Below are positions 1 to 64,000 of a stretch of DNA of 64,000 nt, piece after piece; within the stretch, counting starts at the first letter, position 1; every line of letters starts with the position of its first letter. The position numbers and the translations under genes were made by a program. This DNA is from Microbacterium cremeum (GTDB lineage: Bacteria; Actinomycetota; Actinomycetes; Actinomycetales; Microbacteriaceae), in NCBI RefSeq assembly GCF_015277855.1, contig NZ_CP063812.1:2666001-2730000 (forward strand). Direction: 5' to 3'. Under the pieces are notes generated by a model. It saw only the letters and a list, made by a program, of their open reading frames with translations, was not told the DNA's origin and did not search any database.

Positions 1-538
1 AGCGCCAATCGGACGGCCAGACATGCGTGACGAGGCCCTGCTCCTTCTGGAGTGTGGCCAGGATCACCTGCGGGTTGATCCCGCAGGCCTGCGCGACCTT
101 GTAGATGATGCGCGAGGCGCGCTCGCGCACGCCGCCCGAGTAGGCACCGCACATCGCGTCGGCGTTCGTGGTGCGAGAGGTGTCGTACCAGTCCTTGAGG
201 CAGATGTAGCCCGCCTTGCACGAAGGGACCTTGCTCTGCAGGAAGCTCTGGATCTGCGCCTCGGTCATCGTGCTCTTGTTGAAGAACACGGCGTCGCTGA
301 TGATGTTGCCCGGCTGGAACTTGGAGAGATCGGCGGCCTTCACGACACCGGCGTCCGCGACGCCGCCCACGGCCGCCGGCACGTCGGCGCTCGTGGCCAA
401 CGCTCCGGCGGATGCCGCCGAAGCGGCCGCCGGCTGCGCGCCTGCGGCCATGCCGCCGACGAACAGCCCTGTCATCGCGATCGCTGCGACCGCCCCCCGC
501 GCGAGTGCGCGCACGTCTGCCTTCCAAGCCCCCGCCAT
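1..538 (-). CDS. secreted cell-wall-associated protein, N-terminal part (truncated by window edge)
   Basis: The frame starts at ATG 538 and runs off the left edge after 179 codons, so only the N-terminus is seen. It opens with a signal peptide: charged residues, a hydrophobic stretch (AIAMTGLFVGGMAAG) and an Ala-rich cleavage region. The mature part contains FQPGNIISD, MTEAQIQSFLQSKVPSC and the motif QACGINPQVILATLQKEQGLV. I know this module from secreted actinobacterial proteins that often continue into LGFP or FG-GAP repeats, but the C-terminal part is outside the window. Two Cys (in VPSCKAGYIC) may pair outside the cell. A CACACT box lies 6 bases before the ATG, consistent with a leaderless start. 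Function unknown; a wall-binding or muralytic role is a guess. Confidence 0.72.
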   Translation of the reverse strand, partial: MAGAWKADVRALARGAVAAIAMTGLFVGGMAAGAQPAAASAASAGALATSADVPAAVGGVADAGVVKAADLSKFQPGNIISDAVFFNKSTMTEAQIQSFLQSKVPSCKAGYICLKDWYDTSRTTNADAMCGAYSGGVRERASRIIYKVAQACGINPQVILATLQKEQGLVTHVWPSDWR

Positions 539-634
539 GGGACCAGTGTGGCGGATGTGACTGCTGAGTACAACATCAACGTCGCATCCGTTCGAACGAC
601 ACGCGACGCGCACCGATCTCTCAGCCGCCCGTCC

Positions 635-1765
635 TCACAGCTCCGCGTGGAGCATCCAGACCTTGTCGGCGGCCTCGCTCCACGAGAACGCACGCCCTCG
701 ATCCCCCGCCAGCACGGCCAGGCGTTCGGCGGCCGCCGTCGAAGACACGGCCGACGCGAGCGCCTCGCCCATGCCCGAGACGAGCTCCGCGGCATCGGCG
801 GCCCGGACGAGCACTCCCCCCTCGTGCACGATCTCCTCGTGCACGGCGGAAGCCGAGGCTACGACGGGCACGCCCAGGGTCAAGGCATCCACCACGCGCC
901 ACGGAAACGCCGCCCGCCGCGACGGCGCCACGAACGCCACCGCGCCGCCGAACACCGCCGCGCGGTCGGCCGCATCCAGCACGCCACGCACGTGCATCCG
1001 CCGCTCCGGCACGCCTGCGGCCGAGGCGAGCTCGACGACGGCGGGCTCGTGCCCCTCTTCCACCTCGATCACCACGATGGGAAGGTCCACACCGGATGCC
1101 GCGACCGCCGCGAGTCCGGCATCCAGGCCCTCCGAGGCCAGCGGTCCGCCACCCAGCAGCACGAAGCCCTCGGGAAGGTCGAGCGAACGCCGCCGCCCCA
1201 CCTCGTCCGACGGCACCGAGAATCCGAGGGGCGACGCTCCGGCGATCACCCTCACCCGATCGGCGAGCGAGGGCGCGATCTCGGCCACCCGCACGGCGAG
1301 CGAGTGCGTCGGCACGACCACCGCGTCGGCGTGCTTCCCCGCACGCTTCAGCATGGCCTTGTGCCACCCGACGACCGAGCGCGGCAGCTCCGCCGGCGAC
1401 TCCCAGGGCCGCAGATCCCACACCGTCACGACCGTCTGATCGTGGTCGTGCACGCGGTCGTGCCGTACGAGCGGTGCGAACAGCGTCGGCGAGTGGATCA
1501 TGCCGCCGCCGATCCCGGTGCCCACCCCCAGCTGCAGCGCGGCCGCGAGCTCGCGCCGCTGCAGCGCCGTGCGCCGTACCCCGGCGAGCCCTCCGACCGA
1601 CGCGAGCAGGGCGTCGTCGCCTCCGGCGGGCGCGATCGCCTCGACCTCGCACCCGCTCGGAGCGCCGAGCACGAGAGCTCGTGCGAGTTCCCGCGAAGCC
1701 TCCGCGATCTCCGGCTCGACCGGAGCGACGACCTGGTCGAGCATCACGCGCAACGTGGCGACCAC
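635..1765 (-). CDS. glycosyltransferase, GT-B fold (family 4-like)
   Basis: A 376-residue protein starting at GTG 1765, three bases after the stop of the LCP gene, so translation is probably coupled. The N-terminal half has the acceptor-side pattern of GT4 enzymes, including a G-rich loop (GVGTGIGGGMIHSP). The C-terminal half has the sugar-nucleotide side: a GPLASEGLD segment, the APSRRAAFPWRVVDAL stretch, then GVPVVAS and EIVHEGGVLV, which in this family contact the donor. No signal peptide or membrane segment, so it acts on the cytoplasmic face. With the adjacent LCP ligase it probably builds a wall glycopolymer. Donor and acceptor cannot be told from sequence. Confidence 0.85.
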   Translation of the reverse strand: MVATLRVMLDQVVAPVEPEIAEASRELARALVLGAPSGCEVEAIAPAGGDDALLASVGGLAGVRRTALQRRELAAALQLGVGTGIGGGMIHSPTLFAPLVRHDRVHDHDQTVVTVWDLRPWESPAELPRSVVGWHKAMLKRAGKHADAVVVPTHSLAVRVAEIAPSLADRVRVIAGASPLGFSVPSDEVGRRRSLDLPEGFVLLGGGPLASEGLDAGLAAVAASGVDLPIVVIEVEEGHEPAVVELASAAGVPERRMHVRGVLDAADRAAVFGGAVAFVAPSRRAAFPWRVVDALTLGVPVVASASAVHEEIVHEGGVLVRAADAAELVSGMGEALASAVSSTAAAERLAVLAGDRGRAFSWSEAADKVWMLHAEL

Positions 1766-1768
1766 GCG

Positions 1769-3247
1769 TCAGCCCTCCGGAGTGCCGGTCGGCGTCGGCG
1801 GGTGGAGCGTGGTCTGGATGAGCTCCTGGATGTAGGCGTAGTCGGGGTGGTACTCGTCGATGCCGCCCTCGGGCGTGAGCTCGATCGTGCTGACCGGCTC
1901 CTCCTTGGCCTTCACCGCGAGGTCGGCGAGCGCGGGGATGAGCGACTGCGGCAGGTCGGTCTTGACGAGGGCGGTGCCCGCAGTCGCGATCTCCTGGAAC
2001 CGGGTCAGAACGACCTGCGGCGTGAACTGGGCCAGGATCGCCTCCTGCAGCTGTCGTTGACGCTTCATGCGGTCGAAGTCGTTCGTGGTGTAGCGCGACC
2101 GTGCGTACCACTGCGCCGTGTCGCCGTCCATCCGCTGCGTGCCGGGCTCGATCCAGCCGATCGCCCACGCGTCGACGTTGTACGGGTCGACGCCCTCCGG
2201 CGGACCTCCCTTCGGCAGACGCTGCTCGACGGTGATCTCGACGCCGCCGAGCGCGTCGACGAGGGACGCGAAGCCGTGCATGTCGATGAACACGTAGTAC
2301 GGGATCTCGATTCCGAGGATCCCCTCCGCGGCGTCCTTCGTGGCTTCGATCGCAGGTTCGGAGCCCCTCGAGACGGCATCCGGGTACAGCGCGTTCCCGT
2401 CCTGGCACACCTCGACCTCGGTGCGCAGCTGGTTGATGCCGCTCCCCCATCCGCACGTGGGATCGCCGTGGCTCTCGTGCCCGTTCGGGTACCGATCCTG
2501 CATCGGGCCTTCCGCGAACGGGAAGTTCGGCATGTCGCGAGGGATGCCGGTGATCGTGGTCGCACCGGTCTCGGCGTTGACCGAGACCACCGAGATGCTG
2601 TCGAACCGCATCGAATCGCGGCCCTCGCCGCTGTCGGCACCGAGCAGGAGGATGTTGTAGTAGCCGTCGGAGGGCGGGACCACCGGCCCCGTCGCCTGGA
2701 AGATCGCGCCGAGCGTGTTGCGGACCGACCCCGCGACGTTCGAGGCGTACACGGCGCTCCCGGTCGAGACGACCGTGAGCAGGACGGCGAGCAACGCGAT
2801 GCCGAACCGCGACCACGTGCCGGTCTTCACGAGCCGCACGAGACGGAGGGTGTCGACGGTGAGCACCACCCACAGCACGCCGTACGCGAGGAAGAGCCCC
2901 TGTGCGATCAGCAGCGGGAGAGGCCGCAGCAGCGCGAGCCAGTCGGGCAGCCACGCGCCCGTGACGATGCTGAGCCCCGCCGTGGGCGCGAGCAGCGCGA
3001 ACAGCAGCGCCACGATGAGGAGCACCCACAGCAGCAGCGTCGTGGCGATCCCGAAGCGGCCGAGCCGCCGGTTGCCCGCCAGCACCTGGGCGGACCCGGG
3101 CATGAGGAAGTTCAGGGCGACCAGCCACCACCCGCGCTTGGTCATGATGGGGCGCGACGAGGCATCCGGATTGCGCATCGGCCGTTCCTCGACCACCCGC
3201 GACCGCGCGGACGGGCCGGCCGTTCGCGACGGGCTCATGACGCTCAC
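1769..3247 (-). CDS. LCP (LytR-CpsA-Psr) family wall-polymer ligase with multi-span N-terminus
   Basis: LCP proteins move undecaprenyl-linked glycopolymers onto peptidoglycan or other wall carriers. The catalytic domain (about residues 190-430) shows [20 protein letters not shown] and TGIPRDMPN, with the Asp/Arg residues typical of the phosphate-binding pocket, and later [19 protein letters not shown], the usual LCP signature. Ahead of it are about four hydrophobic spans (roughly residues 40-175), whereas most LCP proteins have one. The start is GTG 3247, overlapping the purE stop as GTGA; ATG 3238 is an in-frame alternative. The tail is rich in Pro and Thr. It lies between purE and the glycosyltransferase in one minus-strand run. 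Confidence 0.9.
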
Positions 3248-3777
3248 AGCGACTCCTTGAGCCGCCGGTTCTTCTCCTCCACCTGGTGCTCGAGATCGCG
3301 CGCGTACGCCTCGACCCGCTCGGCGATGGCCGGATCGGCGGCGCCGAGGATCCGTGCGGCGAGGAGGCCGGCGTTCTTGGCGCCGTTGATCGAGACGGTG
3401 GCGACGGGGATGCCGGCGGGCATCTGCACGATGCTCAGGAGCGAGTCCATGCCGTCGAGCGTGGCGAGCTGGACGGGCACGCCGATCACCGGAAGCGCTG
3501 TGACCGAGGCCAGCATGCCCGGCAGGTGCGCCGCGCCGCCGGCGCCCGCGATGATCGCCCGCAGTCCGCGCGAGCGGGCCTCCCGGCCGTACCGCATGAG
3601 CTTGTCAGGGGTGCGATGCGCCGACACCACCTCGACCTCGTGGGGGATGCCGAAGTCGGTGAGTGCCTGGGAGGCGTCGCTCATGACCCGCCAGTCCGAG
3701 TCGGAACCCATGACCACGCCGACCAGCGGCGTGTCGGAGGAGTGCAGCGGCCCAGAGCTCGCAGTGGACACAGTCAC
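3244..3777 (-). CDS. purE: 5-(carboxyamino)imidazole ribonucleotide mutase
   Basis: PurE moves the carboxyl group of N5-CAIR to give CAIR in purine synthesis. The 177-residue protein shows the class I motifs [10 protein letters not shown] near the N-terminus, VSAHRTPD about 30 residues later, and [13 protein letters not shown], which form the substrate pocket. The start is GTG 3777. A TAGCCT box lies six bases upstream, so the transcript is probably leaderless, which supports this start over an internal one. PurK, which makes its substrate, lies just upstream on the same strand, separated by 155 bases that hold a palindromic repeat and this promoter. The LCP gene overlaps its stop. Confidence 0.96.
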
Positions 3778-3783
3778 CCGTCA

Positions 3784-3789
3784 AGGCTA
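3784..3789 (-). promoter_or_regulatory. leaderless -10 box for purE
   Basis: On the minus strand TAGCCT is followed by six bases and then GTG 3777. A TANNNT box at this distance places the transcription start on or next to the start codon. This suggests purE, LCP and the glycosyltransferase can be transcribed apart from purK. Confidence 0.5.
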
Positions 3790-3840
3790 GGGGTCGAGGC
3801 TGGAAGAACCCCGCAACGGCGCGGCCTTCCGGCCGTTGAA

Positions 3841-3932
3841 CGCGTTTCGTCTTCGGGCGCCGGAGCGTCCTTCGCTCAACGACCGCGGGCTGCGGCCGTT
3901 GAGCGAGCGAGGAACGAGGGAGATGAAACGCG
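3841..3932. repeat. REP-like nested palindrome at the purK 3' end
   Basis: Outer arms CGCGTTTCGTC (3841-3851) and GATGAAACGCG (3922-3932) pair at 10 of 11 positions. Inner arms CGCTCAACGACCGC (3873-3886) and GCGGCCGTTGAGCG (3892-3905) pair at 13 of 14. The right arm ends at the base next to the purK stop codon (3933-3935). Related copies lie at 5781-5910 and 60656-60792. It could end purK transcription or stabilise the mRNA. Confidence 0.75.
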
Positions 3933-5069
3933 TCAGTCGACGAAGAAGGATGCCGCGGCCCGCGCCTGGTACGCCACCTCATCGAGATCGCTCCCGGCCA
4001 CGTTCACGTGCCCGACCTTGCGACCCGGTCGCGGCGCCTTGCCGTAGGTGTGCACCTTCGCCGCCGGATGCTCGGTCATGGCGGCGGCGAACCGCGCATC
4101 GAGCGAATCCGCCGCGGGCCCGCCGAGGATGTTGACCATCACCGACCACTCCGCCACCGGATCGGCGTCGCCGAGCGGCAGATCGAGCACGGCGCGGAGG
4201 TGCTGCTCGAACTGGCTGGTGATCGCACCGTCCTGGCTCCAGTGCCCGCTGTTGTGCGGGCGCATCGCGAGCTCGTTGACCAGGAGCCGCTCGTCGGTGG
4301 TCTCGAACAGCTCGACGGCGAGCATGCCGGTGACGCCGAGGCCGTCGGCGATGCCGACACCGATCGTCGAGGCCACGCGCTGCAGTCGCTCGGCGGCGTG
4401 CGGCGCCGGGGCGATCACCTCGGCGCACACGCCGTCGCGCTGCACGGTCTCGACGACGGGGTAGGCGCGCACCGCACCGGACGGGCGGCGGGCGACCTGC
4501 TGAGCGAGCTCGCGAGAGAAGTCGACGAGCTCTTCGGCGAGCAGCGCACCGCCACGGGCGTCCTCGGCGAGCGCGGCGAACCAGTCGTCGGCCTCGGTGG
4601 CCGCCGAGACGACGCGCACGCCCTTGCCGTCGTAGCCGCCGCGCGGGGTCTTCACGACGGCGCGGCCGCCGTGGTCGTCGATGAAGGCCTGCAGCTCGTC
4701 GGTGTTCGACACGGCCGCCCAGTCGGGCTGCGGCATCCCCAGCTCCTGCAGGCGGGCGCGCATGAGCAGCTTGTCCTGCGCGAACCTCAGCGCGGCGGGT
4801 CCCGGGTGCACCGCGACCCCGGCGTCGACGAGCGCGGCGAGCACGTCCTGCGGCACGTGCTCGTGGTCGAACGTGACCACGTCGACGTCGCGCGCGAAGG
4901 CGAGGACGGTGTCGGCGTCGCGGTAGTCGCCCACCGCGGTGGCGGCGAGGGATGCCGACATCCCCGCTTCCTCGGCGAGCACCCGCAGCTCGACCCCGAG
5001 CTCGACCGCCGGCGCGATCATCATCCGGGCCAGCTGCCCGCCACCGACGACTCCGACTCGCAGCGCCAT
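3933..5069 (-). CDS. purK: N5-carboxyaminoimidazole ribonucleotide synthase
   Basis: PurK is an ATP-grasp enzyme that makes N5-CAIR from AIR, ATP and bicarbonate, the step before PurE. The 378-residue length is normal. The N-terminus has the dinucleotide-like loop GVVGGGQLARMM. The ATP-grasp domain shows KTPRGGYDGKGVRV (ATP-binding loop), and NELAMRPHNSGHWSQDG carries the metal- and AIR-binding residues, followed by TSQFEQHLRAV. The start is ATG 5069 with the ribosome binding site AAGGGAG eight bases or fewer upstream, so unlike many genes here it has a leader. Its stop abuts a palindromic repeat. Confidence 0.96.
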   Translation of the reverse strand: MALRVGVVGGGQLARMMIAPAVELGVELRVLAEEAGMSASLAATAVGDYRDADTVLAFARDVDVVTFDHEHVPQDVLAALVDAGVAVHPGPAALRFAQDKLLMRARLQELGMPQPDWAAVSNTDELQAFIDDHGGRAVVKTPRGGYDGKGVRVVSAATEADDWFAALAEDARGGALLAEELVDFSRELAQQVARRPSGAVRAYPVVETVQRDGVCAEVIAPAPHAAERLQRVASTIGVGIADGLGVTGMLAVELFETTDERLLVNELAMRPHNSGHWSQDGAITSQFEQHLRAVLDLPLGDADPVAEWSVMVNILGGPAADSLDARFAAAMTEHPAAKVHTYGKAPRPGRKVGHVNVAGSDLDEVAYQARAAASFFVD

Positions 5070-5129
5070 GCCGCTCCCTTCAGGACTGTCGTCCCATCAT
5101 CCCGCACGCGCGGGCACGGGGTCGACTCG

Positions 5130-5699
5130 TCACCGGGCGGGCGGAACCGGCGGCGGCGGGCCGGGCGGCAGCGGCTGGGCGTCGCGATGCGCGAGGATCT
5201 GGTTCACCTCGACCTGGTCGACGAGCGCCTCGTGCACCAGCTCGACGCTCGGGATGTTCGCGAGGCGGAGCGGTTCATCGACACCGTTCGACAGCGTGAT
5301 CGTGCCCGCACCCCACAGGCGCTGCAGGATGCCGCGACGCACCTGCAGCCGGTAGCCGCGCACATGCATCAGCTCACGGCGCCGGGCCGCGAGGATCCCG
5401 CGGCGTTCCAGCACGCGGCGCGTCGTGATCGTGTAGACGTGCGCCCACCACGCGAGGAACGGCAGCAGCACGAGCACCAGCACGACGCCGCCGGCGGCGG
5501 CCAGCAGCATCCAGTCCTCGAACGGCGCCGGAAGGTTGCCGTAGAAGTAGCCGCACGCGCCGGCGACGGCGACCATCACGATCGCCGACCACGTCAGCCG
5601 GCGCGCGTGTCCGCGGAACCGCGCGACGAGCAGCTCGGGCGTCGGCGCGCCGGGAGCGGGCGTCAGCGGTCTGCCGCCATAGCTCGTCGGCTGCGTCAT
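5130..5699 (-). CDS. PH-domain membrane protein (bPH2 type)
   Basis: A 189-residue protein with two hydrophobic spans (about residues 36-55 and 64-85, the second rich in Val and Leu) followed by a bacterial pleckstrin-homology-like region: YTITTRRVLERRGILAARRREL, then YRLQVRRGILQRLWGAGTITL and DEPLRLANIPSVE. This pattern is typical of the small bPH2 proteins common in actinobacteria. The C-terminus is Pro-rich. The start ATG 5699 has CACAAT six bases upstream and probably begins a leaderless message. Function unknown; the gene sits between purK and birA, as a similar protein does in other actinobacteria (from memory). Confidence 0.8.
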   Translation of the reverse strand: MTQPTSYGGRPLTPAPGAPTPELLVARFRGHARRLTWSAIVMVAVAGACGYFYGNLPAPFEDWMLLAAAGGVVLVLVLLPFLAWWAHVYTITTRRVLERRGILAARRRELMHVRGYRLQVRRGILQRLWGAGTITLSNGVDEPLRLANIPSVELVHEALVDQVEVNQILAHRDAQPLPPGPPPPVPPAR

Positions 5700-5780
5700 G
5701 CCTCCATTGTGGGGTGCGTCGCCGACACTGCGGCGGCCACCCGCCGCTTTGCGTCATGTCGGGCGACGGTCGTCGAGCGA

Positions 5781-5910
5781 CACTTCGACTCGCTTCGCTC
5801 GCTCAGTGCGGGTCTCCGCGAGACGAGACGTCACGAATCGTCGCACGACCGAGACTGCTCGTCGGTCGAAAGCGTTTCGTCTCGCTCGCCGGCGCTCGCT
5901 CAACGACCGG
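5781..5910. repeat. two degenerate REP-like copies between the PH-domain gene and birA
   Basis: The stretch holds CACTTCGACTCGCTTCGCTC (5781-5800, continuing GCTCAGTG) and a better copy, GCGTTTCGTCTCGCTCG, followed by CGCTCGCTCAACGACCGG (5872-5910). Both match halves of the family seen at 3841-3932 and 60656-60792. The second copy ends 10 bases before the birA stop codon. Confidence 0.6.
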
Positions 5911-5920
5911 TGACCGGAGG

Positions 5921-6718
5921 TCAGCGGACGTGGACGACGTCTCCGGCCGACACGATGCTCTCGAACTCGGAGTCCTGCTCGACGACGAGCCGGCCGTCGG
6001 CGTCGATCCGCCGCGCCCGGCCGCGCAGCGTCTCGCCGTCGGGCAGCGAGACCGCCACGTCGCTGCCGATGGTGCTGCACAGGCTCTCGACCGCGGTCCG
6101 CACGCCCGAGGCCTCGGCGTCGCCGCCGGCGACCGTGAGCGCCGAAAGCTGCTCGTCGAGCGCCGTGAGGTAGTCGGCGAGGAGCCGGTCCTCGTCGCAC
6201 ACCCGCCCGACCGCCTCGAACGACGTCGCCGTCTCGACCGGAAGATCGGTACGCGACATGCGCGTGTTGACCCCCGAGCCGACGACGACGGTATCCGGAT
6301 GCCCCGGCACGACCTCCGCGAGGATCCCGCACACCTTGCCGGCGTCGAGGAGGACGTCGTTCGGCCATTTGAGCGACGCGAAGTGCGCAGTGCCCGCGAG
6401 CTGCGCCCGGACGGCACGGGTCATGGCGGCTCCGGCCAGGAGCGGGATCCAGCCGCGAGACGCCACCGGAAGACCGGGCACGCGCACCACCACCGACGCC
6501 GCGAGCGCGGTGCCTGGCGGCGTGACCCACGACCGGTCGAGGCGTCCTCGCCCTGCCCGCTGGTCGGTCGTCAGCAGCACCGAGAGGTGCGGCCAATCGC
6601 CGGGAGCCTCCACCACGTGATGGACGACGTCGGCGTTGGTCGAGTCCGTCGTCGGCACGACCTGCACGCGCGGGCTCACGGCAGCGGTCAGCGGGTACCC
6701 CTCGGGCGCGATCGTCAT
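5921..6718 (-). CDS. birA: biotin--[acetyl-CoA-carboxylase] ligase
   Basis: BirA activates biotin with ATP and attaches it to the biotin carrier lysine of carboxylases. The 265-residue protein is the monofunctional form with no N-terminal DNA-binding domain. It shows the substrate-binding motif [15 protein letters not shown] (the GRGR loop of biotinyl-AMP binding), LKWPNDVL and KVCGILAEV, and a small C-terminal SH3-like domain. I choose ATG 6718 over 6727 because a TAGCGT box lies exactly seven bases before 6718, the leaderless spacing seen all over this window. It is divergent from the carboxylase beta subunit, whose partner subunit it biotinylates. Confidence 0.95.
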
Positions 6719-6725
6719 GGACCTC

Positions 6726-6731
6726 ACGCTA
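6726..6731 (-). promoter_or_regulatory. leaderless -10 box deciding the birA start
   Basis: TAGCGT on the minus strand, seven bases before ATG 6718. It overlaps the alternative upstream ATG (6727), which therefore is unlikely to be transcribed from this promoter. Confidence 0.5.
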
Positions 6732-6836
6732 CGCCCCTCTCCCGGGCGGAACGAGGGAGACGTCCGCGACGGACGTGCACAGCGGATGCCGGGACCCCTT
6801 GTGCGAACCCTCCAACGGATGCCGCGACCCCGCCGA

Positions 6837-6842
6837 TAGGGT
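6837..6842 (+). promoter_or_regulatory. leaderless -10 box for the carboxylase beta subunit
   Basis: TAGGGT followed by seven bases and then GTG 6850. It supports GTG 6850 over the upstream in-frame starts. Confidence 0.5.
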
Positions 6843-6849
6843 GGAATCC

Positions 6850-8448
6850 GTGACTCAGCCGTCAGACCTCCCCGACCTGTCGACGACCGCCGGCAAGATC
6901 GCCGATCTCCGCGCCCGCTATCAGGAGGCCGTCCTCGACGCCGAGGCCGTCGCCCAGGAGAAGCAGCACGCGAAGGGCAAGGGCACCGCGCGCGAGCGCA
7001 TCGAGCTCCTGGTCGACCCGGGCAGCTTCGTCGAGCTCGACGAGTACGTGCGCCACCGCACCACGGCGTTCGGCATGGACCGCTCCCGCCCCTACGGCGA
7101 CTCGGTCGTGACGGGCGTGGGCACGATCCACGGCCGCACGGTGGCCGTGTACGCCCAGGACTTCTCGACGTTCGGGGGGTCGCTGGGCGAGGTCGCCGGC
7201 GAGAAGATCATCAAGGTCATGGAGTTCGCCCTGCGCAGCGGCATCCCCATCGTGGGAATGCTCGACTCCGGCGGCGCCCGCATCCAGGAGGGCGTGGTCG
7301 CGCTCGGCAAGTACGGCGAGATCTTCCGGCTCAACACCGCGGCATCCGGAGTCATCCCGCAGATCTCGATCATCATGGGCCCCGCCGCCGGAGGCGCGGT
7401 GTACTCCCCCGCGCTCACGGACTTCGTCGTGATGGTCGACAAGACGAGCCAGATGTTCGTCACCGGACCCGACGTCATCAAGACGGTCACCGGCGAGGAC
7501 GTCGGCATGGAGGAGCTCGGCGGCGCGCACACGCACAACTCGCGCTCCGGCGTCGCGCACTACCTCGCCGAAGACGAGGACGACGCGATCGACTACGTGC
7601 GCACCATGCTCGGCTTCCTCCCCGACAACAACATGGCCGAGCTGCCGGTGTACGAGACCGGGTTCGAATTCGAGACGACGGATGCCGATCGCGCGCTGAA
7701 CACGATCATCCCCGACTCGCCCAACCAGCCCTACGACATCCACCAGGTGATCCGCGGCATCGTCGACGCCGAGGACTTCCTCGAGGTGCAGCCGCTGTTC
7801 GCCCCCAACATCGTGATCGGCTTCGGCCGCGTCGAAGGGCGCTCGGTCGGCATCATCGCGAACCAGCCGTCGCAGATGGCCGGCACGCTGAACATCGAGG
7901 CCGGCGAGAAGGCGAGCCGCTTCGTGCGGTTCTGCGACGCCTTCTCGATCCCGATCGTGACGCTCGTCGACGTGCCCGGCTACCTGCCCGGCACCGACCA
8001 GGAGTGGACCGGCGTCATCCGCCGCGGGGCCAAGCTCCTCTACGCCTACGCCGAGGCGACCGTGCCCCTGGTCACGGTGATCCTGCGCAAGGCCTACGGC
8101 GGCGCGTACATCGTGATGGGCTCCAAGCAGCTGGGCGCCGACATCAACCTCGCGTGGCCCACCGCCGAGATCGCCGTCATGGGCGGTCAGGGCGCGGTCA
8201 ACATCCTCTACCGCGGCGAGATCAAGCGTGCCGAAGAGGCCGGCGAGGATGTCGCCGCCGTGCGCACGCGCCTGGCCAACGAGTACACCTACAACGTGGC
8301 ATCCCCATTCCTCGCCGCCGAGCGCGGCGAGTTGGACGGCATCATCGAGCCGGCGCAGACCCGCGTCTCCATCGCGAAGGCGCTGCGGGCGCTGCGCGGC
8401 AAGCGCGCGACGCTGCCGCCCAAGAAGCACGGGAACATCCCGCTGTGA
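6850..8448 (+). CDS. acyl-CoA (propionyl/acetyl-CoA) carboxylase beta subunit
   Basis: The carboxyltransferase subunit moves CO2 from carboxybiotin to acetyl- or propionyl-CoA. The 532-residue protein shows the crotonase-like features of the family: [16 protein letters not shown] near the N-terminus, the first oxyanion segment [27 protein letters not shown], and in the C-terminal half [16 protein letters not shown] and [18 protein letters not shown] with the second oxyanion pair. No zinc finger, as expected for the AccD5/PccB type. GTG 6850 is chosen for the leaderless TAGGGT spacing and because the family N-terminus aligns there. It overlaps the epsilon subunit gene by four bases. Confidence 0.95.
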
Positions 8449-8678
8449 GCACCGCCGACGACACCGCACGCGAGGCCGTCACGATCGATGTGCTGCGCGG
8501 AGCGCCGACCGAGGAGGAGCTGGCCGCCCTCATCGCGGTCGTCAGCGAGGCGTACGCGACCGAGGCGGCCGAGGCCGTGGCGGACGACGCAGCGCGGCGC
8601 AGCGGGTGGGAGCTGTCGCAGCGCGCCATTCGTCAGCCGCTGCGCCGCGACCTCGGCTGGCGCGCGGTCGTCGGGTAG
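8445..8678 (+). CDS. acyl-CoA carboxylase epsilon subunit
   Basis: A 77-residue protein starting at GTG 8445, overlapping the beta subunit stop as GTGA. It has the short actinobacterial epsilon pattern: an acidic N-terminus, [22 protein letters not shown], and a C-terminal [19 protein letters not shown]. In Streptomyces and Mycobacterium such subunits help the beta hexamer assemble with the biotinylated alpha subunit. Similarity in this family is low, so the assignment rests on the PTEEE-AAL motif, the size and the position directly after the beta gene. Confidence 0.88.
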
Positions 8679-8857
8679 CGGGCCCGCGGGCGTGTCGCGA
8701 CACGGCTGAAGCGCGGGCGCGGCGGCTGCGGCATCCGTTTGTCCCCCGAAATACCTACAGACGAGGTTCTTGCACCCCCCGCATACTGGAACAGCTGGAA
8801 CGCTTCTGCGTTCGGCCGATCCGGCCTCCTCACTGCGGATGTCACGGATTCGGCCTT

Positions 8858-8884
8858 GCGGACGGTTTTCGGGTAACCGTCCGC
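8858..8884. terminator. perfect 10-bp hairpin
   Basis: Arms GCGGACGGTT (8858-8867) and AACCGTCCGC (8875-8884) with loop TTCGGGT. It is the first of three consecutive hairpins after the carboxylase operon. Confidence 0.55.
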
Positions 8885-8885
8885 C

Positions 8886-8920
8886 AGGCGAGGGGCGGGC
8901 GGCTTCGCCGCCCCTCGCCT
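8886..8920. terminator. perfect 13-bp hairpin
   Basis: Arms AGGCGAGGGGCGG (8886-8898) and CCGCCCCTCGCCT (8908-8920), loop of nine bases. It is followed on the plus strand by TCTCCTACTCC, so it could work as an intrinsic terminator with a weak T tract. Confidence 0.6.
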
Positions 8921-8930
8921 TCTCCTACTC

Positions 8931-8972
8931 CGCTCCCCGTTCAGCTTCCCTCCCCCTGCTGAACGGGGAGCG
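8931..8972. terminator. perfect 15-bp hairpin, bidirectional terminator candidate
   Basis: Arms CGCTCCCCGTTCAGC (8931-8945) and GCTGAACGGGGAGCG (8958-8972), with a 12-base pyrimidine loop. It is followed by AAACTTCTTCG. It lies between the convergent carboxylase and sensor-kinase operons. Confidence 0.65.
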
Positions 8973-9067
8973 AAACTTCTTCGTCCGCCGGGTCGGCGTG
9001 GCCGTCAGACTCGCCGTCCGGGGGCAGCGCTGAGGCCCCGCTCGGGCGCAGCGCTGAGGCGCGGCCG

Positions 9068-10117
9068 TCAGGCGCGGCCGGGGTGCGGGATCTCGCGCCA
9101 GAGATCGACCGCGTCCTCGTCGCTGGGCGCGCCCACCGACGGCGAGCGGCCGACGACTGTCACCGCGACCCGCGCGTCGGGCGACGTGCGGATGTACAGG
9201 CGGTCCGAGCTCGCCGAACGCAGCGTCTCGGCCAGCTGCGCGCGGATGACGGTGAGCATCGCCTCATCGACGTCGTCGAGGCCGCCCTCGTCGAGCACGG
9301 TGACGTTGGCGCCGCGGCGCCGCGCGCGCTCGAGCTCGGCGCGCACGTCGTCGTCGAGCAGGCGCGGTCCGCGCATCTCGTCGCGGAGCTTGCCTTCGGC
9401 CAGTCGCGCCTCCACACGGTCGTCGTCGGTGAGCTCGCCCGCGTGCGCCACGGTGCGCGTGAGCACGGGGCCGGCGACGGCGAGCGCCTTCTGCACCTGC
9501 ACGCGCCGCTCGCGCTGACGAACCACCTGCGAGGTCTGCCACGCGGATGCCGCGCGCTGCAGCCGTGCAAGCCGCGAGGTGTCGCGCGCGGCCCGTTCGA
9601 CGAGCTTCACGACCAGCTGCGCGACCACGAGCCAGACCACGGAGCCGACGAGGCCCAGCTGGAGCGCCGGGACCGGCCCCATCCACGCCATCGACGCGAC
9701 CGCGAGCAGGGCGAGCCCGGCCCAGGCCGTCCACGGCCGGCCGCGGACCATGACGATGACCATCAGGGCGCCGATGCCGCCGATGTACCACGTGCCGAAC
9801 GAATCGACGCGCGCCCCCGGCCCGACCGCCCACGAGATGGCGGTGGGGACGATCACCGCGCACGCCAGCGCGAGAACCTGCGCGAGCACGGGAAGCCGCT
9901 CGGAATGCCGCGCCCGGTCCTCGTCCGCGTCGGCCGGGCGTGCCTCGCGCACCGGCTGCCAGAAGATGCACAGCCACGTGACCACGAGATAGAGCGCGAG
10001 CGCCGCGACGATGACGAGCGGATAGTCGACGTGTTCCGTCCACCAGAGTCCCCGCGCTGCGAGGTACGCGGTGAAGGCGACCGCGAGGACGGTGAGGACC
10101 CGCTGCACGCTGATCAC
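9068..10117 (-). CDS. membrane protein with cytoplasmic C-terminal region, partner of the adjacent two-component system
   Basis: A 349-residue protein starting at GTG 10117, overlapping the histidine kinase stop as GTGA; GTG 10135 is possible. The N-terminal half has about five or six hydrophobic spans (near residues 5-22, 33-52, 80-98, 105-122, 130-145, 150-170). The C-terminal half is a charged, probably helical region (ARLQRAAS...RRVQVQKALAVA) ending in a small alpha/beta segment. There is no H-box, kinase ATP site or known enzyme motif. It is the last gene of a run of methyltransferase, response regulator, kinase and this gene. I infer a sensing or accessory role; function unknown. Confidence 0.7.
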   Translation of the reverse strand: MISVQRVLTVLAVAFTAYLAARGLWWTEHVDYPLVIVAALALYLVVTWLCIFWQPVREARPADADEDRARHSERLPVLAQVLALACAVIVPTAISWAVGPGARVDSFGTWYIGGIGALMVIVMVRGRPWTAWAGLALLAVASMAWMGPVPALQLGLVGSVVWLVVAQLVVKLVERAARDTSRLARLQRAASAWQTSQVVRQRERRVQVQKALAVAGPVLTRTVAHAGELTDDDRVEARLAEGKLRDEMRGPRLLDDDVRAELERARRRGANVTVLDEGGLDDVDEAMLTVIRAQLAETLRSASSDRLYIRTSPDARVAVTVVGRSPSVGAPSDEDAVDLWREIPHPGRA

Positions 10118-11358
10118 GCGGCCGCCTCCCGCCACGTCAGGCGCACGGTCGTGCCGTGACTGCCGGTCTCGAGGTCGGCGGTGCCTCCGACGGCCGCGAC
10201 GCGCGCGATGATCGACGCGCGGATGCCGAGCCGGTCATCGGGGATGTCGTCGAGGTCGAAGCCCTCCCCCGCGTCGTGCACCTCGACGCGGACGCGGCCG
10301 TCGCGCGCGATCACCGCCACGCCCAGCCCCGCACCGCCCGCGTGCTGCAGCGCGTTGGCCACCGCCTGGGTGGCCGCGAGCGTGAGGGCGCGCGCGACCC
10401 GGCCCGGGATCGGCGCGATGTCGGGCGCGATCTCGCGGTGCACGTCGACATCGGCGCCGAGCTCGCCGGCCGCCGCCTCGATGTCGTCGGCGAGTTCCAG
10501 GCCGTCGCGGGGGTCGTCGGTTCCCTCGTGGGAGTCCTGCTCGGTGTTGGCGAGTCGCGTGAGGGCTTCGCGCGCCATCGCGGCGGCGAGCGTGCGCTCA
10601 CGCGGGGTCGTCGCGCGCTCCGCGGCGATGAGCGCGGCGAGCACGCTGTCGTGCATGAGCGCAGCCACGGCGACGCGCTCCTGCTCCGCGGCGTCGGCCG
10701 CGGCGGCCTGCGCGTACGACGAGACGGCTCGTGCACGCGTCTCGTCGACGTTCGCGGCGACCGACCGCAGCATCCAGCCCAGTGTCAGCAGCACCCCACC
10801 GAGGATCAGCGCGAACGACACGTCCAGGCCGACGGCGATCCAGAAGTCCGTCGCGAAGCCGCCCTGGACGAGCCGCACGAAGTAGAACAGCAGCGGCGCG
10901 AGGATCATCCACGCGATCTGGAGCGGGAGCGGGAACGCGAGCACCGCCGCCAGCGTCGCCAGGTTCACCAGGTACCAGATCCACGGCTCGTCGAGCGTGT
11001 CGGGGACGACGCCTGCTGTCGCGATCGGCCACGACGCGAGCGCCAGCACGTAGACGAGCGCGAACACCCCGGAGGCGACGCGCACGGCGCGGCCGATCGC
11101 GCAGGCCAGCAGCATGAACGCGAGAGTCCCGAAGACGGCGACCATGAGCGGGATGCGCCATTCGGGGCGCTCCTGCGTCGACCCCAGCGCCGCGATGAAC
11201 GCCTGCGTGCCGATGATGACCGACCCTGAGGCGGCGGCGATCGAGATGATCCGCTCGACGCGCGAGCGGGTGAAGGACCCGATCCCGGCGGTCGCCTCCC
11301 GCGAGCGCGGAATCTGCGCCCACGCGGTGTCGAGCACCGTCTGGCCGTCACCCGCCAC
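10114..11358 (-). CDS. sensor histidine kinase, NarL/DesK type
   Basis: A 414-residue kinase. The start is GTG 11358, 11 bases inside the response regulator gene. About six membrane spans cover residues 38-205. The dimerisation helix holds VAALMHDSVLAAL (His near residue 243), where Met replaces the usual Leu before His-Asp. The ATP-binding domain shows AATQAVANALQHA (N box) and DAGEGFDLDDIPDDRLGIRASI (G1 region), ending in GTTVRLTW. Such kinases phosphorylate LuxR-type regulators, here the gene just upstream. The input is unknown; the multi-span N-terminus suggests a membrane or small-molecule signal. Confidence 0.88.
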   Translation of the reverse strand: MAGDGQTVLDTAWAQIPRSREATAGIGSFTRSRVERIISIAAASGSVIIGTQAFIAALGSTQERPEWRIPLMVAVFGTLAFMLLACAIGRAVRVASGVFALVYVLALASWPIATAGVVPDTLDEPWIWYLVNLATLAAVLAFPLPLQIAWMILAPLLFYFVRLVQGGFATDFWIAVGLDVSFALILGGVLLTLGWMLRSVAANVDETRARAVSSYAQAAAADAAEQERVAVAALMHDSVLAALIAAERATTPRERTLAAAMAREALTRLANTEQDSHEGTDDPRDGLELADDIEAAAGELGADVDVHREIAPDIAPIPGRVARALTLAATQAVANALQHAGGAGLGVAVIARDGRVRVEVHDAGEGFDLDDIPDDRLGIRASIIARVAAVGGTADLETGSHGTTVRLTWREAAA

Positions 11359-12025
11359 GCGCGATGTCCCCCGCGTCCGCCGCCGACCCGGCGAGCAGTC
11401 CGTCCTCCATGGCCCGCCTGAGCAGGTCGACCTTCGTGGGCGCCGGGCGCCCCACCTCGACGTACTTGACCCGCACGCGCGTGATGTTCTCTTTCGCCGT
11501 CGAGTACGCGACCCCGAGCCGTTCGGCGACGACCTTGAGCGGCAGCCCGGCGGCGTAGAGCCGCAGCACCTCGCGCTCGCGCGCCGAGAGCTGGGCATCG
11601 GCGAACTCACGGTCGCCCTCGACGGCGCTCGCCCACTCCACGTTGTTGAGCGGCTCGCCGTTGGCGACGGTGCGCACTGCGGCGATGACGTCGTCGATCG
11701 GCGAGGACTTGCTGACGACGCCCGCCGCCCCCGCCGCAAGCGCCTCGCGGACGGCGGCCGGCCGGTCGGCGACGCTGTGGATGATGACGCTCGAGCCGTC
11801 GAGCACGAGGCGCCGCACGTTCTCGGTGACGGTGGTGCCGTCGCCGAGCGTGAGGTCGAGCACGACCACGTCGGCCGGAGCGGCACCCGCCGAGGCGCGC
11901 CACTTCACGTATTCGGTGACGGTGTTCCCCGAGAACACGACCTCTTTCGTGCGGGCGCGCGCGCAGGCGGCCTCGAGCCCGAGCCGCACCGACTCGTGAT
12001 CGTCGATGAGAGCCACGCGCGTCAT
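11348..12025 (-). CDS. LuxR-family response regulator
   Basis: A 225-residue regulator. The receiver domain has the acidic pair IDDHES (residues 7-12), the phosphoacceptor Asp in VVVLDLTLGDG, a Ser in IIHSV and the Lys in GVVSKSSP. The C-terminal helix-turn-helix shows SAREREVLRLYAAGLPLKVVAERLGVAYSTAKENITRVR, a LuxR-type fold. The start ATG 12025 has TAGGCT six bases upstream, inside the end of the methyltransferase gene, so this regulator, its kinase and the membrane protein can be expressed on their own. Confidence 0.93.
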   Translation of the reverse strand: MTRVALIDDHESVRLGLEAACARARTKEVVFSGNTVTEYVKWRASAGAAPADVVVLDLTLGDGTTVTENVRRLVLDGSSVIIHSVADRPAAVREALAAGAAGVVSKSSPIDDVIAAVRTVANGEPLNNVEWASAVEGDREFADAQLSAREREVLRLYAAGLPLKVVAERLGVAYSTAKENITRVRVKYVEVGRPAPTKVDLLRRAMEDGLLAGSAADAGDIARGG

Positions 12026-12031
12026 GCGGCC

Positions 12032-12037
12032 AGCCTA
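12032..12037 (-). promoter_or_regulatory. internal leaderless -10 box for the two-component genes
   Basis: TAGGCT on the minus strand, six bases before ATG 12025. It overlaps the last codons of the upstream methyltransferase gene. Confidence 0.45.
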
Positions 12038-13429
12038 CCCACGCGGGGCGGCTCGAGTGAGGGTGGCCACGGCTTCGACATGGTGCGAGTTCGGAAACAG
12101 GTCGACGGCGTCGATGCGTGACGGCTCGTAGCCCGACGCGCGGAAGGTCCCGATGTCGCGCGCGAGCGCCACGGGGTCGCAGGCGACGTAGACCACGGTC
12201 GCGGGCGCGAGCTGCGCGATGTGCTCGACCACTTCGCGTCCGGCGCCCGAGCGGGGCGGGTCGAGCAGGACGACGCCCCTCGACAGCCGCTCCCGTTCGG
12301 TGGCGGATGCCTCGGACGCGAGCCGCGCGAGCCACCTGTCGACGCGCCCGGTCTCGGCGCGGGCGCCGATCCACTCGGCGAGGTTCTCGCCGGCGTGCTC
12401 CGTCGCGCGCGCGTCGGACTCGACGCTCGTGACGCGCGTGGACGGCCCGCCGAGGTCGCCGAGCGTCGCCGCGAACAGGCCGACGCCGCCGTACAGGTCG
12501 AGGTGCCACGCGTCCGGGTCGATCCACAGGCCGCCCTCACGACGGATCGGTCCGTCGGCGCGGAGTCCGCGGAGCGCGTTCTTCACCACATCGGAGAGCG
12601 AGTGGGCCGCGAGCCGGTGCACCTGCCAGAATCCGCCGGCGTCGACGCGGAACTCGCGACGTCCGACCTTCTCGACCACGACCTCTCTCGCCGGGTTCTT
12701 CTTGTCCGCTGTCGCGCGTGGCGACGGATGCCGCTTCCCGCGCGCACCGGCAGGTCGTGGCGCTCGCTCGGGCCTGGGCACGACCCGTACCCGGCCGTCG
12801 GCCGGCTGGACGAGGTCGACCCGTCCGGGCGGGAAGCCGCGCAGGTCGAGGGCAGCGCGCTCGACCTGCTCCGTCGCCAGCGGCAGATCGTCGACCTCGA
12901 CGACGCGGTGGCTCCGGGCGGCATACGGCCCGATGCGCCCGTCGGCGTCCACGTGCAGACTCACGCGCGTTCGCCATCCCGTGCCGTCGGGCGTCTCTTC
13001 GTCGAGGACGCGCGCCAACGCGTCGTCGGCCGACCCGAGCACGGCACCTGCGCCCGTCATGCCGACCGCGACGTCGGTGACGCCACCGAAACGCTCCAGC
13101 GCCTCGAGCAGGACGCGCAGCTTCAGCTCCCGCTGGTGCGCGAGCGCGATGTGGCCGAAGTCGGCGCCGCCGGGGCGGTCCTCGGGCGCGACGTCGACAT
13201 CCGCCTGCCGCCAGACATGCGGCTGCCGGTGCTCCGAGGCGTCGAGCGCCTCGAGCACCTCACCGCGCCAGAACGACTTCTTCGCGGTATCGGTCAGGCG
13301 CACCCGGACGCGCTCGCCGGGGATCGCGTCGGGCACGAACACGACGCGGCCCTCATGCCGGCCCACGAACACGCCGCCGTGGGCGACGCCTGTGATCTGG
13401 AGGTCGATGACGTCGCCGGAGTTCACCAT
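12035..13429 (-). CDS. TRAM-domain RNA (uracil-5-)methyltransferase family protein
   Basis: A 464-residue class I methyltransferase of the RumA/TrmA family, which methylates C5 of uridine in rRNA or tRNA. The N-terminal TRAM domain reads DVIDLQITGVAHGGVFVGRHEGRVVFV. The SAM site is LDLYGGVGLFAATLGD, the motif VVLLDPPRSGAG follows, and the nucleophile lies in VVYVACDPVALARD. The four Cys that hold an iron-sulphur cluster in E. coli RumA are absent; the only Cys I see is the nucleophile, as in other cluster-free members. The target base is unknown. ATG 13429 is supported by TAGGCT six bases upstream. Confidence 0.9.
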   Translation of the reverse strand: MVNSGDVIDLQITGVAHGGVFVGRHEGRVVFVPDAIPGERVRVRLTDTAKKSFWRGEVLEALDASEHRQPHVWRQADVDVAPEDRPGGADFGHIALAHQRELKLRVLLEALERFGGVTDVAVGMTGAGAVLGSADDALARVLDEETPDGTGWRTRVSLHVDADGRIGPYAARSHRVVEVDDLPLATEQVERAALDLRGFPPGRVDLVQPADGRVRVVPRPERAPRPAGARGKRHPSPRATADKKNPAREVVVEKVGRREFRVDAGGFWQVHRLAAHSLSDVVKNALRGLRADGPIRREGGLWIDPDAWHLDLYGGVGLFAATLGDLGGPSTRVTSVESDARATEHAGENLAEWIGARAETGRVDRWLARLASEASATERERLSRGVVLLDPPRSGAGREVVEHIAQLAPATVVYVACDPVALARDIGTFRASGYEPSRIDAVDLFPNSHHVEAVATLTRAAPRG

Positions 13430-13435
13430 CCGACG

Positions 13436-13441
13436 AGCCTA
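13436..13441 (-). promoter_or_regulatory. leaderless -10 box for the TRAM methyltransferase
   Basis: TAGGCT on the minus strand, six bases before ATG 13429. Confidence 0.45.
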
Positions 13442-13470
13442 CGCGCCGCGCCGTCGCGACAGCATCGCGG

Positions 13471-13564
13471 GCCGAACTCCTGAGCTTCCCGATGGGGATA
13501 ACCACCCCCTCGCGGCGTTTCGGGGGCCCGCGGCCCGCGTGCGACGGTTTCTCAGGAGTTGGGC
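13471..13564. repeat. inverted half-site pair, AACTCCTGAG family (solitary copy A)
   Basis: Left arm GCCGAACTCCTGAG (13471-13484) and right arm CTCAGGAGTTGGGC (13551-13564) pair at 13 of 14 positions around a 66-base centre. The 17 bases CGGGCCGAACTCCTGAG at the left arm also occur, on the other strand, in the right arm of copy B (38852-38870), upstream of the first AbiEi-DUF559 gene. This copy sits alone between the divergent methyltransferase and maf genes, with no nuclease gene beside it. Confidence 0.8.
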
Positions 13565-13580
13565 ACACGATGCCGCCGCG

Positions 13581-13586
13581 TACTCT
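13581..13586 (+). promoter_or_regulatory. leaderless -10 box for maf
   Basis: TACTCT followed by six bases and ATG 13593. It lies 16 bases after the end of repeat copy A. Confidence 0.45.
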
Positions 13587-13592
13587 GTCGGC

Positions 13593-14273
13593 ATGCGCGT
13601 GTGCCTCGCCTCGACCTCGCCCGCCCGGCTCATGCTGCTGCAGCAGTTCGGCATCCGTCCCCTCACCGTCGCGCCCGACGTCGACGAAGAGGGCGTCGTC
13701 TCGGCGGTCGAGGAGGCCGAGGGCCGCCGGCTCCCGCCCGACGAGCACGTCCTGCTGCTGGCGCGCCGCAAGGCGGCCGCCGTCGCGGCGCGACTGGCCG
13801 ACGACATCCCCGACTTCGACGGCATCGTCATCGGCGGCGACTCGATGTTCGAGATCGGCGGCGAGGTGCTCGGCAAGCCCTACACGACCGAGAACGCCGT
13901 GGCGCGGTGGCGGGCGATGCGCGGCCGCACCGGCGTGCTGCATTCGGGTCACGCCGTGGTCCGGCTCGAGCCCGGCGCACCCGCGCGCGAGGTGCACGCG
14001 ACGGCTGCGGCATCCGTCTCGTTCGTCGACGATGTGACGGATGCCGAGATCGAGGCGTACGTGGCGACCGGCGAACCCCTGCACGTCGCCGGCGCGTTCA
14101 CCGTCGACAGCCTCGGCGGCGCGTTCATCGAACGGGTCGAGGGTGACCCCTCGACCGTGGTCGGGATGTCGGTGTCGACGCTGCGACGGCTGGTGCGCGA
14201 TGTCGGCGTGGACTGGACGGCGCTGTGGAACACCACAGACCCGTCGCTCGGCGATACTCCGACGTTGTCGTAG
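13593..14273 (+). CDS. maf: Maf-family nucleotide pyrophosphatase
   Basis: Maf proteins hydrolyse modified or canonical nucleoside triphosphates to monophosphates and are thought to clean the nucleotide pool. The 226-residue protein opens with VCLASTSPARLMLLQQFGI, the Ser/Arg loop of the family, then PDVDEEG, and carries GIVIGGDSMFEIGGEVLGKP, with Asp where the family base should be, and AGAFTVDSLGGAFIERVEGD near the end. The start ATG 13593 is fixed by the leaderless TACTCT box. It stands between the carboxylase beta/epsilon and alpha genes, as in Mycobacterium. Confidence 0.93.
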   Translation: MRVCLASTSPARLMLLQQFGIRPLTVAPDVDEEGVVSAVEEAEGRRLPPDEHVLLLARRKAAAVAARLADDIPDFDGIVIGGDSMFEIGGEVLGKPYTTENAVARWRAMRGRTGVLHSGHAVVRLEPGAPAREVHATAAASVSFVDDVTDAEIEAYVATGEPLHVAGAFTVDSLGGAFIERVEGDPSTVVGMSVSTLRRLVRDVGVDWTALWNTTDPSLGDTPTLS

Positions 14274-14335
14274 GAGTCCCACGTTTCTCGTCGGTTCTTG
14301 TACGAACCGGTCAAAAGCCCGACCAACGCCGTCGG

Positions 14336-14341
14336 TAGGCT
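14336..14341 (+). promoter_or_regulatory. leaderless -10 box for the biotin carboxylase subunit
   Basis: TAGGCT followed by seven bases and ATG 14349. A short inverted repeat CGGTTC/GAACCG (around 14292-14309) lies about 27 bases upstream, near the expected -35 region. Confidence 0.45.
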
Positions 14342-14348
14342 GGCATCC

Positions 14349-16115
14349 ATGCCTCAGATCGCCAAGGTTCTCGTTGCCAACCGCGGCGAGATCGCCGTCC
14401 GCGTCATCCGCGCCGCCCGCGACGCCGGCAAGGCGTCGGTCGCCGTCTACGCCGAGCAGGACCGCGACGCCCTGCACGCCCGGCTCGCCGACGAGGCCTA
14501 CGCGCTCGACGGCGCGACCAGCGCCGACACCTACCTCTCGATCGAGAAGATCCTGTCGGTGGCGCGCCGCTCGGGTGCAGACGCCGTGCACCCCGGCTAC
14601 GGATTCCTCGCCGAGAACGCCGACTTCGCGCGCGCCGTGATCGGGGCGGGCCTGGTGTGGATCGGCCCCGGTCCGGAGGCGATCGAGGCGCTCGGCGACA
14701 AGGTGACCGCCCGCGCGGTCGCCGAGAAGGTCGGTGCGCCGCTGGCTCCCGGCACGCCCGGACCCGTCGCAGGCGCCGACGAGGTCGTCGCGTTCGCCGA
14801 GCAGGTGGGCCTGCCCATCGCGATCAAGGCGGCGTACGGCGGCGGCGGACGCGGCCTCAAGGTCGCGCGCACGATGGATGAGGTGCCCGAGCTCTTCGAT
14901 TCCGCCACGCGCGAGGCGATCACGGCGTTCGGCCGCGGCGAGTGCTTCGTCGAGAAGTACCTCGACAAGCCGCGTCACGTCGAGACGCAGTGCCTCGCGG
15001 ATGCCGCGGGCAACGTCGTCGTCGTCTCGACGCGCGACTGCTCGCTGCAGCGCCGCCACCAGAAGCTCGTCGAGGAGGCACCGGCGCCGTTCCTCACCGA
15101 GGAGCAGAACCGCGTGCTGTACGAGTCGTCGAAGGCGATCCTGCGCGAGGTCGGCTACGTCGGCGCCGGCACGTGCGAGTTCCTCATCGGCGCCGACGGC
15201 ACGATCTCGTTCCTCGAGGTCAACACGCGCCTGCAGGTCGAGCACCCGGTGTCGGAGGAGATCACCGGGATCGATCTGGTGCGCGAGCAGTTCCGCCTCG
15301 CCGAGGGCGAGGAGCTCGGCTACGACGACCCGGTCGCCGACGGCCACTCGATCGAGTTCCGCATCAACGGCGAAGACCCCGGTCGCGGCTTCCTGCCACA
15401 GCCCGGCCCGATCCACGTGTTCAAGACGTTCGGCGGCCCCGGCATCCGTCTCGACTCGGGAGTCACCGCGGGCGACACCGTCTCGGGCGCGTTCGACTCG
15501 CTGCTCGCGAAGATCATCGTCACCGGCCGCGACCGCGCCGAGGCCCTCGAGCGCGCGCGCCGCGCCCTCGACGAGTTCGAGGTGGCGGGCCTTCCGACCG
15601 TGCTGCCCTTCCACCGCAAGGTGGTGCGCGACCCCGCCTTCGCCGCCGAGAACGGCGAGTTCGGCGTGTACACGCGCTGGATCGAGACCGAGTTCGTGAA
15701 CGACATCGCGCCGTGGGACGGCGAGCTCGACGCGCCGAAGCCCGCCGAGACGCGCCACACCGTCGTCGTCGAGGTCGCCGGCAAGCGCCTCGAGGTGAGC
15801 CTTCCGGATCGCGTCGTATCGGCGCCCCGAGCCGTCGGGCGCCCGGCCGCGGTTCCGCCGTCGCGCCGCTCGCACGCCCCGTCGGTCGTGTCGGGCGCTT
15901 CGGGCGACGCGGTCAAGTCGCCGATGCAGGCCACCGTCGTCAAGTTCGCCGTCGAGGAGGGCCAGCACGTCGTCAAGGGCGACCTGGTGGTCGTGCTCGA
16001 GGCGATGAAGATGGAGCAGCCCATCCAGGCGCACAAGGACGGCGTCATCGGCGGCATCAACGCCGACCCCGGCACGACGGTCTCGGCCGGCCACCAGCTG
16101 CTCACCATCACCTGA
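14349..16115 (+). CDS. acyl-CoA carboxylase alpha subunit: biotin carboxylase with biotin carrier domain
   Basis: This subunit carboxylates its own biotin with ATP and bicarbonate and passes CO2 to the beta subunit. The 588-residue protein has the biotin carboxylase N-terminal domain ([18 protein letters not shown]), the ATP-grasp core ([13 protein letters not shown], then [18 protein letters not shown]) and a C-terminal carrier domain with the biotinylated lysine in [10 protein letters not shown] near residue 558. The linker (about residues 480-520) is Ala/Pro/Arg-rich. The start is set by the leaderless spacing and by the usual family N-terminus. BirA, at 5921-6718, would modify it. Confidence 0.96.
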
Positions 16116-16138
16116 CGCCCGCGGCTCGGCCGCGCTGC

Positions 16139-16217
16139 GGAAAGACCAGTCCGTCGATCGACACGCCGGGCTGCGGCACGGATCGTCGGCGTGTCGGCGT
16201 CACCGACTGGTGTTTCC
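16139..16217. repeat. nested palindrome downstream of the carboxylase alpha subunit
   Basis: Outer arms GGAAAGACCAGTCCGT (16139-16154) and ACCGACTGGTGTTTCC (16202-16217) pair at 14 of 16. Inner arms CGACACGCCG (16159-16168) and CGGCGTGTCG (16187-16196) pair perfectly around an 18-base centre. It starts 23 bases after the stop codon, so it could be the terminator, but the two-level arms look like a mobile palindromic element. Confidence 0.7.
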
Positions 16218-16254
16218 GCTCCCTGCCGGCGAGCCCTCCTGACAGGATGGCGGG

Positions 16255-16572
16255 ATGGATGCCTCGAACCCGGCGGCACCGGAGGTGTCGGCGCTCGCCA
16301 TCAACGTCGTGATCCCTCCCGAGCTGCGCTGGACCGACGTGCGCCGGGGCGAGGAGTTCGAGCTGCAGACGCTCACCGTGAGGCTGCTGCCCGACCGGTC
16401 GCTCGCGGTGAAGGCCTACGGCCGACCCGTCGCGGGCGGGCGCGGCGCGTACGTGTCGTTCGCGATGCCCGACCGCCCCGAGCTTCGTGCCCTCGTCCAA
16501 TCGGCGGCGGATCGCGCCGCCGGACTGTGGGCGGCCAACCGCGGCCTCGGAGAGGGCGATCAGCCGCCGTAG
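16255..16572 (+). CDS. small conserved hypothetical protein
   Basis: A 105-residue acidic protein, LAINVVIPPELRWTDVRRG in the first third, a beta-rich middle (FELQTLTVRLLPDRSLAVKAYGR) and a C-terminal helix (ELRALVQSAADRAAGLWAAN). No membrane segment, signal or known motif. ATG 16255 has CAGGAT six bases upstream, so a leaderless message is likely. Its last 13 bases overlap the end of the convergent quinone reductase gene, which argues that it is real and closely packed. Function unknown. Confidence 0.6.
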   Translation: MDASNPAAPEVSALAINVVIPPELRWTDVRRGEEFELQTLTVRLLPDRSLAVKAYGRPVAGGRGAYVSFAMPDRPELRALVQSAADRAAGLWAANRGLGEGDQPP

Positions 16573-18008
16573 ACGTTGTGGTCGACAACGTGCATGGCGC
16601 GCGCGGCATCGGTGATGCTGCCCGACAGCGACGGGTACACCGCGAACACGCGCGACACCTGGTCCACCGTCAGACGGCGCTCGACCGCGATCGCGATCGG
16701 GTACACGAGCTCCGACGCGCGCGGCGCGACGATGACGCCGCCGATGACGGTGCCGCTGCCCTCGCGGGCGATGATCTTGACGAAGCCGTCCTTGACGCCC
16801 ATCATCTTCGCGCGCGGGTTCGCCGCGAGCGGCAGCTTGTGCACGACGCCGTTGATCAGGCCGTCCTCGATGTCCTTCTCCTGCCAGCCGATCGTCGCGA
16901 TCTCGGGCGCGGTGAAGATGTTCGAGGTGATGCGGCGCCGCTCGAGCGGGATCACGACATCGCCGAGCGCGTGGAACACCGCGGTGCGCCCCTGCATCGA
17001 CGCGACCGAGGCGAGCGGCACGAACGTCGTGCAGTCGCCGGCGGCGTAGATGTTGGGCACCGAGGTGCGGGCGACGCGGTTGACCTGGATGTGGCCGGAC
17101 TCGGTCATCTGCACGCCGGCCTCCTCGAGCCCGATTCCCGACGTGTTGGGGATGGAGCCGACCGCCATGAGGCAGTGGCTGCCCTCGACGGTGCGCCCGT
17201 CCGACAGCGTCACGACGACGCCGTCGCCGGTGTTCTCGACCCGGTCGGCGCGCGACTTCGACAGCAGCGTCATGCCGCCGCGCTTGAAGACGCGCTCCAG
17301 TACGGCCGCGGCATCCTTGTCCTCCCCGGGAAGCACCTGATCGCGGCTCGACACGAGCGTGACCTTCGCACCGAGGTTCATGTACGCGCCGGCGAACTCG
17401 GCGCCGGTGACGCCCGACCCGACCACGATGAGGTGCTCGGGCAGCGCCGTCATGTTGTACAGCTGGGTCCAGGTGAGGATGCGCTCGCCGTCGGGCTTGG
17501 CGGTGGGCAGCTCGCGCGGCGACGATCCCGTCGACACCACGAGCGTGTCGGCCTCGATCCGGTCGAAGTCGGTGCCGCCGGGGCCCGTCGACACCACGAC
17601 CGCGTGATCGCCCTCGAGACGACCATGGCCCGAGATGATGCGGACGCCGGCCTCGACGAGCGAGGCTCGCATGTCGTCGGACTGCTGCCGGGCGAGGGCG
17701 AGGAGGCGCTTGTTCACGGCCGTGAGGTTGATCGCGATCTCGGGCTTGAGCGGCTTGCCGTCCTTGCCTTTCGCGAACAGCTGCACGCCGAGGTCTCCGG
17801 CGCCGGCGATCGCGACCGCCGCGTCGGCGGTGGCGATGAGCGACTTCGAGGGCACCACGTCGGTGATCACCGCCGCGCCGCCGATCCCCGCGCGTTCCAC
17901 GACGGTGACCTCTGCTCCCAGCTGCGCGCCGGCCAGTGCCGCCTCGTAGCCTCCGGGTCCGCCTCCGATGATGGCGACGCTCTGCGTGCGCTCGAAGCTG
18001 ATCGACAT
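16560..18008 (-). CDS. lpdA: NAD(P)H-quinone dehydrogenase, LpdA type (dihydrolipoamide-dehydrogenase fold without redox Cys pair)
   Basis: A 482-residue flavoprotein with FAD motif AIIGGGPGGYEAALAG, NAD motif LIVVGSGVTGAEFAGAYMNLG and IYAAGDCT near the second FAD contact. Where lipoamide dehydrogenases have two Cys five residues apart (GGTCLNVGC), this protein reads GGAAVITDVVPSKSLI, with no Cys. The C-terminal interface lacks the catalytic His-Glu pair in its usual place. M. tuberculosis LpdA (Rv3303c) has the same loss and reduces quinones with NAD(P)H. ATG 18008 is preferred: GAGAAT lies seven bases upstream. Confidence 0.9.
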   Translation of the reverse strand: MSISFERTQSVAIIGGGPGGYEAALAGAQLGAEVTVVERAGIGGAAVITDVVPSKSLIATADAAVAIAGAGDLGVQLFAKGKDGKPLKPEIAINLTAVNKRLLALARQQSDDMRASLVEAGVRIISGHGRLEGDHAVVVSTGPGGTDFDRIEADTLVVSTGSSPRELPTAKPDGERILTWTQLYNMTALPEHLIVVGSGVTGAEFAGAYMNLGAKVTLVSSRDQVLPGEDKDAAAVLERVFKRGGMTLLSKSRADRVENTGDGVVVTLSDGRTVEGSHCLMAVGSIPNTSGIGLEEAGVQMTESGHIQVNRVARTSVPNIYAAGDCTTFVPLASVASMQGRTAVFHALGDVVIPLERRRITSNIFTAPEIATIGWQEKDIEDGLINGVVHKLPLAANPRAKMMGVKDGFVKIIAREGSGTVIGGVIVAPRASELVYPIAIAVERRLTVDQVSRVFAVYPSLSGSITDAARAMHVVDHNVYGG

Positions 18009-18141
18009 GGGCTCCATTCTCCCCTGCCGGATGCCTCGGCCACGACACCCGCGCGGCTCGGGGTCCCCTCCGGCCGAGGCCGGAGGCGTGCGCGACACCC
18101 CCGGGCGGACGCGCGCTCTGGCTCTCGCGCCCCCGCGCTCC

Positions 18142-18147
18142 TAGAGT
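18142..18147 (+). promoter_or_regulatory. leaderless -10 box deciding the purine nucleoside phosphorylase start
   Basis: TAGAGT followed by seven bases and ATG 18155. It overlaps the alternative GTG 18146, which is therefore unlikely to be used. Confidence 0.5.
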
Positions 18148-18154
18148 GATCGGC

Positions 18155-18988
18155 ATGTCAGACACCACCGGCAACCCGCTCGACGACCCCGCAGCCGACC
18201 CGTTCGAGGTCGCCGCCGCAGCCGCCGAGGACATCGCACGCATCACCGGCGTCGACCGCCACGACATCGCGCTCACCCTCGGCAGCGGCTGGGGCAAGGC
18301 CGCCGAGATCGTGGGCGAGACCACGGCGTCGTTCCCCGCCACCGAGGTCACGGGGTTCAGCGCGCCCGCGCTGGCCGGCCACGTCGGCACCCTGCGCAGC
18401 GTCGTGACGCCCAAGGGCCGGCGCGTGCTCGTGATCGGGGCCCGCACCCACTTCTACGAGGGCCACGGCGTGCGGCGCGTGGTCCACAGCGTGCGCACGG
18501 CCGCGGCGGCCGGTGCACGCACGATGGTGCTCACCAACGGCGCGGGCGGCATCAAGCACACCTGGCGGCCCGGGCAGCCGGTGCTCATCAGCGACCACAT
18601 CAACCTCACCGGAGCCTCGCCGCTCGAAGGCGCGACGTTCATCGACCTGACCGACCTGTACTCGATGCGGCTGCGCGATCTGGCGCGCACCATCGATCCG
18701 TCCCTCGACGAAGGCGTGTACTGCCAGTTCCGCGGGCCCCAGTACGAGACTCCCGCCGAGGTGCACATGGCCAAGACGATCGGCGGCCACATCGTGGGCA
18801 TGTCGACCGCCCTCGAGGCCATCGCCGCACGGCAGGCGGGCATGGAGGTGCTGGGCTTCTCGCTCATCACGAACATGGCGGCCGGCATCCAGACCACTCC
18901 CCTCAGTCATCAGGAGGTGATCGAGGCGGGCCGCGAGGCCGAGCCGGTCATCTCATCGCTGCTGGCCCGCGTGATCGGGGCGCTGTGA
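18155..18988 (+). CDS. punA: purine-nucleoside phosphorylase, trimeric type
   Basis: The enzyme splits inosine and guanosine with phosphate into base and ribose 1-phosphate. The 277-residue length and motifs fit the trimeric class: LTLGSGWG near the N-terminus, GARTHFYEGH for phosphate, VLTNGAGGI, and GPQYETPAE with the base-binding STALEAIAARQAGMEVLGFSLITNMAAG downstream. The start ATG 18155 is chosen for the leaderless box. It overlaps the following phosphosugar mutase gene by four bases (GTGA), so ribose phosphate made here could be isomerised by the next gene product. Confidence 0.95.
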   Translation: MSDTTGNPLDDPAADPFEVAAAAAEDIARITGVDRHDIALTLGSGWGKAAEIVGETTASFPATEVTGFSAPALAGHVGTLRSVVTPKGRRVLVIGARTHFYEGHGVRRVVHSVRTAAAAGARTMVLTNGAGGIKHTWRPGQPVLISDHINLTGASPLEGATFIDLTDLYSMRLRDLARTIDPSLDEGVYCQFRGPQYETPAEVHMAKTIGGHIVGMSTALEAIAARQAGMEVLGFSLITNMAAGIQTTPLSHQEVIEAGREAEPVISSLLARVIGAL

Positions 18989-20790
18989 ACGCCGAGGCTG
19001 TGCTCGCCGCCGCGCGGGCATGGCTCGCGCAGGATCCGGACGGCGAGACCCGCGCCGAGCTGCGCGAGCTGATCGCCGACACCGAGAACGGCGACGAAGC
19101 GGCGGCGGCCGATCTCGCCGACCGCTTCGCGACGCGGCTCGCGTTCGGCACGGCGGGCCTGCGCGGTGAGCTCGGCGCCGGCAGCAACCGCATGAACCGC
19201 GTCCTCGTCGCGCAGGCGGCGGCCGGCCTCGCCGCCTACGTGCGCGAGCGGGCGGGGATGCCTCCGCTCGCGGCCGAGCCTGCGCCGGCGCCTGCCGGCA
19301 CCGCGGCCGAGGAGCTGACCGAACCGCCGTCCGCGGAGGCCCTGGAGGCCGAGGGACCCGAGACGCCCGGCATCCTCGACGACGCCCCCGTCGTCGTCAT
19401 CGGATACGACGGCCGCCGCAACTCCGACGTGTTCGCACGCGACTCGGCCGAGATCTTCGCGGGCGCGGGCCTGCGGGCGATCCTCCTGCCGCGCCTGCTG
19501 CCCACCCCGGTGCTCGCGTTCGCCGTGCGCCACCTCGGGGCCGCCGCGGGCGTCATGGTCACCGCGAGCCACAACCCGCCGAACGACAACGGCTACAAGG
19601 TGTACCTCGGCGGCGACGACGAGGGCTCGCAGATCGTCTCGCCCGCCGACGCCGAGATCGCCGCGCACATCCAGCAGGTCGCGGATGCCGCCGACATCAG
19701 CACCCTGCCCCGCTCGCTCGCCTTCGAGCTCGCGACCGAGGAGGTCGTCGACGCCTACGTCGCCGCGACAGCCGGCGTCGCGCCCGCACCGCCCGCCGCA
19801 GCCGGCCTGCGCTGGGTCTACACCGCCATGCACGGCGTGGGGTGGGAGACGCTCGCGCGCATCGTCGAGCAGGCGGGCTACCCCACCCCGGTGCCGGTGC
19901 GGGACCAGCTCGACCCCGACGGCACCTTCCCGACGGTCGCGTTCCCGAACCCCGAGGAGCCGGGCGCGATGGACCTCGCGTTCGCGGCGGCGCGCGAGGC
20001 CGACGCCGAGCTCGTCATCGCGAACGACCCCGACGCCGACCGGCTCGCCGTCGCTCTGCCCGATGCCGGCGCCGAAGGCGGGTGGCGCCGGCTCACGGGG
20101 AACGAGATCGGGCTGCTGCTCGGCTGGCGCGCCGCACAGCGCGCGACCGCCGAGGGTGCGCCCGCCGGCGCCTCGCTCGCATGCTCTCTGGTGTCGTCGC
20201 CCGGTCTGCAGGCCGTCGCCGAGCACTTCGGGCTGGACTTCCACGCGACGCTCACCGGCTTCAAGTGGATCTCGCGCGCTCCCGGCATCGTGTACGGCTT
20301 CGAAGAGGCGCTCGGGTACCTCGTGAACCCCGAGACCGTGCGCGACAAGGACGGCATCTCGGCGGCCGTCGCGATGCTCGGCCTGGTGACCGAGGCACGC
20401 GGTCGCGGCGCGGGTCTGGCCGATCTGCTCCGCGAGTTCGACGACACCTTCGGCGCGTTCGCGAGCGACCAGGTGTCGGTGCGGGTCGACGACGTCTCGC
20501 AGATCGCGCAGGTCATGGCGGCGCTGCGGGCGCGGCATCCGGAATCCGTCGGCGATGTCGCCGTCGACCGCATCGACGACCTGCTCGACGGCGTGGACGA
20601 CCTCCCTCCCGGCGACGTGCTGCGGTTGTGGCTCGCCGACGGATCGCGGGTGATCGTGCGTCCGAGCGGCACCGAGCCCAAGCTGAAGCTCTACCTCGAC
20701 GTGCGCGGCGAGTCGCGCGACGACGCCACGAGGCGCATCGCCGCCCTCGCCGACGGTGCGAGGGCGCTGCTGGCCGAGTACGGCGGCTGA
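18985..20790 (+). CDS. phospho-sugar mutase (phosphomannomutase/phosphoglucomutase/phosphopentomutase family)
   Basis: A 601-residue alpha-D-phosphohexomutase. It has the early FGTAGLRGELG motif, the catalytic phosphoserine loop VTASHNPPNDNGYK, the metal loop NDPDADRLAV, the sugar-binding GFKWI and GFEEALGY, and the phosphate-binding RPSGTEPKLKLY at the end. Between the first strand and GYDGRRNSD there is an insertion of about 45 residues rich in Ala, Pro and Glu (near residues 92-135). Substrate is not decided by sequence; the coupling to purine nucleoside phosphorylase (GTGA overlap) makes pentose 1-phosphate plausible. Confidence 0.9.
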   Translation: MNAEAVLAAARAWLAQDPDGETRAELRELIADTENGDEAAAADLADRFATRLAFGTAGLRGELGAGSNRMNRVLVAQAAAGLAAYVRERAGMPPLAAEPAPAPAGTAAEELTEPPSAEALEAEGPETPGILDDAPVVVIGYDGRRNSDVFARDSAEIFAGAGLRAILLPRLLPTPVLAFAVRHLGAAAGVMVTASHNPPNDNGYKVYLGGDDEGSQIVSPADAEIAAHIQQVADAADISTLPRSLAFELATEEVVDAYVAATAGVAPAPPAAAGLRWVYTAMHGVGWETLARIVEQAGYPTPVPVRDQLDPDGTFPTVAFPNPEEPGAMDLAFAAAREADAELVIANDPDADRLAVALPDAGAEGGWRRLTGNEIGLLLGWRAAQRATAEGAPAGASLACSLVSSPGLQAVAEHFGLDFHATLTGFKWISRAPGIVYGFEEALGYLVNPETVRDKDGISAAVAMLGLVTEARGRGAGLADLLREFDDTFGAFASDQVSVRVDDVSQIAQVMAALRARHPESVGDVAVDRIDDLLDGVDDLPPGDVLRLWLADGSRVIVRPSGTEPKLKLYLDVRGESRDDATRRIAALADGARALLAEYGG

Positions 20791-20836
20791 GCCCGCGGCG
20801 CGCTGCGCGTGTCGGACGCCCGTGCTAGAGTCTCGC

Positions 20837-20852
20837 TCGCGATATATCGCGA
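20837..20852. promoter_or_regulatory. perfect 16-bp palindrome, probable operator of the MFS exporter
   Basis: TCGCGATATATCGCGA is a perfect palindrome with an AT-rich centre in otherwise GC-rich DNA. It starts six bases after a TAGAGT box (20826-20831), so it covers the expected transcription start of the MFS gene (ATG 20898). This is where a repressor of the TetR, PadR or GntR class would block transcription. No regulator gene is adjacent. Confidence 0.65.
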
Positions 20853-20897
20853 AAGCGGAAACGCACGGGGGAACCGGGATCGCAAGAGGAGCAACGG

Positions 20898-22277
20898 ATG
20901 GCGCGCGCCGACGAAGAGAACGAGACGGATGCCGCCACCGCCGCCGTCGACGATCCCCCGCACTGGCTGCGCCACGTCGTCCTCTTCCTGAGCGGTCAGA
21001 CGGTCAGCCTGTTCGGGTCGATGCTCGTGCAGTACGCGGTGTTCTGGTACCTGACCATCACGTACCAGTCGGGGCTCGTGATGACCATGGCGGCCGTCTT
21101 CGGCTTCCTCCCACAGGCGGTGGTGTCGATCTTCGGCGGCGTGTGGGCCGATCGCCACAACCGCAAGTACCTGATCATGGGCGCCGACGCGGCGATCGCC
21201 CTGTCCACGCTGACGCTCGCGCTCATCATGATCGCCGGCTACAGCGAGGTGTGGCTCATCTTCGCCACGATGGCGGTCCGCTCCGCGGGCGCCGGCATCC
21301 AGATGCCTGCGGTCTCGGCCCTCATCCCGCAGATCGCGCCGACCCGCAACCTCATCCGCGTCAACGGCGTCAACGGGTCGATCCAGTCGGCCATGGCGCT
21401 GCTGGCCCCCGCCGCCGCGGGCGCGATCTACGCGTGGGCGTCCACCGCGACCGGGGGCACCGCGGCATCCCTCATTCCGATCTTCTTCATCGACGTCGTG
21501 ACGGCGGTCATCGGCGTCGGCATCCTCGCCCTCATCCCGGTGCGCACGATCCGCCGGGCCGCCGAGGCGCAGACCGGCTACTTCGCCGACCTCGTCGACG
21601 GGGTGCGCTACATCGCGCATCACGCGTTCGTGCGGTGGCTGCTCGTGCTGTTCGCGATCATCTTCCTGCTGACGGTCGCCCCGTCGAACCTCACCCCGCT
21701 GATGCTGGTGCGCTCGTTCCCGGCCGGCGAGACGCAGGACGTCGTCAACCTCGCCGTGCTCGAGATCGCCTTCAGCATCGGCATGATGTTGGGCGGAATC
21801 CTGGTGGCTTCGCTCTTCGCCAAGCGCAGCCGCATCGGCCTGATCGTGGTGTCATCGCTCGTGTTCGGCGCCCTCTCGATCGGCCTGGGTCTCTCACCGA
21901 ACGTGTGGGTGTTCTTCGGCTTCATGTTCCTCGTCGGACTCGCGGTGCCGTTCTTCTCGACGCCGTCGATGACGCTGCTGCAAGAGACGGTGGAGCCGGA
22001 GCGCCAGGGGCGCGTGTTCGGGTTCGTCGGCATCGTGATGGCGGTCGCGATGCCGGTGGGCATGGTCGTGTTCGGCCCCCTCGCCGACGTGGTGCCGATC
22101 GAGGCGCTCCTGGTGGCAGCCGGCCTCCTCACCTTCGTCGTGGTCGGCCTCTCGGTGTGGCTGCCGGCCGGTCAGCGCGCCATCGCGGCCGCGCGACGAG
22201 CGGCGCAGGTGGCCGAGGCCGATCCCGCCGCGGCAGCCACGGTCGTCGAGGCCGAGATGCACGCGAAGGACTCCTGA
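20898..22277 (+). CDS. MFS efflux transporter (MefA/multidrug-like)
   Basis: A 459-residue permease with about 12 membrane spans. The first span region LFLSGQTVSLFGSMLVQYAVFWYL is typical of the MefA-like MFS exporters of macrolides and other drugs, and GGVWADRHNRKYLIMGAD is the loop 2-3 motif. Both ends are cytoplasmic with an acidic N-terminus (DEENETDA) and a tail rich in Ala and Glu. ATG 20898 follows AGAGGAG at a good distance. Unlike many neighbours it has a leader of about 60 bases with the palindrome 20837-20852. The substrate is unknown. Confidence 0.88.
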   Translation: MARADEENETDAATAAVDDPPHWLRHVVLFLSGQTVSLFGSMLVQYAVFWYLTITYQSGLVMTMAAVFGFLPQAVVSIFGGVWADRHNRKYLIMGADAAIALSTLTLALIMIAGYSEVWLIFATMAVRSAGAGIQMPAVSALIPQIAPTRNLIRVNGVNGSIQSAMALLAPAAAGAIYAWASTATGGTAASLIPIFFIDVVTAVIGVGILALIPVRTIRRAAEAQTGYFADLVDGVRYIAHHAFVRWLLVLFAIIFLLTVAPSNLTPLMLVRSFPAGETQDVVNLAVLEIAFSIGMMLGGILVASLFAKRSRIGLIVVSSLVFGALSIGLGLSPNVWVFFGFMFLVGLAVPFFSTPSMTLLQETVEPERQGRVFGFVGIVMAVAMPVGMVVFGPLADVVPIEALLVAAGLLTFVVVGLSVWLPAGQRAIAAARRAAQVAEADPAAAATVVEAEMHAKDS

Positions 22278-22352
22278 CCCGAGGCGGGCGTGTCGCCGGT
22301 GCCGAGGGCTCGACGATCTGGCAGACGGCGATGTGAGCTCTAGGCTCGAGGG

Positions 22353-22937
22353 GTGCTGTTGACCCTGCCCGTCACCCTCGAGAACGCCCACGTCCGGCTG
22401 GAGCCCCTCACCGCAGACCACGAGGCCGACCTCGCGGTTGCCGCGGATGGCCTCGAGCATGCGTGGTACACCTCGGTGCCGCGCCCGGACCGCGTCGGCG
22501 CCGACATCGCGCAGCGCCTCGCGTGGCGCGACGAGGGCCACATGAACCCGTGGGCCGTACGACGCCTCGACACCGGCCGCGTCGTCGGCACGACGACCTA
22601 CTGCAACATCGATCAGCCCAACCGGCACGTCGAGATCGGACACACCTGGCTCGGCGTCGAGGCGCAGCGCACGGCGGTCAACACCGCCGCGAAGCTCCTG
22701 CTGCTCGGACACGCCTTCGAGGCGTGCGACGCGATCGCGGTGGAGTTCCGCACGCACTGGCACAACCGCCAGTCCCGCGCCGCGATCGCCCGGCTCGGCG
22801 CCAAGCAGGACGGCGTGCTGCGCAACCACCGCCTCGGCCCCGACGGCACGCTGCGCGACACCGTGGTCTTCTCGATCCTCCCCCACGAGTGGCCCGCGGT
22901 GAAGCTCGGCCTCGAGGAGCGCCTGGCCCGCGGTTGA
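22353..22937 (+). CDS. GNAT-family N-acetyltransferase (RimJ/RimL-like)
   Basis: A 194-residue protein with the RimJ/RimL layout: VTLENAHVRLEPLTADHEADL at the N-terminus, VVGTTTYCNIDQPNRHVEIGHTWLG in the middle, and a helix then HWHNRQSRAAIARLGAKQDGVLRNHR, the acetyl-CoA-binding and product-side region. Enzymes of this layout acetylate protein N-termini, small amines or antibiotics. GTG 22353 has TAGGCT six bases upstream, so it is probably leaderless. It stands alone between the MFS gene and the palindrome array. Confidence 0.85.
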   Translation: MLLTLPVTLENAHVRLEPLTADHEADLAVAADGLEHAWYTSVPRPDRVGADIAQRLAWRDEGHMNPWAVRRLDTGRVVGTTTYCNIDQPNRHVEIGHTWLGVEAQRTAVNTAAKLLLLGHAFEACDAIAVEFRTHWHNRQSRAAIARLGAKQDGVLRNHRLGPDGTLRDTVVFSILPHEWPAVKLGLEERLARG

Positions 22938-23364
22938 CCGCGGCCCCCGGCATCCGTCGTCGTCCTTCCCCGCCGCCTGCGGTTCGGGGAGGCCTCACGC
23001 CGCCGGGCCGCCACGGTTCAAGTAGCACAACACGCGGAACCGACACCGCCACCCCGCGTGTCGCGCCACCCGAAGATGCCACACGCCCGGGCGGCCGCGG
23101 CTGACCGCTGCCCCCGGCACCCGTCGTCGTCTTCCCCGCCGCGGCTCAAGTGGCACAACACGCGGAATCGACACCGCCACCCCGCGTGTCCCGCCACCCG
23201 AAGAAGCCACACCCCCGGGCCGCCGCCGTTCGCGTGGCACAACACGCGGAATCGACGCGGTCACCCCGCGTGTCGCGCCACCCGAAGGGCCCGCGTGGCG
23301 CGCCACACGAGGGCGCCACGCGAACGCGCCACGCGAAGACGCCGCGCGCGGAGGATGCCGCGGG
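22938..23364. other. gene-free interval with the palindrome array
   Basis: No credible gene is seen. The centre is the array at 23022-23281. The right part (23290-23345) holds rearranged pieces of the same words (GCGTGGCGCGCCACAC, GCGCCACGCG) that look like decayed units. Confidence 0.6.
23022..23281. repeat. array of three 48-bp palindromic units
   Basis: Units lie at 23022-23069, 23150-23197 and 23234-23281. Each has a 16-base left arm (GTGGCACAACACGCGG, GTAGC in the first), a 16-base centre (such as AATCGACACCGCCACC) and a 16-base right arm (CCGCGTGTCGCGCCAC, with CCC in the second). The inner eight bases ACACGCGG/CCGCGTGT and outer GTGGC/GCCAC pair perfectly; three bases between do not. 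Flanks also repeat (GGCCGCC...TTCAAG before, ACCCGAAG after). Unit spacing is 128 and 84 bases, too irregular for CRISPR. Confidence 0.85.
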
Positions 23365-25293
23365 TCAGCCGTCGATGACGGCGACGAGCTCGTCGAGGAA
23401 GGCCGTGAAGGAGGTCGCGCGGCGCACGATGCGCTGCACGCTGTCGCGCTCGGAGAAGACCTCGACGAACTGCTCGAACACGGTCTGGAACGCCTCGCGG
23501 TCGGACTCCGAGAAGGCCACGAGCGCCACCACCTGCACGCGACCGTCGCCCCACGGGATCGACGGGTCGGCGATGCCGATGGCGATGGCGGTGCGGGATG
23601 CCGTCATCCCGAGCGCGTGCGGAACCGCGAGCGCGTCGGTGAACGCGGTCGACGACAGCTGCTCGCGCTGGATCGTGCGTTCGACGTAGTCCCCGTCGAT
23701 CACCCCGGCCGCGATGAGCGGTTCGCCGAGGAGGCGGATGACGCCGTCCTCGCCGAGCCCGGACTCGAGACCGCGCACGAACGCGGCCGGCTCGAAGTAC
23801 CGCTCGAGCTCGCCGCGGAGCCGCGCCAGCCGGCGCGAGCGGCGCACCCGGCCCGCGGCCGCCTGGACGCGCTCGACATCCGCGTCGGTGAGGAACGGCT
23901 GGATGCGGACGATGCGGTCCCCCGGCACGGCCGGGTCGATCGTGGTGAGCACGAGATCCGTGTCGATCGTGTCCCAGTCGGGGTCGACGCGCGTCTCGAC
24001 GCCGACGACCTCGATCGCCTGGCCGAGCGAGCGGTCGACCGACGAGCGCAGCAGCTCGTGCAGCTCGTAGTAGCCGGGGCACACGATCGTCGCGGTGAGC
24101 AGCTGGTCGGCGCGCCTGCTGCGCTCGAGCCGGCCTCCGACGTGCATCGCGATATAGGCGATCTCGTCGTCGAGCAGCGGGATGTCGAGGCGCTCATGGA
24201 GGCCGTTGGCGATGAACACCGCGACTTCGAAGATCATCGGGTACGTCGACTTCAGCGACCGGGTGAGCGGATTGCGCGACCACGCCCGCTCACGCGCCCG
24301 CAGCCGCAGGTTCTGCACGTGGAGGGCGAGCCGCAGAATGAAGTCCTCGTGCACGATGTCGACGAGGAACTCCGCCGCGGCGCGCTGCACGATGTCGCGC
24401 ACCGCCTGCTCGACCTCGGGCTCGAGCTGCGCGCGCGTGTGCTCGTGAGTGTCGCCGGGCGCCCCTCCCGGCGCGACGACGCGCGTGAGCACGAGCGTCG
24501 CGAGGTGCTGCAGGTCGCCGCTGCCCAGCCGCACCCCGAGATGGCGCTCGGCGAGCTCGCCGATGATGGCGGCGACCTCGGCCTGCTCGGGCCGCGAGTC
24601 GGCGTCCGAGCCCGCCAGCGGGCGATCGCGCGAGACGCGGTCGGCGGCGATCGCGATGTGCATCACGACGTCGCCGATGCCGAACTCGTTGACGAACCAG
24701 CCCAGCTCGCCGAGCCGCGCCACCAGGTCGGTCTTGAACGGCCCGAACGCCTGCGCACCGACCGACCCCTCGCCGAGCGTGCGCCGGAGAGCGGCGAGGT
24801 CGAAGGATCCGGCATCCATCTCGTCATGCGCCAGGCGGCTCAGCAGCCGGCGCTGCGCCGCTTCAGTGCCTCGCAGCCGCGCCTGCGAGGCCGAGCGCTC
24901 GAGTGTCAGCTCGGTGCCCCCGAGCAAGCCGCGCACGCGGGCGAGGTCGGCGTCCAGGGTCGCGGGTGACACATGCAGCCGGTCGGCCGTCTCGAAAACG
25001 TCGATCCCGTCGGAGCTGTCGAGCAGCGAACGCACCAGCGTGTGCAGGCGGTCGCGCGGGGTGCCCGCCTCGCCCGCCGCGCGCAGGGCGGCCGCGGCAT
25101 CGGGTCCTGCCCGGTAGCCATGAGGCCCCGACTCCACCGCGACGCCCGGTGCCACGCGGGTGTTGACCGCCGTCACGTACGAACGGATGCTGCGGGGCGT
25201 CACGCCGAGCGCGTCGGCGAGGGCGGATGCCGTCACCCAGTCCGCGTCGCGCACGAGCAGGCCGAGCAGGCGGTCCTGTCGAGCTCGGGTCAC
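23365..25293 (-). CDS. mtlR: PTS-regulated transcription factor (MtlR/BglG-like, HTH-PRD-PRD-EIIB-EIIA)
   Basis: A 642-residue regulator divergent from the mannitol genes. Order: a DeoR-like HTH (ADALGVTPRSIRSYVTAVN, residues 20-45), a second HTH near 110-140, PRD1 with FGIGDVVMHIAIAADRV, PRD2 with HEDFILRLALHVQNLRLRARE and DDEIAYIAMHVGGRLERS, a IIB-like domain whose usual Cys loop reads IVCPGYYEL, and a IIA domain with the phosphoacceptor His in DALAVPHALGM. In this class, phosphorylation of the PRD His residues by PTS proteins controls activity. GTG 25293 is the first in-frame start giving a normal N-terminus. Confidence 0.9.
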   Translation of the reverse strand: MTRARQDRLLGLLVRDADWVTASALADALGVTPRSIRSYVTAVNTRVAPGVAVESGPHGYRAGPDAAAALRAAGEAGTPRDRLHTLVRSLLDSSDGIDVFETADRLHVSPATLDADLARVRGLLGGTELTLERSASQARLRGTEAAQRRLLSRLAHDEMDAGSFDLAALRRTLGEGSVGAQAFGPFKTDLVARLGELGWFVNEFGIGDVVMHIAIAADRVSRDRPLAGSDADSRPEQAEVAAIIGELAERHLGVRLGSGDLQHLATLVLTRVVAPGGAPGDTHEHTRAQLEPEVEQAVRDIVQRAAAEFLVDIVHEDFILRLALHVQNLRLRARERAWSRNPLTRSLKSTYPMIFEVAVFIANGLHERLDIPLLDDEIAYIAMHVGGRLERSRRADQLLTATIVCPGYYELHELLRSSVDRSLGQAIEVVGVETRVDPDWDTIDTDLVLTTIDPAVPGDRIVRIQPFLTDADVERVQAAAGRVRRSRRLARLRGELERYFEPAAFVRGLESGLGEDGVIRLLGEPLIAAGVIDGDYVERTIQREQLSSTAFTDALAVPHALGMTASRTAIAIGIADPSIPWGDGRVQVVALVAFSESDREAFQTVFEQFVEVFSERDSVQRIVRRATSFTAFLDELVAVIDG

Positions 25294-25408
25294 ATGCCCA
25301 GTCAACCACGGGGGCGCGCACGCACGCCCGAGGCGTTTCGACTCGGAGAGGCCGGCTCGATCGGCGGGTGCGGCGCGGCGGTTTCCGCCCCCGCGGAAGA
25401 AGGACTGG

Positions 25409-25437
25409 TTGTCCCCTCTCAGCGTTCTCACAAGAAT
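25409..25437 (+). promoter_or_regulatory. candidate promoter of the mannitol PTS operon
   Basis: TTGTCC (25409-25414), a 17-base spacer and AAGAAT (25432-25437), followed by the strong ribosome binding site GAGGAGG (25446-25452) seven bases before ATG 25460. It lies in the 166-base interval shared with the divergent regulator gene, which also holds a piece resembling the REP-like repeat (GGCGTTTCGACTCG near 25331). Confidence 0.5.
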
Positions 25438-25459
25438 GAGGTCACGAGGAGGCGGGTCG

Positions 25460-25804
25460 ATGAGGATCCTGGTGGTCTGCGGAGCGGGTGCCTCGAGCAC
25501 CTTCGTCGCACAGCGCGTGCGCCACGCCGCACACGACCGGGGCCTCGCCTACACCGCCTTCGCCGGCACCGAGCAGTCGCTCCCGATCGATCTCGATGCC
25601 GCCGACGTCGTACTCGTCGGTCCGCACCTCGCGCATGCGCTGGAGCGCATCGAGCGGGATGCCGCCGCACGGGGCACGACGGTGGTGCTGCTGCCGTCCG
25701 ACATCTTCCGGGATCTCGACGGCACGCGCACGCTCGACCTGGTGCATGCCGCGGTCGGAGGCCCCGGGGGGCCGCCTCCGGCCGCGGACGCCCCACCCGA
25801 ATGA
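25460..25804 (+). CDS. PTS IIB-like protein (lactose/cellobiose IIB fold)
   Basis: A 114-residue protein beginning ILVVCGAGASSTFVAQRV, the P-loop with the phosphorylatable Cys near residue 7 of lactose/cellobiose-type IIB proteins. Later VVLVGPHLAHALERIE matches the second half of the fold. The tail is rich in Gly, Pro and Ala (PGGPPPAADAPPE) and probably unstructured. No matching IIC for this IIB class is in the window; the mannitol permease carries its own IIB domain. It is the first gene of the operon, so it could carry phosphate to the regulator or to another permease. Confidence 0.85.
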   Translation: MRILVVCGAGASSTFVAQRVRHAAHDRGLAYTAFAGTEQSLPIDLDAADVVLVGPHLAHALERIERDAAARGTTVVLLPSDIFRDLDGTRTLDLVHAAVGGPGGPPPAADAPPE

Positions 25805-25845
25805 CACGAAACCAGACCCGCCAGCCACGACAGAGAGGTCACGAC

Positions 25846-26121
25846 ATGCCACCCATCTCACGCACGGTCCGCATCGGCTCGTCCCACGGACTCCACGCAC
25901 GCCCCGCGAAGATGTTCGCCCAGGCGGCGAAGGATGCCGGCATCCCGGTGACCATCGCGAAGGACTCCGGCAGCCCGGTCAACGCCGCGAGCATCCTGGG
26001 CGTGATCGCACTCGGCGTCGAGCAGGGCGACTACGTCACCCTCACTGCGGACGGCGACGGCGCGGAAGCGACGCTCGACCGGCTCGCAGAGCTGCTGACC
26101 ACCGACCACGACGCGCAGTGA
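25846..26121 (+). CDS. ptsH: phosphocarrier protein HPr
   Basis: A 91-residue HPr. SSHGLHARPAKMFAQAA carries the phosphoacceptor His (residue near 16) with the HARP motif. The regulatory Ser region reads SPVNAASILGVIALGV, in place of the usual KSIMGVM. HPr takes phosphate from EI and gives it to IIA domains. ATG 25846 follows AGAGAGGTC at normal spacing. It is unusual that HPr is inside a sugar-specific operon; it lies six bases before the likely EI start, so both are co-made. Confidence 0.93.
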   Translation: MPPISRTVRIGSSHGLHARPAKMFAQAAKDAGIPVTIAKDSGSPVNAASILGVIALGVEQGDYVTLTADGDGAEATLDRLAELLTTDHDAQ

Positions 26122-26126
26122 CGGCC

Positions 26127-27836
26127 ATGGCAGAGCTTCGAGGAGTCGGCATCGGACTGGGCGTCGCCCAGGGCCCCGTCGCGCGCATGGCGGAGCCCCT
26201 TCCGGCCCCGTCCGACGCGCCGAGCACGCTCAGCGCCGACGAGGAGAAGGCGCGCGTGACGGATGCCGTCGCCGCCGTCGCACGCGAGCTCGAGCAGCGC
26301 GGTGCCCAGGCGGGCGGCGCCGCACAGGAGGTACTCGAGGCGCAGGCGATGATGGCGGAGGATCCGACGCTCGCCGACGAGGTGAACGCGCGGCTCGCGC
26401 AGGGCAGGACGGGCGAGTTCGCGGTGTTCGACGCGTTCGCGTCGTTCCGCGAGCAGCTGACGGCCCTCGGCGGCTACCTCGGCGAGCGCGCGGCCGACCT
26501 CGACGACGTCGCCCAGCGCGTCATCGCGCGGCTGCGTGGCGTGCCGGCTCCGGGAGTGCCCGATCCGGGGCATCCGTTCGTGCTCGTCGCGAAGGATCTC
26601 GCGCCGGCCGACACCGCCCTGCTCGACCTCGACAAGGTGCTGGCGCTGGTGACCACCGAGGGCGGGCCGACCTCGCACACCGCGATCCTGGCGCGCGAGA
26701 AGTCGATCGTCGCCGTGGTGGGCGCCGTCGAGGCGACCGGGCTCCGCGACGGCGAGACCGTGATCGTGGATGCCGCCGCCGGCGTCGTCACGACCGCGCC
26801 GACGGCCGACGAGCTCGACCGGGCGAACCGTCGCGCGGCGGACCGTGCGGCTGCGGCATCCGCCCCCATCACCGACGGGGCGCTCGCCGACGGCACCGCC
26901 GTGCCGCTGCTGGCCAATCTCGGCAACGCTGACGGGGCGGCCGACGCCGTGGCCCTCGGCGCCGAGGGCGTGGGCCTGTTCCGCACCGAGTTCCTCTTCC
27001 TCAGCGCCAACCAGGCGCCGACCGTCGAGCAGCAGCGCGAGGCGTACACGAAGCTGCTCGCCGCGTTCCCCGGCAAGAAGGTCGTCGTGCGCGTGCTCGA
27101 CGCCGGGGCCGACAAGCCGCTGCCGTTCCTCAACGACGCGCACGAGGAGAACCCGGCACTGGGACTGCGGGGCCTTCGCGCGCTGCGCGCGAGCGAGGAC
27201 ATCCTGCGCGAGCAGCTCACCGCTCTCGCCGAAGCGGATGCCGCGACCCGCGCCCACGCGGGAGGCGGGGCCGACCTGTGGGTCATGGCGCCGATGGTGG
27301 CGACGGTCGAAGAGACCGAGTACTTCGTCGACATCGCGCGCGACTACGGCATCAGGACCGCCGGGGTCATGGTCGAGGTGCCGTCCTCGGCGCTGCTGGC
27401 CGACCGCATCCTCGCGCACGCGGACTTCGCGTCGATCGGCACGAACGACCTCACGCAGTACACGCTCGCCGCCGACCGCCTGCTCGGCTCGGTCGCGGCC
27501 TTCCAGGACCCGTGGCACCCCGCGGTGCTGCGCCTGATCCGCGAGGTCGGCGACGCCGGCCGCACCCACGGCAAGCCCGTCGGCATCTGCGGCGAGGCCG
27601 CTGCCGATCCGCTGCTGGCGGTCGTGCTGGTGGGTCTGGGCGCCACGAGCCTGTCGATGGCGCCGACTGCGCTCGCCGACGTGCGAGCCACCCTGCTGCA
27701 GCACACTCTCGACGACGCTCGCGAGGTCGCCGCAGCCGCCCTGTCCGCGTCCGACGCGGCATCCGCCCGCGTCGCGGCCGAGCGCGCCGCGACGCGGATG
27801 ACGAACCCCGCGGCCCCGGCCGCAGCCGACAAGTAG
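26127..27836 (+). CDS. ptsI: phosphoenolpyruvate-protein phosphotransferase (enzyme I)
   Basis: Enzyme I takes phosphate from PEP and passes it to HPr. The 569-residue length is normal. The phosphoacceptor His lies in TTEGGPTSHTAILARE; the PEP-binding barrel shows GLFRTEFLFL, GLRGLRALRA, VMVEVPSSALLAD and IGTNDLTQYTLAADR; the Cys of the active site is in GICGEAA. ATG 26127 is used; GTG 26118 overlaps the HPr stop and is equally possible. The C-terminus is Ala-rich. Confidence 0.95.
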   Translation: MAELRGVGIGLGVAQGPVARMAEPLPAPSDAPSTLSADEEKARVTDAVAAVARELEQRGAQAGGAAQEVLEAQAMMAEDPTLADEVNARLAQGRTGEFAVFDAFASFREQLTALGGYLGERAADLDDVAQRVIARLRGVPAPGVPDPGHPFVLVAKDLAPADTALLDLDKVLALVTTEGGPTSHTAILAREKSIVAVVGAVEATGLRDGETVIVDAAAGVVTTAPTADELDRANRRAADRAAAASAPITDGALADGTAVPLLANLGNADGAADAVALGAEGVGLFRTEFLFLSANQAPTVEQQREAYTKLLAAFPGKKVVVRVLDAGADKPLPFLNDAHEENPALGLRGLRALRASEDILREQLTALAEADAATRAHAGGGADLWVMAPMVATVEETEYFVDIARDYGIRTAGVMVEVPSSALLADRILAHADFASIGTNDLTQYTLAADRLLGSVAAFQDPWHPAVLRLIREVGDAGRTHGKPVGICGEAAADPLLAVVLVGLGATSLSMAPTALADVRATLLQHTLDDAREVAAAALSASDAASARVAAERAATRMTNPAAPAAADK

Positions 27837-27866
27837 AAGCAACCACAAAGTAGAAGGAGAACAGCT

Positions 27867-29429
27867 ATGACAACGGCGTCTGCACCTGCCACCAGCGGCG
27901 GGTCGAGAGCACGAGTCGGAGTCCAGCGCTTCGGCACGTTCCTCTCCGGCATGATCATGCCGAACATCCCCGCGCTCATCGCGTGGGGCATCTTCACGGC
28001 GTTCTTCATCGATGTGGGGTGGACGCCCAACGCGGACCTCGCGACGATCGTCGGGCCGTTCATCCACTACGCGCTGCCGCTGCTGATCGCCTACACGGGT
28101 GGCAGCATCGTGTACAACGTGCGCGGTGGCGTGGTCGCGGTCATCGCGACCATGGGCGCGATCGCGGGGTCCGACCTCCTGGTCGCGAACTTCAACGCGG
28201 CGCTCGCCGAGGGTGAGAAGCCGCTCGGCCAGGTGCACATGTTCATCGGCGCGATGATCCTGGCTCCGATCGCGGCCTACACGATGAAGTGGCTCGACAG
28301 CCTGTGGGAGGGCAAGATCAAGGCGGGCTTCGAGATGCTCGTCAACATGTTCTCGGCCGGCATCTGGGGCTTCGTCATGGCGGTCGTCGGGTTCTACCCG
28401 ATCGCCTGGCTGGTCAACGGCCTCATGCAGATGCTCGGGAACGCCGTGAACTGGCTCGTCGAGGTGAACCTGCTTCCTCTCACCAGCATCCTCATCGAGC
28501 CCGCCAAGGTCTTCTTCCTCAACAACGCCATCAACCACGGCGTGCTGACCCCGCTGGGCATCCAGCAGTCGGCCGAGGACGGCTCGTCGATCCTGTTCCT
28601 GCTCGAGGCGAACCCCGGCCCGGGTGTCGGCCTGTTGCTGGCGTTCACCTTCTTCGGCCTCGGCGCGGCGCGTGCCTCCGCGCCCGGTGCGGCGGTGATC
28701 CAGTTCTTCGGCGGCATCCACGAGGTGTACTTCCCGTACGCGCTCATGAAGCCGATCCTGATCCTGGCGCTCATCGCGGGCGGCATGACCGGCGTCACCA
28801 CGAACATGCTCCTGGGCGGCGCGCTCCGCGCGCCCGCGGCTCCAGGCAGCATCATCGCGGTCCTCGCACAGACGGCCACGGGAGCGTACGTCGCAGTCAT
28901 CCTCTCGGTGATCCTGTCGGCCGCCGTGACCTTCCTCATCGCGTGGGTGATCCTGCGGGCGTCGCGCAAGCGCGACCTCGAGGCGATGGCGGCGACCGAC
29001 GACGCGTTCGGGGCGGCGATCACGCAGACCGAGGCGGCCAAGGGCAAGTCGTCGGAGCACCTCAGCGGCATGCGCGGCGGCGCGGCGACGCAGGCCGACG
29101 GCGGTGTCGAGCCGGCGGTCATGACCGAGCGCGAGATCCGCAACATCGTGTTCGCGTGCGACGCGGGCATGGGCTCGTCGGCGATGGGTGCGAGCGTGCT
29201 GCGCAACAAGATCAAGAAGGCGGGCATCGAGGACGTCACGGTCGTCAACAAGGCGATCGCGGCGCTGGATGCCTCGGCCGACCTGGTCATCACGCAGAAC
29301 CAGCTGACCGACCGGGCGCGGCAGAAGACGCCGGACGCGGTGCATGTCTCGGTCGACAACTTCATGAACTCGCCGAAGTACGACGAGGTCGTGGACCTCG
29401 TCCGTTCCCAGCACCAGGATGGTGCCTAG
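27867..29429 (+). CDS. mtlA: PTS mannitol transporter, IICB subunit
   Basis: The permease brings mannitol in and phosphorylates it to mannitol 1-phosphate. The 520-residue protein has the IIC start QRFGTFLSGMIMPNIPALIAWG, about eight membrane spans, the substrate-site sequence IHEVYFPYALM (GGIHE, equivalent to the essential Gly-Ile-His-Glu loop), and a C-terminal IIB domain whose Cys lies in IVFACDAGMGSSAMGA near residue 430. The IIA domain is encoded separately by mtlF. ATG 27867 follows AGAAGGAGAA. Confidence 0.96.
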   Translation: MTTASAPATSGGSRARVGVQRFGTFLSGMIMPNIPALIAWGIFTAFFIDVGWTPNADLATIVGPFIHYALPLLIAYTGGSIVYNVRGGVVAVIATMGAIAGSDLLVANFNAALAEGEKPLGQVHMFIGAMILAPIAAYTMKWLDSLWEGKIKAGFEMLVNMFSAGIWGFVMAVVGFYPIAWLVNGLMQMLGNAVNWLVEVNLLPLTSILIEPAKVFFLNNAINHGVLTPLGIQQSAEDGSSILFLLEANPGPGVGLLLAFTFFGLGAARASAPGAAVIQFFGGIHEVYFPYALMKPILILALIAGGMTGVTTNMLLGGALRAPAAPGSIIAVLAQTATGAYVAVILSVILSAAVTFLIAWVILRASRKRDLEAMAATDDAFGAAITQTEAAKGKSSEHLSGMRGGAATQADGGVEPAVMTEREIRNIVFACDAGMGSSAMGASVLRNKIKKAGIEDVTVVNKAIAALDASADLVITQNQLTDRARQKTPDAVHVSVDNFMNSPKYDEVVDLVRSQHQDGA

Positions 29430-29440
29430 GCGCTGAGACA

Positions 29441-29481
29441 GCGGTGGGGCCGGGCAGGCGACACGCCCCCGGTCCCACCGC
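29441..29481 (+). terminator. 14-bp hairpin between mtlA and mtlF
   Basis: GCGGTGGGGCCGGG (29441-29454) and CCCGGTCCCACCGC (29468-29481) pair at 13 of 14 around a 13-base loop. No T tract follows, so it is more likely an mRNA-stability or processing element, or a partial terminator, than a full stop. Confidence 0.5.
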
Positions 29482-29534
29482 CTCCGTGCGGGCGCCGCGC
29501 CGCGGCATCCGGAATTCGACGAAAGGCGACAGAC

Positions 29535-29972
29535 ATGGCCAAGGACGTACTGACCCTCGGACAGGTGCGGATCCACTCCGGCGGCGCCACGCGCGAGGAG
29601 GCGATGAAGGAGGCCGCCGGCATCCTCGAGGCGGCGGGAGCGGTCACGGGCGCGTACTTCGACGCGATGCTGCAGCGCGAGCAGACCGTGTCGACCTACA
29701 TGGGCAACGAGCTCGCGATCCCCCACGGCACGAACGAGACCAAGAACGCGATCCTCGAGTCGGCGCTGTCGGTCGTCCGCTACGACGGCGGCGTGGACTG
29801 GGGCGGCGAGCCGGTGACGTTCGTCGTCGGCATCGCCGGCAAGGGCGACGAGCACCTCGAGATCCTGTCGCAGATCGCGATCCTGTTCTCGGAGGAGGAC
29901 GACGTGGCCAGGCTCAAGGCGGCGCAGACTCCCGAGGAGCTGTTCTCCCTCGTGTCGGCGGCGGGCGTGTGA
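29535..29972 (+). CDS. mtlF: PTS mannitol transporter, IIA subunit
   Basis: A 145-residue IIA protein of the mannitol/fructose class. It shows SGGATREEAMKEAAGIL, MLQREQTVSTYMGNELAIPHGTNE with the phosphoacceptor His (near residue 66), and VTFVVGIAGKGDEHLEILSQIA. It passes phosphate from HPr to the IIB domain of MtlA. ATG 29535 follows GAAAGGCGACAG. Its stop codon overlaps the mtlD start by one base (TGATG). Confidence 0.96.
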   Translation: MAKDVLTLGQVRIHSGGATREEAMKEAAGILEAAGAVTGAYFDAMLQREQTVSTYMGNELAIPHGTNETKNAILESALSVVRYDGGVDWGGEPVTFVVGIAGKGDEHLEILSQIAILFSEEDDVARLKAAQTPEELFSLVSAAGV

Positions 29973-31126
29973 TGAAGGCCGTCCACTTCGGCGCCGGCAA
30001 CATCGGCCGCGGCTTCGTCGGGCTGCTGCTGCACGAGGGCGGCTACGAGGTGGTGTTCTCGGATGTCGCGGGCCCGCTCGTCGACGCCATCAACGCGGCG
30101 AGCAGCTACACCGTGCACGAGGTGGGCGCGGGCGGACGCGACATCGAGGTCACCGGCTTCCGCGCCCTCAACAGCGCCGAGCATCCCGACCGGGTGATCG
30201 ACGAGATCGCGACCGCGAACGTGGTGACCACTGCGGTCGGCCCGACCGTGCTGAAGTTCGTCGCGCCGCTGGTCATGTCGGGGCTCGCACTGCGCGACCC
30301 GGCATCGCCTGCGCTGCAGATCATGGCGTGCGAGAACGCCATCAACGCCACCGACCTGCTGCGCGACGAGATCGCGGAGATCGCCGGTGACGCGTGGGAG
30401 GCCCTCTCGTCGCGCGCCGTCTTCGCCAACACCGCCGTCGACCGTATCGTGCCCGCGCAGCCGGAGGGCCACGGCGTCGACGTCACGGTCGAGCCGTTCT
30501 TCGAGTGGGCGATCGAGCGGCCGCCGTTCGGCGACCAGCCGCCGAACATCCCCGGCGCGCACTTCGTCGACGACCTCGCGCCCTACATCGAGCGCAAGCT
30601 CTTCACCGTCAACACCGGGCACGCGGCGACCGCGTACTTCGGCGCCCGGGCGGGCGTCGAGACGATCGCCGAGGCCCTCGCCGATCCCGAGCTGTCGGCA
30701 CGTGTCGAGGCGGCCCTGGAAGAGACCTCGGCGCTGCTCGAGGCCAAGCACGGACTCGACGCGGGCGACCTCGCGGTGTACCGCGCGACGATCCTGAGCC
30801 GGTTCCAGAACGACGCGCTCCCCGACACGGTGTGGCGGGTCGGACGCCAACCGCTGCGCAAGCTCTCGCGCCACGAGCGGTTCGTCGGTCCTGCGGCCGA
30901 GGCGGCCGAGCGCGGGCTGGGCGTCGACGCGCTGGTCGACGCGATGGGGGCGGCACTGGCGTTCGACGACTCCGAAGACCCGCAGTCCGTGGACCTGCAG
31001 CGGATGCTGCGCGAGCAGGACGCGGCGGCGGTCACGGCATCCGTCACCGGCCTCGACCCGGAGCACCCGCTCTTCGCGCCCGTGGCGGCGGTGGTCGCGG
31101 CTCGGCAGGCCGAGCTCGGAGTCTGA
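29972..31126 (+). CDS. mtlD: mannitol-1-phosphate 5-dehydrogenase
   Basis: The enzyme oxidises mannitol 1-phosphate to fructose 6-phosphate with NAD. The 384-residue length fits. The N-terminus has the NAD loop VHFGAGNIGRGFVGLLL. The catalytic-region motif is KLFTVNTGHAATAYFG, with the active-site Lys/Asn/His set of the long-chain mannitol dehydrogenases, and later RFQNDALPDTVWRVGRQPLRKLS. It ends the transport-and-entry block of the operon. Confidence 0.96.
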   Translation: MKAVHFGAGNIGRGFVGLLLHEGGYEVVFSDVAGPLVDAINAASSYTVHEVGAGGRDIEVTGFRALNSAEHPDRVIDEIATANVVTTAVGPTVLKFVAPLVMSGLALRDPASPALQIMACENAINATDLLRDEIAEIAGDAWEALSSRAVFANTAVDRIVPAQPEGHGVDVTVEPFFEWAIERPPFGDQPPNIPGAHFVDDLAPYIERKLFTVNTGHAATAYFGARAGVETIAEALADPELSARVEAALEETSALLEAKHGLDAGDLAVYRATILSRFQNDALPDTVWRVGRQPLRKLSRHERFVGPAAEAAERGLGVDALVDAMGAALAFDDSEDPQSVDLQRMLREQDAAAVTASVTGLDPEHPLFAPVAAVVAARQAELGV

Positions 31127-31136
31127 CGGGGCGGGC

Positions 31137-31142
31137 TACTGT
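31137..31142 (+). promoter_or_regulatory. leaderless -10 box for the alpha/beta hydrolase
   Basis: TACTGT followed by six bases and GTG 31149. It suggests the hydrolase is not simply part of the mtl operon. Confidence 0.4.
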
Positions 31143-31148
31143 CGTGAT

Positions 31149-31919
31149 GTGACAGACACGCCTGTGCCCGCATCCGGGCCGCGGCGGCGCGGCCTCCGGG
31201 TGCTGTGGTGGATCCTCGGAGCGGTCGCTGCCGTCGTGGTGCTCGCGATCGCCGGGATCGTCATCTGGAGCCAGGCCGGCGTGTACCAGGCCGAGCAGGG
31301 GCCGCTCGACGACGTGCTCGCGGACCCCGCGATCGAGATCACCGACACGCCGGCCGGGATCGTGCTGGCTCCTGCCGGCGCTTCGAGCGACGTGGGACTG
31401 GTGTACATCCCGGGCGCCAAGGTCGATCCCAGGGCGTACGCCTCGAAGCTCTCGGGAGCGGTCGAGTCGGGCATGACCGTCGTCATCACCAGACCGTGGC
31501 TGAATCTGGCGTTCTTCGACGTCCGGCCGCTCACGACCTTCACCGACCTCGCGCCGGAGGTCGAAACGTGGATCGTGGGCGGGCACTCCCTCGGCGGGGT
31601 CCGCGCCTGTCAGCTGGCGACGGATGCCGATGCCCTCGCGCTCTTCGCGTCGTACTGTTCGAACGACCTGGGCGACTCCGGGCTCGCGGTCCTCGGCATC
31701 GCGGGCAGCGCCGACGGACTGTCGACGCCCGAGAAGATCGCGGAGGCGCGACCTCTCCTGCCTGCGGACGCGCAGATGGACGTCATCGAGGGCGCTGCGC
31801 ACTCGTCGTTCGGCGACTACGGGCCGCAGGCGGGCGACGGGACCCCCACGATCTCCGACGACGAGATGCGCGACGCGCTCACGTCGCTCCTCGACGGGTT
31901 CGCCGCACCGCTGGGCTGA
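31149..31919 (+). CDS. membrane-anchored alpha/beta hydrolase-fold protein
   Basis: A 256-residue protein. After a basic N-terminus (RRRGLRVLW) there is one membrane span (about residues 18-42), so the rest is probably outside the cell. The hydrolase domain has GLVYIPGAKVDP, the nucleophile elbow in IVGGHSLGGVRACQ (Ser near residue 147), DGLSTPEKI, which may hold the acid, and IEGAAHSSFGDYG with the probable catalytic His. This layout is common in actinobacterial proteins of unknown substrate. The likely start is GTG 31149. Confidence 0.82.
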   Translation: MTDTPVPASGPRRRGLRVLWWILGAVAAVVVLAIAGIVIWSQAGVYQAEQGPLDDVLADPAIEITDTPAGIVLAPAGASSDVGLVYIPGAKVDPRAYASKLSGAVESGMTVVITRPWLNLAFFDVRPLTTFTDLAPEVETWIVGGHSLGGVRACQLATDADALALFASYCSNDLGDSGLAVLGIAGSADGLSTPEKIAEARPLLPADAQMDVIEGAAHSSFGDYGPQAGDGTPTISDDEMRDALTSLLDGFAAPLG

Positions 31920-32051
31920 GCGACCAGAAGATCGCCGGCCCGGCGGGTCCGGCGACGCCTGGCGGGCGGATTTCTGTTCCCGCCCGCTCCGGGCCTAGGG
32001 TCGTTGCCTGGGGTCGGCACGACGAAGTGTGGAGACGGACATGAGGGACGC

Positions 32052-33497
32052 ATGAGCGAGCGCCGGTATGCCATCATCGGAGCCGGGCCGTCGGGACTCT
32101 CGGCGGCGCGCGCCCTCCAGAAGGCCGGGATCGCGTTCGACGGCTACGAGGCCTCGCGCGGAGTCGGCGGCCTGTGGGACATCGAGAACCCGCGCTCGAC
32201 GATGTACGAGTCGGCGCACCTCATCTCGTCGCGCACCACGACCGAGTTCTCCGAGTTCCCGATGCGCTCGCGCGCGGACTACCCCGGCCACCGCGAGCTC
32301 ATCGAGTACTTCCGCGAGTTCGCCGACCACTTCGGGCTCACCGCGCGGTTCCGTTTCGGCACCGAGGTCACCTCGCTCGAGCGGGACGGCGACGGCTGGA
32401 TGCTGCGTGCCGCACCTTCGGCGAGCCGCGGGACCGGCGATGCGGACGCGGGCACCGGCGACGCGATCGCGCAGCGGTACGACGGCGTGATCCTCGCCAA
32501 CGGCACGCTCGCCGAGCCCAACGTTCCCGCATTCCGCGGCGAGTTCACGGGTGAGCTGCTGCACACCAGCGCGTACAAGTCCGCAACGGCGCTGACGGGC
32601 AAGCGCGTGCTCATCATCGGTGCCGGCAACTCGGGCTGCGACATCGCCGTCGATGCCGTGCACCATGCCGCGTCGGTCGAGATGAGCGTGCGGCGCGGGT
32701 ACTACTTCGTGCCGCGGTACCTCTTCGGCAGGCCCTCCGACACACTGGACCAGGGCCGTCCGCTGCCGGCCCCGATCAAGCAGTTCGTCGACCGGCGGGT
32801 GCTGCGCGCATTCACCGGCGATCCGGTCCGGTTCGGCTTCCCCCGGCCCGACTACAAGCTGTACGAGTCGCATCCGATCGTCAACACGATGGTGCTGAAC
32901 CACCTCGGCCAGGGCGATCTGCGGATCCGCCCGGACGTCGACCGGTTCGACGGCCGCACCGTGCACTTCCGCGACGGCGCGTCGGGCGAGTACGACGTGG
33001 TGCTGCTTGCGACGGGCTACACCCTGGACTACCCGTTCGTCGCCCGCGAAGACCTCAACTGGACGGGCTGGTCGCCCCGCCTCTACCTCAACGTCTTCCC
33101 GCCTTCGTTCAACGGGCTGTACGTCATCGGCATGATCGAAGCGTCGGGCATCGGCTGGCAGGGCCGCTACGAGCAGGCCGAGCTCGTCGCCGCATACCTC
33201 TCGGCCCTCGAACACCACCCGCAGCGCGCGGCCGCCTTCCGCGAGCGGGTCGCGCACGAGCCGTGGCCCGACCTCACCGGCGGCTACCGCTATCTCGGCC
33301 TGGAGCGCATGTCGTACTACGTCAACAAGACCGCGTACCGCAGAGCTGTGCGCGCGGCCATCGAAGGACTGCGGACGGATGCCTCGGCGCAGGCGCCCCG
33401 GCGCGGCCCCTTCGATCGGTTGTCGAGCCTGTCGAGACACAGTGACCGCAAGGATGCCGCGACCCGGCACCGTCGCACCCGGAAGGTCTCCGCGTGA
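32052..33497 (+). CDS. flavin-containing monooxygenase (FMO/Baeyer-Villiger-like)
   Basis: A 481-residue flavoprotein with FAD motif AIIGAGPSGLSAARALQ, the FMO fingerprint FTGELLHTSAYK (F-x-G-x3-H-x3-Y), a second Rossmann loop VLIIGAGNSGCDIAVD for NADPH, and LLATGYTLDYPF near the end. The enzyme would oxygenate a ketone, amine or sulphide. ATG 32052 is chosen because an SD-like GGGA and the family N-terminus fit. The last 30 or so residues (RGPFDRLSSLSRHSDRKD...) come from a repeat inserted at 33418-33438. It overlaps the next gene by four bases. Confidence 0.87.
   Translation: MSERRYAIIGAGPSGLSAARALQKAGIAFDGYEASRGVGGLWDIENPRSTMYESAHLISSRTTTEFSEFPMRSRADYPGHRELIEYFREFADHFGLTARFRFGTEVTSLERDGDGWMLRAAPSASRGTGDADAGTGDAIAQRYDGVILANGTLAEPNVPAFRGEFTGELLHTSAYKSATALTGKRVLIIGAGNSGCDIAVDAVHHAASVEMSVRRGYYFVPRYLFGRPSDTLDQGRPLPAPIKQFVDRRVLRAFTGDPVRFGFPRPDYKLYESHPIVNTMVLNHLGQGDLRIRPDVDRFDGRTVHFRDGASGEYDVVLLATGYTLDYPFVAREDLNWTGWSPRLYLNVFPPSFNGLYVIGMIEASGIGWQGRYEQAELVAAYLSALEHHPQRAAAFRERVAHEPWPDLTGGYRYLGLERMSYYVNKTAYRRAVRAAIEGLRTDASAQAPRRGPFDRLSSLSRHSDRKDAATRHRRTRKVSA
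33418..33438 (+). repeat. intergenic repeat word captured inside the monooxygenase 3' end
   Basis: TTGTCGAGCCTGTCGAGAC within this stretch is a word I associate with dispersed intergenic repeats of Microbacteriaceae. Here it is translated, giving the residues RLSSLSR of a basic C-terminal tail after the conserved enzyme domain has ended. The family origin is from memory, not shown by a second copy here. Confidence 0.45.
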
Positions 33498-34477
33498 ATC
33501 CCGACGACGTCGTCCTCAACTTCACGCCCGGCACGCTCGTGATCCTCAACGTCGTGCTCGGGCTCATCATGTTCGGCATCGCGCTCGACACCACCGTCGA
33601 CGACTTCAAGGCCGTCGCGCGCAAGCCGAAGCCGTTCGTCATCGCGATCCTCGCGCAGCTGGTCGTGCTGCCCGCCGTGACGTTCGGGCTCACGCTGATC
33701 CTGCCCGTGACGCCCTCGATGGCGCTCGGCATGATCCTCGTGGCGTGCTGCCCGCCCGGCAACATCTCGCAGGTGCTCACGCACCGGTCGGGTGGGAACG
33801 TCGCCCTGTCGGTGTCGATGACCGCGGTGGCCAATCTGCTCTACATCGTGGCGCTGCCGCTGTCGGTCGCGTTCTGGGGCTCGCTGCATCCGACGGCGCG
33901 GACGCTGCTCGAGGCGGTCGAGCTCGACGCCTGGGCGATGCTGCTCGACATCTTCCTCATCATCGGGCTGCCGTTCCTCCTGGGTCTGTTCATCCGCCAC
34001 CGCTTCGGCGGCTTCGCCGTGAAGGTGCAGCCGTACGTCAAGTGGTTCTCGCTGCTCGCGCTCGTCGGGTTCATCGTCGCAGCGCTCGCCGGAAACTGGG
34101 CGTACTTCGTGGCGTTCCTCGGCATCATCGTGCTGGTCGTCACGGTCCACGACGCTGTCGCCCTCGCGATCGGCTACGGCACCGCCGTCGCCGGCGGCCT
34201 CGGCACCCGCGAGCGCAAGGCGATGACCTTCGAGGTCGGCATCCGCAACGCCGGGCTCGGGCTGGGGCTCGTGTTCGCGTTCTTCGGCGGCCTCGGCGGC
34301 ATGGCGATCGTCGCCGGCTGGTGGGGCATCTGGGACATCATCGCGGGCCTCATCGTGGCGGCCCTGTGGGCGCGGCACACGCGGCGGCGCACCGGGTCGG
34401 CCAAGGGCGATGCCACCCGGCACGCGGCGGAGTCCACCGGCGACGCGGTGCCGGGCGCACCGGAGCCCGCGCCGTGA
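33494..34477 (+). CDS. bile acid:sodium symporter (BASS) family transporter
   Basis: A 327-residue membrane protein with about nine spans. The N-terminal NFTPGTLVILNVVLGLIMFGIAL, then TVDDFK, and the conserved LVACCPPGNISQVLTHRSGGNVALSVSMTA, are typical of BASS carriers, which move organic acids such as bile acids, pantoate or pyruvate with sodium. EVGIRNAGLGLGLVFAFFGG is the second conserved motif. GTG 33494 overlaps the monooxygenase stop; the end overlaps the epimerase start. The substrate is unknown but is likely linked to its enzyme neighbours. Confidence 0.9.
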   Translation: MNPDDVVLNFTPGTLVILNVVLGLIMFGIALDTTVDDFKAVARKPKPFVIAILAQLVVLPAVTFGLTLILPVTPSMALGMILVACCPPGNISQVLTHRSGGNVALSVSMTAVANLLYIVALPLSVAFWGSLHPTARTLLEAVELDAWAMLLDIFLIIGLPFLLGLFIRHRFGGFAVKVQPYVKWFSLLALVGFIVAALAGNWAYFVAFLGIIVLVVTVHDAVALAIGYGTAVAGGLGTRERKAMTFEVGIRNAGLGLGLVFAFFGGLGGMAIVAGWWGIWDIIAGLIVAALWARHTRRRTGSAKGDATRHAAESTGDAVPGAPEPAP

Positions 34478-35427
34478 CCCGCGTCCTGGTGACCGGCGGG
34501 GCGGGATTCCTCGGATCGCACGTCGCCGCGGCCCTGGTGGAGCGAGACGACGTCGAGCTGGTCGTTGCGGGCGACGTGCGACCGCCCGAGCACCCCCTCG
34601 AAGGAGTCGTCTACGACGACTGCGACGTCACCCGCGCGTCGGGACTCGTCGCGCTGCTGCAGCGACACGAGATCGACGTCGTGGTGCACCTCGCGGCCAT
34701 CGTGAATCCCGGGCGCGACCACGACCTCGAGTACCGCGTCGATGTCGACGGCTCGCGTCACGTGCTCGAGGCGTGCGTCGAGGCACGCGTCGGCCGCATC
34801 GTGGTGTCGTCGTCGGGCGCCGCCTACGGCTACCACGCCGACAGTCCCGAGTGGCTGCGCGAGTCCGACCCGGTGCGGGGAAACGACGAGTTCCCGTACG
34901 CGCGGCACAAGCGGCTCGTCGAGGAGATGCTGGCCGAGTACCGCACCGACCACCCCGAGCTCGAGCAGGTGGTGTTCCGCATCGGCACGATCCTCGGCCC
35001 CACCGTGCGCAACCAGATCACGGCGCTGTGGGACGGCCCGGCGATCCTCGGCGTGCGCGGTTCGGAGTCCCCCTTCGTGTTCGTGTGGGTCGACGACGTC
35101 GCCGAGGCCATGGCGCGCGCGGCCACCGGCGGCCCGCCCGGCATCTACAACCTCGCCGGCGACGGGCGGGTCACGGTCCACGAGATCGCGCGGCGCCTCG
35201 GGAAGCCGGTCGTCACGGTCCCGGCGGGCCTTCTCGCGTTCGCCCTGCGGATCGGACGGATGCTGCGCCTCACGGTGCACGGACCGGAGCAGGTCGGCTT
35301 CCTGCGGTACCGGCCCGTGCTCGCCAACGACGCGCTCAAGCGCGACTTCGGGTACGCGCCGGCCCTGACCTCGGCAGAGGCGTTCGAGGCGTATCTCGTC
35401 ACCCACCCCGGCGTCGCGCGGCGCTGA
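34474..35427 (+). CDS. NAD-dependent epimerase/dehydratase (extended SDR)
   Basis: A 317-residue extended short-chain dehydrogenase. It shows VLVTGGAGFLGSHVAAAL, the VVHLAAIVNPG strand, IVVSSSGAAYG with the catalytic Ser, YARHKRLVEEM with the Tyr and Lys, and FRIGTILGP. Members act on nucleotide sugars, sterols or other alcohols. GTG 34474 overlaps the symporter stop. It is the third gene of an overlapping set with the monooxygenase and symporter, which argues for one pathway on an unknown organic acid or alcohol. Confidence 0.88.
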   Translation: MTRVLVTGGAGFLGSHVAAALVERDDVELVVAGDVRPPEHPLEGVVYDDCDVTRASGLVALLQRHEIDVVVHLAAIVNPGRDHDLEYRVDVDGSRHVLEACVEARVGRIVVSSSGAAYGYHADSPEWLRESDPVRGNDEFPYARHKRLVEEMLAEYRTDHPELEQVVFRIGTILGPTVRNQITALWDGPAILGVRGSESPFVFVWVDDVAEAMARAATGGPPGIYNLAGDGRVTVHEIARRLGKPVVTVPAGLLAFALRIGRMLRLTVHGPEQVGFLRYRPVLANDALKRDFGYAPALTSAEAFEAYLVTHPGVARR

Positions 35428-35481
35428 CTCGCCACGCCCGCCGACCTGGAAGACTGGGCACGGCGGAAGGGGGCACACGGG

Positions 35482-36681
35482 ATGACGAGCCAACCCTCCG
35501 ACACGACCGGCCGCGGCGAGACGTGGCTGTGGATCGTGGTGTCGGCGCTCGCCGTGGCGATGGTCGCCGTGCAGACGCCGATCGCGACGACCCTGTACGG
35601 CGTGCCGATCGCGCTGGCCTTCACGCTCTCGGTGCTGCACGCCGGCGCGCTGCCGCTGGCACTGCGCTGGCCCGTCGCCGCGGCCGCGGTCGCGGTCGCG
35701 GCGGCGTTCACGCTGCAGTGGCTGACCGCGCCGATCCCGAGCGCACCCTGGCCGTGGACGGTGCCCGCCGAGATCACCCAGTTCTTCGTGGTGTTCCTGC
35801 TGGCCCTGCGGACCGTGTGGCAGGTGGCCACCGCCACCCTGCTCGCCTCCGTCGCCGGCTCGACCGTCGTCGCCTTCGCGCACGGCGCGGGACTGGCCGA
35901 TGCCGCGGCCGTCGACAACATCGTCTTCGTGTCGATCGGTGCCGGGGTTCTGGGCATCGGCATCACGGTGCGCCAGTGGCGCCGCATCCGGATCCAGCTG
36001 GTGCGCGAGCAGCGGATCAGCGCCGAGGAGCTTTCGCGGCGCGTCGTGGCGGAGGAGCGCACGCGCCTCGCGCGCGACCTGCACGACGTCATCGCCCACA
36101 GCATGTCGGTGATCAGCGTGCAGGCGGCGAGCGCTCCCGCCCGACTCGGCGGCGTGGACCAGCGCACCGCCGAGGAGTTCTCCGACATCGCTGCACAGGC
36201 GCGGACCGCCCTGCGCGAGATGCGAGTGCTGCTGGGCGCGCTGCGCGACGACGAGGCAGCACCGGTCGAGCCGCAGCGCGGCATCGCCGACATCGCGGTA
36301 CTGGTGCGTCAGACCGCTCAGGCCGGTGCCGATGTGCACGTGGATTGGCGGGGCTCGCGCGCGCCGCGCCTGACGGCTGTGGCCGACCTCGCCGCGTACC
36401 GCGTCGTGCAGGAGGCCGTGAGCAATGCGCTGCGCCACGCCCCCGGCGCCCCCATCACGGTGACCGTGGACGTCGGCGAACGCGGGCTCGGCATCCGCGT
36501 CCGCAACGCCCCCGGCTCGTCCCCCGCGACCGAGGTCGGCGGCGGCGGGCACGGGCTGGTCGCGATGAGCGAGCGCGTGCGCAGCGCGGGCGGGGTCGTG
36601 CACGCGCACCCCACCCCCGACGGCGGCTTCGAGGTCGCGGCGGAGTTCGAGTTCCCCGGCGAAGAGGAGACCCCCGCATGA
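35482..36681 (+). CDS. sensor histidine kinase, NarL type
   Basis: A 399-residue kinase with five or six membrane spans in the first half (about residues 14-165). It has the full H-box RVVAEERTRLARDLHDVIAHSMSVISVQA with the phosphoacceptor His, a second helix ALREMRVLLGALRDD, and the ATP site VVQEAVSNALRHAPG and GGGGHGLVAMSERV. ATG 35482 follows GGAAGGGGGC. It overlaps the response regulator gene by four bases (ATGA), the usual sign of a cognate pair. The signal is unknown. Confidence 0.92.
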   Translation: MTSQPSDTTGRGETWLWIVVSALAVAMVAVQTPIATTLYGVPIALAFTLSVLHAGALPLALRWPVAAAAVAVAAAFTLQWLTAPIPSAPWPWTVPAEITQFFVVFLLALRTVWQVATATLLASVAGSTVVAFAHGAGLADAAAVDNIVFVSIGAGVLGIGITVRQWRRIRIQLVREQRISAEELSRRVVAEERTRLARDLHDVIAHSMSVISVQAASAPARLGGVDQRTAEEFSDIAAQARTALREMRVLLGALRDDEAAPVEPQRGIADIAVLVRQTAQAGADVHVDWRGSRAPRLTAVADLAAYRVVQEAVSNALRHAPGAPITVTVDVGERGLGIRVRNAPGSSPATEVGGGGHGLVAMSERVRSAGGVVHAHPTPDGGFEVAAEFEFPGEEETPA

Positions 36682-37337
36682 TCCGCGTCGTGATCGCCGA
36701 CGACCAGGCGATGGTGCGTGCCGGCTTCTCGGCGCTGCTGAACGCCCAGCCCGACATCGAGGTCGTCGGGCTCGCCGCCGACGGCGCGGAGTGCCTGCGC
36801 GTGGTGGCCGAGCTCGCGCCCGACGTGGTGCTGATGGACGTGCGGATGCCGGTGCTCGACGGCATCTCGGCGACGCGCGAGCTGTCGGCCACGGCGCCGG
36901 CCACCCGCATCCTCATGCTGACGACCTTCGACGTCGACGACTACGTGTTCGACGCGCTGTCGGCCGGGGCCGCCGGGTTCCTCCTGAAGGACGCGTCGCC
37001 CGAAGAGCTCGCGCGAGCCGTCCGCGTCGTGGCCGAAGGCGAGTCGCTGCTCGCGCCGAGCGCCACCCGGGCCCTCATCGAGCGCTTCGCGGCGACGCGC
37101 GGACCCCGGCGCACCGATCGCGTCGTGCTGGGCGAGCTGACCGAGCGGGAGCGCGAGATCCTGGTGGGCGTCGCCCAGGGAGAGTCGAACACCGAGATCG
37201 CCGCGCGGCTGTTCATCGCCGAGCAGACCGTGAAGACCCACGTCTCTCGGATCCTGTCGAAGCTCGGCGCCCGCGACCGCGCGCAGCTGGTGATCGCGGC
37301 CTACGAGGCCGGGCTGGTCACGCCCGGCGCCGGGTAG
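36678..37337 (+). CDS. LuxR-family response regulator
   Basis: A 219-residue regulator with receiver motifs IADDQAMVR, the phosphoacceptor Asp in VVLMDVRMPVLDG, Thr in MLTTFD and Lys in FLLKDASPEE. The C-terminal LuxR-type HTH reads LTEREREILVGVAQGESNTEIAARLFIAEQTVKTHVSRIL. Its 3' end overlaps the end of the convergent small membrane protein by 37 bases. Such pairs control stress, wall or secondary-metabolism genes; the target is not visible here. Confidence 0.94.
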   Translation: MIRVVIADDQAMVRAGFSALLNAQPDIEVVGLAADGAECLRVVAELAPDVVLMDVRMPVLDGISATRELSATAPATRILMLTTFDVDDYVFDALSAGAAGFLLKDASPEELARAVRVVAEGESLLAPSATRALIERFAATRGPRRTDRVVLGELTEREREILVGVAQGESNTEIAARLFIAEQTVKTHVSRILSKLGARDRAQLVIAAYEAGLVTPGAG

Positions 37338-37495
37338 CCGCGGCGCAGCGCGAGGCGCCCCGTGCTCAGGCGCAGCGACACCACGAGGCACGCCACCGCG
37401 ATCGCCGCGGTGAGCGGCGTGAACCCGCCGACGAGCACCGCGACGACGCCGGCCATGCCGAGCACCACCGCGAGCGCCGTGCGGCGGCCGCTCAC
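37301..37495 (-). CDS. small two-span membrane protein
   Basis: A 64-residue protein starting at GTG 37495, overlapping the acyltransferase stop as GTGA. It has two hydrophobic stretches, TALAVVLGMAGVVAVLVGG and TAAIAVACLVVSLRL, split by FTPL, and a basic tail with a Pro-rich end. It runs into the convergent response regulator gene by 37 bases. The overlap with the acyltransferase and the clean membrane pattern suggest a real gene, possibly a partner subunit. Function unknown. Confidence 0.5.
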   Translation of the reverse strand: MSGRRTALAVVLGMAGVVAVLVGGFTPLTAAIAVACLVVSLRLSTGRLALRRGYPAPGVTSPAS

Positions 37496-38658
37496 GGGCC
37501 GCGGTGTCGTCGCGACGCGGGGGCGCGGGCCGTGGTCGCGGCCGACGCGCCGGGCAGCGGCATCCGTCGCCGTTCGAAGCGGTCGGTGAGCATCACCAGG
37601 AGCGCCGTCGCGACGCCGACGCCGACGAGCCAGGCAGGACGGGTCAGCCACCACGCGAGGCTCAGCGGCTCGGCGAAGGGCACGCCCACCCCGACGAGGA
37701 CGGCGGCGAACAGCACCAGTGCGGGCATGTGCCACAGGTAGATCGTCATCGAGCGCGAGCCCACCGCGTCGACCGCCGCCGACACGCGAGGCCGGGCGGC
37801 GACCCGCCGCAGGCGAGGCGCGGCCAGCGCGAACGCGAACAGCTGCGCCGCCCCGAGCACGACGAGGCACACCGTGGGCGGGTTGAGGTTCACGTACATG
37901 TCGGGCGAGTACGCGCCCGAGGCGAAGAGGGCGGCGAGCGTCGCGACCGACGCCGCGAGCCCGACGATCAGGCGTCCGCGCGGCAGCGTGGCGACACGGC
38001 CGTCGGCCCACCAGAAGCCGAGCTGCTGCACCGCGAGCCAGACGAACGCGAGGTTGAGGTAGCCGAGCGCTTCGATGCCGGTGCCGAGCCGCAGTGCATC
38101 GACCGCGACCACCCCGAGCACCATCGCGCCCAGCGTCGCCCACGGTGCGCGCTCGTGCGCCCACGTCAGCAGCGGCACGAGCGCCGTCGCGCCGACGTAC
38201 ACACCGAGGAACCACATCGGCTGCGCCATGCGGAAGCCGAGCTCGCCCACGAGCTCCGGCGAGACTCCTGCGGCGAGCGCGAGAGAGAGGCCGGCGCCGA
38301 TGACGCCGAACGCCGCGATCGCCGGCACGGCGAGGCGCCGCAGCCGCCCGGTGACGAACGTCACGGCGGAATCCCCCCGCGCGCGCATGCGACGCCACTG
38401 CGTGACGCCCGCGAAGCCTCCGACGAGGAAGAACAGCGGCATCATCTGCACGATCCACGACATGGGCGCGAACCAGTCCTGGCCGATCACGACGTTCGTG
38501 ACGCCGATCTCGCCGCCGGTGACCGTGATCCCGGCCATGAACGCGTGCAGCGCGACCACGACCACCAGGCAGGCCGCCCGTACGAGGTCCATCGCCGCGT
38601 CGCGCGGCGCGCCCGCAGAGCCGACGGTGTCGGTGCGAGGACGGTCCAGAAGCGTCAC
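37492..38658 (-). CDS. membrane acyltransferase, family 3
   Basis: A 388-residue integral membrane protein with about 10 spans. It opens with DLVRAACLVVVVALHAFMAG, which carries the conserved His of acyltransferase-3 proteins (the usual R-x9-H spacing is kept), and has LFFLVGGFAG and PTVCLVVLGAAQ later. These enzymes move acetyl or longer acyl groups onto surface sugars, lipids or antibiotics. GTG 38658 follows AAGGAGCCGCC. It probably acts with the small membrane protein encoded after it. Confidence 0.85.
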   Translation of the reverse strand: MTLLDRPRTDTVGSAGAPRDAAMDLVRAACLVVVVALHAFMAGITVTGGEIGVTNVVIGQDWFAPMSWIVQMMPLFFLVGGFAGVTQWRRMRARGDSAVTFVTGRLRRLAVPAIAAFGVIGAGLSLALAAGVSPELVGELGFRMAQPMWFLGVYVGATALVPLLTWAHERAPWATLGAMVLGVVAVDALRLGTGIEALGYLNLAFVWLAVQQLGFWWADGRVATLPRGRLIVGLAASVATLAALFASGAYSPDMYVNLNPPTVCLVVLGAAQLFAFALAAPRLRRVAARPRVSAAVDAVGSRSMTIYLWHMPALVLFAAVLVGVGVPFAEPLSLAWWLTRPAWLVGVGVATALLVMLTDRFERRRMPLPGASAATTARAPASRRHRGP

Positions 38659-38790
38659 GGCGGCTCCTTCGTTTCGGTGGTCCCCCCACCGTACGAACCG
38701 GCGTCCGTCGCGCGCGTCCCCCTCCGGAACCGACCTCGCACCCCCTACCCCGGTACGGGGTCGATCCGGCGGTCGACGCCGCCGTGCGTT

Positions 38791-38862
38791 ACTCCTGAGA
38801 AGCCGTTGCGTGGGTGACCTTTCTGGCGTGCAGGAGCGTGTTCAGTGAGGTTTCTCAGGAGT
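38791..38862. repeat. inverted half-site pair, AACTCCTGAG family (copy B), upstream of the first AbiEi-DUF559 gene
   Basis: Arms ACTCCTGAGAA (38791-38801) and TTCTCAGGAGT (38852-38862) pair perfectly around a 50-base centre. The right arm with its flank matches copy A over 17 bases. It ends 114 bases before the GTG of the nuclease gene. It sits in the 318-base interval 38659-38976, whose rest holds only short palindromes (CGGCGGTCGACGCCG) and the acyltransferase leader. Confidence 0.8.
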
Positions 38863-38976
38863 TCGGCCCGGCCGCCCAGGCAGCCGCTCCTCCCCACGCG
38901 GCCTCGCGGGCCAGTTCTCCCCAGATCATTCCCGGCGTCGGCGAGCGCCGCGGCCTTGTTCCGCAGAGTCGAAGCC

Positions 38977-39837
38977 GTGAACGAACCACGCGACCTCGTC
39001 AGCGACGGCATCGCCTCGATGCTGCTCAGCACCAGCGCTCTCGCCGCCGCCGGGATGTCCCGGCGGGAGCTCGCGCGCATGGTCGCCGCCGGCCGGCTCA
39101 TCCGCGTGCGGAAGGGGTGGCACGTGCAGGCGGGAACCCATCCGACTCTCGTCTCGGTGGCACGCCTCGGCGGCCGGCGGGACTGCGTCTCGCTCCTTCG
39201 TCATCTCGGAGTGTTCGTGCTGCAGAAGGAGCGCACCCACATGCAGCTGGACCCTCTCGCTAGCCGGGTGCCCCGGCGGCCTGATGGCGTAGTCCGCCAT
39301 TGGCGACCGACGTCGGTGCCTCGGGAAGCGCTCGTGACCGACGTGGTCGAGGCGCTCGTGCAGGCCGTCAGATGTCAGGAGCCACGCGCCGCGATAGCGA
39401 CGCTCGACAGCGCGTGGCATCTCGGCATCGTCGGCGAGGAAGACATCGCCGAGGTGTTCTCTCGGCTTCCACGGCGCTATCGGCGGCTGCGCGGACTTCT
39501 CGACAGGCGAAGCGAGTCCGGCCCTGAGACCCTCGTGCGCCTCATGCTGCGCGCACAGGGCTGCCGCGTCGAGGTGCAGCGGCCCATCGCGGGAGTCGGA
39601 CGAGTCGACTTCCTCGTGGATGGGTGGCTCATCATCGAGTGCGACAGCCAGGAGTTCCACTCGTCCTGGACGGCGCAGAAGCGCGATCGCCGGCGGGATC
39701 TCGAGGCCGCCCGCCTCGGCTACACCACCCTACGGCTCCTCGCCGAGGACATCATGTGGAACCGCGAACTCGTCCACTCGGCGCTCAAGGACGTCATCGC
39801 CCGCGGGCGCGGGCCCCACGGTGTACGCAACTCCTGA
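38977..39837 (+). CDS. AbiEi-type HTH plus DUF559 (Vsr-like endonuclease) protein, copy 1
   Basis: A 286-residue protein. The N-terminal part (about residues 18-50: LSTSALAAAGMSRRELARMVAAGRLIRVRKGWHV) is the winged-helix of the AbiEi antitoxin class. The C-terminal part is a DUF559/Vsr-type nuclease fold: GVGRVDFLVDGWLIIECDSQEFH (Asp211, Glu221) then KRDRRRDLEAARLGY. The set Asp...Glu-x-Asp with following Arg fits the PD-(D/E)xK family. GTG 38977 is chosen because CAGAGT lies seven bases upstream and the length matches copy 2. The stop codon lies inside repeat copy C. Target and role unknown. Confidence 0.82.
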   Translation: MNEPRDLVSDGIASMLLSTSALAAAGMSRRELARMVAAGRLIRVRKGWHVQAGTHPTLVSVARLGGRRDCVSLLRHLGVFVLQKERTHMQLDPLASRVPRRPDGVVRHWRPTSVPREALVTDVVEALVQAVRCQEPRAAIATLDSAWHLGIVGEEDIAEVFSRLPRRYRRLRGLLDRRSESGPETLVRLMLRAQGCRVEVQRPIAGVGRVDFLVDGWLIIECDSQEFHSSWTAQKRDRRRDLEAARLGYTTLRLLAEDIMWNRELVHSALKDVIARGRGPHGVRNS

Positions 39838-39905
39838 AGGAGCGGCTCCCTGGGCCGGGATTCGGCACGAGAACGACCGTGATGCGGCGATACTCAGGAG
39901 TTGCG
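39826..39905. repeat. inverted half-site pair, AACTCCTGAG family (copy C), covering the stop codon of copy 1
   Basis: Arms CGCAACTCCTGA (39826-39837) and TCAGGAGTTGCG (39894-39905) pair perfectly over 12 bases around a 56-base centre. The left arm supplies the last codons and the TGA stop of the nuclease gene. The outer flank of the right arm reads GTGCG on the paired strand, as in other copies. Confidence 0.85.
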
Positions 39906-39943
39906 CACAGCACGAGCCGTACAGCGAGAAGCGGGACGGCGGG

Positions 39944-41059
39944 CTAGCTGCCGAAGCCCTCGGAGATCAGCTCGATGAGCTCCTCGCGCTCCTCGACCGC
40001 GAGGAAGGCACCCGCGGCGGCGTTGAGCTGGAACACCTCGAGGTCGTCGAGGCCGTAGTCGAAGGTCTCGGCGAGGAGGGCGAGCTCGCGCGTGAGCGAC
40101 GTGCGGCTCATCGTGCGGTTGTCGACGTTCACGGTCACCGAGAACCCGAGCTGATACAGCAGGTCGAAGGGGTGGTCCTCGAGGGTCGTGCCCCAGCGCT
40201 CGATCGCGCCGGTCTGCAGGTTCGACGACGGCGACAGCTCGAGCGCGATCTCACGGTCGCGCACCCAGCGGGCGAGGTCGCCGAACTGGACGAGCACCTC
40301 CTCGCCGGCGCGTGAGACGACCTCGAGGTCCTCGGCGATTCGCACGCCGTGGCCGAGGCGCAGCGCTCGCCCGTCGATGAGCGCCGAGCGGATCGAGTCG
40401 AGCCCGGCCGCCTCGCCGGCATGCACCGTCGCGGGGAAGAACTCCGAGGCGAGGAAGTCGAACGCAGCACGGTGGTTCGAGGGCGGGAAGCCGTCCTCGG
40501 GTCCGGCGATGTCGAAGCCGACGGCGCCGCGTCCGCGCCAGTCGACCGCGAGCTTCGCGATCTCGAGCGACCGGTCGGTGTGCCGCATCGCGGTGATGAG
40601 CTGGCCGACGCGGATGTCGTGGCCCCGGCGCTCGGCGGCGTCCTCCCCTTCCTCGATGCCCTCCTGCACCGCGGCGACCGCCTCGTCGAGCGACAGACCG
40701 TGCGCCAGATGCTGCTCGGGCGCCCAGCGCACCTCGCCGTAGATGACGCCGTCGGCGGCGAGGTCCTCGACGAACTCGCGCGCGATGCGCGTGAGCCCTT
40801 CGCGGGTCTGCATCACGGCGGTGGTCAGATCGAACGTCTTCAGGTACTCGACCAGCGACCCCGAGTCACTCTTCTCGGCGAACCAGTCCGACAGCTCGTC
40901 GGGGTCGGTCTCGGGCACCTCGAGGTCGATCGCGTCGGCGAGCTCGATGATCGTCGCCGGACGCACACCGCCGTCGAGGTGGTCGTGCAGCGACACCTTC
41001 GGGAGTCCGCGGATCGACACGCCGTCGAGGATCGCGTCACCGTGCTGGTCGATGGGCAT
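39944..41059 (-). CDS. add: adenosine deaminase
   Basis: The enzyme turns adenosine and deoxyadenosine into inosine forms. The 371-residue protein has the metal ligands in KVSLHDHLDGG, the substrate region GDIAGPEDG-like GFDIAGPEDGFP, TVHAGEAAG (third His and catalytic Glu), LGHGVRI, SPSSNLQTGAI, and NVDNRTMSRTSL with the last metal Asp. ATG 41059 follows CAGGAGAACCC. It is the last gene of the nucleoside-use run, with a 59-base gap from deoA that contains a possible TAGGCT box (41113-41118). Confidence 0.96.
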   Translation of the reverse strand: MPIDQHGDAILDGVSIRGLPKVSLHDHLDGGVRPATIIELADAIDLEVPETDPDELSDWFAEKSDSGSLVEYLKTFDLTTAVMQTREGLTRIAREFVEDLAADGVIYGEVRWAPEQHLAHGLSLDEAVAAVQEGIEEGEDAAERRGHDIRVGQLITAMRHTDRSLEIAKLAVDWRGRGAVGFDIAGPEDGFPPSNHRAAFDFLASEFFPATVHAGEAAGLDSIRSALIDGRALRLGHGVRIAEDLEVVSRAGEEVLVQFGDLARWVRDREIALELSPSSNLQTGAIERWGTTLEDHPFDLLYQLGFSVTVNVDNRTMSRTSLTRELALLAETFDYGLDDLEVFQLNAAAGAFLAVEEREELIELISEGFGS

Positions 41060-41118
41060 GGGTTCTCCTGAGCGTTGCGGTCGTGGATCCGAGGACGGGG
41101 GCGGGCGGATGCCTCAGC

Positions 41119-42444
41119 CTAGGCGGTGATGCGTTCGAGGACGAGCGGGCTCGAGGCCGGGGCCTCCGGTCCGATCTCCCACGCGCCCTCGAGCGCCTCG
41201 AGGGCGCGATCGAACCGTGAGGCATCCTCGCCGAGCAGAGTGAACACCGGCTGACCGGGCGAGACGACGTCGCCGGGCTTGACGTGCAGGTCGATGCCGG
41301 CGGCGTGCAGCACCGGGTCCTGGGCCCGCGCCCGTCCGGCCCCGAGCCGCCATGCGGCGATGCCGAACGGCAGGGCCTCCATGCGAGTCACGAAGCCGGG
41401 CTCGGACGCCGTCACGGTGTGGGTCTCGCGCGGAGCCGGGAGCGCGGCATCCGGGTCCCCGTCCTGGGCGCGGATCATCGCGCGCCACGCGTCCATCGCC
41501 CGGCCGTCCTGGAGAGCGGCCTCGACGTCGGCATCAGGCCGGCCGGCGAGGGTGAGCATCTCGCGCGCGAGGGCGACCGTCAGCTCGACGACATCGGCCG
41601 GGCCGCCGCCGGCGAGCACCTCGACGGACTCGCGCACCTCGTTGGCGTTGCCGATCGCCAGGCCCAGCGGCGTGTTCATGTCGGTCAGGAGCGCGGTCGT
41701 CGAGACCCCCGAGTCGGTGCCGAGGGCGACCATCGTGCGGGCGAGCTCACGTGCGCGGTCGACGTCGCGCATGAACGCCCCCGACCCGAACTTGACGTCG
41801 AGGACGAGCGAGTCGGTGCCCTCGGCGATCTTCTTCGACATGATGCTCGACGCGATGAGCGGGATCGCCTCGACGGTGCCGGTGACGTCCCGCAGCGCGT
41901 AGAGCTTCTTGTCGGCGGGGGCGAGTCCCGATCCGGCCGCGCAGATCACGGCGCCCACGTCGCGCAGCTGCGCGAACATCTCGTCGTTCGAGAGCGCGGC
42001 GCGCCATCCGGGAATCGACTCGAGCTTGTCGAGGGTGCCGCCGGTGTGGCCGAGGCCGCGCCCCGAAAGCTGCGGCACCGCGACGCCGAACGCGGCGACC
42101 AGCGGCGCGAGCGGGAGCGTGATCTTGTCGCCGACGCCTCCCGTCGAGTGCTTGTCGACGGTGGTCTTGCCGAGGCCGGCGAAGCCCATACGCTCCCCGG
42201 AACGGATCATCGCGTCGGTCATCACGCGGATCTCGTCACGCGTCATGCCGTTCAGCAGCACCGCCATCGCGAACGCCGCCATCTGCGAGTCGGCGACGTA
42301 GCCGCGCGTGTAGGCGTCGACCATCCAGCGCAGGGCGTCCTCGGGGACTGCTCCCCCGTCGCGCTTCGCGCGGATGACGTCGACGGCGTCGAAGGGCTCG
42401 ACCGATTGCTCGGCACCGCCGTCCTGAGCCTGTCCGAGGGTCAT
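41119..42444 (-). CDS. deoA: thymidine phosphorylase
   Basis: The enzyme splits thymidine and deoxyuridine with phosphate. The 441-residue length fits. The active site includes KHSTGGVGDKITLPLAP, the family signature SGRGLGHTGGTLDKLESIPG, and SSIMSKKIAEGTDSLVLDVKFGSGAFM, with the Arg/Ser/Lys phosphate contacts. ATG 42444 overlaps the cdd stop by four bases. Another in-frame Met lies 20 residues later, but the overlap supports the first. Confidence 0.97.
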   Translation of the reverse strand: MTLGQAQDGGAEQSVEPFDAVDVIRAKRDGGAVPEDALRWMVDAYTRGYVADSQMAAFAMAVLLNGMTRDEIRVMTDAMIRSGERMGFAGLGKTTVDKHSTGGVGDKITLPLAPLVAAFGVAVPQLSGRGLGHTGGTLDKLESIPGWRAALSNDEMFAQLRDVGAVICAAGSGLAPADKKLYALRDVTGTVEAIPLIASSIMSKKIAEGTDSLVLDVKFGSGAFMRDVDRARELARTMVALGTDSGVSTTALLTDMNTPLGLAIGNANEVRESVEVLAGGGPADVVELTVALAREMLTLAGRPDADVEAALQDGRAMDAWRAMIRAQDGDPDAALPAPRETHTVTASEPGFVTRMEALPFGIAAWRLGAGRARAQDPVLHAAGIDLHVKPGDVVSPGQPVFTLLGEDASRFDRALEALEGAWEIGPEAPASSPLVLERITA

Positions 42445-42848
42445 CGCGCCGCCTCCTCGAGATCGCGCGGGCCGAAGGCGTCGGGCAGGACCTCGTCGAT
42501 CGTGCGGATGCCCGACACGGTCTCGAGCAGCATGCCGGGGATCGCGAACTCGTACAGCAGCTGACGGCACCGCCCGCACGGCATGATCGTGTCGCCGTGA
42601 CCATTGACGCACACGAACGCGACGAGACCGCCGCCGCCGCTCATCTGCAGCTCGCCGACGAGCCCGCACTCCGCGCACAGGCCCACGCCGTACGACGCGT
42701 TCTCGACGTTGCAGCCCGTGACGATGCGGCCGTCCGTGACCAGCGCCGCCGCGCCGACCTTGTAGCGGGAGTACGGCGCGTACGCGCGCTTCATCGCCTC
42801 CGTCGCGGCTGCCCGCAGCTCATCCCAGTCGATATCGGTCACAGTCAT
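42441..42848 (-). CDS. cdd: cytidine deaminase
   Basis: The enzyme turns cytidine to uridine. The 135-residue size is that of the tetrameric class. Zinc ligands are the Cys in GLCAECGLVGEL (with the catalytic Glu) and the PCGRCRQ pair; the substrate loop NVENASYG is present. It overlaps the permease stop by four bases and the deoA start by four bases, so these genes are translated together. Confidence 0.97.
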   Translation of the reverse strand: MTVTDIDWDELRAAATEAMKRAYAPYSRYKVGAAALVTDGRIVTGCNVENASYGVGLCAECGLVGELQMSGGGGLVAFVCVNGHGDTIMPCGRCRQLLYEFAIPGMLLETVSGIRTIDEVLPDAFGPRDLEEAAR

Positions 42849-44125
42849 CCCTTGATGTATGGCTTGCCGGCTGCGGCCGGACCGCGGATCTGCCCGGCGA
42901 AGCCGGCCACCGCGATGATCGTCACGACGTACGGCAGCATGAGCATGAATTCGCTGGGGATCGGCGTGCGCAGCACCGTCAGCAGGTTCTGCAGGTTGGT
43001 CGCGAAGCCGAACAGCAGCGCCGCGAGCGTCGCGCGCAGCGGGTCCCAGCGGCCGAAGATCACGGCGGCGAGGGCGATGAAGCCGAGGCCGGCGGTCATC
43101 TCCTTCGTGAACTGGCCGACCGACACGAGCGTGAAGTACGCGCCGCCGATGCCGGCGATCGCGCCGGCGAGCGACACGTTCCAGAACCGGCTCGTGTTGA
43201 CCTTGATGCCGACGGTGTCGGCGGCCTGCGGGTGCTCGCCGACCGCGCGCAGACGCAGACCCCATCGCGTGCGGTAGAGGCCCCACGCGACGATCGCGAC
43301 GGTGGCGTACATGAGGTACACGATGAACGTCTGGTTGAACAGCACCGGGCCGATGATCGGGATGTCGCCGAGCAGCGGGATCTCCCACCGCGTGAAGCGG
43401 ACCGGGCGATTCAGCTCGGACTCGTTCGGCACGAGGAGCGCGCCGTACAGGAACCCGGTGAGGCCCGCCACGAGCACGTTCAGCACGACACCGACGATGA
43501 CCTGGTCCACGAGGTACTTGATCGAGAACGCGGCCAGCACGAACGCCACCAGCACGCCGCCCATCATCGCGCCGACGAGCCCGACGAACGGGTTGTGGGT
43601 GATGCTCGCCAGGAGCGCGGCGCTGAAGGCGCCGAGGAGGAACTGCCCCTCGATCGCCACGTTCACCACGCCGACCCGCTCGCCGATCACACCGCCCAGC
43701 GCACCGAAGATGAGCGGCACCGACAGCGACAGTGCGCCGAAGAGGAGGCCCGTCACCGGCACCAGGCCACCCGCGGAGGCCCACACCAGGAAGGCGAAGA
43801 CGGCGAGCACGCCGAAGACGATCGGCAGCCATATGCCGGTGCGGCGATACGCCCACGCATCCAGGAACGCCCACACCGTCAGCAGGAGCAGGGCCGCCAG
43901 GACGATCCAGCAGGTGAGCGCGGTCGGCACGATCAGGTTCGGCAGCGGGATCGACGCGGCCGGATCGCCGAGGCGGAACGTGCTGATGCCGTCCCGCGGC
44001 ACCAGCAGGAAGAGCAGCCCGAGCAGCACGGTCGCGATCGCGAGGGTGATCGGTTGCTTGACGTGACGCACCTTCACCGTGGACAGGTGCGCCACGTCGG
44101 AGGGCATGGGCGCGAGCGCGGTCAT
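42845..44125 (-). CDS. nucleoside ABC transporter permease
   Basis: A 426-residue permease of the BMP/YufQ type. It has about 10-12 spans and the conserved stretch LGGVIGERVGVVNVAIEGQFLLGAFSAALLA with GLFNIGGRG-like position, and AVGEHPQAADTVGIKVNTSRFW near the coupling helix. The first 20 residues are cytoplasmic. ATG 44125 overlaps the other permease stop by four bases. It forms the pore with the permease encoded upstream. Confidence 0.93.
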   Translation of the reverse strand: MTALAPMPSDVAHLSTVKVRHVKQPITLAIATVLLGLLFLLVPRDGISTFRLGDPAASIPLPNLIVPTALTCWIVLAALLLLTVWAFLDAWAYRRTGIWLPIVFGVLAVFAFLVWASAGGLVPVTGLLFGALSLSVPLIFGALGGVIGERVGVVNVAIEGQFLLGAFSAALLASITHNPFVGLVGAMMGGVLVAFVLAAFSIKYLVDQVIVGVVLNVLVAGLTGFLYGALLVPNESELNRPVRFTRWEIPLLGDIPIIGPVLFNQTFIVYLMYATVAIVAWGLYRTRWGLRLRAVGEHPQAADTVGIKVNTSRFWNVSLAGAIAGIGGAYFTLVSVGQFTKEMTAGLGFIALAAVIFGRWDPLRATLAALLFGFATNLQNLLTVLRTPIPSEFMLMLPYVVTIIAVAGFAGQIRGPAAAGKPYIKG

Positions 44126-45468
44126 GCGGACACCGCCTTGTCTTCGACGGGCTCGGGTTTGCGCTTCGCGGCCTTGGCTCTCGCTCGGGCGGCCTTCTCG
44201 GCATCCGTCTTGGGCAGGAAGAAGATGGTGCGGATCAGCGGCGGTGCCGCGATGAACAGCACGATGAGCGACTGCACGACGAGCACGATGTCGACCGGGA
44301 TGCCCTGCGAGGCCTGCATCGTGAACGAGCCCGCCTTGAGGGCGCCGAACAGGAGGCCGGCGGCGAACACGCCCCACGCGCGGCTGCGACCGAGCAGGGC
44401 GACGGTGATCGCCGTGAAGCCGATGCCGGCGTCGATCAGTCCGTCGAACCCGGTGGTCACCGAGCCCTGGATCTGGTTCATGCCGGCCAGGCCCGCCAGG
44501 CCGCCGGCGAACAGCATCGCGTAGATGTACATGCGCTGCACCGAGATGCCCGCGGCGCGGGCGGCGTGCGGGTTCTCGCCGACCGCGCGCAGCCGGAAGC
44601 CCAGGCTCGAGCGCTCGACCAGCCACCACACGAAGACCGTCGCCCCGATCACGATGACGAATCCCCAGTCCAGGAGCGGGAATCGTGGTCCGAGCAGCTC
44701 GGGGAACTGCGCGCCGGCAGGCGTCGCCGCCGAGATCGGCTGGTCGCCGGAGGGGCGCTGCAGGATGCCGGGCGTGCGCACCATCCACGCCACGAGGTAA
44801 AGCGCGACGTAGTTGAGCATGATCGTGAGGATCACCTCGTGCGCACCGGTGCGTGCCTTCAGAACACCCACGATGCCGCCCCAGATCGCCCCGCCCGCGA
44901 TGCCGGCGGCGAGCGTGAGCGGAAGCTGGAGGAACATCGGCAGATCCAGGTTGAACGTCAGCAGCGCCGCCGTCGCGCACGCGATGAGCATCTGACCGCG
45001 TCCGCCGATGTTGAACAGGCCCACCCGGAACGCCAGCCCGACGCCGAGACCCGCCGCGATCAGCGGGGCCGCGAAGCCGAGCGTGTTCGTCAGCGGACGG
45101 ATCTGCGTCGCGAAGTCGCTGGCGCGCGCGTTGAAGATCGCGCCGCGGAACATCGCCTCGTACCCGCCGTACACGGCGCTCCAGACCGCCGCGAGCGTGT
45201 CGCCGGGCCGGGCGAAGAAGTACCCCGCCGACTCCTGCACGTCTTCGTCGGTGATCGCCATCAGGATGCCGCCGACGATCATGGCGACCACGATGGCGAG
45301 GACCGTCGTCACCCAGTTGCTGCGCAGTAGCTCCTTGACGAAGACGTTCTGGCGCGGCGGCGGCGCGATCCCCGGGGACCCGGTGAGCGGGCCCGACACG
45401 GGCGGCAGCTGCTCGGGCGGCAGGCCCTTCAGCGGCTCGATGGGGGCACCTGGCGTCTGACCGCTCAC
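44122..45468 (-). CDS. nucleoside ABC transporter permease
   Basis: A 448-residue permease of the YufP type, with a Pro-rich cytoplasmic N-terminus and about 10 spans. It shows GLAFRVGLFNIGGRGQMLIACATAALL and AVGENPHAARAAGISVQRMY, the conserved loop paired with the ATPase. The tail is basic (RARAKAAKRKPEP). GTG 45468 overlaps the ATPase stop by four bases. It is the upstream permease of the pair. Confidence 0.93.
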   Translation of the reverse strand: MSGQTPGAPIEPLKGLPPEQLPPVSGPLTGSPGIAPPPRQNVFVKELLRSNWVTTVLAIVVAMIVGGILMAITDEDVQESAGYFFARPGDTLAAVWSAVYGGYEAMFRGAIFNARASDFATQIRPLTNTLGFAAPLIAAGLGVGLAFRVGLFNIGGRGQMLIACATAALLTFNLDLPMFLQLPLTLAAGIAGGAIWGGIVGVLKARTGAHEVILTIMLNYVALYLVAWMVRTPGILQRPSGDQPISAATPAGAQFPELLGPRFPLLDWGFVIVIGATVFVWWLVERSSLGFRLRAVGENPHAARAAGISVQRMYIYAMLFAGGLAGLAGMNQIQGSVTTGFDGLIDAGIGFTAITVALLGRSRAWGVFAAGLLFGALKAGSFTMQASQGIPVDIVLVVQSLIVLFIAAPPLIRTIFFLPKTDAEKAARARAKAAKRKPEPVEDKAVSA

Positions 45469-46979
45469 GCGACGGCCTCCTCTGGCTTCTCGCCGGCCAT
45501 CATCAGGCCGAGCACGTCACGGGGAGTGTCACCGGGCACGATCCCGACGATCGCGCCGCGGTACATCACGGCGATCCGGTCGGCGAGGGCCGCCACCTCG
45601 TCGAGCTCGGTCGAGACGACGACGACAGGGATGCCGGCATCCCGGGTCTCGACGATGCGCGTGTGGATGAACTCGATCGAGCCCACGTCCACGCCGCGCG
45701 TCGGCTGCGCCGCCACGAGGAGTTTGAGCTCTCGGCTCATCTCGCGCGCGATGACGACCTTCTGCTGGTTGCCGCCCGAGAGCGTGCCGGCCGGGACACC
45801 GGGGCCCTGCGTGCGGATGTCGTACTCGGCGATGCGGTCCTCCGCGAACCCCTCGAGCACGCCGCGACGGATCGTGCCGGCCACGACGAAGGCCTTGTCG
45901 CCGGAGCGGTCCAGGATGAGGTTCTCGGCGACCGAGAAGCCGCCGACGAGGCCGTCCTCGGTGCGGTCCTCGGGTACGAACCCGACGCCGTGATCGAGGA
46001 TGCCGCGCACGCTGCGCCCGACGAGCTCGACGCCGTCCAGTGTGATCGAGCCCTTGACGCGCTCGGCGAGTCCGACCATCGCCTCGATGAGCTCGGTCTG
46101 GCCGTTGCCCTGCACTCCGGCGACGGCGAGCACCTCGCCCGGACGCACGTCGAAGCTCACGTCGTCCACGACGACGGTGCCGTCGGAGGCGATCACGCTC
46201 ACGTTGCGCACCTCGAGGCCGCCCTCGCCGACGTTCGGCGGATCCTTGTGGACCGTCAGCTCGACGGCGCGGCCCACCATGAGCGATGCCAGCTCGGCGT
46301 TGGAGGCGGTCGGGGATGCCTCACCGACGACCTTGCCCAGGCGGATGACGGTGATGCGGTCGGCGACCTCGCGCACCTCACGCAGCTTGTGCGTGATGAA
46401 CACGATCGAGGTGCCCTCATCGCGCAGCTGGCGCATGATCGCCATGAGCTCGTCGGTCTCCTGCGGCGTGAGCACGGCGGTCGGCTCGTCGAAGACGAGC
46501 ACACGGGCATCTCGTGAGAGCGCCTTGATGATCTCGACGCGCTGCTGGACACCCACGGGGAGGTCTCCGACGACCGCGTCGGGGTCCACCTCGAAGCCGA
46601 AGCGCTGCGCCACATCGCGCACGTGCTGGCGGGCCTTCGCGAGATCGAGGGCGCCGAGCGCCTTGGTGTCTTCGTGGCCGAGCATGACGTTCTCGGCGAC
46701 GGTGAAGACGGGGATGAGCATGAAGTGCTGGTGCACCATGCCGATGCCCGCGGCCATGGCGTCGCCCGGACCCCGGAAGTGCTGGACGACGTCGTCCAGC
46801 AGGATCTCGCCCTCTTCGGCCTGATACAGGCCGTAGAGCACGTTCATCAGGGTGGACTTTCCGGCCCCGTTCTCCCCCAGGAGAGCATGGATCTCACCCG
46901 GCTGGACCACGAGATCGATGTGGTCGTTCGCAACGAGAGACCCGAACCGCTTCGTGATCCCACGGAGCTCGAGCTTCAT
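45465..46979 (-). CDS. nucleoside ABC transporter ATP-binding protein (two NBDs)
   Basis: A 504-residue protein with two nucleotide-binding domains, as in sugar and nucleoside importers. The first has Walker A GENGAGKSTL, signature LPVGVQQRVEI and Walker B VLVFDEPTAVL. The second has Walker A GVQGNGQTELI, signature LSGGNQQKVV and a degenerate Walker B (LLVAAQPTRGVDVG). The motif GFVPEDRTEDG is typical. ATG 46979 has TAAGGT six bases upstream, so this gene starts a leaderless message of its own, apart from the BMP gene. Confidence 0.95.
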   Translation of the reverse strand: MKLELRGITKRFGSLVANDHIDLVVQPGEIHALLGENGAGKSTLMNVLYGLYQAEEGEILLDDVVQHFRGPGDAMAAGIGMVHQHFMLIPVFTVAENVMLGHEDTKALGALDLAKARQHVRDVAQRFGFEVDPDAVVGDLPVGVQQRVEIIKALSRDARVLVFDEPTAVLTPQETDELMAIMRQLRDEGTSIVFITHKLREVREVADRITVIRLGKVVGEASPTASNAELASLMVGRAVELTVHKDPPNVGEGGLEVRNVSVIASDGTVVVDDVSFDVRPGEVLAVAGVQGNGQTELIEAMVGLAERVKGSITLDGVELVGRSVRGILDHGVGFVPEDRTEDGLVGGFSVAENLILDRSGDKAFVVAGTIRRGVLEGFAEDRIAEYDIRTQGPGVPAGTLSGGNQQKVVIAREMSRELKLLVAAQPTRGVDVGSIEFIHTRIVETRDAGIPVVVVSTELDEVAALADRIAVMYRGAIVGIVPGDTPRDVLGLMMAGEKPEEAVA

Positions 46980-46985
46980 ATCTGC

Positions 46986-46991
46986 ACCTTA
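46986..46991 (-). promoter_or_regulatory. leaderless -10 box for the transporter ATPase
   Basis: TAAGGT on the minus strand, six bases before ATG 46979, in an AT-rich stretch (GATATATAAGG) that stands out from its GC-rich surroundings. Confidence 0.45.
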
Positions 46992-47002
46992 TATATCTCT
47001 CT

Positions 47003-47056
47003 GGCCGCGGCACCACATGTCCCTGCGGCCGCGGCACCATATCCCTCCGGCCGCGG
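47003..47056. repeat. short tandem repeat ahead of the transporter ATPase
   Basis: The word GGCCGCGGCACCA(C/T)AT...CCCT begins at 47003 and 47027, with a third start GGCCGCGG at 47049. Units are 24 and 22 bases. The word includes the palindrome CCGCGG. It lies upstream of the ATPase promoter. Confidence 0.55.
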
Positions 47057-47103
47057 GTCGCTCCATCCCCGCGCGGGGGCGCGGGGCGGTGCGGGCCGGA
47101 AGA

Positions 47104-47135
47104 ACGCGGCCGGGTGGAGATCCACCCGGCCGCGT
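47104..47135 (-). terminator. perfect 15-bp hairpin terminator after the BMP lipoprotein gene
   Basis: Arms ACGCGGCCGGGTGGA (47104-47118) and TCCACCCGGCCGCGT (47121-47135) with two bases between. On the minus strand it starts 21 bases after the BMP stop codon and is followed by TCTTCC. It would partly separate the abundant binding protein from the downstream transporter genes. Confidence 0.75.
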
Positions 47136-47155
47136 CGCGTGATGTTGCGCGCGCC

Positions 47156-48271
47156 TTACGGCGAGCTGGGCGAGGTCACCTCGAGCTCACCCGAGATGAT
47201 CTGCTCCTGCAGCGCTGCGAGCTCGTCGAGCAGACCCTCGGGCAGCTGCGACTCGAACGCGCCGAAGCTCGACAGGCCGACGCCCTCGTTCTCGAGCGTG
47301 CCGACGTACGGCGTGACATCGAAGTCACCCGTCGACGCCTCCAGGGTGGCCTGGTAGACGGCCTCGTCGATGCGCTTCATGATCGACACCAGCACCAGGT
47401 CGGCCACCGACGGGTCGGCGACGGCGAGGTCGGAGTCGACACCCAGCATGACCGTGCTCGAGCCGCCGTCGGTGATGGCGTCGCGCGCACTCTGGTAGAT
47501 CGGGCCGCCGACCGGCAGGATGACGTCGACGCCCTGGTCGAGGATGCCCTGGGCGGTCTGCTTGGCGGTGTCGTTCGCGTCGAATCCGCCCGTGAACGAT
47601 CCGTCCTGCTCGGCGACGTCCCAGCCGAACGTCTCGACCGCGGCGCCCTTGTCTTCGTTGTACTTCTCGACGCCGTCGACGAAGCCGTCCATGAAGATCG
47701 TCACCGGCGGGATCGGGATGCCGCCGAACGTGCCGACCTTGTTGACGCCGGCGTTCGCCGACCACGCGGCAGCGGCGTAGCCGCCGAGGTACGCGGCCTG
47801 CACGGTGTCGAACATGAGGGGCTTGATGTTGGGCGCGTCGGACTCGCCGTCGAAGTCGGCGTCTGCCCAGTCATCGATGATCGCGTAGCTCACCTCGGGG
47901 TTCGCGGTGGCCGACGCGATCGTGTCGGCCGAGAGCTTGAAGCCCACCGACACGATGAAGGTGCAGCCCTCGGCGATGAGGTTCTCGAGGTTGGGGCCGT
48001 AGTCGTTGGCGGACGCGGACTCGACCTCGATCGGCGTGACGCCGAGCTCGTCGGCGGCGCGCTCCATGCCCTCGAGGGCCGACTGGTTGAACGACTTGTC
48101 GTTGAAGCCGCCGTCGTCCGAGACGAGGCAGGGCGTGAAGCCTTCGACGACGTCCCCGGCGTCGCCGGTCGGGTCGGTCTCCTCCGGGGCGGAGCCGCAG
48201 CCCGCGAGGGCCAGAGCGATGCTCGCCGCGGCGGCGACGCCGGCGAGCTTCTTGGTGCGTGAGATGGTCAA
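47156..48271 (-). CDS. BMP-family nucleoside-binding lipoprotein (PnrA-like)
   Basis: A 371-residue substrate-binding lipoprotein. The signal peptide is basic (TISRTKKLAG) then AAAASIALALAGC, with the lipobox Cys near residue 25 (LALAGC). The mature domain shows FTPCLVSDDGGFNDKSFNQSALEGMERA, the BMP opening, and later DQGVDVILPVGGPIYQSARDA. I choose TTG 48271, not GTG 48283: the strong ribosome binding site GGAGG lies five bases before the TTG but inside the frame if GTG is used. It feeds the permeases encoded downstream. Confidence 0.93.
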   Translation of the reverse strand: MTISRTKKLAGVAAAASIALALAGCGSAPEETDPTGDAGDVVEGFTPCLVSDDGGFNDKSFNQSALEGMERAADELGVTPIEVESASANDYGPNLENLIAEGCTFIVSVGFKLSADTIASATANPEVSYAIIDDWADADFDGESDAPNIKPLMFDTVQAAYLGGYAAAAWSANAGVNKVGTFGGIPIPPVTIFMDGFVDGVEKYNEDKGAAVETFGWDVAEQDGSFTGGFDANDTAKQTAQGILDQGVDVILPVGGPIYQSARDAITDGGSSTVMLGVDSDLAVADPSVADLVLVSIMKRIDEAVYQATLEASTGDFDVTPYVGTLENEGVGLSSFGAFESQLPEGLLDELAALQEQIISGELEVTSPSSP

Positions 48272-48436
48272 CTCAGCCTCCACTAGATCGCCCCGCGTCC
48301 TTCACGGGGACTGCACAAAGTTACCCACTGTGACGAAGCAGTTGCATACTTGCGGAACCCGCAGGGCCGAAAGGTTACAAAGACGCAATACAGCCGTCAT
48401 CGGGAGATCGGATGCCGCGGCTCGCGGCATCCCGTG

Positions 48437-49552
48437 TCAGAGCACTTCGCCGCGCCCGCTGAGCTTGAGCGCGTCGACGACGCCCTTGACCCGCTGGGCA
48501 TGCTCGCTGGTCGTCACCAGCAGCGCGTCCTCGGTGTCGACCACGACGATGTCGCGCACGCCGATGAGGCTGATCACGCGGCCCGTCTGGCTGACGACGA
48601 TGCCGCTCGCGGCGTCCGAGAGGATGCGGGCGTTCTCACCGAGGATCGCCAGGTCGTTCTTGCGTCCGCCGGAGTTGAGTTTGGCCAGGCTCGCGAAGTC
48701 ACCCACGTCGTCCCAGTCGAAGTGCCCCGGGATGACGGCCAGACGGCCCTTGGCGGCTGCGGGCTCGGCCACCGCGTAGTCGATGGCGATCTTCGTCAGC
48801 GTCGGCCACACCCGGTCGACGACCGGGCCGCGCGCATCGCGGTCGTCCCACGCCTCGGCGAGGTCCATGAGACCCGCGTGGAGCTGCGGCTCGTTCTGCG
48901 CGATCTCGCCCAGGAGGACGTCCGCCCGCGAGATGAACATGCCGGCGTTCCACAGATAGTTGCGGTCGGCGAAGTACTCCTTCGCGGTGTCGAGATCGGG
49001 CTTCTCGACGAAGCTCTTCACCAGCGCCGCCTCCGGCGCCCCGTCCACGGAGAGGGCGTCGCCCTTGCGGATGTAGCCGAACCCGACCGAGGGCTCCGAG
49101 GGCTGGATGCCGATCGTGCAGATGTAGCCGTCGCGCGCGGTCGCGACCGCCTGCCGCACCGCCCAGTCGAACAGCTGGGGCACGCGGATGACGTGATCGG
49201 CCGCGAACGAGCCGATGATGACATCGGGCTCTCGGCGGACCAGGACAGCGGCGGCGAGGCCGATGGCGGCGGTCGAGTCGCGGGGCTCGGACTCGAGGAA
49301 GACGTTCTTGTCGGCGATGCCGGGAAGCTCCTTCTCCACGGCGGCGCGGTGCGCGCGCCCCGTGACGACCGAGATGCGGTCGGCCCCCGCCAGCGGTTCG
49401 AGGCGGTCCCACGTGTCGCGCAGCAGCGTCTGACCGGAGCCGGTGAGGTCGTGCAGGAACTTGGGGGCATCGGCGCGAGACAGCGGCCACAGCCGGCTGC
49501 CGATCCCCCCGGCGGGGATGACGGCGTAGAAGTCCTCGATGGGTCCTGACAT
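48437..49552 (-). CDS. manC: mannose-1-phosphate guanylyltransferase
   Basis: The enzyme makes GDP-mannose from GTP and mannose 1-phosphate. The 371-residue protein has the nucleotide loop VIPAGGIGSRLWPLSR near the N-terminus, FLESEPRDSTAAIGLAA, GSFAADHVI, SFVEKPDLDTAKEY and WNAGMF. No fused isomerase domain. ATG 49552 has TAGCCT seven bases upstream (leaderless) and is divergent from sdhC. It feeds mannosylation, for example of wall glycans made by the genes at the left end. Confidence 0.95.
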   Translation of the reverse strand: MSGPIEDFYAVIPAGGIGSRLWPLSRADAPKFLHDLTGSGQTLLRDTWDRLEPLAGADRISVVTGRAHRAAVEKELPGIADKNVFLESEPRDSTAAIGLAAAVLVRREPDVIIGSFAADHVIRVPQLFDWAVRQAVATARDGYICTIGIQPSEPSVGFGYIRKGDALSVDGAPEAALVKSFVEKPDLDTAKEYFADRNYLWNAGMFISRADVLLGEIAQNEPQLHAGLMDLAEAWDDRDARGPVVDRVWPTLTKIAIDYAVAEPAAAKGRLAVIPGHFDWDDVGDFASLAKLNSGGRKNDLAILGENARILSDAASGIVVSQTGRVISLIGVRDIVVVDTEDALLVTTSEHAQRVKGVVDALKLSGRGEVL

Positions 49553-49559
49553 GCCACTC

Positions 49560-49565
49560 AGGCTA
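49560..49565 (-). promoter_or_regulatory. leaderless -10 box for manC
   Basis: TAGCCT on the minus strand, seven bases before ATG 49552. Confidence 0.45.
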
Positions 49566-49628
49566 TCCCGGCCCCCAGGATCCTGCCGAGTGAGGCCGCC
49601 CTTCGTCGCCGCGCACGAAATGCAGGAA

Positions 49629-49634
49629 TAGGAT
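49629..49634 (+). promoter_or_regulatory. -10 box of the sdhCDAB operon
   Basis: TAGGAT with a 33-base leader to GTG 49668 and the ribosome binding site AGGGAGG just before it. The sdh operon is therefore leadered, unlike manC across the same interval. Confidence 0.45.
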
Positions 49635-49667
49635 GAACGGCACAGGCTTCAATCAGGGAGGACGGCC

Positions 49668-50105
49668 GTGTCTGCACCAGCACGCGTCACACCGTCGGTA
49701 TCCGAGACCACTTCCCGAGTCCCCCGCGGCACCCTGTACCGCGGGAACGAGGGCATGTGGTCGTGGGTGCTGCACCGCATCACCGGCATCGCGATCTTCT
49801 TCTTCCTGCTGGTCCACGTGCTCGACACCGCGCTGATCCGCGTGGCCCCCGAGGCCTACGACGCGGTCATGAGCACGTACAAGAACCCGATCATGGGTCT
49901 CGGCGAGGTCGTGCTCGTGGGCGCCATCGCGTACCACGCCTACAACGGCCTGCGCATCATCCTGGTCGACTTCTGGCCGTGGGCGACTCGTCACCAGCGT
50001 CAGCTGTGGTGGGGCGTCATCGGCCTGTTCCTCGTCACGATGATCCCCTTCACCGTGCGCCACCTCTCGAACGTGTTCGCGTACGGCTGGGGAGGAGAGC
50101 ACTGA
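49668..50105 (+). CDS. sdhC: succinate dehydrogenase cytochrome b556 subunit
   Basis: A 145-residue membrane anchor with three spans. It shows HRITGIAIFFFLLVHVLDTAL, which carries a haem His, EVVLVGAIAYHAYNGLRI in span two, and a last span before GWGGEH. GTG 49668 follows AGGGAGG. It overlaps sdhD by one base (TGATG), and with SdhD it anchors SdhAB and binds quinone. Confidence 0.95.
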   Translation: MSAPARVTPSVSETTSRVPRGTLYRGNEGMWSWVLHRITGIAIFFFLLVHVLDTALIRVAPEAYDAVMSTYKNPIMGLGEVVLVGAIAYHAYNGLRIILVDFWPWATRHQRQLWWGVIGLFLVTMIPFTVRHLSNVFAYGWGGEH

Positions 50106-50554
50106 TGACCATCGCCGACCCCCGCGCTCCCCGCACCGCCGTCCGCCGCAAGGGACCCAACCTCGAGAAGTGGGGCTGGATCTACATGCGCATCTCGGGC
50201 GTGGCGCTGGTCGTGCTCATCTTCGGCCACCTGTTCGTCAACCTCATGCTCGGCGAGGGCATCCACGCGCTGGACTTCGCATTCGTCGCCGGCAAGTTCG
50301 CGACACCGTTCTGGCAGTGGTGGGACGTGCTGATGCTGTGGCTGGCGCTGATCCACGGCGCCAACGGCATGCGCACGATCGTCAACGACTACGTGACCCA
50401 TGAGGGCACCCGCCGCGTGCTGGTGTGGGCACTCTGGCTCGCCGCCGGGTTCCTGATCCTGCTCGGCACGCTGGTGGTCTTCACGTTCGACCCGTGCATC
50501 CCCAACCTGAGCGACGGCAGCGTGCTCGCCGAGTTCTGCAGCGCGCAGGGCTGA
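50105..50554 (+). CDS. sdhD: succinate dehydrogenase membrane anchor subunit
   Basis: A 149-residue anchor with three spans: a first with [14 protein letters not shown], a second with [17 protein letters not shown] holding a haem or quinone-site His, and a third [17 protein letters not shown]. The N-terminus is basic ([12 protein letters not shown]). It belongs to the sdhCDAB order of actinobacteria and overlaps sdhC by one base. A 40-base gap precedes sdhA. Confidence 0.94.
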
Positions 50555-50594
50555 GCGCACCCACGAGGCAAGAGACAACCGAGGCAATCCACAC

Positions 50595-52397
50595 GTGACA
50601 ACTCAGACCGCGGACTCCTACGTCAAGGACGGCGTCCACTACCACCAGTTCGACATCGTCATCGTGGGCGCCGGCGGCGCCGGGATGCGAGCGGCCATCG
50701 AAGCCGGGCCGGGTGCCCGCACGGCCGTCATCACGAAGCTCTACCCGACCCGCTCGCACACCGGTGCGGCGCAGGGAGGCATGGCGGCGGCACTCGCCAA
50801 CGTCGAAGAGGACTCGTGGGAGTGGCATACCTTCGACACCGTCAAGGGCGGCGACTACCTCGTCGACCAGGACGCGGCCGAGATCCTCGCCAGAGAGGCG
50901 ATCGACGCCGTCATCGACCTCGAGAACATGGGCCTGCCGTTCAACCGCACGCCCGAGGGCAAGATCGACCAGCGTCGCTTCGGCGGTCACACCGCCGACC
51001 ACGGCAAGACCCCCGTGCGCCGCGCGTGCTACGCCGCGGACCGTACCGGCCACATGATCCTGCAGACGCTGTTCCAGAACTGCGTGAAGCTCGGCATCAA
51101 CTTCTTCAACGAGTTCTACGTGCTCGACCTGATCACGGTCGGCGAGGGCACGGACAAGCAGATCGCCGGCGTCGTGGCGTACGAGCTGGCGACCGGTGAC
51201 CTGCACGTCTTCCAGTCGAAGGCCGTCATCTTCGCCACCGGCGGCTTCGGCAAGATCTTCAAGACGACCTCGAACGCGCACACCCTCACCGGCGACGGCG
51301 TCGGCATCATCTGGCGCAAGGGCCTGCCGCTGGAAGACATGGAGTTCTTCCAGTTCCACCCGACCGGCCTCGCCGGGCTCGGCATCCTGCTCACCGAAGG
51401 CGCCCGCGGCGAAGGCGCGATCCTGCGCAACGCGTCGGGCGAGCGGTTCATGGAGCGCTACGCGCCGACCATCAAAGACCTGGCGCCGCGCGACATCGTC
51501 AGCCGCTGCATGGTGCAGGAGGTCGCCGAAGGCCGCGGCGCCGGACCGCACCGCGACTACGTGCTGCTGGACTGCACCCACCTGGGCGCCGAGGTGCTCG
51601 AGACGAAGCTCCCCGACATCACCGAGTTCGCGCGCACGTACCTCGGCGTCGATCCGGTGGTCGAGCCGGTGCCGGTCATGCCCACCGCTCACTACGCGAT
51701 GGGCGGCATCCCCACCAACAACGACGCGCAGGTGCTCAGCGACAACACCACCGTCGTGCCGGGCCTGTACGCGGCGGGCGAGTGCGCGTGCGTGTCGGTG
51801 CACGGCTCGAACCGTCTCGGCACCAACTCGCTGCTCGACATCAACGTCTTCGGCAAGCGCGCCGGCCGCAACGCGGTCGAGTACGTCAAGACCGCCGAGT
51901 TCGTGCCGCTGCCCGAGGACCCCGCCGCCGAGGTCCGGAACCTGATCGAGGGCCTGCGCAACAACCAGGGCACCGAGCGCATCGCCGTGCTGCGCAAGAC
52001 GCTCCAGGACGAGATGGACCGCAAGGCCCAGGTGTTCCGCACCGAGGAGTCGCTCGGCGAGGTGCTCGAGGTGATCTCCGAGCTGCGCGAGCGGTTCAAG
52101 AACATCCACGTCGACGACAAGGGCAAGCGGTTCAACACCGACCTGCTCGAAGCGGTCGAGCTCGGGTTCCTCCTTGACATCGCGGAGGTCGTCGTGGTGA
52201 CCGCGCGCAACCGCAAGGAGAGCCGCGGCGGGCACATGCGCGACGACTTCCCCAAGCGCGACGACGAGAACTACATGCAGCACACGATGGCGTACCTCTC
52301 GGGCGACGCCGGCTCGTCGAAGGCCGACGACCACATCCGCCTCGACTGGAAACCGGTCGTCATCACCCGCTACCAGCCGATGGAGAGGAAGTACTGA
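50595..52397 (+). CDS. sdhA: succinate dehydrogenase flavoprotein subunit
   Basis: The 600-residue catalytic subunit oxidises succinate to fumarate. It shows [33 protein letters not shown] with the His that binds FAD covalently, [16 protein letters not shown] [27 protein letters not shown], and the active-site motif [22 protein letters not shown] 50595 is used. It overlaps sdhB by one base (TGATG). Confidence 0.97.
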
Positions 52398-53197
52398 TGG
52401 CGACCTCGGTCACCGACGTCATCGAGCGCACCGACGCCGACGCTCCCGCGCGTGCCAGCGAGGCCGCGAACGACACCGGCATCCAGTCGTTCCTGGTCAC
52501 CTTCATCATCCGCCGCTTCGACCCCGAGGTCGACGAGGAGCCGCGCTGGGTCGACTACGACGTCGAGCTGTACTCGACTGACCGCGTGCTCGACGCGCTG
52601 CACAAGATCAAGTGGGAGGTCGACGGCTCGCTGACCTTCCGCCGCTCGTGCGCCCACGGCATCTGCGGCTCGGACGCGATGCGCATCAACGGCCGCAACC
52701 GGCTCGCGTGCAAGACGCTCATCAAAGACCTCGACATCTCGCAGCCGATCTACGTCGAGGCGATCAAGGGCCTGCCCCTCGAGAAGGACCTCGTCGTCGA
52801 CATGGAGCCGTTCTTCGCGTCGTACCGCGAGGTCCAGCCGTTCCTGATCGCCGGCTCGAAGCCCGAGCCCGGCAAGGAGCGCATCCAGTCGATCGTCGAC
52901 CGCGAGGTGTTCGACGACACCACCAAGTGCATCCTGTGCGCCGCCTGCACCTCGTCGTGCCCGGTGTTCTGGACCGACGGGCAGTACTTCGGCCCCGCCG
53001 CGATCGTCAACGCCCACCGATTCATCTTCGACTCGCGCGACGACGCCGGCGACGTGCGTCTCGACATCCTCAACGACAAGGAGGGCGTGTGGCGCTGCCG
53101 CACGACCTTCAACTGCACCGAGGCGTGCCCCCGCGGCATCGAGGTGACGAAGGCCATCGCCGAGGTCAAGCAAGCCGTCTTGCGCGGACGCCCGTAG
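52397..53197 (+). CDS. sdhB: succinate dehydrogenase iron-sulphur subunit
   Basis: A 266-residue protein with three clusters: Cys ligands of [2Fe-2S] in SCAHGICGSDAM and RNRLACKT, of [4Fe-4S] in CILCAACTSSCPVF, and of [3Fe-4S] in CRTTFNCTEACPRGIE. It carries electrons from SdhA to the quinone. It ends the sdh operon; 40 bases then separate it from the MFS gene. Confidence 0.97.
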   Translation: MATSVTDVIERTDADAPARASEAANDTGIQSFLVTFIIRRFDPEVDEEPRWVDYDVELYSTDRVLDALHKIKWEVDGSLTFRRSCAHGICGSDAMRINGRNRLACKTLIKDLDISQPIYVEAIKGLPLEKDLVVDMEPFFASYREVQPFLIAGSKPEPGKERIQSIVDREVFDDTTKCILCAACTSSCPVFWTDGQYFGPAAIVNAHRFIFDSRDDAGDVRLDILNDKEGVWRCRTTFNCTEACPRGIEVTKAIAEVKQAVLRGRP

Positions 53198-53237
53198 GGC
53201 ACCGTGCGTGGGCGAGTCGCAACGAGGCGATGAGCGG

Positions 53238-54437
53238 ATGCCGCAGCCCGCGGTCCTCGACGGCGCGCGCGCCGCGCGCCTCGCCGTCACCGGTGCGTAC
53301 GTCGCGCAGGGACTCGGCTACGCCGTCATCGTCACCTCGCTCCCCGCGCTCAAGGCCCGCCAGGGCGTCGATGACACCGTGGTGTCGCTCCTGGTGCTCG
53401 GCGTCGCGCTCATGGCGGCGGCCGGTTCCGTGGTGGCCAACGCCGTCGCGGTCCGATTCGGCAGCCGCGCAGCGCTGACGCTCGGACTCCTCGTCCAGGC
53501 GGCGGCGCTCCCGCTGATCGCCGTCCCGACGCCGTTCCCTCTGTTCGCCGCGGCGTTCGGGCTGTTCGGCGTCGGCCTCGGCTGCGTCGACGCGTCGGCG
53601 GCGATGCAGGGAGTCGCCGTCCAGCGCGCGTACGGCCGGCACCTCCTCGGCGGCCTGTTCGCCGCCGCGACGGCGGCCGCGATCGCCGGTGCGCTGCTGG
53701 TGTCGGCGGTCGCGGCATCCGCCCTCGCCGCCGGCATCGCGCTCGTCTGCGCCGCCGCGGTCGCGCTGGTGGCCGGACTCGTCGTCGCCCGGCTCGGAGC
53801 GCGCGAGGTGCCCGTCGACGAGGCGCTGCCGCCCGCCGAGCGAACGAGGCTCCCCCGCGCCGGAATCTGGGTGTTCGGGCTGGTGATCCTGGCGGTCTTC
53901 GTCGCCGACTCGGCGGTGAGCACGTGGAGCACCGTCTACCTGCAGGACGACCTCCACGCGCTGACGTGGGTGGCCCCGCTCGGCTACGCGGTCTATCAGG
54001 CCGTCGTGCTCGTGACGCGCCTGGTGACGGACCGCCTGATCCCGGCCATCGGCCGGCGCCGGCTCGTCGCGATCGCCGCCGTCGCGTCGGCCATCGGGTG
54101 CGCCGTCGTCGCGCTCGTGCCCGTGCCGGGGGCCGCGATCGCCGGCTTCGCCCTCGCGGGCGTGTCGGCGGGAGCGCTGATCCCGGTGACCTTCGGGGCC
54201 GCGGGCGAGCTCGACCGAATGCACAGCGATCAGGTGATCGCGCGCGTCAATCTGTTCAACTACGCCGGCGCGATCATCGGCGCGGTCGTCATCGGACTGC
54301 TCGCCGACGGCCCCGGGCTCGGCATCGCGTTCCTGCTCCCCGCGGTGGCGCTGGCGGCGGTCCTTTTCGCGGTGCCTCGCTTCCGCACTCGCCCGGATGC
54401 CGCGCCGGCGCGCGAGTCGGTGACCGAAGGTCGCTAG
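53238..54437 (+). CDS. MFS transporter
   Basis: A 399-residue permease with about 12 spans. The family loop between spans two and three is present in a weakened form (VRFGSRAALTLGLLVQAA), and DASAAMQGVAVQRAYGRHLLGGLFAAATAAAIAGALLV fits sugar/drug MFS proteins of the FucP- or YfkL-like type. I prefer ATG 53238 to GTG 53208 because GAGG lies just upstream and the extra 10 residues are not typical. Substrate unknown; the gene follows sdhB but has no clear functional link. Confidence 0.82.
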   Translation: MPQPAVLDGARAARLAVTGAYVAQGLGYAVIVTSLPALKARQGVDDTVVSLLVLGVALMAAAGSVVANAVAVRFGSRAALTLGLLVQAAALPLIAVPTPFPLFAAAFGLFGVGLGCVDASAAMQGVAVQRAYGRHLLGGLFAAATAAAIAGALLVSAVAASALAAGIALVCAAAVALVAGLVVARLGAREVPVDEALPPAERTRLPRAGIWVFGLVILAVFVADSAVSTWSTVYLQDDLHALTWVAPLGYAVYQAVVLVTRLVTDRLIPAIGRRRLVAIAAVASAIGCAVVALVPVPGAAIAGFALAGVSAGALIPVTFGAAGELDRMHSDQVIARVNLFNYAGAIIGAVVIGLLADGPGLGIAFLLPAVALAAVLFAVPRFRTRPDAAPARESVTEGR

Positions 54438-54440
54438 TCT
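54435..54440 (+). promoter_or_regulatory. leaderless -10 box for the YihY/BrkB gene
   Basis: TAGTCT followed by seven bases and GTG 54448. The box overlaps the stop codon (TAG) of the MFS gene. Confidence 0.45.
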
Positions 54441-54447
54441 TTCTCCC

Positions 54448-55713
54448 GTGACCGACGCCCGCCGCCCGCACTCTCGCGATGTCGCGCAGGCGGCCGAGCG
54501 CGAGGAGCAGAAGCTCCGCGCGCGCTGGGAGCTGGAGGAGGAGCACCTCCACGATCGTTTCGAGGCGCCGCTGAGCAAGGCTTCGGCCCTCACGCGGCTC
54601 ACGCTCGCCTGGTTCCCGATCCGGGTGTGGCGCCACTTCCTCCGGCACAACGGGTTCCTCCTCGCCGCCGGTGTGAGCTATCAGGCGCTGTTCGCCACCT
54701 TCGCCGGCATCTACGTCGCCTTCGCGATCGCGGGGCTGTGGCTCGGCGGCAGCCCGCAGGCGATCAACGGCCTGATCGACCTCATCAACACGTACATCCC
54801 CGGCCTCATCAGCGACCAGGGTGGCCTGTTCACGCCGGCGCAGGTGACGGAGATCGCCACCAGCAACGCCGGCGTCCTCGGCATCACGGGCGTCGTGGCC
54901 CTCGGAACCCTCATCTGGACGGCGATCGGCTTCGTCACCTACACGCGCCGCGCCGTGCGCGACATCTTCGGGCTGCCGCCCGATCTGCGCAGTTACTTCT
55001 ACCTGAAGGCCCGCGACTTCGTCGGCGCCGTGCTCTTCGCCGCCGGGCTGCTCCTCGGCTTCGTCGCGACCTCGATCGGCACGTGGGCGCTCACGCTGGT
55101 CTTCTCGTGGTTCGGATGGACCGACACCTCCGGCGTGTACGCGATCGCGACGCGCATCGGCACCATCGTCATCTCGTTCGTCATCTTCTCCGGCGCGCTC
55201 GGGGCCCTCATCCGCTTCCTCACCGGCACGAGGCTGCCGTGGCGGCGCATCTGGCCCGGCGCCCTCCTCGGCGGCGGCGCGATCACCGTGCTGCAGCTGT
55301 TCACGGGCTGGCTCTTCGTCTACACGCCGTCCAATGTCCTGCTCGCGACGTTCGCGATCTTCGTCGGGCTGCTGCTGTGGTTCCGCATCATCGGCATCAT
55401 CATGCTGGTGGCCGCTGCCTGGATCGCCGTCGCCGCCAACGACGACGACGTGCCTCTTCTCCCGCAGACCGAGGCCGAGCGTCTCGCGAAGGAGCACGAG
55501 GCGCTCCTGATCGCCGCCCAGGTGCGGCTGCGCACAGCACAGCGGGCCCGCGCCGAAGCGCCCTGGTATCGCACCTGGAGCGCAGACCGGGCTGTGAGCG
55601 CCGCGCGTCAGGAGCTCGCGCAGGTCCAGGCATCCGCCCCGCCGCCGGTCGCCCCGGCGAAGCCCGCCGTGACGAAGGCGAAGGTCAGGTCGAACGGAGC
55701 CCGGAACCGCTGA
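54448..55713 (+). CDS. YihY/virulence factor BrkB family membrane protein
   Basis: A 421-residue protein with six or seven spans. It shows the YihY/BrkB features: FLLAAGVSYQALFATFAGIYVAF near the first span, TRRAVRDIFGLP, WRRIWPGALLGGGAITVLQLFTGWLFVYT, and a basic Ala-rich C-terminal tail (RTAQRARAEAPWYRTW...). The N-terminal 60 residues are charged and cytoplasmic. The start is GTG 54448 with a leaderless box. A similar gene lies next to trpS in M. tuberculosis (from memory). Function unknown. Confidence 0.88.
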   Translation: MTDARRPHSRDVAQAAEREEQKLRARWELEEEHLHDRFEAPLSKASALTRLTLAWFPIRVWRHFLRHNGFLLAAGVSYQALFATFAGIYVAFAIAGLWLGGSPQAINGLIDLINTYIPGLISDQGGLFTPAQVTEIATSNAGVLGITGVVALGTLIWTAIGFVTYTRRAVRDIFGLPPDLRSYFYLKARDFVGAVLFAAGLLLGFVATSIGTWALTLVFSWFGWTDTSGVYAIATRIGTIVISFVIFSGALGALIRFLTGTRLPWRRIWPGALLGGGAITVLQLFTGWLFVYTPSNVLLATFAIFVGLLLWFRIIGIIMLVAAAWIAVAANDDDVPLLPQTEAERLAKEHEALLIAAQVRLRTAQRARAEAPWYRTWSADRAVSAARQELAQVQASAPPPVAPAKPAVTKAKVRSNGARNR

Positions 55714-55730
55714 GTGTCGGCGGCGGCGGA

Positions 55731-55736
55731 TAGTCT
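55731..55736 (+). promoter_or_regulatory. leaderless -10 box deciding the exonuclease III start
   Basis: TAGTCT followed by seven bases and GTG 55744. It argues against the in-frame start at 55714, which lies upstream of the box. Confidence 0.5.
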
Positions 55737-55743
55737 GGCGGGC

Positions 55744-56592
55744 GTGTCTCGTCGTGTTCGCATCGCCTCTGTCAACGTCAACGGAATCCGCGCGGCCACG
55801 CGCAAGGGCATGCTCGAGTGGCTCGACGCCGCCGACATCGACGTGATGGCCCTGCAGGAGGTCCGCGCCACCGAAGAAGAGCTGCGTACGGCGCTCCCGG
55901 GCTGGGACGTCGTCAACGACGAGGCGCTCTCGAAGGGGCGGGCCGGCGTGGCCGTGGCCAGCCGCCTGCCGTTCGTCGACGTGCGGCGTGTACTCGGGCC
56001 CGAGCCGCTGGACTCGGCGGGCCGATGGATCGAGGCCGACTTCGACATCGACGGCGAGCGGCTGATCGTGGTGAGCGCCTACGTGCACACCGGCGAGGCC
56101 GACACGCCGAAGCAGGACGCGAAGTGGGCGTTCCTCGACGCGATGGAGAAGCGGATGCCGCAGCTCGCGGCCGCATCGCCGCTCGCGCTCGTGATGGGCG
56201 ACCTCAATGTCGGCCACCGCGAGCTCGACATCCGCAACTGGAAGGGCAACGTCAAGAAGGCCGGGTTCCTCCCCCGCGAGCGGGCGTACTTCGACCGGTT
56301 CTTCGGCGAGGCGGGCGCTCCCGTGACGGCGGTGGACGGCTCCGTGGGCACAGGACTCGGGTGGGTCGACGTGGGACGCCGCTTCCACGGGGACATCGAC
56401 GGCCCCTACACGTGGTGGTCGATGCGCGGACGCGCCTTCGACAACGACACCGGCTGGCGGATCGACTACCATCTGGCCACGCCGGCCCTGGGTGAGCGCG
56501 TCGCCGACTACCGCGTCGTCCGGGCGCCGTCCTGGGACACGCGGTGGAGCGACCACTCCCCCGTCGTCGCGGACTACACGATCGGCCGCTGA
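55744..56592 (+). CDS. xth: exodeoxyribonuclease III
   Basis: A 282-residue AP endonuclease/3'-5' exonuclease of the exonuclease III family, for repair of abasic and damaged DNA. It shows RIASVNVNGIRAA, the metal Glu in ALQEVRATEEE, GRAGVAVASRLP, VSAYVHTGE, MGDLNVGHRELDIRNWKGN with the catalytic Asp/Asn, GWVDVGRRFH, and WSDHSPVVADYT with the final Asp-His pair. The start follows the leaderless box. Confidence 0.96.
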   Translation: MSRRVRIASVNVNGIRAATRKGMLEWLDAADIDVMALQEVRATEEELRTALPGWDVVNDEALSKGRAGVAVASRLPFVDVRRVLGPEPLDSAGRWIEADFDIDGERLIVVSAYVHTGEADTPKQDAKWAFLDAMEKRMPQLAAASPLALVMGDLNVGHRELDIRNWKGNVKKAGFLPRERAYFDRFFGEAGAPVTAVDGSVGTGLGWVDVGRRFHGDIDGPYTWWSMRGRAFDNDTGWRIDYHLATPALGERVADYRVVRAPSWDTRWSDHSPVVADYTIGR

Positions 56593-56666
56593 GCGCGGGG
56601 TCCGCGCCGGACTGATCGCGTCGGGCTCGCCGTCGTCGCCGGGCCGAGGCATCCGTCGTTCGCGAA

Positions 56667-56672
56667 TAGGAT
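56667..56672 (+). promoter_or_regulatory. leaderless -10 box for trpS
   Basis: TAGGAT followed by six bases and GTG 56679. No T-box or attenuator is visible upstream, and a leaderless message could not carry one. Confidence 0.45.
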
Positions 56673-56678
56673 CGTCGG

Positions 56679-57683
56679 GTGAGCAAATCGCGCTTGTACT
56701 CCGGCATGCAGCCCTCCGCCGACTCCCTCCAGATCGGCAACTACATCGGGGCACTGATGCAGTGGCGCGATCTGCAGGAGTCCTTCGACGCGTACTTCTC
56801 GGTCGTCGACCTCCACGCCCTGACGCAGCCGAACGACCCTGCCGAGCTGCGGGAGAAGACGCGGCGCACCGCGGCGCAGTACATCGCGGCAGGCATCGAG
56901 CCGGCGAAGTCGACGCTGTACGTGCAGTCCCACGTGCCCGCGCACGCCGAGCTCGCCTGGATCCTTTCGACGGTCACCGGCTTCGGCGAGGCCGGGCGCA
57001 TGACGCAGTTCAAAGACAAGTCGCAGCGCTACGGCGCCGACTCCACCTCGGTGGGCTTGTTCACCTACCCGGTGCTCATGGCCGCCGACATCCTGCTGTA
57101 CCAGACCGACATCGTGCCGGTCGGCGACGACCAGAAGCAGCACGTCGAGCTCACGCGCGACCTCGCCGAGCGCTTCAACAGCCGCTACGGCAAGGCGTTC
57201 CAGGTGCCGATGCCGGTCATCCAGCAGGAGACCGCGCGCATCTACGACCTGCAGAACCCGACCGCCAAGATGTCGAAGTCGGCGGAGTCCGACGCCGGCG
57301 TACTGTGGCTGCTCGACGACCCCGCGGTGTCGGCGAAGAAGATCATGCGCGCGGTGACCGACTCCGAGGGCTCGGTGCGCTACGACCGCGAGGCCAAGCC
57401 CGGCGTCTCGAACCTGCTGGTGATCTACGCCGCGCTGACCGGCCGGCAGATCCCGGCGATCGAGGACGAGTACGCCGGCCGCGGGTACGGCGACTTCAAG
57501 AAGGGGCTCGCCGAGGTCGTGGTGAACGAGTTCGGCCCGGTGCGCGAACGCGCGCTCGAGCTGCTCGCCGACCCGGCCGAGCTGGACCGGGTGCTCGCGG
57601 CCAACGCCACGCGCGCCGAGGCGGTCGCGAACCGCACTCTGGCCGACGTCTACGACAAGGTCGGCCTGCTCCGCCGCGTCTGA
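56679..57683 (+). CDS. trpS: tryptophanyl-tRNA synthetase
   Basis: The 334-residue length is normal for class I TrpRS. The HIGH-equivalent lies in MQPSADSLQIGNYIGAL (the His replaced, as is common in the TrpRS HxGN loop), DLHALT follows, PVGDDQKQHVELTRDLAERFN carries the tryptophan site, and TAKMSKSAESDAG is the KMSKS loop. It charges tRNA-Trp. GTG 56679 is supported by the leaderless TAGGAT spacing. Confidence 0.97.
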   Translation: MSKSRLYSGMQPSADSLQIGNYIGALMQWRDLQESFDAYFSVVDLHALTQPNDPAELREKTRRTAAQYIAAGIEPAKSTLYVQSHVPAHAELAWILSTVTGFGEAGRMTQFKDKSQRYGADSTSVGLFTYPVLMAADILLYQTDIVPVGDDQKQHVELTRDLAERFNSRYGKAFQVPMPVIQQETARIYDLQNPTAKMSKSAESDAGVLWLLDDPAVSAKKIMRAVTDSEGSVRYDREAKPGVSNLLVIYAALTGRQIPAIEDEYAGRGYGDFKKGLAEVVVNEFGPVRERALELLADPAELDRVLAANATRAEAVANRTLADVYDKVGLLRRV

Positions 57684-57714
57684 CGTTCCACGCAGGGCGG
57701 GCGCGCCGAGCCGC

Positions 57715-57720
57715 TAGCGT
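57715..57720 (+). promoter_or_regulatory. leaderless -10 box for the acetyltransferase
   Basis: TAGCGT followed by six bases and ATG 57727. Confidence 0.4.
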
Positions 57721-57726
57721 GGACGG

Positions 57727-58290
57727 ATGGAACCCATGGTTCTGCGCACCGCGCGGCTCGAACTCTCGCTGCCGGTGGAGGCCGACGTCGACGCGATCTA
57801 CGACGCGTGCCAGGATGCCGAGACCCAGCGCTACACGACGGTTCCATCGCCGTACGAACGCACGCACGCCGAAGAGTTCGTACCGAAGGTCGCCGCCGAT
57901 TGGGAGAGCGGCGCGCATCTGACGTGGGCGATGCGCGAGGGATCCGTGCTCGCCGGCATGATCGGGCTGTACCGTCTCGACGGCCGCGGCGCGGGCGAGC
58001 TCGGGTACTGGGTCTCGCCGTGGTCGCGGCGCCGCGGGCTGCTCACCGAGGCGGCGCGCGCCGTGATCGACTGGGGCTTCTCGGCCGAGGGGCTCGGACT
58101 CACCCGGATCAGCTGGCGCGCGGTTGTCGGCAACATCGGGTCGGCGCGCGCCGCGCGCACGCTCGGGTTCCGCTACGAAGGCACGATGCGCCAGGCGCTC
58201 GTCGGCTCGCAGGGCCGCGACGACGGCTGGATCGCCGGTCTGCTAGCCACCGACGATCGGTCCCCGCAGCCCTGGCCCATCCTCGACTGA
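57727..58290 (+). CDS. GNAT-family N-acetyltransferase (RimJ/RimL-like)
   Basis: A 187-residue protein with the RimJ/RimL layout. VLRTARLELSLPVEADVDAIYDACQD starts the fold. AGMIGLYRLDGRGAGELGYWVSPWSRRRGLLTEAARAVIDWGF carries the pyrophosphate-binding loop, and ISWRAVVGNIGSARAARTLGFRYEGTMR the last beta strand and arm. Target unknown. ATG 57727 has TAGCGT six bases upstream; the second Met (57736) is less likely. Confidence 0.87.
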   Translation: MEPMVLRTARLELSLPVEADVDAIYDACQDAETQRYTTVPSPYERTHAEEFVPKVAADWESGAHLTWAMREGSVLAGMIGLYRLDGRGAGELGYWVSPWSRRRGLLTEAARAVIDWGFSAEGLGLTRISWRAVVGNIGSARAARTLGFRYEGTMRQALVGSQGRDDGWIAGLLATDDRSPQPWPILD

Positions 58291-58342
58291 CCCCCGCGGC
58301 GCGGCGCCTCCGGAGCCGTGCGGTACCACCCGTCGTGTGCCA

Positions 58343-58430
58343 CAACTCCGCCTCGAGAGGAAGGTGCCCGGGGTCGACCACCGAAAGGCAACCGGGCACG
58401 ATGACCTGACATCGGGTTCAGGCGGAGTTG
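58343..58430. repeat. inverted half-site pair, CAACTCCGCCTG family (copy D1)
   Basis: Arms CAACTCCGCCT (58343-58353) and AGGCGGAGTTG (58420-58430) pair perfectly. The 66-base centre holds a nested perfect 8-bp stem, GTGCCCGG (58364-58371) and CCGGGCAC (58392-58399). The left flank is GTGTGCCA. It lies in the gene-free interval 58291-58668, which contains only this copy and D2. Confidence 0.8.
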
Positions 58431-58537
58431 CGACACGGGTCGCACGCGGCGTCTGCGGCTCAGATGACGGCGACGGATGCCGCACCCGCCGCGGCCGGGC
58501 AGCCCTCGGCCCGCCCGTCCCACCCTGAACCGGGCCA

Positions 58538-58624
58538 CAACTCCGCCTGGGCTCCACCGCGCACCCGCGACTGCCCGGAACCACCGCCCGCCCGCCGACC
58601 TGTTCCCCGATTCAGGTGGAGTTG
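58538..58624. repeat. inverted half-site pair, CAACTCCGCCTG family (copy D2), downstream of copy 2
   Basis: Arms CAACTCCGCCTG (58538-58549) and CAGGTGGAGTTG (58613-58624) pair at 11 of 12 around a 63-base centre. It ends 44 bases past the stop codon of the second AbiEi-DUF559 gene. Confidence 0.78.
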
Positions 58625-58668
58625 GTGTTCGGGGGCGACACGCTTCCGCATGGCGACCGCTGAGCGGT

Positions 58669-59520
58669 TCAGCGCGTGCGCGTCTCGATGACGCCGCGGA
58701 GAGCCGCCTGCACCTGCTCAGGCCGATAGAGGATGTCCTCGGCGGTGAGTCGGAGCACGACGTACCCACGCTGCGCCAGCGCGAGGTCGCGTCGGTAGTC
58801 CTTGAGCTGCTGGCCCCAGCTCGCGTGGAACTCCTTGCTGTCGCACTCGATCACGAGCCACCCGTCCACGACGAGGTCGACGCGCCCGATCCCGGCGAAC
58901 CGCACCTGCGGAACGACCCGACAACCGAGCGCACGTACCCAGAGTCGGACGATGGTCTCGGGTCCGGACTGTGCGCGCCTGTCCACGAGCCGCTCGAGGA
59001 CGGCGAAACGGCGCGGCAGCGCCTCGAACAGCCGACGGAGGTCCTGCGCGCGGATCAGGTTCTTGTTGAGCGCGCTGTCGATCGTCGCCACCGCGAACCG
59101 TGGTGGCTGGCAGAGCACGGCGTGCGCGAGCGCGTCCACTATGGGGACGACCGCCGCCGCCATCTCGACGTCGCCGAGCAGCGGCATCCAGTGCAGCACT
59201 TCCCTGCGCGTGCCAATCGGCTGGAGTGGACCGCCCTCGGCCTCGGCAGAGCGCAGCCTGCTCGCTCCGCGCACGACGTGCACGTGCAGCCGGGTGTTCT
59301 CGAACACGAACACCCCGAGCAGCTGCAGCAAAGACAGGCAGGTCAGCCGGCCGCCGACGCGAACCGCCTGGCGCACGTCATCCGTCGCCTGACCCGACAT
59401 GTAGCGGTCGCGACGGACCCGCACGAGCCTGCCCATCGCGAGCGCGTGACGGATGCCGCGCCGACTCATCCCGGTTGCGATGAGGTGAGCGCGGGTCACC
59501 GCCTGGTGTTCGTGGAGCAC
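58669..59520 (-). CDS. AbiEi-type HTH plus DUF559 (Vsr-like endonuclease) protein, copy 2
   Basis: A 283-residue paralogue of the gene at 38977-39837. The N-terminus has the winged-helix part TRAHLIATGMSRRGIRHALAMGRLVRVRRDRYMSG; the C-terminus has GIGRVDLVVDGWLVIECDSKEFH (Asp215, Glu225), then KDYRRDLALAQRGYVVLRLTAEDI. GTG 59520 is chosen because it gives a length nearly equal to copy 1 and lies after repeat D3; CACCAT lies six bases upstream. The frame stays open to 59724 but that part overlaps the repeat. Target and role unknown. Confidence 0.8.
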   Translation of the reverse strand: MLHEHQAVTRAHLIATGMSRRGIRHALAMGRLVRVRRDRYMSGQATDDVRQAVRVGGRLTCLSLLQLLGVFVFENTRLHVHVVRGASRLRSAEAEGGPLQPIGTRREVLHWMPLLGDVEMAAAVVPIVDALAHAVLCQPPRFAVATIDSALNKNLIRAQDLRRLFEALPRRFAVLERLVDRRAQSGPETIVRLWVRALGCRVVPQVRFAGIGRVDLVVDGWLVIECDSKEFHASWGQQLKDYRRDLALAQRGYVVLRLTAEDILYRPEQVQAALRGVIETRTR

Positions 59521-59629
59521 CGCCCCATGGTGGATTCGGCGCGGCCGGGCGAGGGCGGACAGACGCGGATCCGTGGAGAGCGGCCGCCGCAGCGCGGCTG
59601 TGGAGGAGCCGTTCGCGCCCTCGTGTGCG

Positions 59630-59719
59630 CCAGCTCCGCCTGGACTGAAGTGCGGACGCGGGCAGTTCGCGGATCTTCGCGGCTCACCGCGTGCCTCTCG
59701 CAAAGCCAGGCGGAGTTGG
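59630..59719. repeat. inverted half-site pair, CAACTCCGCCTG family (copy D3), upstream of copy 2
   Basis: Arms CCAGCTCCGCCTGG (59630-59643) and CCAGGCGGAGTTGG (59706-59719) pair at 13 of 14 around a 62-base centre. It starts 110 bases before the GTG of copy 2, nearly the spacing of copy B from copy 1 (114 bases). The left flank is GTGTGCG, the right reads GTGCC on the paired strand. Confidence 0.8.
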
Positions 59720-59777
59720 GGCACGCCCCCCTCACACAGATCCCGCGGGCGTCGGCGGCGCGTGGCAGGATGAGCGC

Positions 59778-60638
59778 ATGCCAGAGATGCCCGAGGTGCA
59801 GGGGCTCGTCGACTTCCTCGGCGGCCGCATCACCGGCCTGAGCGTCGTGCGCGCGACGGTCGCGAACATCGCGGCGCTGAAGACCTACGACCCGCCGATC
59901 GATGCGCTGAACGGGGCCGAGATCACGGGTGCCGCCCGGCACGGCAAGTTCATCGATCTCACGACGACCGGCCCTCACCTCGTGTTCCACCTCGCGAAGG
60001 CCGGATGGCTGCGCTGGTACGACGCGCTGCCACAGACCGTCATCCGCCCCGGCAAGACGCCGATCGCGCTGCGCGTAGCCCTGAGCGACGGATCGGGGTT
60101 CGACCTCACCGAGGCGGGCACGAAGAAGTCGCTCGCGGTGTACGTCGTGCGCGATCCCGCGGACGTCCCGGGTGTCGCACGGCTCGGCCCTGACCCCCTC
60201 GATGCCGCGTTCTCGCTCGAGACCTTCGCGGCGCTCCTCGAGGGACGCCGCACCCAGATCAAGGGCGTGCTGCGTGATCAGATGATCATCGCCGGCGTCG
60301 GCAACGCGTACTCCGACGAGATCCTCCACGCGGCGAAGATGTCGCCGTACGCGCTCGCGTCGTCGCTCTCGCCCGCCGATGTCAGCCGCCTGTACGACGC
60401 CATGACCGAGACGCTGACGGATGCCGTGGCCGCGGCATCCGGCAAGCCCCCCGCCGAACTGAAAGACGCCAAACGGCGTGGCATGCAGGTCCACGGTCGC
60501 CGCGGCGAGAAGTGCCCGGTATGCGGCGACGAGGTGCGCAGCGTTTTCTTCGCCGACAACTCGCTCGAGTACTGCCCGACCTGCCAGACGGGCGGCAAGA
60601 TCCTCGCGGATCGGCGCCTGTCGCGGCTGCTGAAGTAG
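59778..60638 (+). CDS. Fpg/Nei-family DNA glycosylase
   Basis: A 286-residue DNA repair enzyme that removes oxidised bases and nicks the site. Starting at ATG 59778 gives MPEMPEV, so that after Met removal the N-terminal Pro-Glu of this family is in place. RTQIKGVLRDQMIIAGVGNAYSDEILH is the H2TH region. A zinc finger has CPVC and CPTC pairs 18 residues apart near the C-terminus. Whether it acts as Fpg or Nei is not clear. CAGGAT lies six bases before the ATG. Confidence 0.93.
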   Translation: MPEMPEVQGLVDFLGGRITGLSVVRATVANIAALKTYDPPIDALNGAEITGAARHGKFIDLTTTGPHLVFHLAKAGWLRWYDALPQTVIRPGKTPIALRVALSDGSGFDLTEAGTKKSLAVYVVRDPADVPGVARLGPDPLDAAFSLETFAALLEGRRTQIKGVLRDQMIIAGVGNAYSDEILHAAKMSPYALASSLSPADVSRLYDAMTETLTDAVAAASGKPPAELKDAKRRGMQVHGRRGEKCPVCGDEVRSVFFADNSLEYCPTCQTGGKILADRRLSRLLK

Positions 60639-60655
60639 CGCGGGGGGCTTCCGCC

Positions 60656-60792
60656 GTTTCGTCTCGCTCGTCCCTCGCTCGCTCGACGACCGGCCCGGAA
60701 GCCCGGACGCCCGGTCTCGCCCGGCGCTCGCTCAACGACCGGCCCGGAGGCCCGGACGCCCGGTCGTTGAGCGAGCGAAGCGAGACGAAACG
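60656..60792. repeat. REP-like palindrome between the glycosylase and glpK
   Basis: Outer arms CGTTTCGTCTCGCTCG (60656-60671) and CGAGACGAAACG (60781-60792), inner arms CGCTCGCTCAACGACCGG (60725-60742) and CCGGTCGTTGAGCGAGCG (60760-60777), which pair perfectly. Between them the words CCGGCCCGGA(A/G)(G/G)CCCGGACGCCCGGTC are tandemly repeated. The right arm ends one base before the glpK stop codon. It is the clearest member of the family also seen at 3841-3932 and 5781-5910. Confidence 0.85.
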
Positions 60793-62331
60793 CTACGAGC
60801 CCGTCGTGCCCATGAGGATGCGCGCGTCGTCGTCGACCCAGTCGAGCGACTTCGACACGGCCTTGCGCCACATGCGGCACCGGCGTTCGCGCTCGTCCTG
60901 CGGCATCCGCGGCTCGAAGCGCACATCCTCCCGCCAGTGCGACCGCAGCTCGTCGCGGTCGCGCCACACGCCCGTCGCGAGTCCCGCCGCGTACGCCGCG
61001 CCGAGCGCCGTCGTCTCGACGACCTTCGGGCGGACCACCGGGATGCCGAGGATGTCGGCCTGGAACTGCATCAGCAGGTCGTCGCGGGTCATTCCGCCGT
61101 CGACGCGCAGCTCGGCCAGCGCGCGGCCGGTGTCAGCGACGACGGCGTCGATGACATCGCGCGTCTGGAAGGCCGTCGACTCGAGGGCCGCCCGCGCGAT
61201 GTGCGCCTTGTTGACGTAGCGGGTGAGGCCGACCAGGGCCCCGCGCGCGTCGGGGCGCCAGTAGGGGGCGAACAGACCCGAGAACGCCGGAACGAAGTAT
61301 GCACCGCCGTTGTCGTCGACGGAGGCGGCGAGGGTCTCGACGTCTTCGGAGCGCTGGATGATGCCGAGGTTGTCGCGCAGCCACTGCACGAGGGATCCGG
61401 TCACCGCGATCGAGCCCTCGAGCGCGTAGCGTGCAGGCTCGTCGCCGACCCGGTACGCGAGCGTGGTGATGAGCCCGCTGCCGGAGCGCACGATCTCGGT
61501 GCCCGTGTTCACGAGCAGGAAGTTGCCGGTGCCGTAGGTGTTCTTCGACTCGCCCGCGTCGAAGGCGGCCTGCCCGAACGTGGCGGCCTGCTGGTCGCCC
61601 AGGATCCCCGCGATCGGCACGCCGTCGAGAATCGACGGCAGCTGCGAATGCCCGACGACCTCCGACGACGACCGGATCTCGGGCATCATCGCCCGCGGGA
61701 TGCCCCAGACCTCCAGCAGCTCGTCCGACCAGTCGAGCGTGCGCAGATCCATGAGCAGCGTGCGCGAGGCGTTCGTGACGTCGGTGACGTGGATGCCGCC
61801 GCGCGCGCCCCCGGTGAGGTTCCACACGACCCACGTGTCGGGGGTGCCGAAGAGCAGTTCGCCCGCCTCCGCCGCGGCTCGGGCGCCGGGCACGTTGTCG
61901 AGGATCCACGCGATCTTCGAGGCCGAGAAGTACGTCGCGAGGGGCAGGCCGGTCTGCGCCGCGAAGCGGTCGGCGCCGCCGTCGGCGCTCAGCGCGTCGA
62001 TGCCGGGCTGCGTGCGGGTGTCCTGCCAGACCAGCGCGTTGCGCACCGGCCGGCCGGTGCGCTTCTCCCACACGATCGCGGTCTCGCGCTGGTTGGTCAC
62101 GCCGATGGCGGCGATGCCGGATGCCGTGACCCCGGCACGCGTGAGGCACGAGGCGATGACCCATTCGGTGTTGGTCCAGATCTCGACAGGGTCGTGCTCG
62201 ACCCACCCGGCGCGCGGGAAGATCTGCTCGTGCTCACGCTGCGAGACGGCGACCACCGCGCCGTCGGCGTCGAACACGATCGCCCGCGTCGAGGTGGTCC
62301 CCTGGTCGATGGCCAGCACGTGGTCGGGCAC
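60793..62331 (-). CDS. glpK: glycerol kinase
   Basis: The enzyme phosphorylates glycerol to glycerol 3-phosphate. The 512-residue length is normal. The N-terminus has [16 protein letters not shown] (phosphate loop), [18 protein letters not shown], and WLLWNLTGG-like VWNLTGG; the C-terminus has [28 protein letters not shown] 62331 follows GGAAGGAGACGCC. It lies 82 bases after glpD on the same strand, so both are made together. A REP-like palindrome abuts its stop. Confidence 0.97.
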
Positions 62332-62413
62332 GGCGTCTCCTTCCTCGGCGGGCCGCGTCGCCCGCGCCGACGGTCGTCCGCTCGCGCGTCGCGCGCCCGA
62401 ACGTGGGGTCAGG

Positions 62414-64000
62414 CTATCGCGCAGTCGCCTGGTCGCGTTCCCCGTTCAGCGCCCCCGGGCCGTTCCACGCCGGATCGGCCGCGTGCACGGCGGCGAGCCC
62501 CCGCTCGACCTCGGCCGAGACGCGTGCGGCGTCCCAGCCGAGCACCGGCGCGATCGCCTCGGCGACCTCGGTCGCGGCATCCGTCGTCGCCCCGCCGGTG
62601 AAGGCGATGCTGGTGCGCCGCATGAGCACGTCGTCGAGGTGCACGACGTCTTCGGTGGCGGCGAGGTGACGCAGTTCGCCACTGCTGTACGCGGGGGCGT
62701 GGTCGAGGGGCGCGTCGGCGTCGTCGGCAGCGATCGCGTCGACGACGGATGCCGCCACCGTGCCGTACCGGTCGAGCAGGGCCGCGACGCGGGCGGGCGG
62801 CAGGTCGGCCGAGTGCGCGGCGACCCACTGCTGACGCGCTCGCTCCGTGGTGGGGAAGCCGCGGCCACCGCCGATCGGCACACCCTTGGTCGAACGCCGG
62901 CGGGGCTGCGACAGCGACGCCAGGGCGCGGTCGGCGAGGTGCTCGGCCGACGCCCGGAACGTCGTCCACTTGCCCCCGACGAGACTGAGCACCTCGGCGT
63001 CGCCTCCGGTGAGCGGCTCGGACTCGATGCGGTAGTCCCGCGACACGAACCCCGGGGCGAGATCGCCGTGACCCGGAAGAGGTCGCACGCCCGCGAATCG
63101 ATGGACGATCTGCGAGCGGTCCACCGGGATCGAGGGCAGCACCTGCGACACGAGGTCGACGAAGTAGTCGACCTCGTCCTCGGTGCACAGGATCGGGTCG
63201 CGCATGTCGTGCTCGAGGTCGGTGGTGCCCACCAGCACCCGCCCCTTGAGCGGGTAGATGAGCACGATCCGGCCGTCCTCGTTCTCGAAGAACAGCTCGC
63301 GCCCGCCGGTCGCGGCCAGCAGCTCGGGGTGGTCGAGCACGATATGCGACCCCTTCGTCCCGCCCATGTACCGGGTGGGGTCGCCGAGCGCGAGGTTGGT
63401 GAGGTCTGTCCACGGGCCGCTGGCGTTGATGACGACGGATGCCGCGAACGGCGTCTCGGCGCCGGTCACGGCATCCTGGATCACGACCCGGCCGTCCTGC
63501 ACGCCGACGGCCGCGGCGTAGTTGGCGGCGCGGGCCCGGTCACCCCCTGCGGCGAGCCCGTCGCGCAGCACGTCGAGCGCGAGACGCTCCGGGTCGTGGA
63601 GGGAGGCGTCCCAGTACGTCGCGGTGTACTTCACCTCGGGGTTCAGCATCGGCAACTGCGCGAGCGACCGCTTGCGCCCGTGGAAGGTGTGACGGGGCAC
63701 CGTCCCCTTGTGCAGCAGCCCCCCGCCCCGCGAGAACGAGTCGTAGATCACGAGTCCGACCTTGATGAGCACCGCGCCCCGCTCTCGCGGCCTGCCCGCA
63801 CCGTGACGGAGGAATCGCAGCGGCGCCGAGAGCACGCCCGAGAAGGTGGCGAAGATCGGGATCGTCGTCTGCAGCGGGCGGACGTAGTGCGGGGCCATGC
63901 GCAGCAGCGCGTTGCGCTCGGTCACGGCCTCGTGGACGAGCCGGAACTCGCCGTTCTCGAGGTAGCGGATGCCCCCGTGGATCATGTGCGACGACGCTGC
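62414..64000 (-). CDS. glpD: glycerol-3-phosphate dehydrogenase/oxidase (truncated by window edge)
   Basis: The flavoenzyme oxidises glycerol 3-phosphate to dihydroxyacetone phosphate. The frame is open to the right edge, with the [23 protein letters not shown] motif at residues that follow the missing FAD loop, so the start lies outside. [26 protein letters not shown] and GTTDLEHD are typical, and the C-terminal region has [25 protein letters not shown]. It probably supplies the quinone pool next to the sdh-type enzymes and precedes glpK in one unit. Confidence 0.95.

Follow-up and report, generated by a model that had tools for sequence, protein, structure and literature searches.

Predicted nuclease genes lying between lineage-specific inverted half-site pairs in Microbacterium and related Actinobacteria

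Introduction

Several described systems resemble in part the arrangement analyzed here. In the REPtron, a chromosomal enzyme gene is bordered by cognate repeats, copies of which are dispersed (PMC8266576). For AbiEi and Rv2827c, the binding sites are inverted repeats of 23 bp within the proteins' own promoters (PMC7319586). The EDxHD homing endonuclease I-Bth0305I is described as dimerizing on a target that spans nearly 60 bp (PMC3943268), and VsrA of Caulobacter is a DUF559 protein (PMC12907096).

Here, we analyzed a stretch of 64,000 nucleotides from Microbacterium cremeum (contig NZ_CP063812.1, positions 2,666,001 to 2,730,000), referred to below as the window, in which a gene joining an AbiEi-type DNA-binding part to a nuclease domain lies between two inverted repeat pairs. 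The MTES_1575 family includes small AbiEi-linked members to which, as far as we know, no function has been assigned. We scored the flanks of related genes for the same arrangement, compared the repeats with the encoded proteins, and weighed what the association may mean.

Materials and Methods

Brackets were scored by the agreement of four arms over 12 columns with equal spacing; this score replaced an exact 8-word scan, in which one mismatch hid many pairs. The genus set combined 81 small-frame genes hand-picked from the top of the listed genus-genome matches (not the whole list), five own-genome matches out of six (the 1538-aa frame of L068 was omitted), and the best 80 of 178 loci, nearly all from Microbacterium with a few titled Microbacteriaceae or Actinomycetes bacterium; the long fusions L086 to L093 were omitted. 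Removal of duplicates and of frames shorter than 200 aa reduced these 166 genes to 156. The set from other genera comprised 58 genes hand-picked from the family list, with long frames omitted, and the class set comprised 20 hand-picked genes, one per genome, with small frames only.

Results

The protein encoded by the window gene (Table 1) matched DUF559 and AbiEi_4 in Pfam (the latter at 28.8 bits, cut-off 25) and just missed the cut-off for MTES_1575 (38.0 bits, cut-off 38.2). PADLOC AbiEi models matched residues 7 to 62, and in a structure search a model of the protein matched the Vsr/EDxHD fold and, over codons 16 to 176, AbiEi. An HUH-type domain was absent from both the Pfam and the structure matches. 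Eight residues (E184, D211, E221, D223, H228, D237, R240, and D241) did not vary in any of the 58 close relatives that were aligned, and five of these (E184, D211, D223, H228, and D241) are candidate counterparts of the EDxHD residues of 3r3p, as judged from this sequence alignment. The two neighbors of the gene encode an acyltransferase and an adenosine deaminase (add), and neither is an AbiEii nucleotidyltransferase toxin gene.

Table 1. Features of the two nuclease units and of the lone element in the window (positions counted from the first base of the window)
Feature	Positions	Strand	Remarks
Lone element, long class	13475..13560		86 bp; same family as the bracket of the window gene; between divergent genes
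Upstream element of window gene, inverted half-site pair	38790..38863		74 bp; core ACTCCTGA / TCAGGAGT; cores 38791-38798 / 38855-38862
Nuclease gene (window gene)	38977..39837	+	starts with GTG; 286 aa; Vsr/EDxHD-type nuclease (Pfam MTES_1575 / DUF559) joined to an AbiEi-type DNA-binding part
Part matching AbiEi antitoxin (PDB 6y8q)	39022..39504	+	codons 16-176
Nuclease domain	39514..39813	+	codons 180-279
Downstream element of window gene, inverted half-site pair	39829..39902		74 bp; cores 39830-39837 / 39894-39901
Adenosine deaminase gene (add)	39944..41059	-	convergent neighbor; marks the conserved site of the window unit
Second unit, outer downstream element	58346..58427		core CTCCGCCT / AGGCGGAG
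Second unit, inner downstream element	58541..58621		core CTCCGCCT / AGGTGGAG
Second unit, paralogous nuclease gene	58669..59520	-	46% identical; GTG start chosen by alignment
Second unit, upstream element	59634..59715		core CTCCGCCT / AGGCGGAG

The gene and both of its flanking inverted pairs are present as predicted, as is the gap of 114 bases between the upstream copy and the start codon. The left arm of the downstream element, AACTCCTGA, encodes N-S-stop, the final codons of the gene, so that the repeat itself supplies the stop codon, as had also been proposed. The centers, earlier given as 50 and 56 bases, proved equal in length: both elements span 74 bp, with 56 bases between the 8-base cores. 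The half-sites are inverted and about 20 bp long, the centers of the two bracketing elements are unrelated in sequence, and the outermost left base of the upstream element is T, not A.

The 8-mer ACTCCTGA occurs seven times in the window against 1.04 expected, a count that none of 100 shuffles reached, and forms three pairs there, namely, the two bracketing elements and the lone one. Across the 3.98-Mb genome, the pattern ACTCCTGA-N45-75-TCAGGAGT matched eight times and the reversed-pattern control did not match at all; the eight pairs fall into two size classes, 71 to 72 and 83 to 84 bp from core to core (ends included). The consensus of 43 elements gives an extended half-site of approximately CGKGCSNAACTCCTGAGWWWC, in which the eight core positions are fixed by selection because the elements were picked by exact 8-base cores, and it contains no GTAG head. 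Long-class elements (n = 9, length 84, with window positions 13476 to 13559 included) share a central dyad near CGRRATYYCG, perhaps a further contact; no such dyad was found in the short class (n = 30, length 72). Relative to genes called with a crude gene caller, 25 of 41 ACTCCTGA elements were clear of genes, 5 overlapped a gene end by 8 bases, and 11 overlapped more. With the same crude caller, these elements showed no clear promoter or orientation bias (20 codirectional, 12 convergent, and 9 divergent, against a background of 95, 41, and 30).

Six matches to the nuclease family were found in the M. cremeum genome. The second of them in the window, which yielded no AbiEi row at an E value of 0.01, has a bracket of its own with a different core. 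The third gene (L070) lies between CAGGACATCTG pairs, the fourth (L069) lies between CGGATCCGGAAA pairs, and the fifth (L067) has a bracket score of 11 of 12; no shared pair was found around the sixth match, the long frame of L068. In many genus genomes, family matches recur about 17 to 20 kb from add, a second conserved chromosomal place, which here holds the second unit of the window.

Matches to the MTES_1575 family, long helicase-type fusions included, were present in 118 of 119 genus genomes and in 112 of 120 family genomes. At a score of at least 9, a threshold chosen after the control was seen, 113 of the 156 distinct genus-set genes were bracketed on both sides (72%), compared with 258 of 6,000 mismatched flanks (4.3%), a rate on the high side because that control includes related genes with common arms. 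Windows shifted off the gene reached this score once in 167 cases (0.6%). A threshold of 10 gave 78/156 against 1.8% of mismatched flanks, and a threshold of 8 gave 129/156 against 13%. When the sets were thinned at 60% identity, 51 of 74 genus-set genes and 33 of 56 genes from other genera passed. Without thinning, the other genera of Microbacteriaceae contributed 34 passing genes of 58 (control, 0.5% of 3,000), and elsewhere in the class 6 of 20 passed at the standard setting and 10 of 20 passed with shorter and longer spacings allowed (control, 0 of 2,000). Among the genes that did not pass at the standard setting (43/156 in the genus set, 24/58 in other genera, and 14/20 in the class), some may have degraded arms and others may break the rule. 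The bracket is a real and general feature of these genes.

Spacing is constant within units. The upstream and downstream spacings agreed within 2 bp in 82 of the 88 genes with an unconstrained score of at least 10 (88 of 166, duplicates kept); in the remaining six, four differed by 11, 11, 12, and 22, that is, by helical turns, and two differed by 17 and 18, which is the step of the doubled arms in group B genes. Constant spacing that changes by helical turns points to a protein on duplex DNA. Doubled half-sites with an 18- to 19-bp step were seen in the group B genes L163, L155, L152, L112, L094, and L148.

The arms differ between gene lineages, and protein identity was correlated with arm similarity across 88 genes (Mantel r = 0.517, a value reached in none of 1,000 permutations). 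We found 44 loci adjoining add, in 43 of which the gene is convergent with add (L205 differs) and 40 of which score at least 9. In their arms, AACTCC or ACTCC precedes TGA, TCA, TCCA, TTCGA, AC, or GGA, or GCTCCGGA is present, and this variety implies that a unit can keep its place while its arms change along with its protein. The co-variation strongly supports the assignment of the arms to the encoded protein; we conclude that they are duplex half-sites read by the enzyme, presumably through binding by the protein itself. The suggestion that the arms are recognition half-sites of the enzyme is supported by the recurrence of the bracket with other arms, by the correlation of arm with protein similarity, and by copy numbers that mostly follow the cognate gene.

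Within the protein, loop residue 94 varied with the dinucleotide that follows CTCC (L accompanied TG in 7/7, H accompanied GG in 8/8, and G was mixed; 50 genes, uncorrected for descent). Its rank in identity-matched pairs was 1st among 221 columns, 13th among 225, and 14th among 118 in the separate bins and 2nd among 241 when all were taken together, and the co-variation of arms with protein was spread, with no single region of concentration. Given the uncorrected descent, these ranks, and the unconcentrated co-variation, residue 94 is a lead only as a candidate specificity residue.

Pairs of the ACTCCTGA type matched in 8 of 98 genomes; the single G011 match belongs to another repeat, and G007 has four matches, one of which does not resemble the others. 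Where the bracketed gene has the same arm, pairs numbered 8 (G000), 10 (G019), 10 (G055), and 6 (G044). No cognate gene was found beside the five pairs of G009 (all examined), the six of G016 (five examined), or the three of G007 (all examined); the gene beside add has GCGCTCCGGA arms in G007 and G016, and G009 has no gene at add. Searched in 20 genomes each, CTCCGCCT pairs numbered 5 in G000 and 6 in G152, both with the cognate gene, 1 each in G001 and G009, with the remaining 16 genomes lacking them (reversed control, 3), and GCGCTCCGGA pairs numbered 4 in G007 and 3 in G016, both with the cognate gene, 1 in G044, and none in the other 17 (reversed control, 0). The original proposal was to compare copy numbers with those of relatives lacking any DUF559 gene; as 118 of 119 genus genomes match the family, the comparison was made for the cognate gene instead, and pairs mostly follow it, with orphans such as those of G009, G016, and G007. 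In G044, the cognate gene seems to be divided between two contigs and has a pair on either outer side.

The whole unit is present at add in G055 (L047) and absent there in G009 (L287), and these genomes share elements with like centers; the comparison resolved no target duplication. At least 4 of 20 distinct gene-less add sites hold inverted pairs that by eye resemble the arms of other units, of the CGAGAACAGG or CACAACGTCGG type in the intergenic regions of L276, L265, L264, and L263. The cognate gene of G055 (L047:2486-3302) matches in two frames and looks frameshifted, with its bracket intact. Extra copies lie next to each other in L047, L048, L049, and L129. Among 135 within-genome pairs of copies, like centers were found solely in the adjacent L048 pair. 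At L048:5762-5995, two ACTCCTGA elements 162 bp apart resemble each other in their centers (0.86) and in their flanks, a pattern that a tandem duplication would leave. At the single dispersed element compared (L084, G055), no clean empty site with a target duplication was found; G009 has 9.3 kb in its place, G016 has about 7 kb, and G007 has 23 kb, which makes it an indel junction.

Carriage as phage or plasmid cargo was rejected, given almost no matches in the phage, plasmid, and viral collections when the window protein or its alignment served as the only query: 50,697 phage records gave one partial match (E value of 1e-5), 72,556 plasmid records gave two (E value of 1e-8, both from Tsukamurella), and none of seven pattern hits in viral contigs was confirmed. 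In view of the unrelated centers, the 9.3-kb indel junction, and the scarcity of matches in these collections, active spread is conjectural.

Discussion

We favor, with a probability of roughly 0.6, the reading that the nuclease gene lies between two copies of its own binding site, which a dimer would read and cut. Each unit would consist of one nuclease gene bracketed by two copies of that site, and each site is a pair of inverted half-sites, some 20 bp long, whose core centers are separated by a constant helical distance (64 or 76 bp in the ACTCCTGA family). Most likely, a dimer of the encoded protein would bind the paired site as duplex DNA, with the AbiEi-type part of each subunit reading one half-site and the two Vsr/EDxHD nuclease domains meeting over the unread center to cut or nick it. 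The upstream copy would probably also act as an operator for self-control, as in AbiE systems, and wherever cuts were repaired between bracketing and lone copies, the bracket would stay matched to its enzyme and the unit could spread. Such a dimer would account at the same time for the conserved arms, the free centers, the fixed spacing, and the invariant catalytic-type residues.

Transcription control alone is an unlikely substitute for this reading. An AbiEi-type regulator would then use the upstream element as its operator and the downstream one for looping, lone pairs would mark other controlled genes, and the nuclease fold would serve binding; against this stand the eight catalytic-type residues invariant in 58/58 close relatives and the lack of promoter bias among the 41 elements placed with the crude gene caller. 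Somewhat less probable again is transposition in the manner of a RAYT, in which the nuclease copies whole elements and the unit is a transposon with two ends. The layout is that of a REPtron, a chromosomal gene bordered by cognate repeats with dispersed copies (PMC8266576), the unit is present in G055 and absent in G009 at add in genomes sharing like-centered elements, and extra copies neighbor each other at four loci, all of which would suit such a process. The centers of the copies, however, are unrelated save for one adjacent pair, the one flank comparison gave stretches of about 7 to 23 kb instead of a clean empty site, and the HUH-type domain is missing from the Pfam and structure matches. 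The original prediction had suggested that the nuclease may play the RAYT role; the RAYT-like layout stands, and repeat copying lacks support, given the unrelated centers, the lack of a clean empty site at the one element compared, and the three genomes in which no cognate gene was found beside the pairs examined.

It is very improbable that the pairs are RNA or DNA hairpins, serving as terminators or mRNA end signals, that flank the gene by happenstance. Complementary arms would fit a hairpin, as would the 5 of 41 elements that reach 8 bases into the end of a called gene and the six outer positions at which arms match better within a copy than across copies (0.678 versus 0.589; 0 of 2,000 permutations), a match that may reflect species-specific flanks. 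Left and right inner positions, however, agree no more closely within copies than between them (P = 0.59 to 0.90), which argues against a stem-loop, and the spacing is constant around loops of about 50 bases. We set the hairpin reading aside on this missing co-variation and fixed spacing; the arms are also specific to gene lineages, and Rfam returned one chance-level row, elsewhere in the 64-kb stretch. Chance, or an artifact of the composition of G+C-rich DNA, is more remote still: inverted words are frequent in the window, and 13% of mismatched flanks reach a score of 8, but the reversed pattern is absent from the genome and at a score of 9 the bracketed share of genes is 72%, compared with rates of 4.3% for mismatched flanks and 0.6% for shifted windows.

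The bracketed nuclease genes appear to be gene-plus-site units of a new kind, which can be compared with the known REP/RAYT units without being related to them; a search of the open-access literature found no paper on an association of such a nuclease with paired sites. More tentatively, and at somewhat less than even odds, they may represent a new class of unit in Actinobacteria, in which a site-specific nuclease is tied to its own flanking half-sites, coexisting units are mutually specific, and an enzyme and its four half-sites change specificity together; the REPtron principle would then have been invented a second time, independently, and the unit would be kept or spread through the enzyme's cutting of its own sites. 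The bracket gives most of the examined small AbiEi-linked genes a predicted target that can be read from the flanks, and such readable targets make binding, cutting, specificity change, and orthogonality directly testable. Bracketed units also provide a naturally occurring collection of nucleases with long sites and readable targets, and they lead one to ask how a single protein and its four separate half-sites come to change in concert.

Compared with known systems, the units share with the REPtron a chromosomal gene bordered by cognate inverted sequences and further cognate copies that are dispersed. The REPtron enzyme, however, is an HUH (Y1) transposase, whereas the enzyme here is of the AbiEi plus Vsr/EDxHD type; REP sequences are GTAG-headed stem-loops, whereas the elements here appear to be duplex half-site pairs with fixed spacing and free centers; and here several different units occur per genome in few copies (3 to 10 in the ACTCCTGA family). 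With the AbiE type IV toxin-antitoxin systems and Rv2827c, the units have in common an AbiEi-type DNA-binding part and inverted repeats of about 20 bp upstream. Unlike those systems, the window unit has no adjoining toxin gene, carries an added nuclease domain, and has sites downstream and dispersed as well, with half-sites 64 to 76 bp apart between core centers rather than separated by gaps of 3 or 13 bp. The Vsr mismatch nuclease and VsrA share the nuclease fold but differ in that the window unit has long paired sites. I-Bth0305I is alike in the fold of its catalytic domain; here, in contrast, the gene is free-standing and chromosomal, its putative reader is of the AbiEi type, and its sites lie whole on both sides of the gene, whereas a homing gene splits its site.
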